A stretch of DNA of 64,000 nucleotides from Tethya wilhelma (taxonomy: Eukaryota; Porifera; Demospongiae; Tethyida; Tethyidae). Below, piece by piece: positions 1-64,000 of the stretch (within the stretch, counting starts at the first letter, position 1; each line of letters opens with the position of its first letter). The DNA is taken from the NCBI GenBank assembly GCA_964030475.1, contig CAXIPT010000006.1, positions 4,598,210-4,662,209 of the forward strand, read 5' to 3'. The translations under genes and the position numbers were made by a program. The notes under the pieces were generated by a model, which saw only the letters and a program-made list of their open reading frames with translations, ran no database searches and was not told the origin of the DNA.

Positions 1-131
1 GTTTTCCTCCCTTGTGCAATGTATTGCAATAGAGCGAAAAACAGTTTACACGCATTTAATTTGGCAGTTTTGCACCGACCGCCAAACCGCCAAATTTAAT
101 GTACCGTCAATATTTCCACGTTTACGGTATC
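1..131. mobile_element. Right end of a TACCGTA-family MITE, cut by the window edge
   Basis: The stretch ends in a run resembling GTCAATATTTCCACGTTTACGGTA, which matches the right terminal inverted repeat of the abundant TACCGTATAGC family seen elsewhere in this window (for example 15958-16120). The left end lies outside the window. Confidence 0.5.
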
Positions 132-288
132 ATAATTTCAGTAGTATACCGGTGTCAATTACAACTCAAAGCTCTCAGGTTTACAAAAGTGGTTGGTATT
201 GCAATAAAACTAGGGTAAAGCTATAGTCAAACAATGGATCGTACAATAATTTGTGTAAACTAGCTACATGTTAATGTAGTGCAAATAC

Positions 289-1078
289 CGGCTCGATCAT
301 AGTTGCTGAGTTTCTCAGGAGTTGAGGTCTTGTTGGGTGTCGCAAATGTTAGCTCATTACGATGGGAGGAGTCATTTTCTTCAATTAAAGTGCAATCTGA
401 CAAGCAGCTGCTGGAGTCGTCTAGAGTGATGTCAAAAAGAACAGAAGAACAAGAGCGAAGTAGACTCGACCTTGTAGCTGCTTCTCCTTGGTCTGTTATC
501 TTTGTAAGATCTGAAATTTTCAAGTAACATCAGTGCAGTGTTAATAGGAAATCTCGTGACTGATGGTGTACATGTCACATACCATAATTTTAATAGTGTA
601 CTGTAATAGCCAGCTACAAGTACTGTAGCTAGAATTACAAGGTGTCAATTACAACTGAAAGCTCTCAGGCTTTCAAAAGTGATTCGTATCACAATAAAGC
701 TATACCTTAGGCTACCCTGGGTATAGCTATATATATGGTAGTTAAACAATGGATCGCACAATAATTTGTGTAAAACTAGCTACATGTAAATGTAGTGCAA
801 ATACCTGATCGATCATAGTTGCTGAGTTTCTCAGGAGTTGAGGTCTTGTTGGGTGTCGCAAACGTTAGCTCATTACGATGGGAGGAGTTCTCTTCAATTA
901 AAGAGCAATCTGACAAGCAGCTGCTGGAGTCGTCTAGAGTGATGTCAACGAGAACAGAAGAACAAGAGTGAAGTAGACTCGACCTTGCAGCTGCTTCTTT
1001 AGTAAAGGAGTCACCCAAATCACTTCTATTTCCTTGGCCTTCAATTGTGCTGTCATACAGTCCTTCAGTCTTCGCCAT
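289..1078 (-). CDS. 5' end of an unrecognised gene with a tandemly duplicated exon
   Basis: The reading frame starts at the ATG at 1078 (MAKTEGLYDSTIEG) and runs to a GT donor after 805 (phase 1). A second exon at 289-510, preceded by a TTTCAG acceptor, re-enters in phase 1 and repeats the same peptide (RSSLLRSCSSVL, then SCLSDCTLIEEN, then ATPNKTSTPEKLSNYDR) before another phase-1 donor. The second exon is 222 nt, so copies can be added without breaking frame. The protein is Ser/Thr-rich and acidic with no recognised domain or signal peptide, so function is unknown. No stop is reached; the gene continues beyond the left edge, possibly with more copies of the exon. Seen: two homologous open exons with matching splice signals and phases. 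Inferred: that they belong to one transcript. Confidence 0.5.
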
Positions 1079-1154
1079 GACCAAAGCTAAAACATATTCG
1101 TGACAAGGTACAGATTCTGCTTCAAATCATGTTCAAATCATAGACTCTGTGGTA

Positions 1155-1765
1155 CTGTCAAGTTTAGTGTTTGTAATGTAGTGATGTTGTTGAAATGTCA
1201 GGCCGATCAAGTGTTGTTTGTTAGCACCATCATACAGGTGACACTTATCCAAAGAACACATTTGTAGCCTGTTCAAACCTTTGTGGCTGTTTGTAAGCTA
1301 ATACATAATCCAAATTGTATCAAGTTAACATCTGGAGTTTAGTACAACTTTGTGTGTAGTATCAGAATATGTGGTTTGTTTTGTTAGCTCTGTTTTTGTG
1401 CCTTCACATTTCAAGTTCACAGGTTGATTTTTGTATCCCTATCAATTTTAGCTATTAGCTTTGCCTCTATTGTATCTATATAACTCAACCAAATTGTGTC
1501 AAACTGTACTCTGTGGTACTGTTTAGTGTTTATAATGTTGTGATGTTGTTGAAATGTCAGGCCGATCAAGTGTTGTTTGTTAGCACCATTATACAGGTGA
1601 CACTCATCCAAATTAAGAACACATTTGGAGCCTGTTATTAGCTTTGCCTTCATTGTATGTTCATAACTTAACCGCCTGGGCCAACAATTCCACAACATCA
1701 CAACATTATAAACACTATAAACAGTATCACAGAGTATACGTACATTACGTATTGTTGCCATCATA
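1155..1765. repeat. Diverged direct and inverted repeats, non-coding
   Basis: A segment of about 110 bp (around 1160-1275) containing AGGCCGATCAAGTGTTGTTT recurs at about 1515-1635. The stretch at 1499-1543 is roughly the reverse complement of 1688-1732, giving a possible hairpin. No convincing coding potential is present. This looks like a decayed small transposable element. The rest of 1079-2423 is AT-rich with nothing recognisable. Confidence 0.4.
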
Positions 1766-2423
1766 TAAGCCAGCTAGGTGATTCATGATACTACAGAGCC
1801 ATAATAAGAGCTTGTTCAAACCTCTGTAGTTGTTTGTTAGCTAGCCTATAAGCCCTTTTTGTTGTATAATTATGTTGTTCTGTATTTGTGTTACAGGTAT
1901 CATGTGATTACTTCTTTTCTCTTAGTTGGAAGTAGATTCACTTTCTGCTTGGATTTCACCATTAGTTTATGAAACTTTTTGTGTATTATTTAAATTGATT
2001 TTTTTTTCATGGTTTTGTTATAATATGTAAATTTATTATGAAATTTATAAAATAGGTTGTTTGAATGTTGCAGAGTCGATGTACATGTAAGGAATGTACA
2101 CGTACAGAATCGCGGCTTTATATACAGCCTCGGAAGAAATATATAAGGAAAACAGGCCCTTACATAATATGCACATAATAGTATACTTACACATCAAAGG
2201 ACTTAATTGATTATATATAATATATACATATAGGCCTATCTCCATGCAAAGTTTGAGCTTCCGTAGTGGAAGCTAGCTAGCACATACTTTAGTACTTTTT
2301 AGTGTGCGTTTTGGAAATTACAATTTTACTTTTTTTCTTACGTTGTATAATTAGATCACCAATTTAACACCATGCGTGTGAGATAGTCTCGGTGTTTTTC
2401 AAAACTAACTTGAAGAAAGAAAG

Positions 2424-3266
2424 ATGACTCCTCCTGCAATGTGGTATTTGGACCATGATTTGAAACAGTCATGTATTTATTTGTTCAAGAATGGAAAGAG
2501 ATTGTGCCACGAAGGTGGGCCTAAGAACGGAATGATGTACGGACCCGTGTGCAAGCTTTCCCTTCTCACGAAGTCGAAGGAACAGACACCTTATTTGAAG
2601 GTAATTAGTGTTGTAAAGATTCCTTTTTACCGTGTTTTTTGGCCGCAATACTCAAGCTTGTACAAATATGACATAATTTGTGTATGATTTTATATGGTAG
2701 TCCATTAATTTTATTATTTTATGTGATAGTTTGCATGCAAGTATCACAGACATTTGTGAAAGCAATGTCCATTTACACGTTTCCCCTCTTCAATTTCCTT
2801 GCAGTTTGAATTCACCAATGGAAGAAGAGGTTTTAAAATCTGTGGCTTTGATTATAAAGCTTCCGCATTCTCATCATTGTTTCACGAGAAGAAAGTGACC
2901 ACAGATCAAGGCTTTGTTACACTGTGGAACTCTCATATAGCACCAAGTTTGGATGCAAAGACTGGCAAGTACGGAATCACGGGCTCCACAAAGTCTCTTT
3001 CACCCACCAATCAAGTTCCATCCAATACTCTCACCTCATCACGTATTCCATCCAATTCTACTCTCACCCCGTCAAATTCAACTCGCACCTCATCTCACAC
3101 CCCATCAAATTCAACTCTCACCTCATCGCGTAAGCGAAAGGCTGCCAGATCACCCAGCTACACGTCCAGCAAAGATACTCAAGACTGCTGAATGTACTCC
3201 TACTGAAACATCTGTTTCTATTGCTGATGCTAAGATTGATGAAGAAATCCGGAAATATTTTGTTGG

Positions 3267-3322
<56 letters not shown>

Positions 3323-3583
3323 GGTCCTACTTAGGGGACACCTTATCCTTATCACTCCATCCAGTTAGAAATTTAAAGCTAGTGGTTTGGATAAAAGTAT
3401 TACCCTGATGACCGGGAGATGGTCTTAGATGTTGCTTTGTGTTTGTGTGATCCAAGAGACTGGTGGTATGAAGTAAGAGCATATGTCTCTAGGTAGCTCA
3501 TGGGTTCAATTGACAAAGTTCTTCTCACCTTTTTGAGTAGTCCTGGAATGGCCCATTATTATTCTTACAATTCACTCTTAATC

Positions 3584-3624
<41 letters not shown>

Positions 3625-5716
3625 ACACTTTTTCCACAATTATTGTAACTTTTTGCTTACATGTAGGCCACTATCAGCTTCCTGTGTCATGTCTTGTTGA
3701 GCCTGTACCTTGTAGGCTATTGCGGAAAGTCAATCGTAAATTTGTGGACCGGCTTAAGGAAAACATGATAGCGAACCAGTCAACCGATTCAGCTCCAATT
3801 GTTGGACTTGTTACCTTGCCAGAGGACAAGATGTTTGACCCATCGAAACGAGAATCCTATCAGTATGAAACCATAGGTGGCAACAATTCACGAGTGGCAG
3901 TGCAGAGTCTATGGAAGGAGACCAATGAGATATTTTACAGCACTCGTCTGGTGTCAGTATATCAGAAATTGACAAACAACCAAGCCCTGAGGTTGGCTAG
4001 CCAACACAACCTGGTCACCATCAGATGACTACATGGGAAAAGGTACATGTATGTACATATTTTATAGTAGGAAAATTTCATAGATAAAAGTTGTCATCAA
4101 AATTAAGCATTTTTAATAACCTTTTTTCATGGATGTTATGGCTGATGTAATACAGTTTCACAGAATACTATTGATTGATGTTGATCAGAATATTGCTAGC
4201 AGAACTTTCCACTATACACCTGAATGCAGTACCTGAGTATCATGTGTATGCAATACTAATACTATACAATAATGACATTGTAATGTGTCTTGTAATGTCA
4301 TCATAAATATTAGGTTCAAGTCTGCCGAAGCGCTCTCTACCAGATGACGGAATGTGATGAAAGCGAGAATGAGCCCCCCCGAGAAACCACGTCATTGGAG
4401 AGCCCATTGTTCTTCTATTCTGATGCAACCAGTAAGTTGATATGCATGTAACTTGATGTGCATACATGAACCCTGTGACTATACCATAGATTGGGAAATT
4501 TTTGTTGTTAAAAGAACTATACAACTAGCATGAGTGCCATCAATAATTTTAATTTAAAACATACTGGTAGTCCTTACCAAATTTGTCAAAATGGTGAAAA
4601 ATAAAGTGCAAAAAATTACAAAACTAGCGAAAATTTCCCAATCTTTGGTATGCATCATAATCTAGGTGACATAATGATTTTCATGGATAGAATGAATATA
4701 ACAATACTGTGGATGTATTATTACTGTATGTAAAATAATTGGACCAGGTTACTTTTTCAGTATCATTAAATATGTACAAATGTAGGTCCGTACGTTAGAT
4801 GATGCCAGTATTTACTTCCTGGCTGGGCTACCTCGAGATGTCTATCAGCTACTGGAAAAGGTGTTTTCTGAGTACAGTGAGGGGAAGCTGAAGGGACAGG
4901 TAGCCAGACATGGGAGTCTTGGAAAGACACTGGACTTGAAGGGGTCTAATTTTAAGCCACTAAGGGGAATAAATGTTGACATCATCAAGCAGCTGTTCGA
5001 AGAGTTGGTGAATAAGAAGCTATCTATACAAGAGCTGGCTAAGGAGTGCTCCCGAATCAAACATCTGAGTGCTGTTCAGATTGCCTTTGTTCACCAGACT
5101 GGTGTGAAATCTTGGGAAGAGGCTCAAGAAAGATTCTGTAACTTCACTTCCCCCCAGGCCCTAGATGAATTCACAGTGAATGCGAAGCTTGTGAATTCTC
5201 AAAGGTATGTGGCATCAAGGCTAGTTTTTACTGTATAATAGTACACAAAAGTGCAATGTACATGTCATCAAGAGTATATTACACTACACAGTTACAGTGT
5301 TTCTGTGTTATCTATTGTATTTGCATCACATAGAATGGTAACTACTGTTTGAATGTACTGTATTTATTTTTACTGTTTTAGGTTCAAAGCGTTTTGCCAG
5401 GAAGCTCTCCTGAGTGAAGTCAAAGACCCCACGCATCATACCAATGGAGTGTATGGCCTTGGGAAGAGTGTTGCTGTTGTTGCTAGTCAATCAGCAATGG
5501 CTGCCTCATACTTACCACTCAAGCAACTTGCAGAGAGCAACAAGTTCAGGCCATTTGACGGGTTTGCTCTTTCTCTTTTTGACCTTGAAGATATCTGTGA
5601 GGGGCAGGTATGATACAGTATATAACAATGATTGATTCACTTGTACTTACTAAATATATCACTGCTTAGTAACATACATACAATATTGCTAAAAAAATTT
5701 ATGCCGTGGTACAGTA

Positions 5717-5781
<65 letters not shown>

Positions 5782-8700
5782 CTGCCTGTATGAGTATTGG
5801 AGCAGCAATGGTTAATGGTTTATTTATGTGTCATGCAGAGTATGGAGATCATCGTTAGAAGTATACTGGCAGTCAATACAATGGCTAGACGCTACAACTT
5901 TGTAATTGCGATCAGTGGAAAGTGCAATGACATCACACAGATTCAGGATTCACTCACCAATTGTGGTGTCACTCACCAAGAGTTGGTCTTCCTTGTCAAT
6001 GAGGACACAAGTGGTAAATGCTTATAACAAACACATGTATGCATGTACATGTATTCCCCCCTCCAATATCCACAGGGAAGGAAGTAATGTATATAATTTA
6101 TAATATTACCATACGTACGGTAGTACGTATAGTAGGAATGGGCCGACTGTCCCATAGACACAATACAAAATGTTGGTCACCATAAAAATCTAGTCAAACA
6201 AAATCAAACTTTCAAAGTTACTCAGAGGCTCTCACTAACAGATTACTAACTGCTTGCAAGTCTTGGAACTCGCAAAAAGTTTCCTCAGCACTCGTAGAGA
6301 GCGCTAGGGGGAAGCCACCATAGTGCCATTTTTGTTCCTCTAACTTACTTACGTACTTACGTACGTACGTACTTCCTAACTGACTTACTTGAAAAGCATT
6401 TCCAGAGAACCAGAATGTGTTGAGCCAACTTTGACTGCACAAAGTAAGTTCTTTTCATAGGTACTACATTCCTTGATACTCGTTTTCATCACAAATAAGC
6501 CTAAATAAAAACTAGAAAGCTTTGAACCGAGAGTATAAATTCATGTACTTCAATGTAGCCATCTTCTTGTAGAGTTCAAAGGTCATTATCCATGTGGCAT
6601 TATTATGCGCATGCGCATTAGCCTCCTCCACTTAATGTAGTGCTGCTACTCAAGCTTTTTGTAAAGACTAACCAGTCTCTAATATTTTCCACACTGTAGT
6701 GTTGAAAAAAGTGAATGAACAAGTAGTAAAAATTTCAAAAAAATAAGTAGTATAGGAATGGGCAGTGCGGTAAAAAGTATTGGAACAAGGCATGTCTCAA
6801 TTTCGGCACATGACTACTTCATTTTTTATACCCAACTCTTGGCTAACAGTCCAGTTTAAGTTACCTGTCTGTTATAGTTTGCTCCACTGCTTAGCCTACT
6901 GATTAGTAGGAATTTGAACCAATACAATAAAAGCTACCGCACTATTGTACAGATCGTTGCATTTACGACACTTAGCAGGATCCTAAGGAATGATCAACTG
7001 ACAAGAATAAAAATGAAGTAGTCATGTGCCGAAATTGAGACATGCCTTGTTCCAATACTTTTTACCGCACTGCCCATTCCTACACTACTTATTTTTTTGA
7101 AATTTTTATTACTTGTAATATATTAGCCTTGAGTGCAGGCCCCTCCCTTAGCTTTTTTTGCAAAAAAGCAGGACAGAGGGCCTGGTCGCCAATCTCATTT
7201 GAGTGACATAAAGGGTAGACACCAGTATATTTATCTAAAATTACTTGTATTATCCGAGTTTGTAGTCTACGGATTAAGGACACTCAAAAACCTAGACATG
7301 AGGCCTTAAGACTAGTAGCCATCATCACAACCCAAGCACATCTTCACATTCCACAACTAAAAACAACAAGCATCCTTTATCTTTTTTCGCTTACCTATAA
7401 CCTTCCTATCTCAATCTCACGGACTGGTAAAAACCTGGAAAAAGCATGAACTATACCATGCATTAAGTTCTGCAGTGATGTCTCTCATGAAAGATTGGCA
7501 ACCAGACTCCCCCCTTTCCCTTCAGTATTACCGTCTAGTGGGAAATTTTTGCACGGTTCAAATTTTCATGATTTTCACAGTCCGTGCTTTTTATGCTGAA
7601 ACAACCAATACTGTAAAAATTTTGACGAGCAAAATATCCCACTATACAGAATGTGAAAGGGGAGCCTAGGAACAAGGCCATAATACTGTCGATATTATTC
7701 CATAATTTAAGGAATTTATGAATCATGAAAATATGGTATTATATTATTGCATTGTCATTAGGAAATACCCGTGGTGCTATTTTTATAAAGAGCACAAAAG
7801 TGATGGTGGTTGGAGTTCTAGGAGAAGTGCCAGAATCTACCGGATCTATTTCAAACGTATTCAAGTACAAACATGAACATGTACTGTATGACGACGAAAA
7901 GAAGCCTGTATCCAGAGGGGATGTTACTACAGACTGCTATTCCAATATTTTCCAAGTAACAACAAAGCCAGGGGACTGGATATATTTCCCCCTACTTGCT
8001 ACAGGTATTCATATTATTATTACATCATGTACTCTGGTCCCCGCACTAAAGTCCATCTGGTTTGAGAATGCCGCTGGAAGTGAAATAATGAGATTCATGC
8101 AATACTTTATATTTGGGGCAAAATAGCTAACTTTTGACTGGTAAGGCGTAGGAAGCTGGAAAACCAACCAAAAGAACGGGGAGAATGTCATTGAGTGCTT
8201 TTCAATGGTGCTTGGAATTTTGAAATTGGTTGGATATTTAGAGAGTTATTCATTTTTTTCTACTGGCATTCTCAAACCAGATGGACTTTAGCGTTCAGAG
8301 TACTCTGATACCTACACTGGTGTTCAGAGTACTCTGATCCNATACCCGTGGTGCTATTTTTATAAAGAGCACAAAAGTGATGGTGGTTGGAGTTCTAGGA
8401 GAAGTGCCAGAATCTACCGGATCTATTTCAAACGTATTCAAGTACAAACATGAACATGTACTGTATGACGACGAAAAGAAGCCTGTATCCAGAGGGGATG
8501 TTACTACAGACTGCTATTCCAATATTTTCCAAGTAACAACAAAGCCAGGGGACTGGATATATTTCCCCCTACTTGCTACAGGTATTCATATTATTATTAC
8601 ATCATGTACTCTGGTCCCCGCACTAAAGTCCATCTGGTTTGAGAATGCCGCTGGAAGTGAAATAATGAGATTCATGCAATACTTTATATTTGGGGCAAAA

Positions 8701-9529
8701 TAGCTAACTTTTGACTGGTAAGGCGTAGGAAGCTGGAAAACCAACCAAAAGAACGGGGAGAATGTCATTGAGTGCTTTTCAATGGTGCTTGGAATTTTGA
8801 AATTGGTTGGATATTTAGAGAGTTATTCATTTTTTTCTACTGGCATTCTCAAACCAGATGGACTTTAGCGTTCAGAGTACTCTGATACCTACACTGGTGT
8901 TCAGAGTACTCTGATCCCCTCACTGGGTACTAGTGTTCAGAGTACTCTGATCCCCTCACTTGGTACTAGTGTTCAGAGTACTCTGATCCCCTCACTGGGT
9001 ACTAGTGTTCAGAGTACTCTGATCCCCTCACTTGGTACTGGCGTTCAGAGTACTCTGATCCCCTCACTGGGTTCTGGTGTTCATATATAGTACTCTGATC
9101 CCCTCACTGGGTACTATATAGCGTTCAGAGTACTCTGATCCCCTCACTGGGTACTAGCATTCAGAGTACTCTGATCTCCTCACTGGGTTCTGGTGTTCAG
9201 AGTACTCTGATCCCTGCACTAGCCCTAGCCCTAGCCTCTGATCCCTCCACTGCTCCATCCATTGCTTTGATTATTACACATGTATTCAATATTTTGTTTC
9301 AGAATCAGGACTGAAAGCCGTACTGAAGCGTGAGAGAAATGGCATTGGACTGTCACAGGACGCAACAACTGTTGCATTGGTGAAGAGGTCCTTGTGCGAG
9401 TGGGGTAGTAGTGTAAAGGATGCGAGTAGTAATCCAGACCTGGAACAAGGTGAAGAGGATAATGATCCAGACCTGGAACAAGGTGAAGAGGATAATGAAG
9501 AAGAGAAGGATTGTGAAGAAACTCAGTGA
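2424..9529 (+). CDS. Unrecognised ten-exon gene, two apparent frameshifts
   Basis: Exons inferred from splice sites and phase: 2424-2600, 2805-3129, 3170-3265, 3667-4042, 4314-4431, 4786-5204, 5382-5607, 5839-6013, 7762-8004 and 9303-9529. They sum to 2382 nt, a multiple of three. The intron at 3130-3169 would be only 40 nt. A Ser/Thr/Pro-rich linker (about residues 120-170) precedes a conserved-looking core and the C-terminus is an acidic repeat (PDLEQGEEDN twice). The frame breaks near 4015-4027, where a TGA precedes the apparent continuation HQMTTWEK, and in a seven-C run at 4374-4380; a one-base change at each restores the downstream frames, so they may be sequence errors or mark a pseudogene. 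No known domain was recognised. The exon 7762-8004 appears twice only because of a contig overlap at 8341. Confidence 0.6.
3265..3308. repeat. (CT)n microsatellite starting at a splice donor
   Basis: A pure CT run of about 40 bp follows immediately after the GTATG donor of the exon ending at 3265, then changes to GT. Intronic. Confidence 0.8.
4482..4650. mobile_element. TACCGTA-family MITE, GATTGGG subtype
   Basis: Left end TACCATAGATTGGGAAAT and right end whose reverse complement reads TACCAAAGATTGGGAAAT. Both ends share the same GATTGGG variant. Intronic in the 2424-9529 gene. Confidence 0.7.
5718..5777. repeat. (GT)n microsatellite
   Basis: About 60 bp of uninterrupted GT inside the intron between exons 5382-5607 and 5839-6013. 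Confidence 0.9.
6719..7116. mobile_element. Long-TIR MITE, copy 1
   Basis: Two inverted arms of about 100 bp (near 6719-6825 and 7010-7116) share TAGGAATGGGCAGTGCGGTA, then a stretch containing CGGCACATGACTACTTCATT. The centre is about 180 bp of non-coding sequence. It sits in the 1.75-kb intron 6014-7761. Similarity to copy 2 (11218-11571, opposite orientation) extends a few tens of bases beyond these limits, so the true ends may be slightly farther out. Confidence 0.75.
7529..7650. mobile_element. Short TACCGTA-family MITE, AGTGGG subtype
   Basis: Begins TACCGTCTAGTGGGAAAT and ends with the inverted, degraded form ATCCCACTATACAGA. It lies just upstream of the exon at 7762. Confidence 0.6.
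8046..8291. mobile_element. CTAAAGTCC-family MITE
   Basis: Terminal inverted repeats CTAAAGTCCATCTGGTTTGA and TCAAACCAGATGGACTTTAG bound 246 bp of non-coding sequence within the last intron of the 2424-9529 gene. A second copy at 8622-8867 is the assembly duplicate. Diverged relatives lie at 14401-14520 and 50433-50635. Confidence 0.75.
8341..8916. other. Unmerged contig overlap (duplicate of 7766-8340)
   Basis: After the single N at 8341, positions 8342-8916 repeat 7766-8340, as far as I can compare, without difference. The second copy begins inside the exon, without the splice acceptor. This is what two overlapping contigs placed end to end look like. Treat one copy as artefact. Confidence 0.8.
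8868..9226. repeat. 36-bp minisatellite
   Basis: About ten tandem units built on GTTCAGAGTACTCTGATCCC followed by CTCACTGGGTACTAGT, with small variants and one unit interrupted by ATATA. The core GAGTACTC is palindromic. It lies in the last intron of the gene ending at 9529. Confidence 0.85.
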
Positions 9530-9839
9530 TTGTAATGGATTTTCTGGTTTTGAATTAGTAGTTACGTTTCAAGTTATGCATTTGTATTTTATCTGCTGCT
9601 ATTACTGTAATAATAATTTTCTTTGTATGCATTAATTTGATTCTATTTAACTTTCTGTATGATCGCTGCTACTATGGTAAATATAAACTGATGATTAAAT
9701 TGTGTAAAACTGAAGCATACAGAGAGACAATATTTGTGATAGTTTTACTGATGGTTAAATATAAGCAGATAAAATGCACAATTGGCAGCATTCTTTCTCA
9801 GTTAAAATCTTAAAATAGAAATTCTTACTTTAAAGTAGA

Positions 9840-11165
9840 CACTGTTATAACATGTTGAAAAACACCAGGCAGCAAGCAGTGACCGTATCTAGACTGCTTT
9901 CGCAAGTAAACTCTTCTGATGAACAGCTTGAAGCAAATTTGTCAACTATGCTTCAAAGTGTTCGTGGTACAAAGCACTACTGGTTTCTTCGCCAGAGTGA
10001 GCTAAAATGCATTATCCGTGAGGTTGGCCCCCCACTCTGTTTCTCACATTTAGTTGTGCAGAGTATGAATCTTCATATATATCTGAGTATCTCAAGAAAG
10101 TCAATGGAATTCCACCTACCTCAAAATGTAACATTGGAAAGCTTTGTACAGAAGATCCAGTGTCTGTTTCCTGTCAGTTTAGCAACAAATTCCATGCTTT
10201 CTTTACAGTCCTTGTGAAAGGACAAGTGTTGGGTCAAATAGCCCACTACTATTGGAAAAAAGAGTACCAAGCCAGGGGAGCACCTCACTATCATGTGTTG
10301 TTGTGGATAGAAGGTGCTCCTGTGATTGAGGAGGATGATCCTGATGATGTACTTGCCTTTATCCAGGATAGGATCACTTATCACATTCCTGACGAGAAAT
10401 CCAATCCTGAACTGTACAGACTTGTTACACGATACCAGATGCACAAGTGTAGCAACTATTGTCGTAGAAGGCGAAAGCTTACTGGCAATACTTTTATGAC
10501 TGTGTGCAAATTTGGCTTTCCTAGGCCAGCCTGTGAATGTGCACGTATCAATCCAGTTGAACAGAGCCTCAAGTCTCGTACCAAGATCTATGAACTAGTA
10601 AGATCAGAAATAGAGATACGTGTCAATGATTACAATCTACTGTTGCTGTATCTGTGGAAAGCAAATGTAGATATCCAGTACATAGCAGAAGGCTCGCTAG
10701 CTTTAGCTCACTATGTTAGTGGATATGTGACAAAAGCTGAACGTAGTGACCTACAAGAAATTTGGGATGACATAGCCAGCAACAAATCCATGTACAGCCA
10801 GCTTTGGAGCTTTGGTATTAGGAGCTTAAGATTCCGTGAATGTGGTCTCTATGAGGCAGTAAAATATTTGGATGTTTCACTTCCAAGCAAACGTAGTCAC
10901 AGGCTAAAAAGCCACAAAGAGCTACAAGGTCTAGTTGCTAGCTAGGGATCCCAATTCAGACAGAATATTTGAGCCTAGTCTGATAGAGAATTACTATCCT
11001 GACAGACCTCATGAACTTGAAGGTTACTGTCTGTTTGATTTTGTTAGCTGGATTGATTGGACAAGCCGGGACAAAAATGGTCATTGGGGAGGGGCAGGTC
11101 CTTGTACTGATCTCCACAAAGTAAATCCAACTAGCAAGAGCTTACGTTTCATTTGGTTTATGTAA
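9840..11165 (+). mobile_element. Decayed Helitron Rep (HUH endonuclease) fragment
   Basis: Three consecutive reading-frame pieces (9852-10030, about 10030-10945 after a shift, and 10935-11165) read as a Helitron helicase-like N-terminal domain. The start MLKNTRQQAV resembles the conserved MLKNTRGS region of Helitron proteins. EYQARGAPHYHVLLW contains the HUH metal-binding histidines, and AHYVSGYVTK fits the paired catalytic tyrosine segment. The downstream helicase domain is missing and a MITE follows at 11218. Frameshifts near 10030 and 10940 plus truncation mean it is not autonomous. Known: Helitrons move by rolling-circle replication using a Rep-helicase protein. Inferred: this is a fossil copy. 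Confidence 0.85.
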
Positions 11166-11217
11166 TGGAGACAAAATGCCTTATGTTAAGGGAATCCACA
11201 AAAGAGGTTAACTGTAT

Positions 11218-11571
11218 ATTACAAGGAGTAAAACTTTTATAAAAATGAGGAGTGTAGGAAATGGGCAGTGCGGTAAAAAGCAAGGAAAGAAGACAAGTCT
11301 CTGCACGAATTTCGGCACATGACTACTTCATTTTCCTGAGTCAAGTTATAAATGTCAGTCGTTTGGCTCATGAGTCAATGCAAGCAATCTCTTGACTAAT
11401 TTGGATGAAATAACAAGCATATAGAATGTAGGTGCACGGTAATGTTTGAGAGTTGGGCACAAAAAATGAAGTAGTCATGTGCCGAAATTCAGAGACTTGT
11501 CTTGTTTCCTTGCTTTTACTGCACTGCCCATTCCTACACTTCTCAATTTTATAAATTTTTTTCTACTTGTT
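11218..11571. mobile_element. Long-TIR MITE, copy 2
   Basis: Same family as 6719-7116 in opposite orientation: the left arm contains GGGCAGTGCGGTAAAAAGCA and the right arm contains the reverse GCACTGCCCATTCCTACAC. Both arms carry CGGCACATGACTACTTCATT or its complement. It interrupts or abuts the Helitron fragment. The stretch 11600-12150 that follows has no coding signal; 12075-12150 resembles the reverse complement of about 6370-6430. Confidence 0.75.
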
Positions 11572-13159
11572 CATTTACTTTTTTAAACACCAAAGGTGCT
11601 CAACTGCATAGAGACAATCACACAACAGAGATAAAGCAAGTGTACATTTGATGCACATGCTCATTATAGGCATGCAAACCACGTGGTCTGTTGACGACCT
11701 TTACCTACATCAAAATGGCTAAATAAAAAGTACAGTATTTTATATCAAGAGTTTGAAAGCTGCCTAGATTTTGTTTGCTGCCTTTTCGCCAGCAGACAAG
11801 TCGAAAAGGACGTATACTGCAGATAAACTCAAGTCTCACTATATGTGACTGGTCACGCGAAAAAGATACTATCCTCCGGAGTGACCTTTGACCTGTTGCA
11901 TTTGGCTTTTTTCAAAATAGTAATAATGTTCTGATTGACTTTAGGGAAAAAATTAGCAAGAATCACTGAAAATCTTGCAAAAAGCACTATGTGTAATTGC
12001 ACCCAGAAATCCTGTTATGCTATTTTTTCCAAAAGTAGTCTAAAAGTGGATAGTATCTAAATTGCGTGGCCAGTCACATATAGTCAAAGTTGGCTCAATG
12101 CCTTTTATTTGTCTGGAAATCGCGTTCAAGTAAGTCAGTTAGGAAGAAGTNCATGTAGTACTCAGTCTGGGATCCAGAAATGTATGATTAAAAAGAAGTC
12201 GTATGGAACCTGAGACAGTGAGAGCATATGCATTGAACGTAAATAGCAACCAATGGTTGAGACTACATGCATGCAACTCTCACTCACCCTACTGGTTTTC
12301 CATTTGCAATAATTACTCTAGCTGCTAATGGCTTGTAGCCATGCGAAGTGAAATATATAGTCCCGGGCATTAGTTGATTTTCATCAAATCAATACTAAAG
12401 GAAGATTCCGAACAAACAGAGTTGCAGCTGCATTGAAAGAGATCGATCAAGATCACAACAACAATAAACAAAACAAAACAAAACAAAAACAAACAAACAA
12501 CACTGAAACAGAACAGAAAAAAAAAAAACAATCAGCAACTTCATTCATTCATTCATGACAAACAAGAAAAAAAGCCCATCCTTAAACCAAGAGTATAATA
12601 TTAATAATGATAATAATTATGATGGGCCAACAACCTTCGACCATACAAAATGTTCATGCTATAAATAAACTAACAGTGCTTTATTTTGTTTTCTTCCTTT
12701 CTTCCTTACCGTCTTTACTGTGAATATATATAGCAGTTTAGAATGTAGGTAAAGGTCGTCATGACCACGTGGTCTGCCCCGCCCCATTCACGTGCACGCA
12801 CAAAGAAGGTCTGGACACGCTACTTCATCATGTTCATTTTTAATACTAAAGACTCACATAGGAAGGTAGCCTGTGGCACTCGATCTATTTCACTGAGTTG
12901 CTGTCATTTTCGTCGTGCATATATTATCATCTCATGCTCTCAGTAAGTCTACATAGAGTCTATCAAAATAAGACATCATTTCATACAGTGCACATCATAT
13001 TCTTCTTGACTCCAACTCCAGCTTAGACGATGTTCTTTTCTCAGTGGACTAAGCGATTGCAAGCTATAGCTTATCATCATCCTGACCTGGAGGACTGCAT
13101 TGATGCATAGTAAGTGTGGTTTGTGTGGTGTACTGCAGTTCAGTAGTGATAGCTAATTC

Positions 13160-13816
13160 CTAGTCTAGTCCTAGACCCCACCTCTTTCGCCAGCGAAAAA
13201 AAGGGGTCTAGAAAAACTGGTGCACTTCCGGTGAAATTCTGGAATGTAGCTGCGTCATGATTCACGTGCAGCCTGACCTCAAAAATTTATTATGGATATT
13301 TCTGCATTTTCGCGAGCAAGTTTCAACACAGATCAATCGTTTTTTTTTGTGTCCAAGCAGGAGACTTTACAGTGAACATTAAGCCCTGAGAAAAGAGTGG
13401 TCGGTAAATAATCTTCACCTAATAGATCAAGTGCTTCAAGTCAAAAGTCACGCTAACCCTACCCACTGCAATTTCCGTAGCTCATGCCTTTGTAATAACT
13501 AAATTCTTATCTGTTCCATTTAGAGATGAAAGCGCTAGCTTCAGCGATGTCAATGGTATGTTGTTTCGAGTTTCAACAGGTTTCAAAACTTTTGTACACA
13601 CACGTAAAAATTCTACAGACTGGTCAGTTTACAAGTAACAAATTTTCGCGACTTCCACAATCAACATTCAGTCATGTGACATAATTGTCACATGACTTCA
13701 TGTAAGCAATCTGATTGGCTCTGGCCATTTTTGAGCAGAGAACGCCGGAAGTGCGCCAGTTTTTCTAGACCCCTTTTTTTCGCTGGCGAAAGAGGTGGGG
13801 TCTAGGACTAGACTAG
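13160..13816. mobile_element. 657-bp palindromic-end MITE with 7-bp target duplication
   Basis: Ends CTAGTCTAGTCCTAGACCCC and GGGGTCTAGGACTAGACTAG are perfect complements and the inverted similarity continues about 60 bp inward, including TCTTTCGCCAGCGAAA. CTAATTC flanks both sides as an apparent target-site duplication. There is no open reading frame of note. A 63-bp internally deleted version of the same insertion is present at 16671-16733. Confidence 0.75.
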
Positions 13817-14400
13817 CTAATTCCTGCATGCCAGGATATGCCAGTGCCAGAGCCTGTCTAAGTGGGTTGGGTATATGGACCCGGCACTGGCCGGATGGTA
13901 CAATAGTTTTATGTCCTCATTGAGGCAGCCACTGTATACATTGTGAGGTGTGGCTATATCATGACCAGTGAGTGATGGATCCATGTGGGTTGTGAATCTA
14001 TGATTGTACATTCTGCACAAACAGTATAGCTACCATCAGTGTTTTTGCTATTGTAGTATTTGGCATTGAATGTGTGTGGGTAGGTTGTTTTAAGACCTCA
14101 AAACCTTGAACATTTGCAAGTAGTCTTTGGATGTTCAATCCCACTGAATATAGTTCGGCTTTGAACTGTGTGTGTGCTGCGAATTGTTTCTCCATGTAGG
14201 ATTGAACACGCTGTGCATATACCGAGTGTCTTCTGATGAAGTCACTTATTACACCCTATGTCAGACTGTCCTTTAGAGTTTACAAGCCCATTTATAGTTT
14301 ACCTGCTCATTTTGTATAATTATACTCTTGCTAATGGCATTGTGCATGCATGAACACACGTATAAAATTCCAGTGATTGCATCTGTTGGCTCATGTTGAG

Positions 14401-14520
14401 AGTGCCAGTAGAAAAAATCGAATAATTATCCATACCAGTCAAAAGTTAGCTATTTAGGAAAAGCGTTGCATGAATCTTGCCCTGACTTCAGCGACATTCT
14501 CAAACCAGAGGGACTTTAAT
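14401..14520. mobile_element. Diverged CTAAAGTCC-family MITE fragment
   Basis: It ends ATTCTCAAACCAGAGGGACTTTAA and contains GTCAAAAGTTAGCTATTTAG, matching the 8046-8291 element in reverse orientation. The other end is degraded. Confidence 0.5.
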
Positions 14521-15957
14521 TGTGATACGTTTCACCTCTTGTAGTACAACTGAATCAAATATTCGAGTCTTTCTCTGCACTAGCTGCCAGCTGGCACAAA
14601 CTCTGCAGACATTTTATTGGGTGACCTGTATAATATGTTACCCACCTCTTAATTGCTGCAGCTTGTAGCTATAAAACTGTACGTATTAATCCAACTTTTT
14701 ACTCTATCTCAGTGTGAATATTCTATACACGTATTTGTTTGTTTTCTTTTGCTGTGATGTAATTGGTGTGGGAACAACATTCAATGGGGATTATCTTTAT
14801 TATTGTGTGTATAAAAAACTTAAGAGTTCATTTATACAGTATACGTAGACAAAATTGTTTAGTTGATCAAGTTAGTTGTCTTTTAAAAGTTTCCTGTAAA
14901 ATTGAAGAGAACACCAAGAGAACAACCCGCTGCTTCAAGTTTTGAGGATAAGCTTGAGCTCGTATTGCTGCCTGGGTGGGTAGCTGAATTATGTTATAGG
15001 GGGTTAGTTGTGGATAAGGAACTGTAATGTACGTGTCTCCTTAAATACCCGGCAAGCAGATGTGTGTGCTCATAACATTGTGTCTATTTATATCTTTGTC
15101 TGCATGCGATGGAAACTAAACTATGCCAGGCTATTCTTAGCTTGTTTGCTGGTGATGTCAGTCAGTCAGTCACAATACTGCAATGTGACTAAAACATGCT
15201 CATGTGTATAGATAGTGTGGTAATGGTATGTGTATCTGTTTTGTTGCATCAAATTCTTCTTACACACCACATTGAATGTCATACCAAGGCAGATGAATAT
15301 TTGTGCTGTTTAACTCAGTCTTATCAGACCTTCATGTACAGTAGCTGGTAAAGATCATTGTGATAGTAGGTTATGAATTCACTAGGCACTGACTTTACTT
15401 TTTGATGACCATTACCAACTATTTTTAATAGCTGACTTCACAATTTTAATAAAACCAAATAATTGCTAATAAATTTATTAACTGGTCAAGAGTACTCCAT
15501 GGAGACTGAGAGTCTGTGGGTCAATGAAGCATTTGATATCTTCCATTCCATAGTAACTCACATGAGACCAATACTCACACCACACAAAAATTTCTGATAG
15601 CTAGCTTTTGTCTGGCTCACTACATGGCTACAGAAACAGGTAGTGTTAGCTGTAGAGACCTTTTAGAGTCACATGGTGACATGGCTCTACTGAGACTACT
15701 CAAATCCCATGTACCCAAATAATATGTTTTAACAAACTGATTGCTGATGGCATCAATGCAAGATATGTACCTGTGGTTGTTAGCATTTATGAAGCAAGAT
15801 TATTCTCTTAGATATTGTTTTAGATAAATGCCAAGCATGGTATATACCTGACACTGCCTAGCTGTAGGGTGAGCACTGTATGCTTTTGTAGTTCTGTATT
15901 ACAATGTACGTCATGGCATGCACCTGACATGATCAACAATGTACATGTGTGATATTA

Positions 15958-16120
15958 TACCGTACACATGGCAATATTGGTGGTATTGGTCATACATTAT
16001 ATTCTGCAAGTGTTCAGTCAATGACTGCCAAAATTAAGACTGCCAATATTTTTGTTGGAGGCGGTCAGATGAAAATCGCCAAACTTTTAAATTACCGCCA
16101 ATATTTCCACGTTTATGGTA
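15958..16120. mobile_element. TACCGTA-family MITE, CAATATT subtype
   Basis: Left end TACCGTACACATGGCAATAT and right end CCGCCAATATTTCCACG followed by TTTATGGTA. Confidence 0.6.
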
Positions 16121-16670
16121 GGATTGCTGTCAGTCTTGATCTGCCCAATAGTAATCTTGCGGACCTCTAGCTTGATTGTGCCATTTTGGATTACTTGACG
16201 GTATAACTGTTGATCTGTACATCTATGAATGTGCCATGATTTAACAGTTAGTACTACATACATGTTGCTTTGATATGTTGGCTGTTAAGAAAGCATCATA
16301 CACTTGTGCAGTTTACAAAAGAAAAAGATAATTTTTCAGTTTTTCTAAGCTAGTGTTTCCTTCAAAACGGATTTTCCACTATTAAAAAGCAACTGTTAAT
16401 TCATAGCAAATTTAATGTATGCATGTACGTATGTATGCTTGTTGTACACATTGAAATGGCAAACAATCAAATCCCACATTGTATCACATCATCCACATGG
16501 GTATGGCTAGCTGTGCNACTGGTCATGATATAGCCACACCTCACAATGTATACAGTGGCTGCCTCAATGAGGACATAAAACTATTGTACCATCCGGCCAG
16601 TGCCGGGTCCATATACCCAACCCACTTAGACAGGCTCTGGCACTGGCATATCCTGGCATGCAGGAATTAG

Positions 16671-16733
16671 CTAGTCTAGTCCTAGACCCCACCTCTTTCG
16701 CCAGCGAAAAAAAGGGGTCTAGGACTAGACTAG
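16671..16733. mobile_element. 63-bp deletion derivative of the 657-bp MITE
   Basis: Contains the left terminal repeat up to GGGGTCTAG and then the outer end GACTAGACTAG of the right repeat, flanked by GAATTAG on both sides. It occupies the same insertion site as 13160-13816 on the other copy of this sequence. Confidence 0.75.
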
Positions 16734-17841
16734 GAATTAGCTATCACTACTGAACTGCAGTACACCACACAAACCACACTTACTATGCATCAATGCAGTC
16801 CTCCAGGTCAGGATGATGATAAGCTATAGCTTGCAATCGCTTAGTCCACTGAGAAAAGAACATCGTCTAAGCTGGAGTTGGAGTCAAGAAGAATATGATG
16901 TGCACTGTATGAAATGATGTCTTATTTTGATAGACTCTATGTAGACTTACTGAGAGCATGAGATGATAATATATGCACGACGAAAATGACAGCAACTCAG
17001 TGAAATAGATCGAGTGCCACAGGCTACCTTCCTATGTGAGTCTTTAGTATTAAAAATGAACATGATGAAGTAGCGTGTCCAGACCTTCTTTGTGCGTGCA
17101 CGTGAATGGGGCGGGGCAGACCACGTGGTCATGACGACCTTTACCTACATTCTAAACTGCTATATATATTCACAGTAAAGACGGTAAGGAAGAAAGGAAG
17201 AAAACAAAATAAAGCACTGTTAGTTTATTTATAGCATGAACATTTTGTATGGTCGAAGGTTGTTGGCCCATCATAATTATTATCATTATTAATATTATAC
17301 TCTTGGTTTAAGGATGGGCTTTTTTTCTTGTTTGTCATGAATGAATGAATGAAGTTGCTGATTGTTTTTTTTTTTTCTGTTCTGTTTCAGTGTTGTTTGT
17401 TTGTTTTTGTTTTGTTTTGTTTTGTTTATTGTTGTTGTGATCTTGATCGATCTCTTTCAATGCAGCTGCAACTCTGTTTGTTCGGAATCTTCCTTTAGTA
17501 TTGATTTGATGAAAATCAACTAATGCCCGGGACTATATATTTCACTTCGCATGGCCACAAGCCATTAGCAGCTAGAGTAATTATTGCAAATGGAAAACCA
17601 GTAGGGTGAGTGAGAGTTGCATGCATGTAGTCTCAACCATTGGTTGCTATTTACGTTCAATGCATATGCTCTCACTGTCTCAGGTTCCATACGACTTCTT
17701 TTTAATCATACATTTCTGGATCCCAGACTGAGTACTACATGTGCAGTAGCACTAAATTTCATAGCATGAAAAATGAAAGTCTGCCAAGGAACGGTTCTTC
17801 TAGCTGCTGTACAGCAGTACAATGCCCCAAACTGAGTGCAT

Positions 17842-18876
17842 GGAGAGATTGCCAAGGGCCCTCTTCCCACTAGAGAGAAGCTAGGAGGACTGTGGAGAAG
17901 AAAGACTCCTGAAGAGGTAAGTTATTATAGCAGCAATATAATTATTATTGGATGAAAAAGTGAGCACACAAGCAAAGCTACAGTTGCACGCGGGCTATAT
18001 ATTATTGCTGTAGTATCACTAGGAGAGTGTGTGAGCGTGAAATGCAACAACCTTTGATGGCATTAGAATGTATGTCTGATGTAACTCATCCACAGTTGAA
18101 AGGATATGTATACACAATAGTAACAACACACACTAATGACTTTGGAGACTAAGTCTTAAAGACAACCATAACCATATAGCTATAGAAGTGGACTCAAATT
18201 ACCTGTATTCTCCTACTATGAATGCATGAGCAGCAACACACAATAATTGCTTATGTTATGGTGGTATTCAAGGGAGACCGCCTCTAAACCTTACTCATGT
18301 GAGGATATATTACTCCAACCTTCTAGCACCACGTCTAAAAGTGTTCTTTATTTGCATGACTACTATATTGTTTGTTTTGTGCGTGTCTTTTGACTGCTCC
18401 GTGATAAATGTACCACATGCTCTACCCTCTATGCAGGTGGCCCAGCACCCCCTCCTCCCCTGGCAGTTGGTGGACCCCTCCCCCTAGCAGCAGGGTGGGG
18501 GGGGGGTCAGGGGGGAGAGGTGGCCCCCCACCACCCCCCTCTAGAGAGGCCAAACCAGCGTCCTCTCTGCCCACCATCTCCAATGAGAGGGGGGACCTCC
18601 TGGCCAGCATCAGAGCCGGAGTCACCCTCAAGACACGCTCCGCTGAGGACGACCAGACCTCTCCCACGGCCCACGGGAGGGGGAGGGGGAGATGACGAGG
18701 GACTGGATGGCCATGGCAGCCAGGGGCACTGGCCAAGGTGATGACATTGCCATGAAGTTTAACAGCAGATTGGTATGTTGCTGTAGTAAGTTTCTCTTCA
18801 GTTTGAACTTTGACCTCTGTTCTTGCAGATAATGAAAGTGAAGACGAGTGGGAGGCGAACAGTTATATATTATAAG
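17842..18876 (+). pseudogene. WASP-family-like C-terminal (WH2 plus acidic tail) remnant
   Basis: A possible exon ends at 17916 (GPLPTREKLGG frame, GTAAGT donor). The exon from 18437 is proline-rich (GGPPPPPSREAK), then reads ERGDLLASIRAGVTLKT, which fits the WH2 actin-monomer-binding consensus (R-x-LL-x-x-I-x-x-G-x-x-LK). A last exon from 18829 reads DNESEDEWEAN and stops, a short acidic tail with the tryptophan typical of Arp2/3-binding A motifs. The order Pro-rich, WH2, acidic-W is the VCA end of WASP-family nucleation factors. The frame is broken in G-rich runs (about 18495-18510 and 18670-18690), which may be sequencing error in homopolymers or decay. No WH1 or GTPase-binding region is visible here; the misplaced contig upstream may hide it. 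Confidence 0.4.
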
Positions 18877-19177
18877 TATATAATTATAATAATAATATAA
18901 TAATAAATAATTAATAGTCATCCTTGTCCTTGGAGTTGATCATTAAACTGAAATTTGAATGGATGAATGAATTATGAAGTTTTTATGTCACACATGTGTA
19001 CACGTGCCTCAGACCAGAACTAGCTGGTCTATGTGACACAAAAAAAATTAACAAAATTATCAATAAAACAAAAAAAGTCATACAAGTCATACATAATATT
19101 ATACTTAGTCATAATTATATTAGTAATGAAAATAAACTATGAATTAAGGTGTATAGCTATAAGTTGCAAGTAAAGTT

Positions 19178-20421
19178 TTAAAATACACTTGTGTATTCAG
19201 GTGGCTCATCACTAGGGTTGTATTCAGGTGGCTGGTCATCATCGCTAGATTCATGACTGGGCACTACAAACCCCAAAGGAGCAGGGTTAGCAGAAGGTCC
19301 ACCAGGAGCTGTTGGTAATGGTGGGGGGACACTAAACACCCCAGGCTGTGCAGGAGGAGGGGGACCACTAGAATTGGGTGGACGGTAAGGGACGTTGCCT
19401 AGCAACAGAGGTACAGTGACCGTGGAATTGAGAGCCCAAGGAATGACGGCCGTCACTTGAAGAAAGTAGGAAAGTAGCGCACCTTGATGTTTGGAGTAGT
19501 AAGAGTTGTTTCTGTTATAGGTACTACTAGTGCTGCTAGTTCAACAGCCCTCGTTGTTCTTGATTGGATTGGTTGGCTACTTGATGTGGCAATAGTGGAA
19601 GAGGAGTGGTGGCTGTGTTCCTCAGCGTAGTAAGTGACAACTTTCTCCAGAGAGGCTTGAATCATGATGGTACGTCCTGAACCATTCTCCACAGTGATAT
19701 TGAGAGGGATGGTGTCCCCATTGATGCAGTACCCCCTGCGCTCAATCACTAGATTCACTTCTATGTCCCCGGACACACAGCACAGAAAGCCGACTCTTTT
19801 TTTCACTGAATATTGCATGGGTTGAAACAGATGTGGCTTCTTATTGATGTTAACCACTTTTGTCACTTGAATGGGAACTTTGATACGATGGTCAAACTTC
19901 AGTATTCCTGTTCCAACTCGTCCCTTAATAAAATATCGAATATGACCATAAGGACTCTGATATGACGTCGGGCAGTTAGTAGGGAGTGTGAACTGAAACT
20001 GGAATTCGTGCGATCCCGGTCCGATCGTTCCTGTAGGGGACTGATCCTTGCTCCACAGGAAAGTTGTCTCATGTATATACATTTCCGTTGAAGAGTAGGA
20101 CTTTGTTTGCTAGCTGTCGATCTCCACTCTGCTCTGTCTCACTCCAGTGTACGTAGGAGGAGCCGGTGATTCCAATTTTAACAAATTTGTAGCTTTTTAC
20201 TTCATCCAATGTGAAGGATAGTGTACCAGAGACATTTGATCCTGGAGCTGTGTAGACCTGAAAAAAAAAATTATGAAAAAGAAATATGCATCATTTTTAC
20301 ATGCAAATTAACGACTTAGCTATAACTGGGAGGGGCCATGAAACTTAATCAGCCTAGCGGTCTTTTTTTAGCTGCTTACCTCTCTTGGAGCTGGGTTAAG
20401 ATTGATTTTAAAATCTCTCAT
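19178..20421 (-). pseudogene. Alpha-arrestin (ARRDC-like) gene A, frameshifted
   Basis: Exon 1 is 20380-20421 (MRDFKINLNPAPRE) and exon 2 runs 20257-19178, the same two-exon layout as genes B and C. The arrestin N- and C-domain sequence is recognisable (WSKDQSPTGTIGPGS, CINGDTIPLNITVENGSG) and the tail carries two PPEY motifs of the PPxY type that bind WW domains of NEDD4-family ubiquitin ligases. A one-base shift near 20100-20112 and an 8-bp tandem duplication (GAAAGTAG at 19462-19469 and 19470-19477) break the frame. Family role: ARRDC adaptors link membrane cargo to ubiquitin ligases for endocytic sorting. Either a recent pseudogene or a badly assembled copy. Confidence 0.7.
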
Positions 20422-20519
20422 CTTTTTAGAATACTAGGACGAAAACGAGAATGGGATGATAATCGTTAGGCATAGAACCTCACGAACGTATTTTACATCA
20501 GGCATGATCTGTACGGAAG

Positions 20520-20623
20520 TAGCCTCGTCCCCAGGCTCTTTCGCTTTGTCTCTACAGACGTAGCTCTTTCCTTTCCTCCCGTTAGTGCAAGGTCAAAGGA
20601 GAGAGCCCAGAGGTAGGAGGCTA
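20520..20623. mobile_element. Small MITE with TAGCCTCGTCCCC ends
   Basis: Begins TAGCCTCGTCCCCAGGCTCT and ends GAGCCCAGAGGTAGGAGGCTA, imperfect inverted repeats around about 60 bp. A related larger element lies at 22288-23014. Confidence 0.6.
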
Positions 20624-21132
20624 TCGGAAACAGAGATTGTGATCAGATTATAGCGGATTAGGTAATGGTCGTAATTATTGTACACTCCAATTAGTATCAT
20701 GTAGAGCTATGTATGTATGTACAGACTTGGTAGTACTACAATTTATAAATGTATGTATCAAACTCACTTGTTCCCTTTTCTGGTGCTTTATACAAGCTCC
20801 GCATGGATATCCCGTATAATCCGGATATGGAGGACATCAGATCAGAGGACGTACGTACATGTACGTACATCTAATAGTCTAGTCACGTGACTTGGATGCA
20901 ATGGTGCACCTGCCAAACCTTGTGAAGTTGTCCAAATCAGTAAGAAGAGTGTCTGTTCAAACTTGTCAATTTAATATCAGAATTTATCGTATCGGTTTGC
21001 GCCGTTTGTTTTTCTTTGTAGGTCACAGTATAGTAATTTGTTCCAGGCTTCCACTGAATTCCTTTTGAAGTTCAAGACGGTGATAACCCGGTTACCCTGC
21101 TCTTCTCAGTAAGTTGCCTAAACATAGCTACG

Positions 21133-21448
21133 GTGGCCCTGAAGGTTCAAACTGATTTTGCTAACCGGTTTTTGTTTCATCTAAACTTTGATGAACTGAA
21201 AACGGCTTGGATACAAAATTGCTTAGCTAGTGAAAATCTCCGTTAAAAATCTCTTAGAAGGTGTTGAAAATAGCTTAGATCAAAAATCAGTTAGATAAAA
21301 ATCGGTTAGGTGAAAATAGCTTAGATAAAAAATTGGTTAAATAAAAAATCACTTAGAAGGGGTTAAAAAATAGCTTAAATCAAAAATCGGTTAGATGAAA
21401 ATTGCTTAGAAGGGGTTTAGCAAAATCAGTTTGAACCTTCCGGGCCAC
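21133..21448. mobile_element. MITE with GTGGCCCTGAAGGTTC ends and internal short repeats
   Basis: Left end GTGGCCCTGAAGGTTCAAAC and right end GTTTGAACCTTCCGGGCCAC. The interior is built of repeated AAAATCGGTTAGATAAAAAT-like words. A partial relative lies at about 34690-34756. Confidence 0.65.
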
Positions 21449-21475
21449 TGCCGGTACATAGCCTTTCAATCAAAG

Positions 21476-21862
21476 TACCGTATAGCGGGAAATTTCCATG
21501 GGGTGCAAATTTTCGTTATTTTCGTGACTAGCCCCTGAGTCACGAAATTTTCCCTCCTACAAAAATTTTTTGAGGTCAAAGGTCACGATACTCGCCACAT
21601 GCACGCTGTCAAAGACTTCAGTTTTCTGTCTCTTGCCCGTCTTTTCAAGAAGTTTGCAGTCTATATAGCTAGTATCAGTCTAGCTAGAATAGTATTCTAT
21701 ATACATGTATAACAAAGCAGATAAATTGTCACAAGACCTTTAAACGCTGTAAGTTGGAGATACTTGAGTCACGAAAATTATAACCATGAATATTTTCTTC
21801 TGAAGCGCGGTCTAGGCTTTTCACGAAAATTTACACCCCCGAAAATTTCCCGCTATACGGTA
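21476..21862. mobile_element. TACCGTA-family MITE, canonical subtype
   Basis: Ends TACCGTATAGCGGGAAATTT and AAATTTCCCGCTATACGGTA are perfect inverted repeats bounding 387 bp. Confidence 0.75.
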
Positions 21863-22287
21863 TAGTAGAACCTCGATTATCTAAACACCTTTGCTGGCCG
21901 GGGATGGGTATAGGTGCATGCAGGGATATATGATTTCATTTTTATGCTTCAACAGTTGTAACCCAACTCAAGTGGAAAATGGCAACGAAGTGTGCAAGAG
22001 GTGTTGAGTAAGTGAAGAGCTATTTATTATATTGTGTGGTTGATCATGTATAATTAGGGCGAGCCTGAGCGAGCCCCAATATTCCGGTGAGTGCATTGAT
22101 TTTCATGTAAGCGACCAACCGTGACGCTAATAGTTCATAGGTCGGTGTGCTTGCCATTATGTCATGTGTATGCACGATGCATTCTTATATATAGCTAGAG
22201 CTATATAGAGTGTTACAAATTTTTGTGAAACAAACTGTAATGAATATCATTAAGTTGGTACGAGCAACGTACAAGCCACTTCACCAC

Positions 22288-23014
22288 TAGCCTCGTCCCC
22301 AGGCCTAAAAGATGGCCTTGTACACACTGTTTGCGCATGCACATAATTATATCCAATTTCTGATAATTTTGCATACTATCGTGTAATGTCCGTATATTTT
22401 GACGTCATTATTCGATTAGTGCACCTTGAACTCACATCGTAAAAGTATTGAGAAGATTGATTGATAGCATGGTGATATTATTTGAAGCTGAATTGGCTTT
22501 AGTATGGTTCAGAGAAGATTCGCTAATAAATTTCTACCTATATATTTATCGTTGGAGCAAGTTAATTTCTGTGATTTTTCGAGAGCAAGCTAGGGCACTC
22601 ATTTGTCAATACAGTCAATCCAGCTGTTGGCTTCAAGTATTATAAACTGACCAAGTAGTACCGTTTAGTGGGAAATTTTCGTTGGTGCAAAATTTCATAT
22701 AAACGTGCCAGAAGAAATTTTCGTAGTTTTAAATTTCATATATGCGGCGCATGCTCGTATAAAGTAAATGCGGAAGTTAAATTTCCCACTATACAGTACT
22801 AGAATTTGTTTCAAACTTTTTTTAGGTTAGAGAGGGTCTCTATAAGTGGCCTCTAAAAGAGTCTAAAACTTGTTTTAGTGTCGGTATACCTATACGTTAT
22901 GAATGGACACACCCACAAAAGATTGCAAAACCACATGGATTTTCAGCAATAATTACGCGCATGCGCATGCAAACAGGGTATACCAGGTCCTTTTTGGGCC
23001 TGGGAGCGAGGATA
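22288..23014. mobile_element. TAGCCTCG-family element with a nested MITE
   Basis: The left end TAGCCTCGTCCCCAGGCC and the right end (reverse complement TATCCTCGCTCCCAGGCC) are inverted, with further matches such as CTGTTTGCGCATGC. A TACCGTA-family element (22669-22798, AGTGGG subtype at both ends) has inserted inside. No coding capacity remains. Confidence 0.6.
22669..22798. mobile_element. TACCGTA-family MITE, AGTGGG subtype, nested
   Basis: Left TACCGTTTAGTGGGAAATTT; the right end reverse complement begins TACTGTATAGTGGGAAATTT. Nested in 22288-23014. Confidence 0.65.
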
Positions 23015-23720
23015 TACTTTTTTTTTTTTTTTGTTTATAATAATTTTGCACATAGGCAAGGATGCAGAAAATAGCACAGTGCTAACATAGGAATGCACCC
23101 CGGTACAAGTGACATGAATAGGTAAACAATGAGAAAAAAAAACAACAAAACAACAAAAAAACAAAGACTATTTAACAGTAACAAAAACAAAAACAAGTCT
23201 AACAATATCCACACAGCTAACAGTTCAGAGAGAACGAAGACAGCGCTTAAAGCTAAGTATATAGTGACTCACTTTCATAAGGCAGGTGATTCCACAAAGA
23301 TGTAGTGTGGGGAAAGAAGGAGAACTGGTATGCAGAGGAGTGGAAGGTTGGCTCAGTGAGAAGATGTGGGGCTGGCATTCCTCAGATTGTGATTGGTCAG
23401 TGGTCTTCTAACAACAGGTGCATCAGGAAAGGTTAGATTACCATTCAGGAGTTGGTACATGAAGCACAGTTTTAGTTGATGTCTCCTGTCTGCTAGTGCA
23501 TGATGGAACATTGCAGGTTTGCAACAAAGTATTGTAGTCAAGGTGCCAACTCTTGGTGCACATACTTCACCACATGCACCNTGCCTGTGTAATAATAAAA
23601 ATAGAGTCTTTGGAATTGGTGGACAGAGGATAAACACCCTTAAGGGTGTAAGCATGAAATCAAACTTCAAGGGTGTTTTGCAACACCTCATTTTTAACAG
23701 TGCAATGTTTTGTTATCTGT
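23015..23720 (-). mobile_element. 5'-truncated non-LTR retrotransposon tail
   Basis: Read on the minus strand, the sequence encodes the end of a reverse-transcriptase ORF: LKLCFMYQLLNGNLTFP, then RRPLTNHNLRNA, then after a +1 shift SFFPHTTSLWNHLPYESES and a stop. The F-F-P-x-T-x-x-LWN-x-LP signature is typical of LINE/RTE-type C-termini. A 3' untranslated stretch ends in a poly-A (a T run at about 23016-23032 on the plus strand). The copy is truncated at its 5' side, frameshifted, and crossed by an N at 23581. Confidence 0.65.
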
Positions 23721-24485
23721 GACTTCCAGGTGGATGTTACTATTTAAGGTATACACCTCCCTTTTGTGCTTCTATTGCAATCCGTGAACTATAGCTACAT
23801 GCACACACTCAGTATGATCAAGGGTACATGACTAGCAAGTTTGAAGCAGTAGTGATCCCGTGTGGGTACTGGCTAAGATAGATACAGAAAGGTTGGCATA
23901 TTACAGCAATTTATGTTTAATGATTTATAGCGACTTCTAGTTTGAGCATGCAGAGGTGAAATTGTACATGGCTATGATAATAATATTATGTATACATGCT
24001 AGCCTTGACTTATAAGTTCCAGTATCAATAGATATAGTCAATCAGTTGTGATCTAACATCCAGGCCAGCCCATATATGTTTATCTGATGCACACATGTAG
24101 ACACACAGCTGACATAAATACATTATTATTCATAACATCATAATAATTCTTTTTTGGTGAATAGCTTAGTAGCTAATAGACAAAACATTTAGTGAGCAAT
24201 AAAAATGTTTAATTTAAGGTGTAAATATATGCACTACAATTTCATACTTCTATATATAGTTAAAAATGAAATTCAATATGGTTACATGACTTAATCGGTA
24301 CATATACACACTGGCCTATTTTGTACATGTATAGACACTAAGTGCTTGGTTTGCCACCTGTGTGAAACAATATTCTGAAGTTGTTTCAACTTTGTACGAA
24401 TGAAAGTGGTGTGTACAGTCTGTACAGCTTAGCTTTCTTGTTAATAAGTACTGGTAACTGGTTATTATTAAAATGAATACCACTG

Positions 24486-24846
24486 CAGTGGCGGATCCAG
24501 GGGTGGTTCACAGGGTTCCACGGAACCCCCCTTTCAGCTGAGACCTCGCATTATAATTAACTGTGCAGATTGGAAAAGGCCAAGCTGGAACCCTCCTTTC
24601 AACTTAAAACTACTAAAAGCAACTCAAAATCATGCTGAATATTAGTCTTTTGTGAAAAATATAGTTTCTGTCTCTTTCTTGCCGTTTTTTCTTCCATTCA
24701 GGCTTTTTTGGCAAAATTTTAGCTGCACGAGCGCTAAAGGGGCGGGGCTGTTAGGACCGGAACTGGGCGTGGCTACGTAAAATTTTTCGCGCGCTCTGCG
24801 CACATTGATTAGAACCCCCCTATTCAATTTCCTAGATCCGCCACTG
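24486..24846. mobile_element. hAT-like MITE (CAGTGGCGGATC ends)
   Basis: Terminal inverted repeats CAGTGGCGGATCCAGG and CCTAGATCCGCCACTG with internal inverted GGAACCCCCC/GAACCCCCCTATT. CAGTG-type termini with GGCGGATC are common in hAT-derived elements. A partial second copy starts immediately after the N at 25296. Confidence 0.7.
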
Positions 24847-25296
24847 CACTGCATTGAAGTGGGGAAAGTCTGCATGTGTTGCTTGGCTTCCTTGTGCAAA
24901 CCACTGCTCCTCGGTGGATTGTCATTCCCAGTTTAGACAAAGATACAGTTCTATGATATATAATACAATGCCAGGATTTTGTATCATACAAAAGTTTGTA
25001 TACTTACGTTGGAAGGTTGCTATTAAATTCTGGAAATTTCTGTTCTAGTAGGTCCTTGACAGCCCAACTCGGAATGTCTGAGCTATTTGTACTCAGCAGT
25101 TCAACTGTGGATCGATAATTATAGCATTTCAGATGCATACATGAGTATGATTCACTAGCTGTCATGTTTGTTATCATAAATGTGACTTTTATGCACCAAG
25201 AAGAACCGCACTATATGATCATTAGAGTCGGGGGGCCTCTGGACAGTAATGTAATGCATCTGCCATAATAATTATTATACATAATTATTAATAGCN

Positions 25297-25431
25297 CAAA
25301 ATTTTAGCTGCACGAGCGCTAAAGGGGCGGGGCTGTTAGGACCGGAAGCTGGGCGTGGCTACGTAAAATTTTTCGCGCGCTCTGCGCCATTGATTAGAAC
25401 CCCCCTATTCAATTTCCTAGATCCGCCACTG
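25297..25431. mobile_element. Partial second copy of the hAT-like MITE
   Basis: Matches 24709-24846 nearly base for base and ends GATCCGCCACTG. Its start coincides with the single N at 25296, so the other half may have been lost at a contig join. Confidence 0.65.
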
Positions 25432-25542
25432 AATGTGTAGTAATGTAAACCACTCTGCTATGTTTACTGCCACTTCATGCTGTAGTTCTGGCTCGATTCT
25501 ACTGTATACTATGCTAACATCAATGAAAGCACCAAGGTGCAT

Positions 25543-26212
25543 AAGCCTCGGCGCACTCACATGTATGCATGACATATGACCAGCACGGTCCACTGAGAGG
25601 TGTCAGCGGCCTAGCAAATTCAAGCCTGCTGCAATTGACCTGTGGTTAACCTAGTTATATTAAACCGCTGTTTTGGAATACTTTTGATGCTTGTAGTTAC
25701 AATGTAGTACTTAGTACTTGCACTTTGAGTCGCCAAGATCCTAGACCAAAGTGCCTATATAGAAACATGGTCCAGTTTTCTAATGCTCAGCTCGAGATAC
25801 TTCTACACAAAGCTATATTAATTCAACTTGCAATCATTGAGTTACTTACCTGTACTGTCCAAGCACTGAGCAGGCTAAGCCAGCCTGCCAAACTCCAGTC
25901 CATGATTCAAGCTGTATTGTTTCTAGATAACGCACACTACACGGGGCATGATCAATGGGTGCGGTTTCGAAGCTAAGCGCTCAGAGAAGCACAAAAGCCT
26001 CAAATCTCAGAAACTACAGCGTTTTGCAAGATTCTACACAACAAATTTCTAGATAATTTCGATTTATGAACGTAAGTATACCTTTCATTTGGACCATAGA
26101 GCTGTCATTCTTCAGATAATCTAGTAACAGACAGACACACACACACACACACACACACACAAAACGACTACCGTAACCCTCTGCACGTGCTACGCACGCG
26201 CCGAGGCTTAAT
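25543..26212. mobile_element. Possible MITE with TAAGCCTCGGCGC ends
   Basis: TAAGCCTCGGCGC near 25545 and GCGCCGAGGCTTA near 26200 are inverted repeats. A (CA)n run at 26133-26161 lies inside. Internal reading frames have no recognised similarity. Confidence 0.4.
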
Positions 26213-26651
26213 AACACTTTGCAACAAAATATAGCAAAATTTAATACCAGTATAATAGATAGAACCTAAAATCCGCAAAAAAAAATGTACCTGCATACAA
26301 TAGCATTAAGGTATAAGCGTTTCACAAGCATGATTAGCTGAGGCAGGAGAGAGCATGCGGCACACTGAAGCGGACAGGAGCAGAAGTAGGAGTGGTGAAT
26401 CTTTCTAAGCATACAACTCTGTTTCAATTCGTCTGAGTGCTTTTGGTGTCATCATTTTGCCACAAGACTTCAATAGCTTTGTATCCTGCCACAATTCCTT
26501 GTACAGATGCACCAGCTAGCACACACATGAAGAATTGATTTTGTTACTACACAGCATAACTCTTCCTCAGGCTTGCCCCCTGATCATTTTGATCCCACTA
26601 GTATAACCCTCTGCATGTAAAACACGCCGAAAGGGTTATAGTAGTCGTTTT

Positions 26652-26704
<53 letters not shown>

Positions 26705-27475
26705 ACTCTTAATCTTAAGAACAGCAAGTCTATACTCTGAAAATTATGGACATAAGCATAAAGTACTGGTGTTTATCTAAAAAATTATGTTTTTCAGAAG
26801 CTAAAAGCTCATAGTTCCTGAGCTATGCCAGGATTTTCAGTCCGAGCCATTGCTTGAGTGGCCATTTTGGCTATGTGGCCCCACCCACTAGCACTACGTA
26901 ACTATGTATTGCGAGCTAACGAGAGTTGCCCGATCATGCACTATAGCTGCACTTCGCTAAAACACTGGAAGTCTGAGATAGCGACACTGACTCTATAGTT
27001 TAAATGCTTAGACTCAACAGTCTGAGAGTATTTCTAGTCCAAGTGCTTGTATTTTTGCAAACTCTACAGCAAGCTAGCTTGTGATAATAATATTATTATG
27101 ATCGCAACGTTGCCTAAGTGGCCATGGACATGTGCATGCACCCATGCAACAGTACAGTCTGCATTATATGCCTCGATTGCCAGCCTTGATTTTATATACC
27201 TGCAGTAAAGTATATATAAATTGTGTTTTACATGACATTAATTGCAATGCTGATATAGTATACGTACAATCATGCATGCCTCGATAGCCTTCCTCAATGC
27301 CTCATTATTGCATGGATGCAATAAATATATATAGTATTGTATAGACAATGTGTATATTACAATGTATATACACCGAGGATTGTGCACCATGTATATATGC
27401 CTTTCATTATATTATCTTTGGGTCACAGTGATATATATACACTCTTTCTTCTTATTCATGTCATTGTATAGTACA

Positions 27476-28910
27476 ATGTTGGAGGAACAGCACAAAAGTA
27501 AAAGATTTAAGCAAGCTGAAGAAGAAATAAGGTGTGTGTGTGTGTGTCAAACTAAGCTCATAAATATATGCTTATATCTGCTAAAATCGCTAAAATTAAT
27601 ACCTATAATATTATACATGTAAATAATAGTGTCCTTAAGGTACCTCTATATAGTTAGTGATGTGTTTACTTTTTTATGGCGTGACAGCGGTTAGCAACTA
27701 CTCTTTTTTACTTTGCAGTAGTCCCGAGGAAGATACTCCTGCAAAGTTCCTCTATTTTGGTCTTCATTTCTTTTGTTTTGAGACAACATTAGCTGAGGAC
27801 ATGATAAAGAGGAAAATGATTGTATGGAAAAATTTCAAACAACTCATCAATAACCGATTTGCAAAGACCATTGAAGAAGACATGAGAGACTTAAGGAGTT
27901 GTTTGGTAGGTTCAAAGAACAGCTATACAGCAGACGGATCATTTTGGAAGCTGGAAAACACTGGATCTGAAGCTATTTTTGTTTACACTCACAAGGAGCA
28001 TGCATCCTGTTCAAGTGTTAAGCTTTCACAACTTGCTGGTACTGGTTTGACTTATACATCAGTGACAAAAATGCTTCCCAAATGTGAGGAAAATGATGAC
28101 CATCATTTCAGCTTGTTACCGTTTTATTTTGGGAACGAAGAAGTTTTAGAAATGTACAAAGAGATTGCAGCTGGTAATAATTCTAGCATCCAGTCAGAAG
28201 TTACGAAATTAGAATCGATTGTTAGCGGTAAAGGATCAACTGAAGGAACACCCTACATATTTCCTTCCACTCCTCACACTTATAATTGGTGTGAAGATGA
28301 TTGGACAAGGAGACTTGCGCCAGGAATTCAAATGCTATATCCCAAAACAAGAGTTACCATCTCAGCTACTATGGGGCTTACATGGTACGAGGATTTGGTT
28401 GTCAAATGTCTCGATGTTCCACCATGCCGCTCAAGCCTCTTCCTGTTCAGAGGTAGCCCAGATATAGTGATTAGTAAGCGAATAGCTGTAACCTTCACTG
28501 AGCACAGACAATGGGAAGAGGAGGAGGACAGTAGACAAGATGTGAGTAGTAGCTCTAGTGATGATGTCACGATAGAAAACACTAATCAACGTACTTCAAT
28601 GTGTGGCTATAGTAAACTAGATCGTCCTGAGAAATTAGGCGAAGTATTTGCAGGTTTGTATATCTTGTTGGTAAGCAAAATCCTGAGACGCTTACTTAAA
28701 CACAAAGATATAAAAAGAGAATTCAAAGTGAGAGGAATTCTTGTTGACAAAGTGTGTGGAGCAATTGTTTGCATTCTCAGTATACAGTTGAATGCTATAA
28801 CACCATTATTGGATTTCAAAGTGGTAGACACTTGTTCTCGTGGCTTTCTTACTGTACATTGTCTGTGCTCAATTTTAAGTACTGTAATAAAACATGGCGA
28901 AGTATTATGA
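27476..28910 (+). CDS. Orphan two-exon gene, 415 aa
   Basis: Exon 1 is 27476-27531 (MLEEQHKSKRFKQAEEEI, donor GTGTGTG) and exon 2 is 27719-28910 after TTTGCAG. Phases join to give SSPEEDTPAKF and the lengths sum to 416 codons including the stop. The N-terminus is a short charged helix, the middle is mixed alpha/beta-like, and residues near 320-335 are a Ser/Asp-rich low-complexity stretch followed by hydrophobic segments (FAGLYILLVSKIL, VCGAIVCILSIQL). No family was recognised. A segment LFRGSPDIVISKRIAV faintly recalls PD-(D/E)xK nuclease cores, but this is only a suggestion. It is flanked by repeats on both sides, so it could also be an element-derived gene. Confidence 0.55.
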
Positions 28911-29748
28911 CCAATCAGACCTAGATTGCTGCATGGTGTTTCTTTGTTTTTTGAAGATTGATTCTACTTAACAGAGAGACTTATACTTATTACATTGCTT
29001 AACTTTTAGTTGTAAATGTGAGTGTGTGATAATAATAATTACATGACATAATTATTATGAACATAACATTAATATTATAATTGTAATTCTTTCACATGTC
29101 ATGACGTCATGTAATATATAACCACGATAGCAAAAATTAATAATAAAGTCTGTACACATGTAAAATTAGTATACAGTATAGGTCAATGTATTATCCTAGC
29201 AATAATAACATAATTTTCAAGTTGTTATTGCCGAGTAGTCTGGTGCCCAGACCCTTTCCAGTAGGCGGGACAGGAAGGGGGAGGAGAAAGAAGGGTCTGG
29301 CAAAACCTAGACCTAGCGCGGATCCGATCGCTGGAATGCAATTACAGATTCACAGAAGCCATGTGCATGTATGATCTGCATTGGAAGGGATTGTGATCAA
29401 ATGGATTATAGGTAATGGTCGTAATTACTGTACACTCCAATAGGAGGAGCCAAATGACTTAATATAATTTGATTTTAAGAACTGCTGTACACAAATCATG
29501 AATATATATAACTCCAACTTTGTGATAAACAAAGTGCATATAATATAATATTATATATATTATGCACTTACATAAAATAGTGCATACTAAAACTGAATTT
29601 TTACTGTCAGTGGCACAACACATTAAAATTTAATAATAAGACTTTAGTAATAATAATAATATATTAGCTTTTCAGTGACCGTAAAATTATACATGTATTT
29701 TTTAGCTATATATCAAAATATAAATTTAAAGGTGTATGTAGGTAAGTT
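28911..29748. other. Intergenic AT-rich stretch with small repeats
   Basis: It contains a short inverted-repeat element at about 29235-29310 (AGTCTGGTGCCCAGACCC against AGGGTCTGG). At 29395-29450 is a segment (GGTAATGGTCGTAATT) also found near 20660 and, in shorter form, 31722; these mark flanks of the duplicated arrestin units. No coding signal. Confidence 0.5.
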
Positions 29749-30993
29749 TTAAAATACACTGGTGTATTCAGGTGGCTTATCACTAGGATTGTCACTGGGT
29801 ACTACAAACCCCAAAGGAGCAGGGTTAGCAGAAGGTCCACCAGGAGCTGTTGGTAATGGTGGGGGGACACTAAACCCCCCAGGCTGTGCAGGAGGAGGGG
29901 GACCACTAGAATTGGGTGGACGGTAGGGGACGTTGCCTAGCAACAGAGGTACATTGAATGTAGAATTAAGAGCCCAAGGAATGACGGCCGTCAAGCGGAG
30001 CATGTAGCACAACTTGATGTTAGGAGTGGATATAGTTGGTTCTGTGGCAGGTACTCTTAGTGGTCCTAGTTCAACGGCAGTTGTTGTTCTTGGCAGAATA
30101 GGCTGACTGGTCGCAAGGGCAATAGTGGAAGAGGAGTGGTGGTGACTGTTTCTCTGAGCATTGAGCATAGTAAGTGCCAGCTTTTACGAGAGAGGCTTGA
30201 ACTGTGATGGTACGTCTCGAGCCATTCTCCACAGTGATGTTGAGAGGGATGGTGTCCCCATTGATGCAGTATGCAGTCCGATCTATCTTCACATTCACCT
30301 CTATTTCTCCTGACGCACAGCACATACATCCGACTCGTTTCTTTTCTGAGTGTCTCAGCGGTCGAAACAGCTGTGGCTGCTGATTGATATCCACGACTTC
30401 AGTCACTTGTATCGGAGCTTCAATACGATGGTCAAACTTCAGCGAACCTGTTCCAATTCGTCCCTGGATCATATATTGAACACGACCATAACGACTCTGA
30501 TATGACGTCGGGCAGGTGGCAGGGAGAGTGAACTGAAACTGGTACTCGTACGATCCCGGTCCGATCGTTCCCGTAGGGGACTGATCTTTGCTCCACACAA
30601 CAGCTGTCTCATCGACATACTTTTCCGTTGAAGTGTACTCCACTGCTGAATTTTGAGTATACACTGTCCAGTGTACGTAGGAGGAACCAAAGATTCCAAT
30701 TTTAACAAATTCAAAGTTGTAACTCTTTGCTTCATCCAGTGAGAAAGATAGCGTACCAGAGACTTTTGACCCTGGAGTGTAGACCTGAACAAAGCAGAAA
30801 TCATATGAAAACTTAAAGCCTACATAAGTTATATAAAATTAATTTAGATCTAGTACAAAAATAAATCTTGATTGACATGCAGGCTGGCTACCGCAAAACT
30901 TCGATGAAACTGATAGACCCGGGGCGGCGGTAGTCCAGTTTTAAAGCTCACCTTTCCTACAGCTTGATTAAGAATAATTTTAAAATCTCTCAT
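29749..30993 (-). pseudogene. Alpha-arrestin (ARRDC-like) gene B, one 7-bp frameshift
   Basis: Exon 1 is 30952-30993 (MRDFKIILNQAVGK) and exon 2 is 30784-29749. The whole arrestin fold region is readable (SYVHWTVYTQNS, WSKDQSPTGTIGPGSYEY, CINGDTIPLNITVENGS) and the C-terminus ends with one PPEY motif (DKPPEYTSVF). A tandem duplication TGAGCATTGAGCAT (30155-30161 and 30162-30168, plus strand) shifts the frame after AGTYYAQ and leads to a premature stop. Gene C has no such duplication at the matching place. If transcribed it would give a truncated product lacking most of the C-terminal arrestin domain and the PPxY motif. Could be a recent pseudogene, a polymorphism or an assembly error. Confidence 0.7.
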
Positions 30994-31119
30994 CTTGTTT
31001 GAGAAAATTAACTATAGTAGACTGATTCAGTGATGAGTGAAGAGATTTTTATACGAAGAATCGGTTGTACGCAAACGTCATCAAACCGGAAGTATTTGTA
31101 TTATACTGGAAATTAACTA

Positions 31120-31871
31120 AAATTAATGACCTGACATGTCGCGCGTCGAAAGCTGTACAGTACAGTACAGCTAGCTAGCTGCCACATAAGTGACTCATTT
31201 TACGTCTACATGTACGTCTAACCGCTTACGTAATTACTGCGAATTAATTGCGCGCGCGCGCTAGCTGCATGCATGCAATGCATGCATTTTTTTTAATTTT
31301 TCCTATGAAATTTTAAACATAAAAGTTTAGTTTTCTAACAAGTGATGTAACTGATGCTCTTGCTATGATGCAGTGGTTGCACTGACTGGGAATAAAAGAA
31401 GAATGCCATGGTCCATTGGACTAGGAGTGTTCTATATTATGTTGAATGCGAACTCTTGTATATATAAGTCTAGTCACAACAAAACAACATTGCACCCTTG
31501 GAAGCATGACTTAGAGGTCAACTTGCTTACTTCCAGTGTCCCAAAAGCAACAAAGAACATATGTGACTGCTGGGATTCCCAACTTCTGGGAATTTAACCG
31601 GAAGAGATACAACCACACACCCGGTACGTTCGGAAATTGGTACCTCCTTAAATGTTGCTGAATCAGCAGAAAACGGAGGAAAACTTTGCTTCATTTTGAT
31701 GGCGTGGCATGCAGCAAAAGATTGGGTAATGGTCGTAAAAATTAATTGGGAAAATAATTATGCATTATATTAAAAACTGTTGGGTTTTTTTGTTTTTTTG
31801 CTTTTCATATCTTAGAACTAAAAAAAATTAATATTATTATATATAAAGGTGTACATAGCTGTATATAAGCA
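31120..31871. other. Intergenic, possible transposase remnant
   Basis: The frame at about 31373-31597 (TGNKRRMPWSIGLGVFYIML) loosely resembles the C-terminal part of piggyBac-type transposases (RRWP...LFYxMLDxxxxNA). It is short and has no flanking domain. The rest holds TAGC/GCGC low-complexity sequence near 31165-31285 and nothing else. Confidence 0.25.
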
Positions 31872-33252
31872 CTAAAATACACTGGTGTATTCGGGTGGCT
31901 TATCACTAGGATTGTCACTGGGCACTACAAACCCCAAAGGAGCAGGGTTAGCAGAAGGTCCACCAGGAGCTGTTGGTAATGGTGGGGGGACACTAAACAC
32001 CCCAGGCTGTGCAGGAGGAGGGGGACCACTAGAATTGGGTGGACGGTAAGGGACGTTGCCTAGCAACAGAGGTACAGTGACTGTGGAATTGAGAGCCCAA
32101 GGAATGACGGCTGTCACTTGAAGCATGTAGTTCAACTTGAGGTTGGAAGGAGAGGAAATAGTTGGTTCTGTGGCAGGTACCGTTAGTGCTCCAAGTTCAA
32201 CGGCAGTTGTGGTTCTTGGTTGGATCGGCTGACTGCTTACAATGGCAATGTTAGAAGAGGAGTGGCGACGATGACCTTGAGCGTAGTAAGTGCCAGCTTT
32301 CACGAGGGCGGCTCGAATTGTGATGGTACGTCCCGAGCCATTCTCCACGGTGACATTGAGAGGTATGGTGTCCCCATTGATGCAATATCCAGTCCGGTCT
32401 GTCTCAACGTTGACCTCTATGTCCCCTGACACACAGCACATACATCCGACTCGCTTCTTTGCTGAGTGTCTCAGCGGTCGAAACAGCTGTGGCTGCTGAT
32501 TGATGTCCACGACTTCAGTCACTTGTAACGGAGCTTCAATACGATGGTCAAACTTCAGCAAACCTGTTCCGATCCGTCCCTGAATCATATATCGAATACG
32601 ACCGTAATGACTCTGATAAGACGTCGGGCAGTTGGCAGGGAGAGTGAACTGAAACTGGTACTCATACGATCCTGGTCCGATCGTTCCCGTAGGGGATTGA
32701 TCCTTGCTCCACACGACAGCTGTCAGATCGACATACTTTTCCGTTGAAGAGTAATGCCGTGTTTCTGTTCGCCGGTTGTCCCCTGAGCCTGTCGAGTGAG
32801 ACTCCGTCCAGTGCACGTAGGAGGTGCCTATGATGCCAACTTGAACGAAGTTAAAGCTCTCTGCTTTGTCCAGGACAAAGGACAGTGTTCCAGAGACCAC
32901 TGATCCCGAAGTGTAGATCTGAAACAAAGGAAAACATAATAGTATAGACAACAAAGACGAAAGTTTGGAAAAGTATCAACAAACAGAAGAGAAACTGCAA
33001 CAGTTTTATAATAGTCTGCAGATTGGAAAGAAGCTGTCTTGTAAATTAGACCAAAATTTAAGCAATAAGAAAACTTATAACATGCTTCTATAAAAGCTGG
33101 GCAGCTTGCAGCTAGGAAAAGCTTATGTATCGCACAGCTGCTAAAAATCATCTTGATAGCATGCATAGATTTTTCTACTTTCATAATTTATTATATCTAT
33201 AGCTACTCACCTGTCCTGGAGTTTGGTTAAGAGATATTGTGTAATCTCTCAT
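31872..33252 (-). CDS. Alpha-arrestin (arrestin domain-containing protein), intact gene C
   Basis: Exon 1 is 33211-33252 (MRDYTISLNQTPGQ) and exon 2 is 32918-31872, giving 362 aa. The arrestin N domain spans about residues 5-155 and the C domain about 170-290 (CINGDTIPLNVTVENGSG, LNYMLQVTAVIPWALNST). A proline-rich tail (PPNSSGPPPPAQPG) follows and ends in a PPEY motif two to six residues before the stop. Known for the family: ARRDC proteins are cytosolic or membrane-associated adaptors that recruit NEDD4-like ligases through PPxY to cargo such as receptors. The 14-residue first exon is shared by all three copies in this cluster. It lies just downstream of the RASA1 3' end, 436 bp away, on the same strand. 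It is the only copy without a frame break. Confidence 0.85.
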
Positions 33253-33688
33253 CTTAATTTGTCAGTTGGAGGATTCGAAGTAAACACACAAAACAGAATA
33301 TGGCAGATCGACTGATTCTGAGCCTGATTAAATACGCATTGCCACACCCCCGTTATAATATTGCATCATGAATACAATTAAAATACTTTTTTAAATTTTA
33401 GCACAAAGTTTATCACCAGTGGCCAAACAACATATAACAATAGTTATACACACACAGCTAGAATAAGAATTTTTATGATATATAGCTAATATCATCGCTA
33501 AATTAACCAATTTGCAATAAGTGGTAACAAGAAATTCGAAATGATCCAGAAAACAAATTATGACTCAAAACAAACCAGTAAAACAAACAAAAAAAAAAAA
33601 GATTTCAAAAAAAAAAAACACCTCTAACAGTCACAAGCTTCCAGCCAGCTAGCAATACAATAGGTAGCTGCTAGCTGAGGTGTGGCGA

Positions 33689-33772
33689 TCATGAAGACAC
33701 CATCTTGTTTGTGTGCTTCTTCTCTGCTGTTCTAAGGGACTGTATCACACCAAGAAGCTTCTTTACTTCAGG

Positions 33773-33823
<51 letters not shown>

Positions 33824-35200
33824 CATGTGTTTCCATGGTTGTATAACACTTGTATACACATGCAAGCCTCACAGCAATGTCATCAATGAAGACTCTCATG
33901 TGGGCCATATTTCTCTGGATAAAAGGATTTAGAGCGGTCATGAACCGTTCCTTTGCCTTGAACTCCACAAGATTGGCAATATTTATAACAGACTTTGCCA
34001 CCAGTTTCAGAGTTCGGTCTGCATTAGGACTCGGAGGCTCTGAAATGGGAACAAAAAAAAGAACAGAAAAAACAACATCTTTACACTAGAAGAGTGTACT
34101 GAGGAAGCTGGTCTAACCTGATGTGAGGTCAAACAGCTGTGGCTTCAAGAGGGCGGGGCAGATACACCTCAAAAACAGAAACCCACTGAAAATGAAAGGA
34201 GGCCATGAGCATAATTAAATTTAAGGGGAAATATTTGTTTCATTGGTATCTCAGCCTGGAAAGGTCGTAAGAATGATATATAATCTTAAGATGATTGTCT
34301 AAAATTGTCATAATTATTTAATAAAATCCCCTGACTGGTCATTTTGGGTCAAAATCAAACCTACATGTATGATAATTATCAAAATAGATATCATTTGAAA
34401 GGTCTTTTCATGCTGATCGCAATTTACATGTATGGTACAAATCCCAGCTTCACACGACCTTCCTACACTGAGATACATACATTGGATAGAATGAAAGTCG
34501 AGCCTGAATCATATGTCATGTATAACTGTACATGACCAAAAATGAAATGGTTCACATACCTGACAGCTCTGGTCCTTACTGATTCATCAGTCGGCCATTT
34601 CTTGACAACTTGCTCTTGAAGATGACGACAGATGTATCTCAGTGTGCTGAGTACAGAGAGAGAGCGAGCGAGAGCGAGAGAGAGAGAGAGAGTAGCTTAG
34701 AATAATAGCTTAGATCAAAAACCATTTAACAAAATCAGTTTGAACCTTCAGGGCCACCATACTAGTGAACTTACGGTGGACAATTCTCAGTTGACTTAAA
34801 GATGGTGGAGAGGACATGTTGAAGATGCTTTTCAAGTCTGTCCAAGTTTCTGGGAAGATCAGACGTTCTAGCCAAAAGGTCAGGGTTCAACTGTGAGCAT
34901 CATGGAGATAACAAAATGAAACATTAAATGCATTGAAACAAACAAAACAAACAAACAAACAAACAAAGCTTGAGACAAACAGCTCATGAGCGGCCTTACC
35001 TCACACGACTCTGGGCTCTCCAAGATCTGCTGCACTGGCTCTTTGAGGATGGAGTGAAGGTACTTGGTGGCCGTCAGCTTCATGAACTGGTCCATCAACA
35101 TGGTCGAGAGGGTGCTGGCTCTGAACAGGGTGGCAGTGTTCTCTGTGTGAAGAGAAGGTGGGCATTAATAAGAGCACTGTAATAAGACAATGGCTTTGAT

Positions 35201-35240
<40 letters not shown>

Positions 35241-38200
35241 CACCAATATTTCAGTTTGCTTAGGAACTGGTATAGAAGCTAGGTTCTATCTAAACGTGGG
35301 CAAGTCATGGATATTATAGATAGATGCATGACTAAATGCCTCTTTTTTTCTAATACAAATAGAGATTTCCTGATCTACGGTACAAATAGAGAGAGCTGTG
35401 AATATAATAATATCGCAAAGTAACATATATTTATAGCAGAGTAACAAATTCACCTTCATTTTCAATGGTCTTCTCGAGACAGGCAGTCAAGATGGGGATG
35501 ACCTTGTCGTAGTGGAGGAAGATCTGGATGAGAGTGGAGGCCAGCTCAGCATGGTGGTCCTTACACACCTTAGCCAGCGCCTCTATGATGGCCAGGTCAT
35601 CGCTGAGGATTAGCTGGGGAGAGGAACAATGACAAATGAGTTTAAAAAAACAGTTACTTCCTTGCTTCCAAGACTTCACTGCTTATTTTGATTAATTTAT
35701 AAAATATTATTTGATTTTACTACATAAGGTTTACTGCATACTGTTATCTGTATACTGTATACTGCGTACTGCGTACTGTATACTGCGTACTGCATACTGC
35801 GTATTGCAACTGCGTACTGCATACTGTATACTGCGTACTGCGTACTGCATACTGCGTACTGCATACTGCGTACTGTACAGTGCAACCAGGTAAAAGAGCA
35901 AAAATTTGACTTTTTTGTTATTCACTAGATGTCTTCCAGACTGTATGTGGTATGGAAGTATTGACAGTAGATATGTGTTTAGTAATCACTAGTGTGGCTT
36001 CAGTGAGTGGGCGGGTCTAATCACGTGCTGCCTGTTGGGCGTGGCTCACATTTTACTCAGTAAGGTAGAGAAAAAATGTTAGCTATAAGATCTGACAAAC
36101 TACTGGGAGTTAAGGAATGAAACGCTACATGCAGTTAGACATTGCATTGATAATTCTATGTACCAGACTAGAGCTTTTAACTCAAGAGTTTCAGCCCATA
36201 ACAGTTGCATAAAGGCTCAAAACTAGCTAATTTTTAGTGCAAAAACGTTAGCTATAAAAAATCAACCTTCTCCTGGGAGTTAAGAACTCAAATTTTATTT
36301 GTGTATAGACAAATGAACTCTCAAACTGTGTGCAAGATTTGGTAGTGAAGGCTCTTATCGTTTGTTAGAAACGGTGCATTTTTTTAGCATTTTTGCAGCT
36401 TTTTGCAACTTTTTGCAGTTTTTTGCAGTTTTTTTCAGTTGCATGGCTTCATAAAATAACGGTAGTGATAGGGGAAATTTTTGTGTTTCAAAATCGCTCA
36501 AAAACAATGAATTGGTACTTACCAGCAACAAATATAGTGAGTACATGCAGTTTTGGCAGGTTTTGAACAAATTTTCAAAATTTTGCTCTTTTACCTGGTT
36601 GCACTGTATACTGTATACTGTTCTGTATACTGTATACCGTAGATCGGGAAATTTTCGTCGCTAAATATTTTCGTCAAACTGGGCGAAAAATTATTTTGTA
36701 TGGCGATCTTTACCGAATCGTCCGCAATGACGAAAATTAAACTACGGGAAAATTTAACAGGCGAAATATTTTATCAACGAAAATTTCCCGATCTACGGTA
36801 CTGTATACTGTATACTGTTAACCAGTAACTGTTAACTGTATACTGCATGTACATTGTACACTGTACACTATATATAAATTTGTAAAACTAGGCTATGGAC
36901 AACCCAAACAAAAACTCATACAATGCCACACTATCATCAAATGCCCCACCCACCCACAGATGGACACACCTCTTTCAGTTTCCGGTATTCCTCCAGCGGT
37001 AATATTGTGAGGTCTTTGAAGTTTGCCACGAGGCGCAAAGACCCTCGGGCCGTTCTAGACCCTCCCTGTAACATCTGGTGCCATTGGTCGTCCTCTTGAC
37101 CGTTGGGGAGGTCCGAGAAGTGGATGTTTATTCGCCCTGAAGGGTAATGATTACATAATACTATAATATTATAGCACAAAATATTGGCAGGAATAAAATT
37201 TGGCGGATTGTCGATAATTAGCGGATTTATTTTGGCAGTAACACATGCAGCAATATATGTATTTCATGTGTGCTGAGAACATGTGCCAATTCAAGAACCT
37301 TGACGGCTGTCACAGGAGGGTGGTGCTAGAGACACAGCAACATCGACTCAAAATCTGCAAAAATGACTGTTTGGCACATTTAATATTGTCAATCCTTACC
37401 AAAACCGCCAATCCGCCAAATTTCGTGTTATATGGCAATCAATAATAGAGGAGGTTATGTAATTGCTGATTCAGCAAGTAGGTTCATGAGTTTAGTCACA
37501 CGATCAGATGCATTCTCAAGATCACATGACTGTCACATGATATGTAATTTACCTAATGTTTTCTCTCCAAATTTCATGCTTCTTCCTTTTCCTGACCTTT
37601 GAACCTCGCAGCTGAACGCATCAGCATAGGGAGGGAGATCCCTATAAATTATTAATTAACAATTAGCCCTTAGAATAGAAATGGAAAGCTAATGTGTTGG
37701 TATGGAAACAGAATATGTGGCTGTGGAATGGAAATAGAAGTGACTATTTGGTATCGGGTATGTGATTTTGTGTGGTACTAGAATGGGAATAGGACTTACT
37801 CAAATATGAAGCACTCGTCAAACACACAGGGTAGTTCAGTGGAGACTCTAGTCCTAGCAATACAGGCACCATCGATGAAGATGAGAGAGTAGACCTGAGA
37901 GAGAGAGAATAATTAGCGGATTTATTTTGGCAGTAACACATGCAGCAATATATGTATTTCATGTGTGCTGAGAACATGTGCCAATTCAAGAACCTTGACG
38001 GCTGTCACAGGAGGGTGGTGCTAGAGACACAGCAACATCGACTCAAAATCTGCAAAAATGACTGTTTGGCACATTTAATATTGTCAATCCTTACCAAAAC
38101 CGCCAATCCGCCAAATTTCGTGTTATATGGCAATCAATAATAGAGGAGGTTATGTAATTGCTGATTCAGCAAGTAGGTTCATGAGTTTAGTCACACGATC

Positions 38201-38589
38201 AGATGCATTCTCAAGATCACATGACTGTCACATGATATGTAATTTACCTAATGTTTTCTCTCCAAATTTCATGCTTCTTCCTTTTCCTGACCTTTGAACC
38301 TCGCAGCTGAACGCATCAGCATAGGGAGGGAGATCCCTATAAATTATTAATTAACAATTAGCCCTTAGAATAGAAATGGAAAGCTAATGTGTTGGTATGG
38401 AAACAGAATATGTGGCTGTGGAATGGAAATAGAAGTGACTATTTGGTATCGGGTATGTGATTTTGTGTGGTACTAGAATGGGAATAGGACTTACTCAAAT
38501 ATGAAGCACTCGTCAAACACACAGGGTAGTTCAGTGGAGACTCTAGTCCTAGCAATACAGGCACCATCGATGAAGATGAGAGAGTAGAC

Positions 38590-38637
<48 letters not shown>

Positions 38638-40519
38638 CAAGGAGTAAAATGGCTACCTTCCCTCCCTCACCTGAGATATATTCTTATCCTTGGTGATCTT
38701 ACAGTCCTTCACAACCAGTGAGAGAGAACGGACCTGTTGTATCTCTTCGTGCTCCTGTGTTGTCCCCGGCAACGTACACTCACGCAACAGGTAGAGCCAC
38801 TGCTGTGCATTTTCTGCTGTTTCAGCAGCAAGGTAGTAGAAGGAGAGTTCATTCAAGTAGCGTAGGACCACTACCAAACAATCATTCCTGTAATTAGCCG
38901 GGATAAGATAGATGGCTCAAATAACTTTGTACCTTGCAAAATACCGTATAGCGTGTAAATTTGGTGAGAATTATTTATTCTGCAAATTGCCAAACAATTT
39001 TATACGCACATGCACCAATACAAACAATGCAGAGTGCAGATTTAAATAGCCAAATTTAAATCACCAATCACACTAAAATGCGAATTCACCAAATTTACAT
39101 GTACCTGCAAGGAAGGCCCAAGAACAAGGCTATCTCTTACTTTCTCTGGTACATGATTAGCTTCGGCTAGTTCCCTGAACTTACCTGCCCAGCAAACTAG
39201 GATGAACGGCGTAGACTTTGCACTGTTTCAAATCCAGCAGTCCTCTAGCCCGGTGACTCTATGAATAGACAGAAGGAGATATTGATAAAATTTCCCCACA
39301 AATTGCCACCCGACTCACCGTCTCATGGTCGTAGTACAGCAACTTGTGGTCTTTGTAGTTGACAACGAAGTAGAAGTTCTTCCACTTCCCATACACAGGG
39401 CTCTTCTTGCCTGCAGGCAATACAGGGAGATGAATACCGAACTGAGCATGCTCAGTAGTGAATGCTGAACTGAGCGTGCTCAGAAGTGAGCATCAAACTG
39501 AGCATGCTCAGTAATGAATGCTGCACTGAACATACTCAGTTAAACATTGCTGAGTAAGCGATCTTTTCTGCCTGATCAGCATTTTTCCTCCGTGTACTAT
39601 TGGGCATACCTCCGTAAATGTTGCTGAATCAGCAGAAAAAGATTGCCGATTCAGCAATTTTTAAGCATGCTCAGTATTTAGTGACAAAACTAGAGATTAC
39701 ATATCACCACAAAAATAATTACGGTATTTTAATGATTATACATCAACACACCCCCCACCCCCCTGGCTGTACAAGAGGGCCTAGCCAGCTGCCAGTGACA
39801 GCTGCCAAGGAATTTACTGACTGTTGGTTTGTTACAGTGCCACACCTTTTCTGAGCAGGAGCATGCCACTGCGATCAGCGACGTGGGAGACTATCTTGTG
39901 TTCTATGACAGGCGTGGCTGGAGCTGGGTGGCCACTCTGGTCGTGGGTGTCAACCTGCATGAATTATTAATGAGCCTATATTAATATTCATAAGCCTAAT
40001 TTTATATTCATGTGCCTACATAATATTCTTGAACTACCTAATATTCATGAGACAGACACGGAATAATATTAATTTTATATATGCATAATACATTGTGTGT
40101 GGATGATTATTATACTGTATATATTAAAACTGGTTTGAAGAGTTTTATAACAAACCAGTTTGACGGGTTTTACCGGTGGAAGAGGGTCTCCTAGTTTGAG
40201 TCCATTCAGGATGACCTCGTTCTTGTAACGCTCGATGATATCTTCAATTCTACAAACAAAAAAAAACAACAAAATTTCAATCATTTTCAGTTTCAAGGTC
40301 CAGTTTTAATAATATACTAAAATGAGATTAAGGAGCTAGGTTTAATTAGACTCACGAGTTAAAAGGTCTTCCCCCAAACACGTAGTAACCAGTGACAAAC
40401 TTGGTGATGAGAAATCTCTGGACTTTGTCTGGAGTTCGGACACAGAGAGAGTAACGAACCTCATCCTCAGCTCCTGGGGAGCCAGCTTTTCTTAGGAGGA
40501 AGCTGCCAACCTTGCCATC

Positions 40520-40565
<46 letters not shown>

Positions 40566-41117
40566 AGCCTTGTTCTCAAACTCATCACACGTCAAACTCA
40601 CTTCTCATGAGGACATCCACTGATTCGTCTCTGGAAATGGAACCATGGAACCAAGGCTTGCCAAGGTTGGGATCTTCACTCGTCTACATAGACACAGTCA
40701 CAATAATGCATGAAAAACAACCCTGTCAGGTTTTCCAAACAAACATCATTAGCGAGCAAAAGGACCAACCAACTTACCACGTCTTCCAAAATGACGATGG
40801 GTATGAGCCCGCTTTCCCCCGTCCTCTGGGAGCGACCCCACCCCCAGTCATTATTTAGCTGACTCAGCAGTAAGAACACTTCACCGGCCTCGATCCTGTA
40901 TTGGGATTAGAGTTGGTAAAGGGTTGTCAAATGTAAAAGCTACTGCTAGCAGAGGTGAGTGAATGTTGTAGGCAGGTTGTTAGGGAACAGGAGAGAAGGC
41001 GTGAGAAACAAGGGTGGGCTGCACTGTCGACAACACACTACAGCTGTAGTTAATTAGCACACATCAGTGAAGACATTTCGCTTTAAAGCACGGGGATTAT
41101 TTGTCTTAAGTGGGCCA

Positions 41118-41167
<50 letters not shown>

Positions 41168-41238
41168 GTGATTTCATCAGTTCCTGGTGTCTTGGTGTGA
41201 GAACTAGTGGCTCTTACCATCATATAGAGAGGTACAGG

Positions 41239-41283
<45 letters not shown>

Positions 41284-41378
41284 TGTGAGTGCATGTATGT
41301 GTGTGTGTGCAAGTGTTAGCATACACACGTGTACATTAGGTGAACTGTAGTGTATCAGGAAGCTAAACTCTGAGATTG

Positions 41379-41420
<42 letters not shown>

Positions 41421-41650
41421 CTAATAAACAACTTGTAGCTGATTGACCTAAATTTGTTTGTGTGTGTCTAAAGATTTGAAAGGAGGAAAAAAAACAACAC
41501 AATACACAAACTGAAAACCACAAGTGTCTTGTACATTATTATATTCTGCAAAGAGAGTTTCATTATCTCCAAATGAAAAATAACATTAGATTTTCACTGC
41601 AACATTCATCACTATGTGTTGCCATGTACACGAACACCACAGCACACTAT

Positions 41651-41728
<78 letters not shown>

Positions 41729-42457
41729 TCTCTCTCTCTCTCTCTCTCTCTCAATGATAGGCAAGGGGGCCAAGTTTCCATCGACCCCCTACACACGAAC
41801 ACCCCCCTGACCAGTCCATACCTTGGGGGGCACTATAGGTACCTCCAGTGACTCATTCTCAAGTATACATGAGCAGTTGGCATAGAAACCAATGAGATCA
41901 GAGAGGGAGAAAAACTGCCGTCCTCCAATATAGTAGTTGCCACAGTTGGAGTTGATCTTAAAATGGTGAACAATGCCCGTCTTGCTGAGAAACGAGATGG
42001 CATAGTCACCAGGGAGCTGGACGCTTTCTCGAACAAGATAGCCACCATTTTCTCCAACCATGTCCAGTCGTTCACAAGCTGTGTGACGACTGATACGACC
42101 ATGGAACCAACTATGAGTGAGTGAGTGTGTGTGTTTGTGTGTGTGTGACTATATCTATCATTGTATGGCACGAGCAAGTATTGTACGAGTGAAAAGATCA
42201 ATTTCTCTCTGACTAGCTGCCACTCACGACTCGAGAGGCGGCGCTGTGAGGTCAAGGTTCTCCTCTTCTCCCTCGTCTCCATCTGACAGCTCCTCCGGCT
42301 CTTCGTGAAGGTACATGCGATTGATGTACTGGCCCACGAGCCTCGTGCTCATGTAGATGGGCTCGGGAATGGTGTCCGGGTCTGGATCGGCCGGGTCTGG
42401 GACGTCCGTGCCTCCATCTCCTTCGTGTTCAAACCATCTGTTGTTGGCGGCCATCAT
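33689..42457 (-). CDS. RASA1: RASA1 (p120 RasGAP) orthologue
   Basis: Twenty-one exons with consistent phases sum to 898 aa when one copy of a duplicated exon pair is used: 42457-42228, 42110-41822, 41238-41168, 40895-40778, 40683-40602, 40518-40356, 40249-40174, 39954-39846, 39410-39319, 39258-39185, 38887-38671, 38589-38495 and 38336-38248 (repeated at 37894-37800 and 37641-37553), 37136-36970, 35613-35454, 35142-35000, 34890-34775, 34646-34560, 34185-34118, 34039-33873, 33772-33689. Domain order is SH2 (WFHGRIS, YLVRES), SH3 (GDLE-like [11 protein letters not shown]), SH2 (WFHGSIS, FLLRKA), PH, C2, RasGAP. The GAP arginine finger sits in [15 protein letters not shown], and [14 protein letters not shown] and [11 protein letters not shown] match the family. 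It stimulates GTP hydrolysis by Ras and docks on phosphotyrosines. Very like vertebrate RASA1 except for a shorter N-terminus and C-terminus. Confidence 0.93.
33775..33822. repeat. (GT)n microsatellite at the last RASA1 acceptor
   Basis: On the minus strand this CA run ends in CACTAG, the acceptor of the final RASA1 exon 33772-33689. Confidence 0.8.
35878..36606. mobile_element. CAGTGCAACC-ended MITE in a RASA1 intron
   Basis: Ends CAGTGCAACCAGGTAAAAGA and TCTTTTACCTGGTTGCACTG are perfect inverted repeats. The interior has AT-rich repeats (AGCTATAA, TTTTTGCAG) and no coding frame. CAGTG termini suggest hAT origin. Confidence 0.7.
36635..36800. mobile_element. TACCGTA-family MITE, GATCGGG subtype
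   Basis: Ends TACCGTAGATCGGGAAATTT and AAATTTCCCGATCTACGGTA are perfect inverted repeats that share the variant GATC. Confidence 0.75.
37162..37440. mobile_element. TACCGTA-family MITE, GCACAAAAT subtype, degraded
   Basis: Left end around TATAGCACAAAATATTGGC and right end CGCCAAATTTCGTGTTATATGG. A part is repeated at 37908-38135 because of the 695-bp duplication. Confidence 0.55.
37213..38602. repeat. 695-bp tandem duplication inside RASA1
   Basis: Positions 37213-37907 and 37908-38602 are, as far as can be read, identical. Each copy contains the C2 exon pair (95 nt plus 89 nt) and part of a MITE. There is no N at the junction. The junction lies between a GA microsatellite and ATAATTAGCGG. 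The right copy ends in a longer GA run. Confidence 0.9.
38942..39104. mobile_element. TACCGTA-family MITE, GCGTGTAAA subtype
   Basis: Left end TACCGTATAGCGTGTAAATT and right end CACCAAATTTACATGTAC, an imperfect inverted match. In a RASA1 intron. Confidence 0.5.
41122..41752. repeat. Cluster of CT, GT and CA microsatellites around the RASA1 SH3 exon
   Basis: (CT)n at 41122-41164, (GT)n at 41240-41282, (CA)n at 41383-41419 and 41653-41723, and (CT)n at 41729-41752. The run at 41240, read on the minus strand, forms the CACACACAG acceptor of the exon 41238-41168. Confidence 0.85.
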
Positions 42458-42663
42458 CTTCTGTTAGCTTGATGGCATATGGTTGGCTTCCCGGTGACGT
42501 CACTTGTAAATTAGCCGAGTAGCGCAAATTAACTTGACGACCCATTACCAATTTGTGGGGAAAATTTAATACTTTGAATACCAAACAAGGATGCACAAAA
42601 CAGCTTAAAAAACAATAACGTAAAAATGCTCTGTGTATTTTATTTATCATTAGTTCTTATGGT

Positions 42664-45406
42664 CTAGTGGGCAACTAAGGGAGTGACCTGCAGAAGGAAA
42701 ACAAATGCATGATAAAGGTGTGGTATCACTAATAATAAGCAGCCTGTTAGATAAAACTCTTCACTACAGCCTACATACTTCTGGTGGTGGAGCTGGGATC
42801 TTCAAGTGTTGGTTTTGTTTGACAGTGGAGTACTTGGAGTAGTAGCCAATGAGTTGCTCCAATGAAGGGAACCATTTATTTGCCTGTCCCATTGCATTAT
42901 ACATACCATTCATTGAATTGATTTTATAGTTGAAGACACAAAGATGGCGGTCCAGGAAGGAGAGTACAAAGAGACGTGGGTCGCTCTCGCTGTTGCGAAT
43001 CAAATAGGCACCGGGCTTTCCGATGGCTTGCAGTCTTAGAGACGCAACGTCTCGGCTTATTCTACCATGGTACCAACTATAGAAGAGATTTAGATGCACA
43101 ATCATTACAATTAATAATGAAAAATGTGATTGTTTTATTAACTGCATCAGTGTAGTTGTTATCATAGCTTCACCTTGATGATGGTGGTGCCGACATGTCC
43201 AGTTTCTTCTTGTCTTCTTCCTTGAGTGGTGTGGCTGTCTCTTCTTCATCACTTACTTCAAAATAGTCGGCTTTCCCTGATGAAAATGATCAATAATAAT
43301 ATTTACAGGGGCAGAAGTAATTAAGACTCATTGCCATGCATCGTACTGGCTAGTTTACTTGAATTAATTCATGTCAAGATACATAATTGTGTTATCAATA
43401 TGGCACTGACTGAGTGAACTTCTCAGTATTGTAAATATGCTTCTATATAATTGAGCTACATGAAATTGATTATTACTGAATTTTGTGCAACTATAAAATT
43501 ATAGCCTATAGAGTTAGAGTTTAATGTAATGAATGATATTCTATGCATAGCAATGCCTTTTTTGACTGCTACTCATACTATGCAATCAAGTAGCAATGTT
43601 TGGCTACAAATAAGGCTGCCAGCTGTTCAGTCAGACTGCTTGCGGTTTGTGTGTGTGTGTGTGCGGTGGTTGATATAACAGAAACGACCTTTATGGGTGA
43701 TTACTCAAGCGAAAAATTGCCCTAATATACTGAAAAAATGTGTCATATTAGCGTTAGTACAGTAACTACCGCTAAGTCTTCTTACCACTAATAGTCAGCC
43801 AGTTGGACTTTTCATCGGGAGGGCTGCACGATGCTTTGCTTTTACCATTGAGCCAGTTGGACTTTTCTTCGGGAAGGCTGCAGGATGCTTTGCTTTTACC
43901 ATTGAGCCAGTTGGATTTCTCATCGGGAAGGTTGCAGGACGCTTTGCTCTTACCACTGAACCTGAGCCAGCCTGATTTCTTATCGGGAGGACTGCTTGAC
44001 ACTTTGCGTTTCTTATGAGACACTAAATCTGCTGCAGCTGAACCGGGTCGGACCAGCTGCTGAGGTTGTGGAGGTGTAGGAGGCCCACGATGGTTTGAAG
44101 ATGGCTCAGCAACTTCGTAACTTAATGGAGTCCGAGGAAAACCGTCTAGAAGGTCCGGTGTCGATTTGAAGATAGTTTTTCTTGAAAGTTTTCCTGTAGT
44201 TGCGGACCTTTCACTTCTTTTTGGTAATGGTGGTGGAGAATGGTGTCTTTGGGGCATGTGGTCACCATTTCTCCCAGGCAGCTCGGCTGAAGTGACTCGT
44301 TTAAAGGATGGTGGATGGATACCATTCATCATTATTGGTTCCCTGTGAGGTAGAGGATTAAGATAGTTGGAATCTGCTGGAGAGTTCCTTCCACCTTCTC
44401 TGAGGCGTTGAACTTCAGCTTTGGCCATTTGCAGTTCGTCACTGAGTTCCCTCTTTCTTCTCTCGGCTACCTCTAGTCGCATCCGCAAGATTTCCACCTC
44501 TTCACTTGCATCATAATGTAGACTGTCTAAGTACAACTGAGATTCTTTCACTTGGTTCAGTTTGACACAAATTTCAGAAGCTTTGGGTCGTTTTCCACTG
44601 CGATCTTGGAGACAATTGATGATGGTGTGTCTCAGAGGATGTTTCATGTCGATCATAGTGATGTGGTTTCTTCTTTTCTCAATTTCTGACCCTCTTGCAG
44701 TGTCACTTGGGTCTGGATACAGCCTGGTTATGATCTGAACCATAATCACTCCAAACGAAAAGATGTCAATCTTTTCTGTGTATTTTGGCATTCCTGATGC
44801 AATTGTTTTTGCTTCTGGAGGCATGTAAGCTGGGCAGCCAGGACAGAGAGTTTGAGATCGTAACTTTGGATTGATATCAATTTGCGAATCCGCCATCTTG
44901 AGCATCCCAAAGTCAGTGATTTTGGCTCTACACCCGGCAACAAGTAGCACATTGTTTCCAGTCAGGTCTCTGTGGATGACTCCATTGGAATGGAGATAGT
45001 CTAGTGCCAGAGCAATATCCTGAGAGATGTTAATTTGAATGTGAAGTGGAATGGGGTTTCTGGATCTTTCCAGAAATGACGTCAAGCTTTCATCCATGAG
45101 CTCCATGAGGAGAACTGGCTGACCTGTTTTTGGGTGTTGATAGGTGGCTAGATATTGGACAATGCAAGGATGTTTAACTGCACTTAGCATTTCACACTCT
45201 TGTTCAAACTTTGATAAGATCTTGTTGCCTGGATTACTATAGACAAACAGCTCTTGATGTAGAATTTTAGCTGCACAGGGTAGCTGTCCGCAGACTGCCT
45301 TGCAAACTTTTCCATAAGCTCCTCTTCCAATCTCTTTGCTCTCAAAGAGCTTGACACTGTCATAGTCAAACTCTTTCACTCTGCGTGGCTTGAGTAAAGA
45401 AGTCAT
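42664..45406 (-). CDS. TKL-type kinase with coiled coil and RASA1-like C-terminal SH2 (kinase 1)
   Basis: Exons 45406-43786, 43276-43174, 43076-42779 and 42687-42664 give 681 aa with closed phases. The kinase domain (about 18-280) has GRGAYGKV, the lysine in CAAKIL, HRDLTGNN, DFGM and MPPEA, so it should be active; HRDLTGNN is closer to tyrosine-kinase-like Ser/Thr enzymes than to classical tyrosine kinases. A coiled coil (about 290-335) and a linker with an 18-residue tandem repeat (KSKASCSLPDEKSNWLNG) follow, then KKLDMSAPPSS and an SH2 domain (SWYHGRIS, YLIRNS). The last exon adds VTPLVAH. The linker and SH2 exon match RASA1 exon 1/2 in sequence, intron position and phase. The stop lies only 206 bp from the RASA1 ATG. 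Kinase-then-SH2 order is also known in Dictyostelium Shk proteins. Substrate unknown. Confidence 0.85.
43800..43990 (-). repeat. 54-bp tandem repeat coding for an 18-aa unit in kinase 1
   Basis: Three 54-bp units (starting near 43800, 43854 and 43908) plus a diverged 60-bp unit encode copies of KSKASCSLPDEKSNWLNG with small substitutions. In frame throughout. Confidence 0.85.
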
Positions 45407-47091
45407 CTTGCTACGTTAACGTTTGAACGTCTATAGAGCTAACTTGAACTGATACTGATATTGTGTGATCTTTTGACTGCAATTAAGAATAAATTATATT
45501 TAATATACCACTGATTATTGGCGAGACAATGTAGACTCGATCTCTAAACTGAGTACGTCCTTTGCTTTAAGTAATTAAAGAACAGGAAGTTGAAAAATGT
45601 GAGGTATTTGTACTCCCACTCCTACACTATAGTGAAGCTGCTTGGTTACCCCAACATCTGCTGATGCTCAACCTGAGTACGCACTATCAAAGAATGACCT
45701 TATAGATCTTGAGTTCACAACTATTCTTCCTTATATGCAACACATTCTCAGTGCTATGGATAGCATAAGTCAGGACAACGGCACATCATTTCTGCATGCA
45801 TGCCTGGGCCCACTCATGGATCAGTGACAGCTGGTATGCTAGTGTGAGTGTACTGGAATGCCATACACACGTTATACTGTCCTTCTACTAACATGAGCAG
45901 ACTGGCATAATATCGATTCATTAGTCATAAATTCACGGGCCATAATATTTACTGAGGCAGCCTGATTCAACCCGGCATCAACCTGCCCACCTAAACTCAG
46001 TCATGAAAAAAACTAAAACTGTCAATAATATATTAAGCTTATATATACTTACTTCTATATAGAGAGATCCAGGTACATGCCAAGTCAGTGTATATATAGA
46101 AGTTTGTTTTTTGGTTTTCAGCTTTGATGCACTTGCGCGGCTTATAAAGTTATGATGCGCGCAGAGCGCAATTTGTATCACGTGCACTAGCTAGGTGACG
46201 TCAGAAATCGTTTTCACATGTACACAATACTATCAAACATCAGAACATACTAAACATGAATTCAAAGAAGTGAAGCATCACAGATTGATTTGAGTCCTGA
46301 CTTGAATGTTCAAATCTTTCTCTGCAACATCAGCAGCTATTCACACACTGGGGGGGAGAGGTACAGGCTGCATATGGAAGAGAGAAGAGCACCACATCCT
46401 TAAGAGTCAGAACGTTAGTTTAGTTTTAGTTTATGATTACCACCTGGTCATCCCCACATGTGTGTTGTTGTGGAATGAAGGGAAATTTTTACAGAAACAA
46501 TGTCCGACCATAACCACTGATACGTACACATGTGTGTTCCCATGGTAATGAGTATGTAACAAACTAACAAATAAAGATAAGGTCAAACTTGCAGCTGGAC
46601 TAAAGTTCCCTCACACAACTCCTACATATGACACAGCAGATTCACCTACATTGCAACATGTACATCTGTCTATCTGTCACAAGGGGAACCACCTGCTGTT
46701 ATTGACTAGCAGCTGTCATTGATAACTATACAATCACTATTATAGCAGGCCAAGCAACAGGCAACATTTTGTTTGCTAGCTGGGTAGGTTAAAGGGAGGT
46801 TGGATTATGTCTCGCTTGGAGACAGCTGTGTCTAGGCTATGTGCACCACTGGCTACGAATTCTCCCGGAGCCAATCAGCATATAAAGATACAGAAAAATG
46901 GAATTTGATTAATGGAGCATATCCTCACAATGTGATAGTCTTGAGTGACATAATTGACTACAAAGCATACTGTGTCTGTGTGCATCTGTGCCGGAAGGTC
47001 TATCCCTGCACCCGATAGCAGCAGATCTCATTACATCGCTATCGCAACTATTTATAGTAATTGATACATAATCATAGTTATTTTACTATAT
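45407..47091. other. Spacer between the two kinase genes, no coding signal
   Basis: It should contain the 3' end of kinase 2 and the promoter of kinase 1. No exon with support, no recognisable element ends; several short frames are chance. Confidence 0.5.
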
Positions 47092-49276
47092 TTAGCACAA
47101 CAAGCTGACTACTCCTAAATCACAGTTAGCACAATGAATGACATCACTCTGCACTAGCAATTGCACGACATCATCCACTATTGATTGATATGACATCATC
47201 ATCCTTATAGAACTCACAAAAGGGGGTGGTATGGGAAAGTCCAATCTCTCCGAGTGTTTCTCCACCACGGAGCTGTACTTGCTGTGGAAGCCAACTAGCT
47301 TGGTGAGGCTGGAGAACCAGACACTCCCTCCGATGTTGAAGCGTCCGTTTCTCTCGACGATCCTAAAATGGTGGCATCTGTCTTCCCTGTCCAGGAAGGA
47401 GAGGACGTGAAGGGTGTCACTCTTACGGATCAGATAAGAGCCAGGCTTTCCCACGCTGATCAGCCGATGACATGCCTGCTCTCTGTTTACAGGACCATGA
47501 TACCACCTAGGTGTGGAAGGGATGAAGGTTTTTTTTTCGAAGATATTCAATGCATACTCTATAGCTAGAAGAGTATTGTTTTTTTTCTTCTAAATCTACC
47601 ACTAATATGATAATAATAATTTTATTAACAATAGGAGTATGACTTTAATAACACTGGTAGAAGTTTTTAAGAAATAGTGATAAATTTTCTCACCATTAAA
47701 CAATCAACCTAGCAACCAACTTACTCTGAAGGTTGGGGAGCAGAGAGGTCGAGTTGAGCCTCGAGGTTTGTGCTTCTCACCATGTCATCTTGATGGACAC
47801 CATCCTCAGGAGGGGGCACATCTTCATACATGTCTGGCAGTGGAGAGAGGGGGGGAGGGAGGGAATATGTAAACACAAAACCAGGAAACTTCAAACTTTC
47901 AAACCCACACATGAAAATACAATGGGAAATTTTTGAGATCTAGAATTCTAACCCCAAGTCATATCAAATTCAAGATGAATGATATTACCACTGAGCTGTA
48001 AGAACTCACAGTTAGAGTAGTAAATTCTATTTCAGTGCACGTATATATCTTTGCTAGAGAGTGAGGGTGCTTCTAACTCACTCGTGGTAGCTGCCATTGA
48101 CCGGGGGTATCCGGGATAAGGACTAAGAGACAGTCTCCCCAGCGATGGTTCCATGGGTCGCTGTTCGCTCTCCTCTCTCAGTCTCCTCACTTCTTCCCTC
48201 GTCCTCTCCAATGCCTCTTCCAGTGATGTAATCCTAGCTGTTGCCATGGCAACCTGTTCCCTCAAACCATCACACTCCTCTCTCTTGTCCTCTAGCTGGG
48301 ATCGCAGTCTCCTCACTTCAAACGGCAACTCTTGACTCTCTGAAACACTCTCTGCATAATCTTCTCGTTCTTTGAGAGTGGATAAAAATCGGCACATTTC
48401 TACAGACGTGGGTCGGCCCTGTTCCTTGTCGCTGAGACAACGGAGTGCAATTGGTCGGAGAGGGTGGTCTACGGAGACCAGTTCAATGTCTTTCTGTCGT
48501 CGTTCTTGTTCCGGTACCGGTACTTCCATGATTCCAATCCGTTCATCTTGAAACGATCTTTTTGCCACGCTCGGATCGGGAAATTGACGTGTAATGATCT
48601 GAATAATGAGCACTCCAGTGGCAAATACGTCAAGTTTAGCCGAATATTTCGGTACAATTCTCAGAGCTTCGGGAGGCATGTAGACGAGGGTACCGGGACA
48701 CTGTGTCAGAGGGGTCATACGGGGATTCACCTCGACCAATTTTGACATTCCAAAGTCGGCAACTTTGGCTCGCGTGCCGGCTAGAAGGAGGACGTTGTTA
48801 CTGGAGAGATCGCGATGGATTATCCCGTTGGAGTGAAGAAAGGAGAGCGCCATGGCTACGTCGTGAGTGATGTTCAGCTGGATGTGATAAGGAACTGGTA
48901 GATCAGCTTTACGGGAATTGTCGAGAAACCGTGTCAAGCTCTCGTCCATGAGCTCCATCAGTAGAACAGGCAGTCTAGACTCTGGTTCATGATACTTGCC
49001 CAGATACTGTACGATACACGGATGGCGTATGCCACTGAGAAACTCACACTCTCTGTCAAACTGTCTCATCATTGTCGGATTTTGGTCGGTCACTTGAAAG
49101 AAGACTTGGTGCATGATCTTGGCAACGCACACCATCTCATTCACCACCGCTTTGCACACCATGCCGTAGGAGCCGTTGCCGAGGTAGTCGTTGCGAAGAA
49201 GTTGGACATTCTGGAAAGAGAACTCCATTCCTCTTCTTGGCTCCTGCCTAGAAGGCAAGAGAGGGCTGGCTGTCAT
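47092..49276 (-). CDS. TKL-type kinase with coiled coil and RASA1-like C-terminal SH2 (kinase 2)
   Basis: Exons 49276-48082 (ATG MTASPLLPSRQ; donor GTGAGTTAG), 47833-47725 and 47506-47218. The kinase domain (about 25-290) shows GNGSYGMV, the lysine in CVAKIM, HRDLSSNN, DFGM and MPPEA. A coiled coil (about 320-375) precedes the linker LEAQLDLSAPQPSE and the SH2 domain (WYHGPVN, YLIRKS). The SH2 exon ends at a GTGAGT donor in phase 0. Either the intron is retained, giving a 41-residue tail ending at 47092, or a short last exon near 47105 supplies the stop; the 3' end is therefore uncertain. Paralogue of kinase 1, same strand, same exon phases, with different linker length and no 18-aa repeats. 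Confidence 0.82.
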
Positions 49277-49437
49277 ACTTTAGCTTCAGTTTACCTTTTA
49301 ATATTTCCTCATCAAAACGGGTTATTTTTTATTGAAGAAATTAAACTTGCAAACTTGACGACCTTTGCCACACACATGAGACATGTAGACAGTATAATAT
49401 GAAGTGTCAGAGAAAGTGAATAGTTATTGCCACTCAG

Positions 49438-49822
49438 TCAGTGAGACAGAAACCATCTTCCTTTAGCTCTTCTTCTAGCAATTATCTTTCTACCACTCCT
49501 TGTTCTCATTCTCTTCATGAAGCCGTGCCTTCTCTTTCGTTTGAGGTTGCTAGGTTGATACTCCATACCATACGTTGCATAGCTCCTTGATAACAGCCAC
49601 TGAAATGGACTTACAATAATCCTGGAAATTTTTTTGCATTATTAATAATTATATGCCTGATTTATGCACCATATAGAGCAGTTGTATATCTGTTTACCTT
49701 TGAAGATCAGTGTTCTGCACAGCTCCTTTCCACACTGGTGCAGTAGGAGTATAAGTCTTCCTATAGAGGTAGCTACTAGCCGTCCCTGATGGCTTCATCC
49801 ATTGTGCTAGGAGGCGAAACAT
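49438..49822 (-). CDS. MRPL34: Mitochondrial ribosomal protein bL34m
   Basis: Two exons, 49822-49698 and 49621-49438, join in phase 2 to give 102 aa. The N-terminus ([10 protein letters not shown], basic and hydroxylated) fits a mitochondrial targeting peptide. The C-terminus carries the strongly conserved bL34 core: [20 protein letters not shown] followed by [18 protein letters not shown]. This protein binds 23S-type rRNA in the large mitochondrial subunit. The exons are too short for a long-ORF search. It is divergently arranged with POLR3C, with 140 bp between start codons, and lies 161 bp upstream of kinase 2 on the same strand. Confidence 0.93.
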
Positions 49823-49962
49823 GCCTTGCTCTTCTCTTTCACATTGATAAATTCGTGCAAAAAGGGTTAAATTAAAATTAGTGAGGTTTTGTAAGATTAC
49901 AAAGACATACCCTTACAGAATACGTGAATATCCGGAGATAGCGTGTACCTTTGCATGTGAAG
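49823..49962. promoter_or_regulatory. Bidirectional promoter between MRPL34 and POLR3C
   Basis: The 140-bp interval separates two divergent housekeeping genes and must hold both start regions. No TATA box or other defined motif could be assigned. Inference from arrangement only. Confidence 0.5.
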
Positions 49963-52900
49963 ATGTCTTCAGAGCAGGTGAGGGTGGCCAGGCTGTTGCT
50001 AGAGGAGGGGTTTGGAGAGCTAGTGAAGAGTGTGGGCTCTTACATGATGAGTCATGGCGCCTGCCACCTTGCAGATATTATCAGGGGCACAAAATTGAAG
50101 CCAAATCAGGTCTGAAATTTATAATAATTACATAAAAACTCACAATTATTTTGAACTGTGTGTGTCTTTTTCAGGTGAAGAAGTCTCTGTGTGCTCTCAT
50201 CCAACACCAGCTGGTCACGTACGAGCCTCAAGGCAAGGGAGGTCACATGATCTACAGGATCCAATTGGAGAACGTTCTCCTGCGGGTGCGTTTCCCTCGC
50301 TGTATCCATGCCGCCAAGATGCAGTTTGGAGACGCAGGAGAACTGATTGTGGAAGACATATTGCAACAGGGGCACTCTCTAATGAGCCAGGTAGGACTGT
50401 GTGTGTGTGTGTGTCCTTTTTTTGCTGAGAAATAAAGTCCATCTAGTTTGAGAACGCCTCTAGGAAAAATTGAATAATATCCAACTGATTTCCAAATTTC
50501 AAGCACCACTGGAACGTGCTCATTCTCCCAATTCTTTTGATTGCTTTTCCAGTTTACCTGTAGCTATTTAGAAAAGTATTGTATGAATCTCATTATTTCA
50601 CTTCCAGCAGCATTCTCAAACCAGATGGACTTTAGTGTAGTGTGAATATAATGACTTCTTACAATTGTATTTTAAATTCATCATCATATTTTTGTTCTTT
50701 TCTCTCACTTGCAGTGTATTCAGAGGGTCTCTGAACGTCTTGAAGAAGCCGGGGTGCAACAGGAAGGCATTGGTGAGATTGTGAAGCAACAGTTTGTCTC
50801 CTTAGTGGAGGGCCACTTCCTTCAACGAGTAAAACCCCCTAATAATGAACTCATTACAAATTCCCCGGGAAAAGAAGATGTGGCGGGAATGTCTTCATCA
50901 GTTGAACACGAGCGATTTGAAATACCACCAGAAGCTAAAGGTAGAATTTAGTGTGGGTACAAAGTATACCGTATAGCACAAAATATTGGCGGGAATAAAA
51001 TTTGACAGATTATCAAAAATTTCATGATTGGCAGATTTAATTTGGCGTTAGCGCATGCAGCAATTAATGCATGTATTCCGTATGTGCATGTGCAAAAATG
51101 ACTGTTTGGTGGATTTAATATTAGCAATCCTTACCAAAACCACCAATCCGCCAATATTAAAATATCTGCCAAATTTTTGTGCTATACGGTATGCAATTGT
51201 GATGAGTGTGTGTATTGTTCCACAGCTATCAAGTACACTGGTCGCAAGAGGAAGAGGTCTGGGAGCTCAGTCACTGAAGATGAGCCGAGTGCAAAGAAGA
51301 GCAAAAAGTTAGTCGCAGTATGTGTTGGCAGTTTGATTCATTAGTTACCATTTACTAACTCCACGCAGGGACAAGCCCAGTGAAGGCAAGGTATGGAATC
51401 CAGTTTGACTGGCTTGACTTGATGTGGTATGCATCATCCTGCTTTACTGGTTTTTAACTTTCAGGCTGTAGATGCTGGTATTCACTGGCATGTGAATTTC
51501 GACCGATTTCATCAGTACTTCCGAGACCAGGTTTATACAACCCCTTCCCTTTCACACACATTCACATTCACACTCACACCCTCACACATGCACATATTTA
51601 CAGTCCATAATTTCAGCAGTGGAGCAGAAGGTGGATGAGACAGCTGCATGTGTGATGAGAACAATCCTCAATCTCTCCAGCAATCAGCTCGAGGACACAC
51701 CCACCACTGCAGCTAGCAGTCCTGAGGTACATGCATATATTAATGTTTGTGTTGTCAACAAATCAGTGAGATCACTCTATATCTCTGTTACCATGGTAAC
51801 TGCCTGCAGCTGTACACAGTCCAGATAGCGGACCTGCTCCCTGAGAGGCCCAGGCTGAGTCGGAGTGAGCTGGAGCAGTACCTGAGTGCACTCACGGACG
51901 AGGAGGTGTGGCCTAGTGGTGTGGTTTACCCCCTGCATAGCAGCATTAGTGAATACACACACACACACACACACTTATTGGGGGTGTTTTATTCACAGAT
52001 TCGGTTTCTTACTAAGACTGGAGACAGCGGAGGTGGTTCTTATCGCATTAGTATCCTAATATTGACCATGGGCTATACACTGGTATATAGCTGTGGTCTT
52101 TTAAACTCTTAGTTCAGTATTGTGGGCAACAATACAAGTATAATAGCCCACATGGGCTATATTCCTAAACCAAGGTGCACCTTAACTAGATCTATTCCAC
52201 CAGATTTCCGCCATGCCAATGAGCTCCTCTGTCAGGCAGCTGTTGAGTCCATAGTCCGTGAGAGGTTTGGCTCAAAGTGTCTTCGTGTCTTCCGACTGCT
52301 ACTGATGAAGAAGATGATGGAACAGAAGCAAGTTGCTGACTTGGCAATGATTCCTGGGAAAGAAGCCAAGGAGATGCTGTACACTCTACTAGCAGAAAAC
52401 TTCGTTACACTCCAGGTCAGAGAGGAGAAAGTTTTGAGGCTCTATCTGTATGCTGTATGTACCAACAAATTTCTATTTAAAACACACCATGTAGCATATA
52501 GCTTGGCTGATGTTTGTACTAGAAGTTACTATGTGAGATTATAACTCACCTATCTAGCTATTTAAGTCTGTATTCTGCTATAGTGTTTAATATAATGTGC
52601 ATAAGAATTGTAATGGGAATATGTTACACTGTTTATTTGCAGGAGATCCCTCGTACCCCTGACTATGCTCCTTCCAGGACATTCTATCTCTTCTCTGTCA
52701 ACTTGCTGCACGTTGCTAGGATACTAGTAGAGAGGTGTTACAAGGCTCTGGGCAACCTCATCACCAGAAGGACAACAGAGATGAGGGAGAACAAGTGAGG
52801 GTGTATGTGTGTGTCAATATTATAATATGTTGAGGCTGATTTTGCACAAAAAATTTAGTTACTGGAACTGTATACATTGTTAACTGGATGTTATTGTAAA

Positions 52901-53448
52901 AAATTAATGACTTTTTTTCAGGGTGTGTGTGTGTATGTGTGTGTGTAGACCTGGTAGTCAACTAGATTTTAGTAAGCATAGAAACTGGTATTTTTACATC
53001 ACTTTCTGTGTGGTACCAGAAAATCGGACATACCTACTCTGCATATAAGTATTACATATTAAGTGTTTACATGTTGTATATACCAGACTATTACCGGTGT
53101 CACATGACCTCAGTATTATACAGTGTCTTTACTGATCTGTGTATTCTCGTGAATATTCATTGTATCCAGGCGTCTGTTGGAAAAGTCTCAAGTGTACGAG
53201 CGTCAGTTGGCGGAGCTCCAACAGGGCAGAGCCAGTGAGGGGGGAGGGGAGGTGGAGGAGGTACTGACCCCCGGGGAGAGAGAGAGGGTGGACACCGTCA
53301 AGAGGATCATTGCCAAGTGAGTGGATATTATCTTTCATGTACATGAATATTGAATGTTTCTTGTTTCAGATTGGAACATGCTGAAATGCAACTGGATGAA
53401 ACTATAATGACAATTTCATTGTTTTTGGTCACACATCATTCACAATAA
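49963..53448 (+). CDS. POLR3C: RNA polymerase III subunit RPC3/RPC62
   Basis: Thirteen exons: 49963-50109, 50175-50390, 50715-50940, 51226-51307, 51369-51390, 51465-51530, 51604-51726, 51810-51905, 51999-52050, 52204-52415, 52643-52794, 53170-53316, 53370-53448. They total 540 codons with all phases matching (539 aa; the human protein is 534). Similarity runs throughout: QVKKSLCALIQHQLVTYEP, HWHVNFDRFHQYFRDQ, TKTGDSGGGSYRI, VRERFGSKCLRVFRLLLMKK, AMIPGKEAKEMLYTLLAENF, PDYAPSRTFYLFSVN and KRLLEKSQ. The family has tandem winged-helix domains and a C-terminal coiled coil and forms the RPC62-RPC39-RPC32 subcomplex used for promoter opening by Pol III in the nucleus. Introns 2 and 3 hold MITEs. The stop is 24 bp from the stop of the convergent NLR gene. 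Confidence 0.95.
50433..50635. mobile_element. CTAAAGTCC-family MITE in POLR3C intron 2
   Basis: Ends ATAAAGTCCATCTAGTTTGA and TCAAACCAGATGGACTTTAG; the interior resembles the element at 8046-8291 (TTAGAAAAGTATTGTATGAA). Confidence 0.7.
50967..51191. mobile_element. TACCGTA-family MITE in POLR3C intron 3, GCACAAAA subtype
   Basis: Left TACCGTATAGCACAAAATAT and right AATTTTTGTGCTATACGGTA, inverted and sharing the GCACAAAA variant. Internal similarity to 37162-37440. Confidence 0.75.
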
Positions 53449-53472
53449 TAACAAATAAATTTTAGTAAATTA

Positions 53473-56400
53473 TTATTTCATTACCAATCCCAAACGTGGG
53501 TCCAGATCTTGGGACTTCAACTTCCATATAATATCATGTACACTCCTTGAATTGATTCTGGAACTAAAACGAATACGGATTAGGAAGTTTTTTACAGTCT
53601 GGTTGGATTGAAGAGCACTATTGAGTTCAAGAATGTCATCTTTAGAAATTTCAGTACAGCGCCACGTCACAGATTCCAGTGTTCGGTTAGTACGGAGCAG
53701 TTCTACCAAATTGAATGATGACAAATTATTGTCAGATCCTTCACAGTTACATGGTTCGATGTATATATTCTTTAGATAGGAATTCTTACACAGTGCTGCA
53801 GTGATTAAACGGGATGATTTAGCGGTAGTAGCATAAATGTTTAATTCAGTTAGATTGTTGTTTTCTTCCAGCAGTTTGATGGCTCGATCATCATTTGTAT
53901 CTAGAAAAGTAAAGGTAATTGTCTCCATAGAAGATGGTGAGAATACAGTCTTCAACACTTGCTCTGTGGTTTCAAGTGATCGTTGCTCATGCCCCAATCG
54001 AAGCACCTTCAGACTAGAAGATGATGATATCAAATAAGACAACGCTTCAATGTCAGCACAACCATAGCTAGTGTCATCCATGAGGAGAAAATTTAAATGC
54101 TTGAGATGAGATAATGCGTGAAGAAGTTTCACCAATCCTCCCTCACCTACTGGGTTACCATGGATATCAAGTTTTTTCAGGTTGGTCATGAGAGGGATGG
54201 AGTCAGCAAGACAATTTAAAGCAGCTGAATCTAGATCACACTTGTACAGGTCAAGTAAGACAATGTTGTTGCGTTCCCTTTGAGGTGGACCTTTATTTGG
54301 AGATAGCAGCCCGTGGTTCAGCATCTTAAATAATGTACTACCAGGAGAATCACAATAACGCATGATCAACCTCCACCTACATTTACTGTTGGTCACACAA
54401 TAACCAAGAGCATAGCAACTAAATGCAGAAAGATTGTAAGCATGAAAAGAGAAAACTGTATCATGTGGATATTCTTTCAACATTATGTCACAGTCAACTT
54501 TATCTTGTGCTTCATATATACATTCAATCAAGAATTTACTGAGTTCAAATTCTCCTAAGTAAATATAACTACTTTTTGATTTAACATATTCCCAATTGAT
54601 TCCACTGAATCCTGTCAGACCAGCTACAAACCTCCAGACCACATCCCAACTAATACCAGCTCTGTGATACTTAGTAAATACTCTCTGTTGCTCATATGTT
54701 GGAAGCTGAGAAATGTGAAATGCAGCAAGAAACTCCTGGAGAGTGAGATGCAAGAAGCTGTGAGAGATGGAGGCTTTTCTTCCCATGTACATCTCTGTTG
54801 GGGAATTCATAAAGTTAAAATGGATGAAATTTTTCGGCAGCTTGTGAAATATCACCTCATCTCTTTCAAGGCCATCAAAAGCTACCTTAGCCAATAAACT
54901 AAATGGCTCCTTTAGCTGAGATGGGAGGTCTTCTAAACTTTCAGGAAGCTGTTCAGCTAATGGGTCATCCTCACCTAGGTGTCGCTGCAGTAGTGTCAGA
55001 CTCAACTCAGTGTAGAGTTGAGTCATGGTCCGGGGAATAGGCCGATTAGCTGTTCTATTGTAACTGTAGGTTTCTGCTATTATGGCACAATTTAATGGAA
55101 TATACATCAAGCTTCTAATAGGTGGATGGATAGATATGTAGGTCAAGAAGTCAGCTAGCATATCAGGTTGGGAAGCAAAAAAGGCTCTAGCATGGTGCTC
55201 TATGTGCTCCTGAATAAAGCCAATCACTTCTATTCGCTTGTGTATTTGAGGTTTGGCTACCTTAAGAAGGTCTGCAGTAGCAGAAGGACGGCTAGTAACC
55301 AGCACTGTGCAATGGGATAGGTAGGTACCACGAATAAGATCAACAAATATGGAATCCTTTTGAAGGGAAGCAGGGAGTTCATCAAAGCCATCTAGTACAA
55401 ACAGCACACCCTTTCCCTCACAGGCTTCAATCTCAGCTGCTACAGCTTCCTGTACCTCTTTGTTTCTATGGTAACATAAATATTTCACATTCTGAGCTTC
55501 TTGTACTGGTTTCTCCCGCAGTCGAAGAAGGATTACGAGTGAATATTCTCTCAAAGCATCAATTTCATCCCACCTCCTACAAAGCTCCCCCACACATGTG
55601 CTCTTCCCAACACCAGGTGCACCATGTATGTAGACACACTTCATTCTACACTGACCTTCTACCGGCTTCATCACCTCCTCTAGTTTGATTGGTTCCTTCT
55701 TCTTAAGGATCTGATCAACATGTCCATGAAGAGTGGCTCTTGTGAACTCATCTGCTTCCGAGCGACTAATTTGAACATTCTTTACCAGAGCTAGGTTGAT
55801 AAATTCCCCACATGTGAGGTTTGGGAACTTGCCTGATGACATAATTGCATTTTTATACACTCCTTTGAGATATGTAGCATAGCGCTCGATTGCCTGGGGT
55901 ACAGCAGGAGTTAAAGTTGCTGAATCTGTTAGCAATAATTATTATAATTGATTGACACATATATCACTATAAAATATTCAAAATTTATAATACACTGTTA
56001 AATTTTGGTGTGTTAAAAAACGAAGTATGTAGTTTTTGGTGACACTTTCCATGTGGAAGTACCGTATATAGCGGGAAATTTTTGTATGGTGGAAATTTTC
56101 GTATTTTTCGTATGCCATTCGAATGTACGAAAATTAAAACTGCGAAAATTTAAAATCCGCATTTACTTTATACGGGCGCGCACCGCGTATACGAACTACG
56201 AAAAAATTTTCTGGTGCTTTTATATGAAATTTTGCACCAACGAAAATTTCCCGCTATACGGAAGTGTGTACTTTTTGGGGACAGTTTACATGTGGCATTA
56301 GCACACTTAGTTTAAAGTGTGTAGTTTTGCTTTCGTTTTAACACACCAAAATTTAACAATGTACTCACCAAAATTTAACAGTGATAAGCAAACACCATCT

Positions 56401-57942
56401 TTAAGTTATATACAAAATCACACATACACAATAAGCAGGACCACATTATTATGGTGGGCCATTGACAATGTTTTAAAATTCACGACATAAAATTAAAATT
56501 CATGTGAGATTTGCCTGTTCCTGGAAGTTTTGTTATTATTTCACATTAACTCTAATTTCAAGTTTGACAGTTTATTCATTCAAGATTGATAGTTGAGGTT
56601 GACAGTATATTTGTTCAATTTTAAATTCCTGTTTTGAGATTGACAGTCCATTTATGATAGATTGCTACTTTCATTCAACAGCCTAGGTGTTATTCGAGAT
56701 ATATAGAATCTGATACTAGAATACGGCACGTATTACTTCTAATATCAATGAGACAACCAAAGGAAACCACAAATAAAATGTTCCGAAGTACACATAAAAA
56801 AAGTATAGACCATGCCTTGCTGTAATGCTCTATAGGGAAACTCTGAAGAATACTATAAACTTGAGGCTGATCAGTGGACAAATATATATGCTTTACTCCA
56901 TTTAGTAAGGCCAACATTAATTTGTTGAATTGTTAATTTGTTGTTTGTTAATTTGTTGTTGTAGTTTCTCATCAACCGCCCGCATGATTTTTCTTAGAGT
57001 ATGAATTTTCTCATTATCTCATTATTTACTACTGCGCATGCGCAGATCTTAATGATCATGTGACAGTCAGAATGCACCAAGAAAATGAAGGCACGGTACT
57101 TTTTTCAGGCATTTTGTGAGTGAGAGTCTGGAGCCTAACTAATGAGCCTCCCGCCCTCATGCCAGTTTCAAGTATCACTGATGAGAAACTAATAATCAAC
57201 AAATCTTGGCCTATAACTGACTCAGAGGTGGTATTTTTGCTCATTTTTGAACTTCTGAAGCTAATCTCAAATCAGGAAATTTCAAATGAAAGTGGAAATC
57301 TCCCATAAAAGTGCAAATATCCAGAAATTGTTCTTCCAAGAATAAACAAATCTCTTATGAATTCTATATTATACGTCTTGAATTTTGGCTCACCATAATA
57401 TATAGTTTAATACTGTGAATGTAATTATACATTAAAATTAGTCAGTTTGTGATCGAAGCTTACTAGAAATTTAGGGGTTTTTTTGCCAATATCAACAGCG
57501 GTAGCTAGTAAGTCAGGTACAATTTAACTCACCAAGTACTTCACAAACAGCCTCGGCCAAGTCTCCCCTGCCAGCTCTCACAAACGCTGTAATCAGAGCT
57601 CTATAAGTAGCAGTTAGACCAAACTTCTCCTGCCACTTCTGTAAGGCAGCTCTCCTGCAGATGGGAGAGAGTTTGTAGGGGAACTTAAAACAAGAATGAA
57701 AGTCAGTCTTACGTTTGTAAGGGTAGCTCTCCAGGATACTTTGTTCTGATGGCCGCTATCTCAGGTCTTGTCAACTGAAGTTGTTCAGCAATATTTCCCT
57801 CCCACTGATCCATTGAACAGGCAATGGTACCAAGGTCCCTTTGGACCCCTCCATGATCATAGTCCAAACTCTTGTCAAGTTTGAATCTGTTCTCTTGAGG
57901 AACAGAAGCAAAGTAAGTTTCAAGATCAGCCATTGTAATCAC
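53473..57942 (-). CDS. NLR-type receptor: DEATH, NACHT, LRR
   Basis: Three exons, 57942-57713, 57654-57533 and 55925-53473, give 934 aa with closed phases. A death-fold domain spans roughly residues 30-116 (WEGNIAEQLQLTRPEIAAI, RAALQKWQEKFGLTATYRAL, GRGDLAEAVCEVL). The NACHT ATPase begins near residue 215 with Walker A GAPGVGKST, Walker B LFVLDGFDELP and a TSRPS sensor segment. The C-terminal third has a few leucine-rich repeats (MTNLKKLDIHGNPVGEGGLV, HLKHLNFLLMDDTS). Known: NACHT-LRR proteins are intracellular pattern or danger sensors that oligomerise; sponge genomes such as Amphimedon carry large numbers with DEATH or CARD effectors. Ligand and partners unknown. The large third exon coding NACHT and LRR together is intronless. 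Confidence 0.9.
56060..56262. mobile_element. TACCGTA-family MITE in an NLR intron
   Basis: Left TACCGTATATAGCGGGAAAT and right AAATTTCCCGCTATACGG inverted repeats, with a second inner inverted pair. In the intron 55926-57532, which otherwise shows no coding signal. Confidence 0.7.
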
Positions 57943-58117
57943 AGATATAAGCTCATGTATGTTGCAATCATGGCAAATTTGGGCGTCTCCTTTTGTTTAC
58001 TCCAATATATTAACGGTCATCATCAGCGGAGGAACTTTTGATTCAAACATGGATATATATTATAATAATTATAAATTAATCTATGATTCAATACATGGAT
58101 GTAATGACGTCATAATA

Positions 58118-59568
58118 TCAATAAGCAGAACTAGAATTTAATGTGCTTCTAGCTACGGTGGTTTCCTCCAGTCCTAATGCATTAGCTATCTCTTCCTCAA
58201 ATGTCAGCAACGATGGAACAAATGTCTTCTCAGTAGCTGCACTGGCTGAAGTGTCTTGAACTCCCTCTGTAGAAACAGAGCAAATGAAATTGACGACCAT
58301 TACATCCCTCCCTAATCCCTCACCAGTGTAGCCTCCTCTAGACTTCCAGTCCTTGCGTTCCTTCAATGATGGAGGTTTGGGGATGATGGCTCCCGACCTC
58401 CTCGACACACGGACCTTCTCCCCATCCTCTGTGTACATGTACTTCACACGACAAGGCTTGCTGTAGCAGGGATAAAGAGTAAAACATACCGTATAGCCGG
58501 AAATATTGACGGTCAAAAAATTTGACGGTTTGCTCCGCAGAACGTAAAATAAAAATATTGACAAATTTAAATTTGACGATTTGCGCGTGCGCATAATACA
58601 TTCATATACGGTGCCCAAAATATTGGCGGATTTAAATTTGACTATTTGGACTTTGACCGTCAAACCGTCAAATTAAAATCCCCGTCAATATTTCCCGCTA
58701 TACGGTAGCTACAAATTTTCATGGCAAAAAAAGATTGTGAAAATTTCCCTTACTTAGCACTACTCTTTGTGATTTTAAAATACTTCTCTTTCTATAGGAC
58801 ATCAACAATTGTAAGTGCTTTGCTTTTCAGCAACTGATATTTTATCGATATCACTTCTCACAATTCACTACATGTCAGCAAGAGTCCATAATCAGAAGGG
58901 AAACTTTATTCTTCTTCCCTTGTGATTACGGACTCTTGATGTCAGATGCTCACCACTTCACTTCAGCTAGCTTAATTATCTATGCTTAATTCAATGTGCA
59001 AAATTTGTGAACAGTCTGCATAGCAATTAATAACACAAGACCATCATTTCACTAATTGAGAGTCTCACTTGTCCTGTGGGTCAATGAGGGCCACATTGGA
59101 GATGTGGAGAGGAGCCTCACTCAGCACCCTCCCGGCTGGCATGTCTCCCATCTGAGGCACCACACGGATGTGCTGGGTGGGTGGAGGAAAGGAAAGAAGC
59201 AAATCTTACTAAATTTGTGTTTCAATTTCGATCGATCACTTCATTTCTATCTGACCCACTCACAGTGTTCAGTCCAAGGACAAACAGACGATGTTGTTTG
59301 CGATTGACTAGACCTACTGTTCCTTGCTTGCCTTTGTCTTTACCAGCTAGTACTTCAACCTGAAGCAAAAGACAAAGTTATACATGGACTATTAGCTGGT
59401 GCAATTTAATTAGAAAATTTTCCATAAAGTGATATATATGTGTATTAAGTTTCTTACTTTGTCTCCTTTCACAATGTTCCATTTCTTGATAGGCTCACGT
59501 GGCTTCCTTTTCAGACCCCTCAGCTGTTTGACACGTCTAGCAGACTGCGTCCAAGGTCTCCAAGACAT
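58118..59568 (-). CDS. MRPL24: Mitochondrial ribosomal protein uL24m
   Basis: Exons 59568-59458, 59359-59264, 59172-59069, 58460-58324 and 58266-58118 give 198 aa with matching phases. The KOW motif of uL24 is visible in KGDKVEVLAGKDKGKQGTV; LFVLGLNTH, EAPLHISNVALIDPQD and VRVSRRSGAIIPKP follow the mitochondrial family. The N-terminus (MSWRPWTQSARRVKQLRGLK) is basic, as expected for import. It acts as an early assembly protein of the large mitochondrial subunit. It is the second mitoribosomal gene within 10 kb, but no operon is implied. Confidence 0.93.
58487..58707. mobile_element. TACCGTA-family MITE in MRPL24 intron 3, CAATATT subtype
   Basis: Left TACCGTATAGCCGGAAATAT followed by TGACGGTC, right CCGTCAATATTTCCCGCTAT followed by ACGGTA. 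Several internal GACGGTTT and GTCAAA words are also inverted. Confidence 0.75.
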
Positions 59569-59749
59569 GCTTTGATCGATCAGCTCAGAAATAAATTATT
59601 TTTTAACGATCCGTTCCTACTGCTACTGAACTACTTGCTGGGGAGCTCCCTGGGGATCCCCCTTCAATGCGAGCCCGTGCCTGCAAAACAGGGTGTGCAT
59701 TTGTGCTGGAGTAGCTTCTGCGTCTCACGGTTGATTCATAGACCTGGCA

Positions 59750-61062
59750 TGATATAGGGGGGTATGTTCCATTTTTTGATATGCTTATAACCAGTTATTA
59801 GCAGTTAAAAGGTTATAAAATTAAGAATACAGCAATTGCAAAATTAATGATGTGTTTTGTCTTGATTGATCTACATCACAGTGGTACTGCGATGTGATGT
59901 CACGTTGTAACAGGTTAAAACAGGTTATAGTAGATTATAATGGGTTATTAGAGGTTACAGTGGGTTACAATGTGTTGTATAGGTTGCAACAGATTAAAAC
60001 AGGTTATAGTGGGTTATTAGAGGTTACAGTGGGTTACAATGTGTTGTATAGGTTGTAACAGATTAAAACAGGTTATAGTGGGTTATAAGAGGTTACAGTG
60101 GGTTACAATGTGTTGTTACAGGTTGTAACATGTTAAAACAGGTTATAGTGGGTTATAAGAGGTTACAGAGGGTTTCAAATGTGTTGTATAGGTTGTAACA
60201 GGCTAAAACAGGTTATAGTGGGTTATAAGAGGTTGCAGTGGATTATAATGGGTTATAAGAGGTTACAGTGGGTTTCAAATGTGTTGTACAGGTTGTAACA
60301 GGGTAAAACAGGTTATAGTAGGTTATAATGGGTTATAAGAGGTTACAGTGGGTTTCAAATGTGTTGTACAGGTTGTAACAGGGTAAAACAGGTTATAGTA
60401 GATTATAATGGGTTATAAGAGGTTACAGTGGGTTTCTGTACAGGTTGTAACAGGTTAAAACAGGTTATAGTGAGTTATTATGGGTTATTAGCCTGTTACA
60501 ACCTGTACAACACATTTGAAACCCACCTGTAACCTCTTATAACCCACTATAACCTGTTTTAGTCTGTTACAACCTATACAACACATTTGTAACCCACTGT
60601 AACCTCTAATAACCCACTATAACCTGTTTTAACATGTTACAACCTATACAACACATTGTAACCCACTGTAACCTCTAATAACCCACTATAACCTGTTTTA
60701 ATCTGTTACAACCTATCCAACACATTGTAACCCACTGTAACCTCTTATGACCCATTATAATCCACTGTAACCTCTTATAACCCACTATAACCTGTTTTAA
60801 TCTGTTACAACCTATACAACACTCTAACCCAATAACCCTTTATCTATAACCCACTCTTTCGCATTATCTGCTTATAACCCAACTTGAATGCATTATATTA
60901 TCCCAGTTTGAATAAAATTCAATAAAAATAATTCCTTTTAATAACCTTCTATAACCCAGCTGCAGTTTGCAAATAACCCAGTTTCCTAACTGCTGCTAAC
61001 ATCCTATAACCACAAAAACTGGTTATAAGCATATCTAAAATTGGAATAACCCCCCTATATCA
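59750..61062. mobile_element. 1.3-kb fold-back element made of inverted minisatellite
   Basis: Outer ends TGATATAGGGGGGTATGTTC and the inverted GGAATAACCCCCCTATATCA are followed by GATATGCTTATAACCAGTT and its complement. From about 59900 to 60480 the left arm is built from 60-80 bp units rich in GGTTATAGTGGGTTATAAGA; from about 60490 the right arm has the complement (TCTTATAACCCACTATAACC). The two arms could form a hairpin several hundred base pairs long. No coding frame. The layout matches fold-back (FB-like) elements in other animals. It sits between the MRPL24 start and the small gene at 61088. Confidence 0.8.
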
Positions 61063-61087
61063 AGCCACATATGTTGATTCAAAGATA

Positions 61088-61594
61088 ATGGCTTCTATTC
61101 TAGTTGCATTGGGCCTGGGTGCTGCTGTAGGATATTGGTACAAAACGAGGCAATCCTCCAGCTCCTCAGCTAACCTCAGCGCTGAGTATAGACGTGTCAA
61201 GAAGGAGAACACGAAGCTCAAGTACAAACTGTTTGTCAAGATATTCTTGTGGGGTAGTGTGGCTGCTTTGATCCTGCTGGGAGGGCTGCGAGTCTATAAG
61301 CATTATTCACCACAAAGATACGAGGCCATGAAAGTCTTTCTGGCAGTTGTCGTGGTGATTGTGCTCCTGCTGTATCTGTTGTGGTTGTCAAAGGACTACG
61401 TGAACATCATGGACTCCAATGTTAGATTGGAAGTCTTGGAGAGACAAGTTGGATCATCATTCAGTTTTGCATACAATATCACCATCAACATACTGAGTAT
61501 GCCGTGCAACAACACCTTTATCTTCCCCGCTAGTTTCTGTGCATTCATGACCATCATTGGTTTCGTTTGTTATGTACTCTTTTGGAAAATATGA
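61088..61594 (+). CDS. Unrecognised small membrane protein, 168 aa, single exon
   Basis: ATG at 61088 (MASILVALGLGAAVGYWY) to the stop ending at 61594. The N-terminus is a hydrophobic anchor; residues about 25-45 are charged (SAEYRRVKKENTKLKYK); then come hydrophobic helices at about 50-65 (IFLWGSVAALILLGG), 81-100 (VFLAVVVVIVLLLYLLW) and near the C-terminus (FCAFMTIIGFVCYVLFW). Three to four membrane passes are predicted by eye. No family recognised. It starts 26 bp after the fold-back element, so its promoter would have to lie in the element or the gene may be fortuitous. Good codon continuity over 168 residues argues for a real gene. Confidence 0.5.
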   Translation: MASILVALGLGAAVGYWYKTRQSSSSSANLSAEYRRVKKENTKLKYKLFVKIFLWGSVAALILLGGLRVYKHYSPQRYEAMKVFLAVVVVIVLLLYLLWLSKDYVNIMDSNVRLEVLERQVGSSFSFAYNITINILSMPCNNTFIFPASFCAFMTIIGFVCYVLFWKI

Positions 61595-61766
61595 ATACAA
61601 AAGAAATATGTATAGAACTACATACAATGCTGCCTTTAGAAATCTTTACTTCAATTATATCTTTTTTTTAACTGAATTGAAATAATCAAACAATACATGA
61701 CATTGCACTAAAATTAATTGAAATAAAGCATAGTTATTGAGCATGACTATAAATACAGTAATACTT

Positions 61767-62990
61767 TTATGAATCAAAGTCAGCCCAAGGTGGTCTTGGT
61801 GCTTCAAAGGTCCATGAGTGATGGGGGTGGGTGCTGGTGTACCTGAGAGAATGCAGCCAGATGGAGTAGACATGGAGGTCCTCCCAAGATACGTTGGAGG
61901 TATCTCTCCTTCCCTGGGAACACTCAGAACACCACTTCATCTTGGGGTAGCTCTCTGGCTCTGGGATGAATGATGGCACACTAAATGGAAAGTAAACAAT
62001 ATTAGTGTGTTTGCAACATGTGTAGCTAATGCTAGTACTAATGGGTTTTCTTTTCATTTTGTGTGTGCTTGCAAAAATGGTAACAAATGAATCCGGCCAT
62101 GGAAAGTTTAAGGATTTGTAACTAAAGCTATGCCAGACAGCACTGTTTATGTACACACCTGTTCATGTCAATTTCTCCACCATACTTATAATCATTAGCA
62201 ATTGGATGACCTACACATGGATGAATGATCAGCATACATGTGTGTGAAGAAAAGTAAACACAAATATTTTACTATCTATGCAGCTAATGTTTCACATCAC
62301 ATCCTTAAATTTTGGTCAAATGGACCTCTATTGTCTATCAGGTTACTGATATATATACTACCAGCTACTAACCTAACCATTGAAGGTGGACTCTGATCTG
62401 ATGGGTTCGTCCAGTGACTGGCTGACAGCGAACTATGGACTCTCTACCATCAACAGAGACACTCTCTCTCTCGAACAAGGTGCAACACGGCTTACCTGAA
62501 AGTAACAACAGTCAACAATAACACAGAAACTGTACAATAATGAAGTTCTGTCTGCATTTTTTCCTGTTTGTTTTAATGGTAAAATAATATTATAATGGTG
62601 AAAATTTCACAAATCTACATACAGTGCCAATCATGAGGACAACCAACCTAGTTGGGACACCGCACAGAGAATTGACTGTTCTTCCATCCTGGCAATTGGC
62701 TCTGTGACCTTCACTACCCCCTCTGGGAACACCCCCTGAACAGAAATGAAATTTTAAAAAAATCAGTGTGATTTCAAACCAGAGTATACCAGCCGATGCA
62801 TGCATGCGTAGCATTGAATGGACACACACACACACACACACACACACCTTGACTCGTGCTAAGTATTCCTTCTTGACGAGTCGTTCTTTGAAGAGACTTG
62901 AGAGTTGGGAAGATGCTTCAGTTGTCTTGGCCAAGAGCAGAAGACCAGATGCCAAGCGATCGATTCTTTTGAAACGGAAAAACCACTGGC

Positions 62991-63030
<40 letters not shown>

Positions 63031-63038
63031 NNNNNACA

Positions 63039-63077
<39 letters not shown>

Positions 63078-63919
63078 CTGGATCAGTGACTCACCTATGG
63101 ACAGCAGCAAAACAACTTCTACCTTTCAACAACTCTGGATATTCTTTCTTCACAATCTTCATGACTGTGTTCAACTGACATCCCACAAGAATAGAATAGA
63201 AGCACACACTAACTGACCGGCAGACAAAGCGAAGCTACAATTAATGGCTTACTCTAAATCTACCAATTGGATGGACAGGGATTGAGGGAGGCTTATTGAC
63301 GACCAAGAGATCTCGACTAACGTGAACCACTTGAATAGGATTGTCCAACACCTGGTGACGGAAATGAGAACAAAGAGAATATAGCGAGTATAAAAAGAAC
63401 AATTGTATCACTGCAGACTCAACACAGATTGAGTAAAATTATAAAATTTAATTTATTAAGTATTATTGAAGCATGCACACATGTGTAAGACTAAAACTGC
63501 TTTTCTTTTTCTTCTGGTGACCCTTTACCTATAAATATTTCACAATCATTACCGCTGGTTCATGCCAGTGATTGGTGTAACTGAGAGTCTCCGGCAGAGC
63601 CAGCCTGTGAGATGGGTGGACAGGTGCTCCATCTACTAGGACCCTGTGCTGGTCAAAGTCTGACTGGATTCTATTGCTTGAGAGATATGGCATCAATTCT
63701 CTCAGCACCTGATGGAAATGTGGATGGATGTGTGGATGGAAATGTGGATGGAAATGTGGATGGATGATGTGAAAGCTCACAGCAAAGAAAATTTAACATT
63801 TTTATGATAGCTCATACCTCTATAGCTTGCCTTCCAACCCAAGCATGCTTCACTCTGGCTTTAGAAGTATGCAGATAAGGAATCACCAGTCGAAAACCAT
63901 TACTGAAGGTGTATGTCAT
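61767..63919 (-). CDS. RPUSD2: RluA-type RNA pseudouridine synthase, RPUSD2-like
   Basis: Nine exons: 63919-63818, 63708-63553, 63351-63253, 63174-63095, 62965-62848, 62735-62648, 62495-62373, 62210-62159 and 61980-61767. All phases agree, for 343 aa. An S4-like N-terminal part ([32 protein letters not shown]) precedes the catalytic domain with [15 protein letters not shown], the catalytic aspartate in [17 protein letters not shown], and [19 protein letters not shown]. The C-terminal WLHSLRYTS segment is typical of RPUSD2. The enzyme isomerises uridine to pseudouridine in RNA. It is shorter than human RPUSD2, lacking the extended N- and C-terminal regions. An exon boundary splits VHR|IDR. A CA-repeat gap of five Ns lies in an intron. 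Confidence 0.92.
62996..63077. repeat. (CA)n microsatellite with a five-N gap
   Basis: CA repeats flank NNNNN at 63031-63035 in an RPUSD2 intron, so its true length is unknown. Confidence 0.9.
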
Positions 63920-63933
63920 TGCAACACACACTC

Positions 63934-63970
63934 CACGTGGCCACGTGGGCGAATCTGCGAATGTCACGTG
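63934..63970. promoter_or_regulatory. Three CACGTG E-boxes upstream of RPUSD2
   Basis: CACGTG occurs at 63934-63939, 63942-63947 and 63965-63970, within 55 bp of the RPUSD2 start codon. This palindrome is the binding site of Myc/Max and USF type bHLH factors. Clustering in an otherwise AT-rich window suggests a functional promoter, but binding is inference. Confidence 0.5.
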
Positions 63971-64000
63971 CGCGAATAGGATTCTTGAAATTTACGGACG

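Follow-up and report, generated by a model that had tools for sequence, protein, structure and literature searches.

Within the 64,000-nucleotide stretch of Tethya wilhelma DNA analyzed here (the window), two kinase genes and RASA1 form a tandem array on the minus strand: kinase 2 (49276-47218) comes first, followed by kinase 1 (45406-42664) and RASA1 (start at 42457), and a gap of 206 bp separates the stop of kinase 1 from the start of RASA1. In both kinase genes a TKL-type kinase domain is N-terminal and an SH2 exon, preceded by a RASA1-like linker, is C-terminal. The gene models are splice models with GT/AG sites, drawn from sequence alone, and together with the 206-bp spacing they bear out the preliminary description, which had placed two kinases carrying a linker-SH2 exon beside RASA1 on the same strand. 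The features are as follows.

48082..49276, minus strand: first exon of kinase 2, encoding a TKL-type kinase domain plus a coiled-coil-like stretch, ends in phase 1 (splice model)
47725..47833, minus strand: kinase 2 exon 2, acidic linker with the end LDLSAPQPS, phase 2 (splice model and linker codon pattern)
47218..47506, minus strand: kinase 2 SH2 exon, RASA1 N-SH2 type, WYHGPVN...FPIPPPF, ends in phase 0 (Pfam SH2, 3.1e-12)
43786..45406, minus strand: first exon of kinase 1, encoding a TKL-type kinase domain, ends in phase 1 (Pfam PF07714, 5.6e-37; splice model)
43174..43276, minus strand: kinase 1 exon 2, acidic linker with the end KKLDMSAPPSS, phase 2 (splice model and linker codon pattern)
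42779..43076, minus strand: kinase 1 SH2 exon, RASA1 N-SH2 type, WYHGRIS...IPAPPPE, ends in phase 0 (Pfam SH2, 2e-14)
42664..42687, minus strand: putative last coding exon of kinase 1, VTPLVAH and stop, acceptor CTGCAG (from sequence only)
42458..42663, minus strand: gap between kinase 1 and RASA1, 206 bp, with AATAAA shortly past the kinase 1 stop (by eye)
42228..42457, minus strand: RASA1 exon 1, ends in phase 2 (splice model and linker codon pattern)
41822..42110, minus strand: RASA1 N-SH2 exon, WFHGRIS...VPIVPPK, ends in phase 0 (Pfam SH2, 3.7e-18; donor 4.3 bits)
33768..40906, minus strand: rest of RASA1, with SH3, second SH2, PH, and RasGAP exons from open reading frames (approximate bounds; C2 exons by eye)

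Exon 1 of kinase 2 matches Pfam PF00069 (6.7e-37), with coiled-coil-type families below their cut-offs, and its exon 2 ends in phase 2 after AQLDLSAPQPSE; the model of this gene extends as far as the SH2 exon. Exon 1 of kinase 1 also contains a coiled-coil-like stretch (by eye), a proline-rich region, and short tandem repeats, for which an internal repeat was found. The exon phases 1, 2, and 0 are identical in the two genes, both have an acidic linker exon, and in each the predicted donor past the SH2 exon scores low, at 1.3 bits with a standard matrix. The identification of the neighbor as RASA1 held up as well: its N-SH2 exon matched the human RASA1 N-SH2 with 116.9 bits in a search of solved structures, two SH2 domains are present, and hand-joined pieces matched the PH (2.9e-11) and RasGAP (2.5e-9) families of Pfam, with SH3 (1.1e-4) just below its cut-off and no Pfam match for the C2 piece.

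The SH2 domains of both kinases were most similar to the N-terminal SH2 domain of RASA1. When the linker was omitted, the best match among solved structures was the human RASA1 N-SH2, with 73.1 bits for kinase 1 and 68.7 bits for kinase 2, compared with 46.7 and 44.8 bits, respectively, for the next family. When the genome was searched with a profile of the human RASA1 N-SH2, the two kinases (75.6 and 69.3 bits) ranked straight behind RASA1 (103.7 bits) among the 64 scored SH2 sequences, and the next SH2 scored 48.1. The FLVR-type arginine is kept in both domains (YLIRNS and YLIRKS), and the position of the beta-D histidine, a residue with a role in the SH2 domain, appears in the alignment to be asparagine in kinase 1. 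Furthermore, both kinases have a TAPP-type linker of the form LD-[LM]-[ST]-AP directly before the SH2 domain, with APQ instead of APP in kinase 2. The corresponding codon pattern, CTNGAYMTNWSNGCNCCNCMN, had five matches in the whole genome of 124.6 Mb, three of which are the present genes, within about 5.5 kb; these three match by construction, the pattern having been written after the genes were viewed, and the informative count is only the two others. The reversed control of the pattern had no match in the 124.6 Mb. The structure search, the profile ranking, the SH2 tree described below, and the linker motif agree with the earlier assignment of these domains, and a RASA1 N-SH2 affinity is thus supported at the level of sequence.

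The exon boundaries were less informative than had been supposed. The preliminary description took the phase-2 intron before the SH2 tryptophan as a sign of kinship. This intron is present in both kinases and is not diagnostic: an AG so placed, which is no proof of an intron and is expected by chance at about 3 of 50 starts (1 in 16), was found at 21 of 50 SH2 starts in the genome, and we therefore rejected the shared phase-2 boundary as proof of kinship. The count covers 50 of 63 fetched matches, 13 having been dropped where the match did not start at the first W/Y of the domain; the 64th match in the genome, a piece of RASA1 SH2-2, was left out of the 63. The same phase in most unrelated SH2 genes had been named as evidence against the duplication, and it proved to be common, at 18 of 47 starts without the window's three, but not a majority. 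The phase-0 boundary at the 3' end is more specific. Among the 21 matches with a phase-2 start, surveyed up to 45 residues past the domain with a lowered donor cut-off (a higher cut-off in an earlier survey missed the kinase donors), 10 exons were intact, and in 4 of these a candidate phase-0 donor follows 19-22 residues past the domain. The four are RASA1, both kinases, and an SH2 adaptor located on a different contig, so that this boundary too is found outside the cluster. When the 5' condition was ignored, phase-0 donor candidates past the domain were also seen at L006, L015, L031, and L039.

In the search for further kinase-SH2 genes, three genes with a C-terminal SH2 domain on contig C9 (L024, L026, and L040) were rejected by a profile of the kinase family, which found none at these loci and at L064-L066 (C9:448000-473900 except for about 100 bases; best 5.4 bits) and gave 378.6 bits for the positive control, L059; masked sequence makes up 12% of L064 and 36% of L026, where a kinase could hide. 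A kinase on contig C2 near L059 was also rejected as an SH2-kinase, since the SH2 domain there reads as part of an upstream adaptor and a separate start was seen for the kinase frame (by eye). The genome contains a fourth RASA1-like SH2 domain with both of the same intron phases (L012, C1:3132571). This gene reads as a proline-rich adaptor, with a linker lacking LD-x-[ST]-AP (by eye), and no kinase of the family was found within C1:3129000-3138000 (L012, L067, and L068; best 3.4 bits). When a prokaryotic contig collection was scanned with kinase 1, there were 73 pattern matches but no relative among them, a result that is uninformative on sponges.

We consider it probable that a TKL-type kinase was fused to a copy of the RASA1 5' exons and then duplicated, and that the products would act at RASA1-type sites. 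In this view a member of a TKL-type kinase family, which is very large and consists mostly of single-exon genes, would have landed directly upstream of copied RASA1 5' exons and been spliced onto them, so that the kinase acquired the linker and N-terminal SH2 domain of RASA1 as its C-terminal end; one duplication of this fusion gene would have produced kinases 1 and 2, still head to tail upstream of RASA1. This direction, order, and time of events are what we infer from the locus. The weak donors past the two kinase SH2 exons and the apparent asparagine at the beta-D position of kinase 1 count against it.

The time at which the kinase SH2 domains left RASA1 could be earlier than such a local event implies. 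The preliminary description proposed that the RASA1 5' module was duplicated locally, and that an SH2 tree should group the kinase SH2 domains with the RASA1 N-SH2. In a tree of 22 intact domains of the 63 fetched plus three added, interrupted domains being excluded, the RASA1 N-SH2 and both kinases did form a clade (84.7 SH-aLRT/90 UFBoot), with kinases 1 and 2 grouped at 18.6/86. However, of 10 constrained topologies, some of which split the kinases from RASA1, AU tests on 96 sites rejected none, and a grouping with Src-like kinases was excluded only by bp-RELL and c-ELW. In the best tree the local RASA1 N-SH2 grouped with human RASA1 (85.8/87), the only other RASA1 in the comparison, and both kinases fell outside, so that the split is set before the divergence of sponge and human RASA1. 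It is possible, and not what we favor, that the kinase SH2 domains parted from the RASA1 N-SH2 earlier than sponges did from humans, in which case the cluster is a relic of an old duplication or the kinases were lost elsewhere. The branches of the kinases (0.67 and 0.52) are not much longer than that of RASA1 (0.53), and their SH2 domains are no nearer to the adjoining RASA1 (42% and 45% identity) than to human RASA1 (46% and 48%). A recent local copy is disfavored because the local RASA1 groups with human RASA1, to which the kinase SH2 domains show no less similarity than to the local gene. On the other hand, a topology with duplication in the sponge lineage costs only 3.0 log-likelihood units (p-AU 0.55), the tight adjacency is easier to account for by a younger event, and human RASA1 is a single point of comparison. 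Neither order was rejected, and a local duplication of the RASA1 module in the sponge lineage is possible on these sequences.

If the fusion arose as proposed, the kinase SH2 domain would bind phosphotyrosine sites of the kind recognized by the RASA1 N-SH2 and would thereby bring a serine/threonine-type kinase to them, which may compete with RASA1 for docking or phosphorylate proteins at the same place. The binding specificity, the kinase substrates, and any effect on Ras are likewise what we would infer from the domains present. Alternatively, the SH2 tail could be mainly a competitor or scaffold at RASA1 docking sites, with kinase activity there secondary or absent. The conservation of the FLVR-type arginine in both genes, while the kinase domains diverge (51% identity), is weakly in line with this, but the SH2 domains diverge just as much (48%), and the catalytic motifs AAK/VAK, HRDL..NN, and DFG seem intact in both kinases (by eye); we regard this alternative as unlikely.

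The kinase domains themselves belong to a family with at least 136 scored members in the genome, and are approximately 48-60% identical to the full or near-full family matches listed. The TKL-type assignment of the preliminary description was confirmed for kinase 2, the best solved matches of which are IRAK4, BRI1, and TNNI3K, all TKL members, and applies to kinase 1 by way of its likeness to the same family. Among the matches listed, which come from searches that scored the best candidates, only kinases 1 and 2 adjoin RASA1-type SH2 exons (by eye). For one other listed family member, an SH2 exon lies approximately 1.3 kb upstream, but it looks like part of an adaptor gene of its own. The further claim, that the new gene was itself duplicated, draws support from the exon plan and weakly from the SH2 domains; no resolution came from the kinase domains. 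The identity between the two is below that to several other family members; kinase 1 is the last of the 136 matches listed for kinase 2, whereas in the list for kinase 1, itself left aside, kinase 2 has the third-highest score. In a tree of 17 of 20 fetched kinases (three lacked an open frame with HRDL) together with kinases 1 and 2 and the C2 kinase, support for a sister grouping of kinases 1 and 2 was 43.3/61, and AU tests rejected nothing, this grouping included. These results, and the equal identity of the kinase 2 SH2 domain to human RASA1 and to kinase 1 (48% each), could be explained by two independent fusions of family kinases with a RASA1-type SH2 cassette, or by passage of the cassette between them. 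This is rather improbable, as the identical phases and acidic linker exon speak against it, as do the SH2 domains, which slightly favor each other over the local RASA1 both in profile score (77.6 versus 69.3 and 80.2 versus 65.6) and in identity (48% versus 42% and 45%). Kinases 1 and 2 are probably the result of a single duplication of one fusion gene.

Since the phase-2 end of exon 2 in either kinase fits the phase-2 start of the RASA1 SH2 exon, an in-frame read-through join could occur. A splice-compatible cassette might then yield, by read-through over the 206 bp, a kinase-RasGAP fusion besides the separate kinases, as an ancient, retained device coupling Ras inactivation to a kinase; the fusion would span RASA1 from the first SH2 domain onward, and all products would be aimed at the same phosphotyrosine sites. 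We consider this very unlikely. Very unlikely as well is an origin of the kinase SH2 domains in another SH2 family, with the RASA1 likeness due to chance or convergence: the domain is short, the AU tests exclude no alternative, and the phase-2 boundary is common in the genome, but the margin over the next solved family is 24-26 bits without the linker, the profile gap to the remaining SH2 domains of the genome exceeds 20 bits, and the rare linker and the 3' boundary are held in common with RASA1.

The proposed fusion kinases resemble RASA1 (p120RasGAP) in the best match of their SH2 domains, the TAPP-type linker, the proline-rich tail, and exon bounds like those of the adjoining RASA1. In contrast to the whole-RASA1 architecture, SH2-SH3-SH2-PH-C2-RasGAP, only the kinase and one SH2 domain scored above Pfam cut-offs, and SH3, PH, RasGAP, and a second SH2 domain were not found in either kinase at the curated cut-offs. 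In the SHK kinases of Dictyostelium, a TKL-type kinase domain comes first and the SH2 domain last. Kinases 1 and 2 share this order with them, a likeness of architecture, but their SH2 domains are of RASA1 type and adjoin RASA1. As in Src, Abl, and Syk, an SH2 domain and a kinase are combined within one protein; however, kinases 1 and 2 are kinase-first and kinase 2 is nearest to TKL members, whereas cytoplasmic tyrosine kinases have a tyrosine-kinase catalytic domain after the SH2 domain. With the TKL-type family of their own genome they have the kinase domain in common, and among the members listed the RASA1-type SH2 domain is found only in these two.

So many SH2 starts in this genome have the phase-2 boundary that its occurrence ahead of the tryptophan is no proof of kinship. 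The gene models show a signaling module that is common to neighboring genes, with the targeting domain of a Ras inhibitor placed on two kinases of a large family. If the binding sites are shared, an early-branching animal could set a kinase against, or beside, a RasGAP at the same receptor, and the locus would be a test case for the rewiring of SH2 circuits.

The searched T. wilhelma genome comprises 124.6 Mb in 204 contigs, and the window (C6:4598210-4662209) contains spliced genes, for which models were made by joining reading frames and GT/AG sites by eye and were then checked by script. In these models, which are predictions from sequence only, two kinase genes precede the RasGAP gene RASA1, kinase 2 first and kinase 1 next to RASA1, and all three are encoded on the minus strand.

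Predicted coding exons (window positions)
49276-48082, 47833-47725, 47506-47218, minus strand: kinase 2, splice model, last exon not fixed
45406-43786, 43276-43174, 43076-42779, 42687-42664, minus strand: kinase 1, splice model
42457-42228, 42110-41822, minus strand: first two exons of RASA1, splice model

The predicted exons end in phases 1, 2 and 0 in both kinases and in phases 2 and 0 in RASA1, and 206 bp separate the kinase 1 stop from the RASA1 start. The gene adjoining kinase 1 is RASA1: its first SH2 exon matched the first SH2 domain (N-SH2) of human RASA1 with 116.9 bits, a second-SH2 piece lies at C6:4638558, and the downstream pieces matched the Pfam PH (2.9e-11) and RasGAP (2.5e-9, with exons joined by hand) families, with SH3 slightly below its cut-off (1.1e-4) and no Pfam match for a C2-like piece. 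RASA1 also contains a perfect head-to-tail duplication of 695 bp (37214-37908 and 37909-38603, 100% identical), whose units seem to hold C2-domain exons and which is either a very recent event or an assembly artefact. Elsewhere in the window, a gene of arrestin-like appearance (judged by eye) is present twice in tandem (29749-32975; DNA 82% identical over 835 bp), once in two frames (29749-30838) and once in a single open frame (31872-32975), and there is an 821-residue open frame (53473-55938) of NACHT-LRR (NLR-type) appearance by eye.

The preliminary description had assigned the SH2 domains of the two kinases to the RASA1 type, and this was borne out by the structure and profile searches. 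Among solved structures, human RASA1 N-SH2 (single-domain entry 6pxb when the linker was included) was the best match to the linker and SH2 of kinase 1 (84.9 bits; next family 54.1) and of kinase 2 (75.6; next 50.5), and it was still the best when the linker was removed (73.1 versus 46.7 and 68.7 versus 44.8 bits, respectively). A human RASA1 N-SH2 profile ranked the SH2 sequences of the genome as RASA1 (103.7), kinase 1 (75.6), kinase 2 (69.3) and the next at 48.1, and the reciprocal profile from both kinases placed RASA1 at the top of the remaining SH2 sequences (87.6; next 48.1). A genome search that used the linker plus SH2 of kinase 1 as the query ranked, below the query itself, kinase 2 (83.1 bits), RASA1 (70.6) and locus L012 (48.7), after which scores fell to 33.6. 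L012 (C1:3132571-3132882) is a RASA1-like SH2 without the TAPP-type linker in an apparent proline-rich adaptor gene, and no kinase of the kinase 1/2 family was found around it (C1:3129000-3138000). In a tree of 25 SH2 domains, both kinases fell into one clade with both RASA1 N-SH2 domains (SH-aLRT/UFBoot 84.7/90), as had been expected, but AU tests on 96 SH2 sites rejected 0 of 10 constrained topologies, and a grouping with Src-like kinases was excluded by bp-RELL and c-ELW only; the tree is therefore supporting rather than decisive evidence. Judged from these sequences, the SH2 domains of kinase 1 and kinase 2 are of the RASA1 N-SH2 type.

The codon pattern for L-D-[LM]-[ST]-A-P-[PQ], the linker just before the SH2 tryptophan, had five matches genome-wide, three of which were kinase 1, kinase 2 and RASA1, while the reversed pattern had none. 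Because the pattern was derived from these three genes themselves, its informative part is the scarcity of other matches, which, together with the SH2 evidence, indicates that linker and SH2 were acquired as a single piece.

The intron boundaries were less telling than had been proposed. All three genes have phase 2 before the tryptophan and phase 0 after the SH2, but an AG separated by one base from the tryptophan codon, the arrangement expected of a phase-2 intron, was present at 21 of 50 SH2 starts in the genome, which is common although below half (phase 0, six; phase 1, none; about three expected by chance per phase). Since these 21 include other SH2 genes and a Src-like cluster on contig C2, whose frames continue past the SH2, a phase-2 start is no proof of kinship. 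An intact SH2 within one exon was found for 10 of the 21, and in four of these (RASA1, kinase 1, kinase 2 and the adaptor L012) a candidate phase-0 donor lies 19-22 residues past the SH2; two others have weak phase-1 candidates only, and four have none within 45 residues. The donors after the SH2 exons are weak in both kinases. When the 5' condition was dropped, phase-0 candidates were also found in four further SH2 loci (L006, L015, L031 and L039). The 3' boundary is thus informative, yet not exclusive to the three window genes. Another SH2 start, L044 (C9:3609233), lies in one open frame with an AIG1-type GTPase and, by eye, a hydrophobic stretch (Pfam AIG1 4.2e-16, SH2 6.2e-9), an unusual combination; L045 (C2:11932439), L048 (C2:11927515) and L049 (C9:3613626) have much the same SH2 start and perhaps the same make-up.

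Pfam found one protein kinase domain and one SH2 domain in each kinase gene. Coiled-coil-type families appeared in kinase 2 below their cut-offs, and the putative coiled coil of kinase 1 was judged by eye. At its 3' end (43797-44007), kinase 1 exon 1 repeats a short unit of KSKASC-PDEKSNWLNG type in tandem (self-match of 157 bp at 83%). The closest solved structures to the kinase 2 kinase domain were IRAK4, then BRI1 and TNNI3K, which are TKL-group kinases. The TKL-type family of kinases 1 and 2 is very large in the genome (612 candidate matches for kinase 1, best 140 scored; 639 for kinase 2, best 136 scored), its members being mainly long single open frames.

The preliminary description had also proposed that the RASA1 5' module was duplicated locally and that the resulting kinase gene was duplicated in turn. 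We infer that RASA1 was the source of the module, because RASA1 is present in human as well as here and the kinase family is single-exon in style. For the second step, the common exon plan and, to a small degree, the likeness of the SH2 domains speak for one fusion and a later duplication, but the kinase domains do not decide the matter: they are 51% identical, several other family members are closer to each, their sister grouping had a support of 43.3/61, and AU tests did not settle it. Kinase 1 ranks last among the 136 matches listed for kinase 2, while kinase 2 is near the top by score among those listed for kinase 1 (283.0 bits; best other 284.7). For the first step, adjacency favours a local event, whereas sequence favours an older one. 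The best SH2 tree pairs the window RASA1 N-SH2 with human RASA1 (85.8/87) and leaves the kinases outside, and the SH2 identity to human RASA1 (46% for kinase 1, 48% for kinase 2) exceeds that to the neighbouring RASA1 (42% and 45%). At face value, the kinase SH2 split would predate the sponge-human divergence, but a topology with a sponge-lineage copy was only 3.0 log units worse than the best and was not rejected (p-AU 0.55), and a comparison with one outside RASA1, that of human, cannot decide.

Both kinases have the FLVR-type arginine of the SH2, and their kinase motifs appear intact when read by eye. In the alignment, the beta-D histidine position is histidine in RASA1 and kinase 2 and asparagine in kinase 1, so the affinity of the kinase 1 SH2 may differ. 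Dictyostelium SHK proteins have the kinase domain first and the SH2 after, an order common to kinases 1 and 2, the likeness being one of domain architecture. As far as can be said, a RASA1-type SH2 on TKL-type kinases adjoining RASA1 is a new form of a known architecture. The SH2 would likely direct a kinase of serine/threonine type to phosphotyrosine sites similar to the RASA1 sites, where the recruited kinase could compete for docking or phosphorylate locally.
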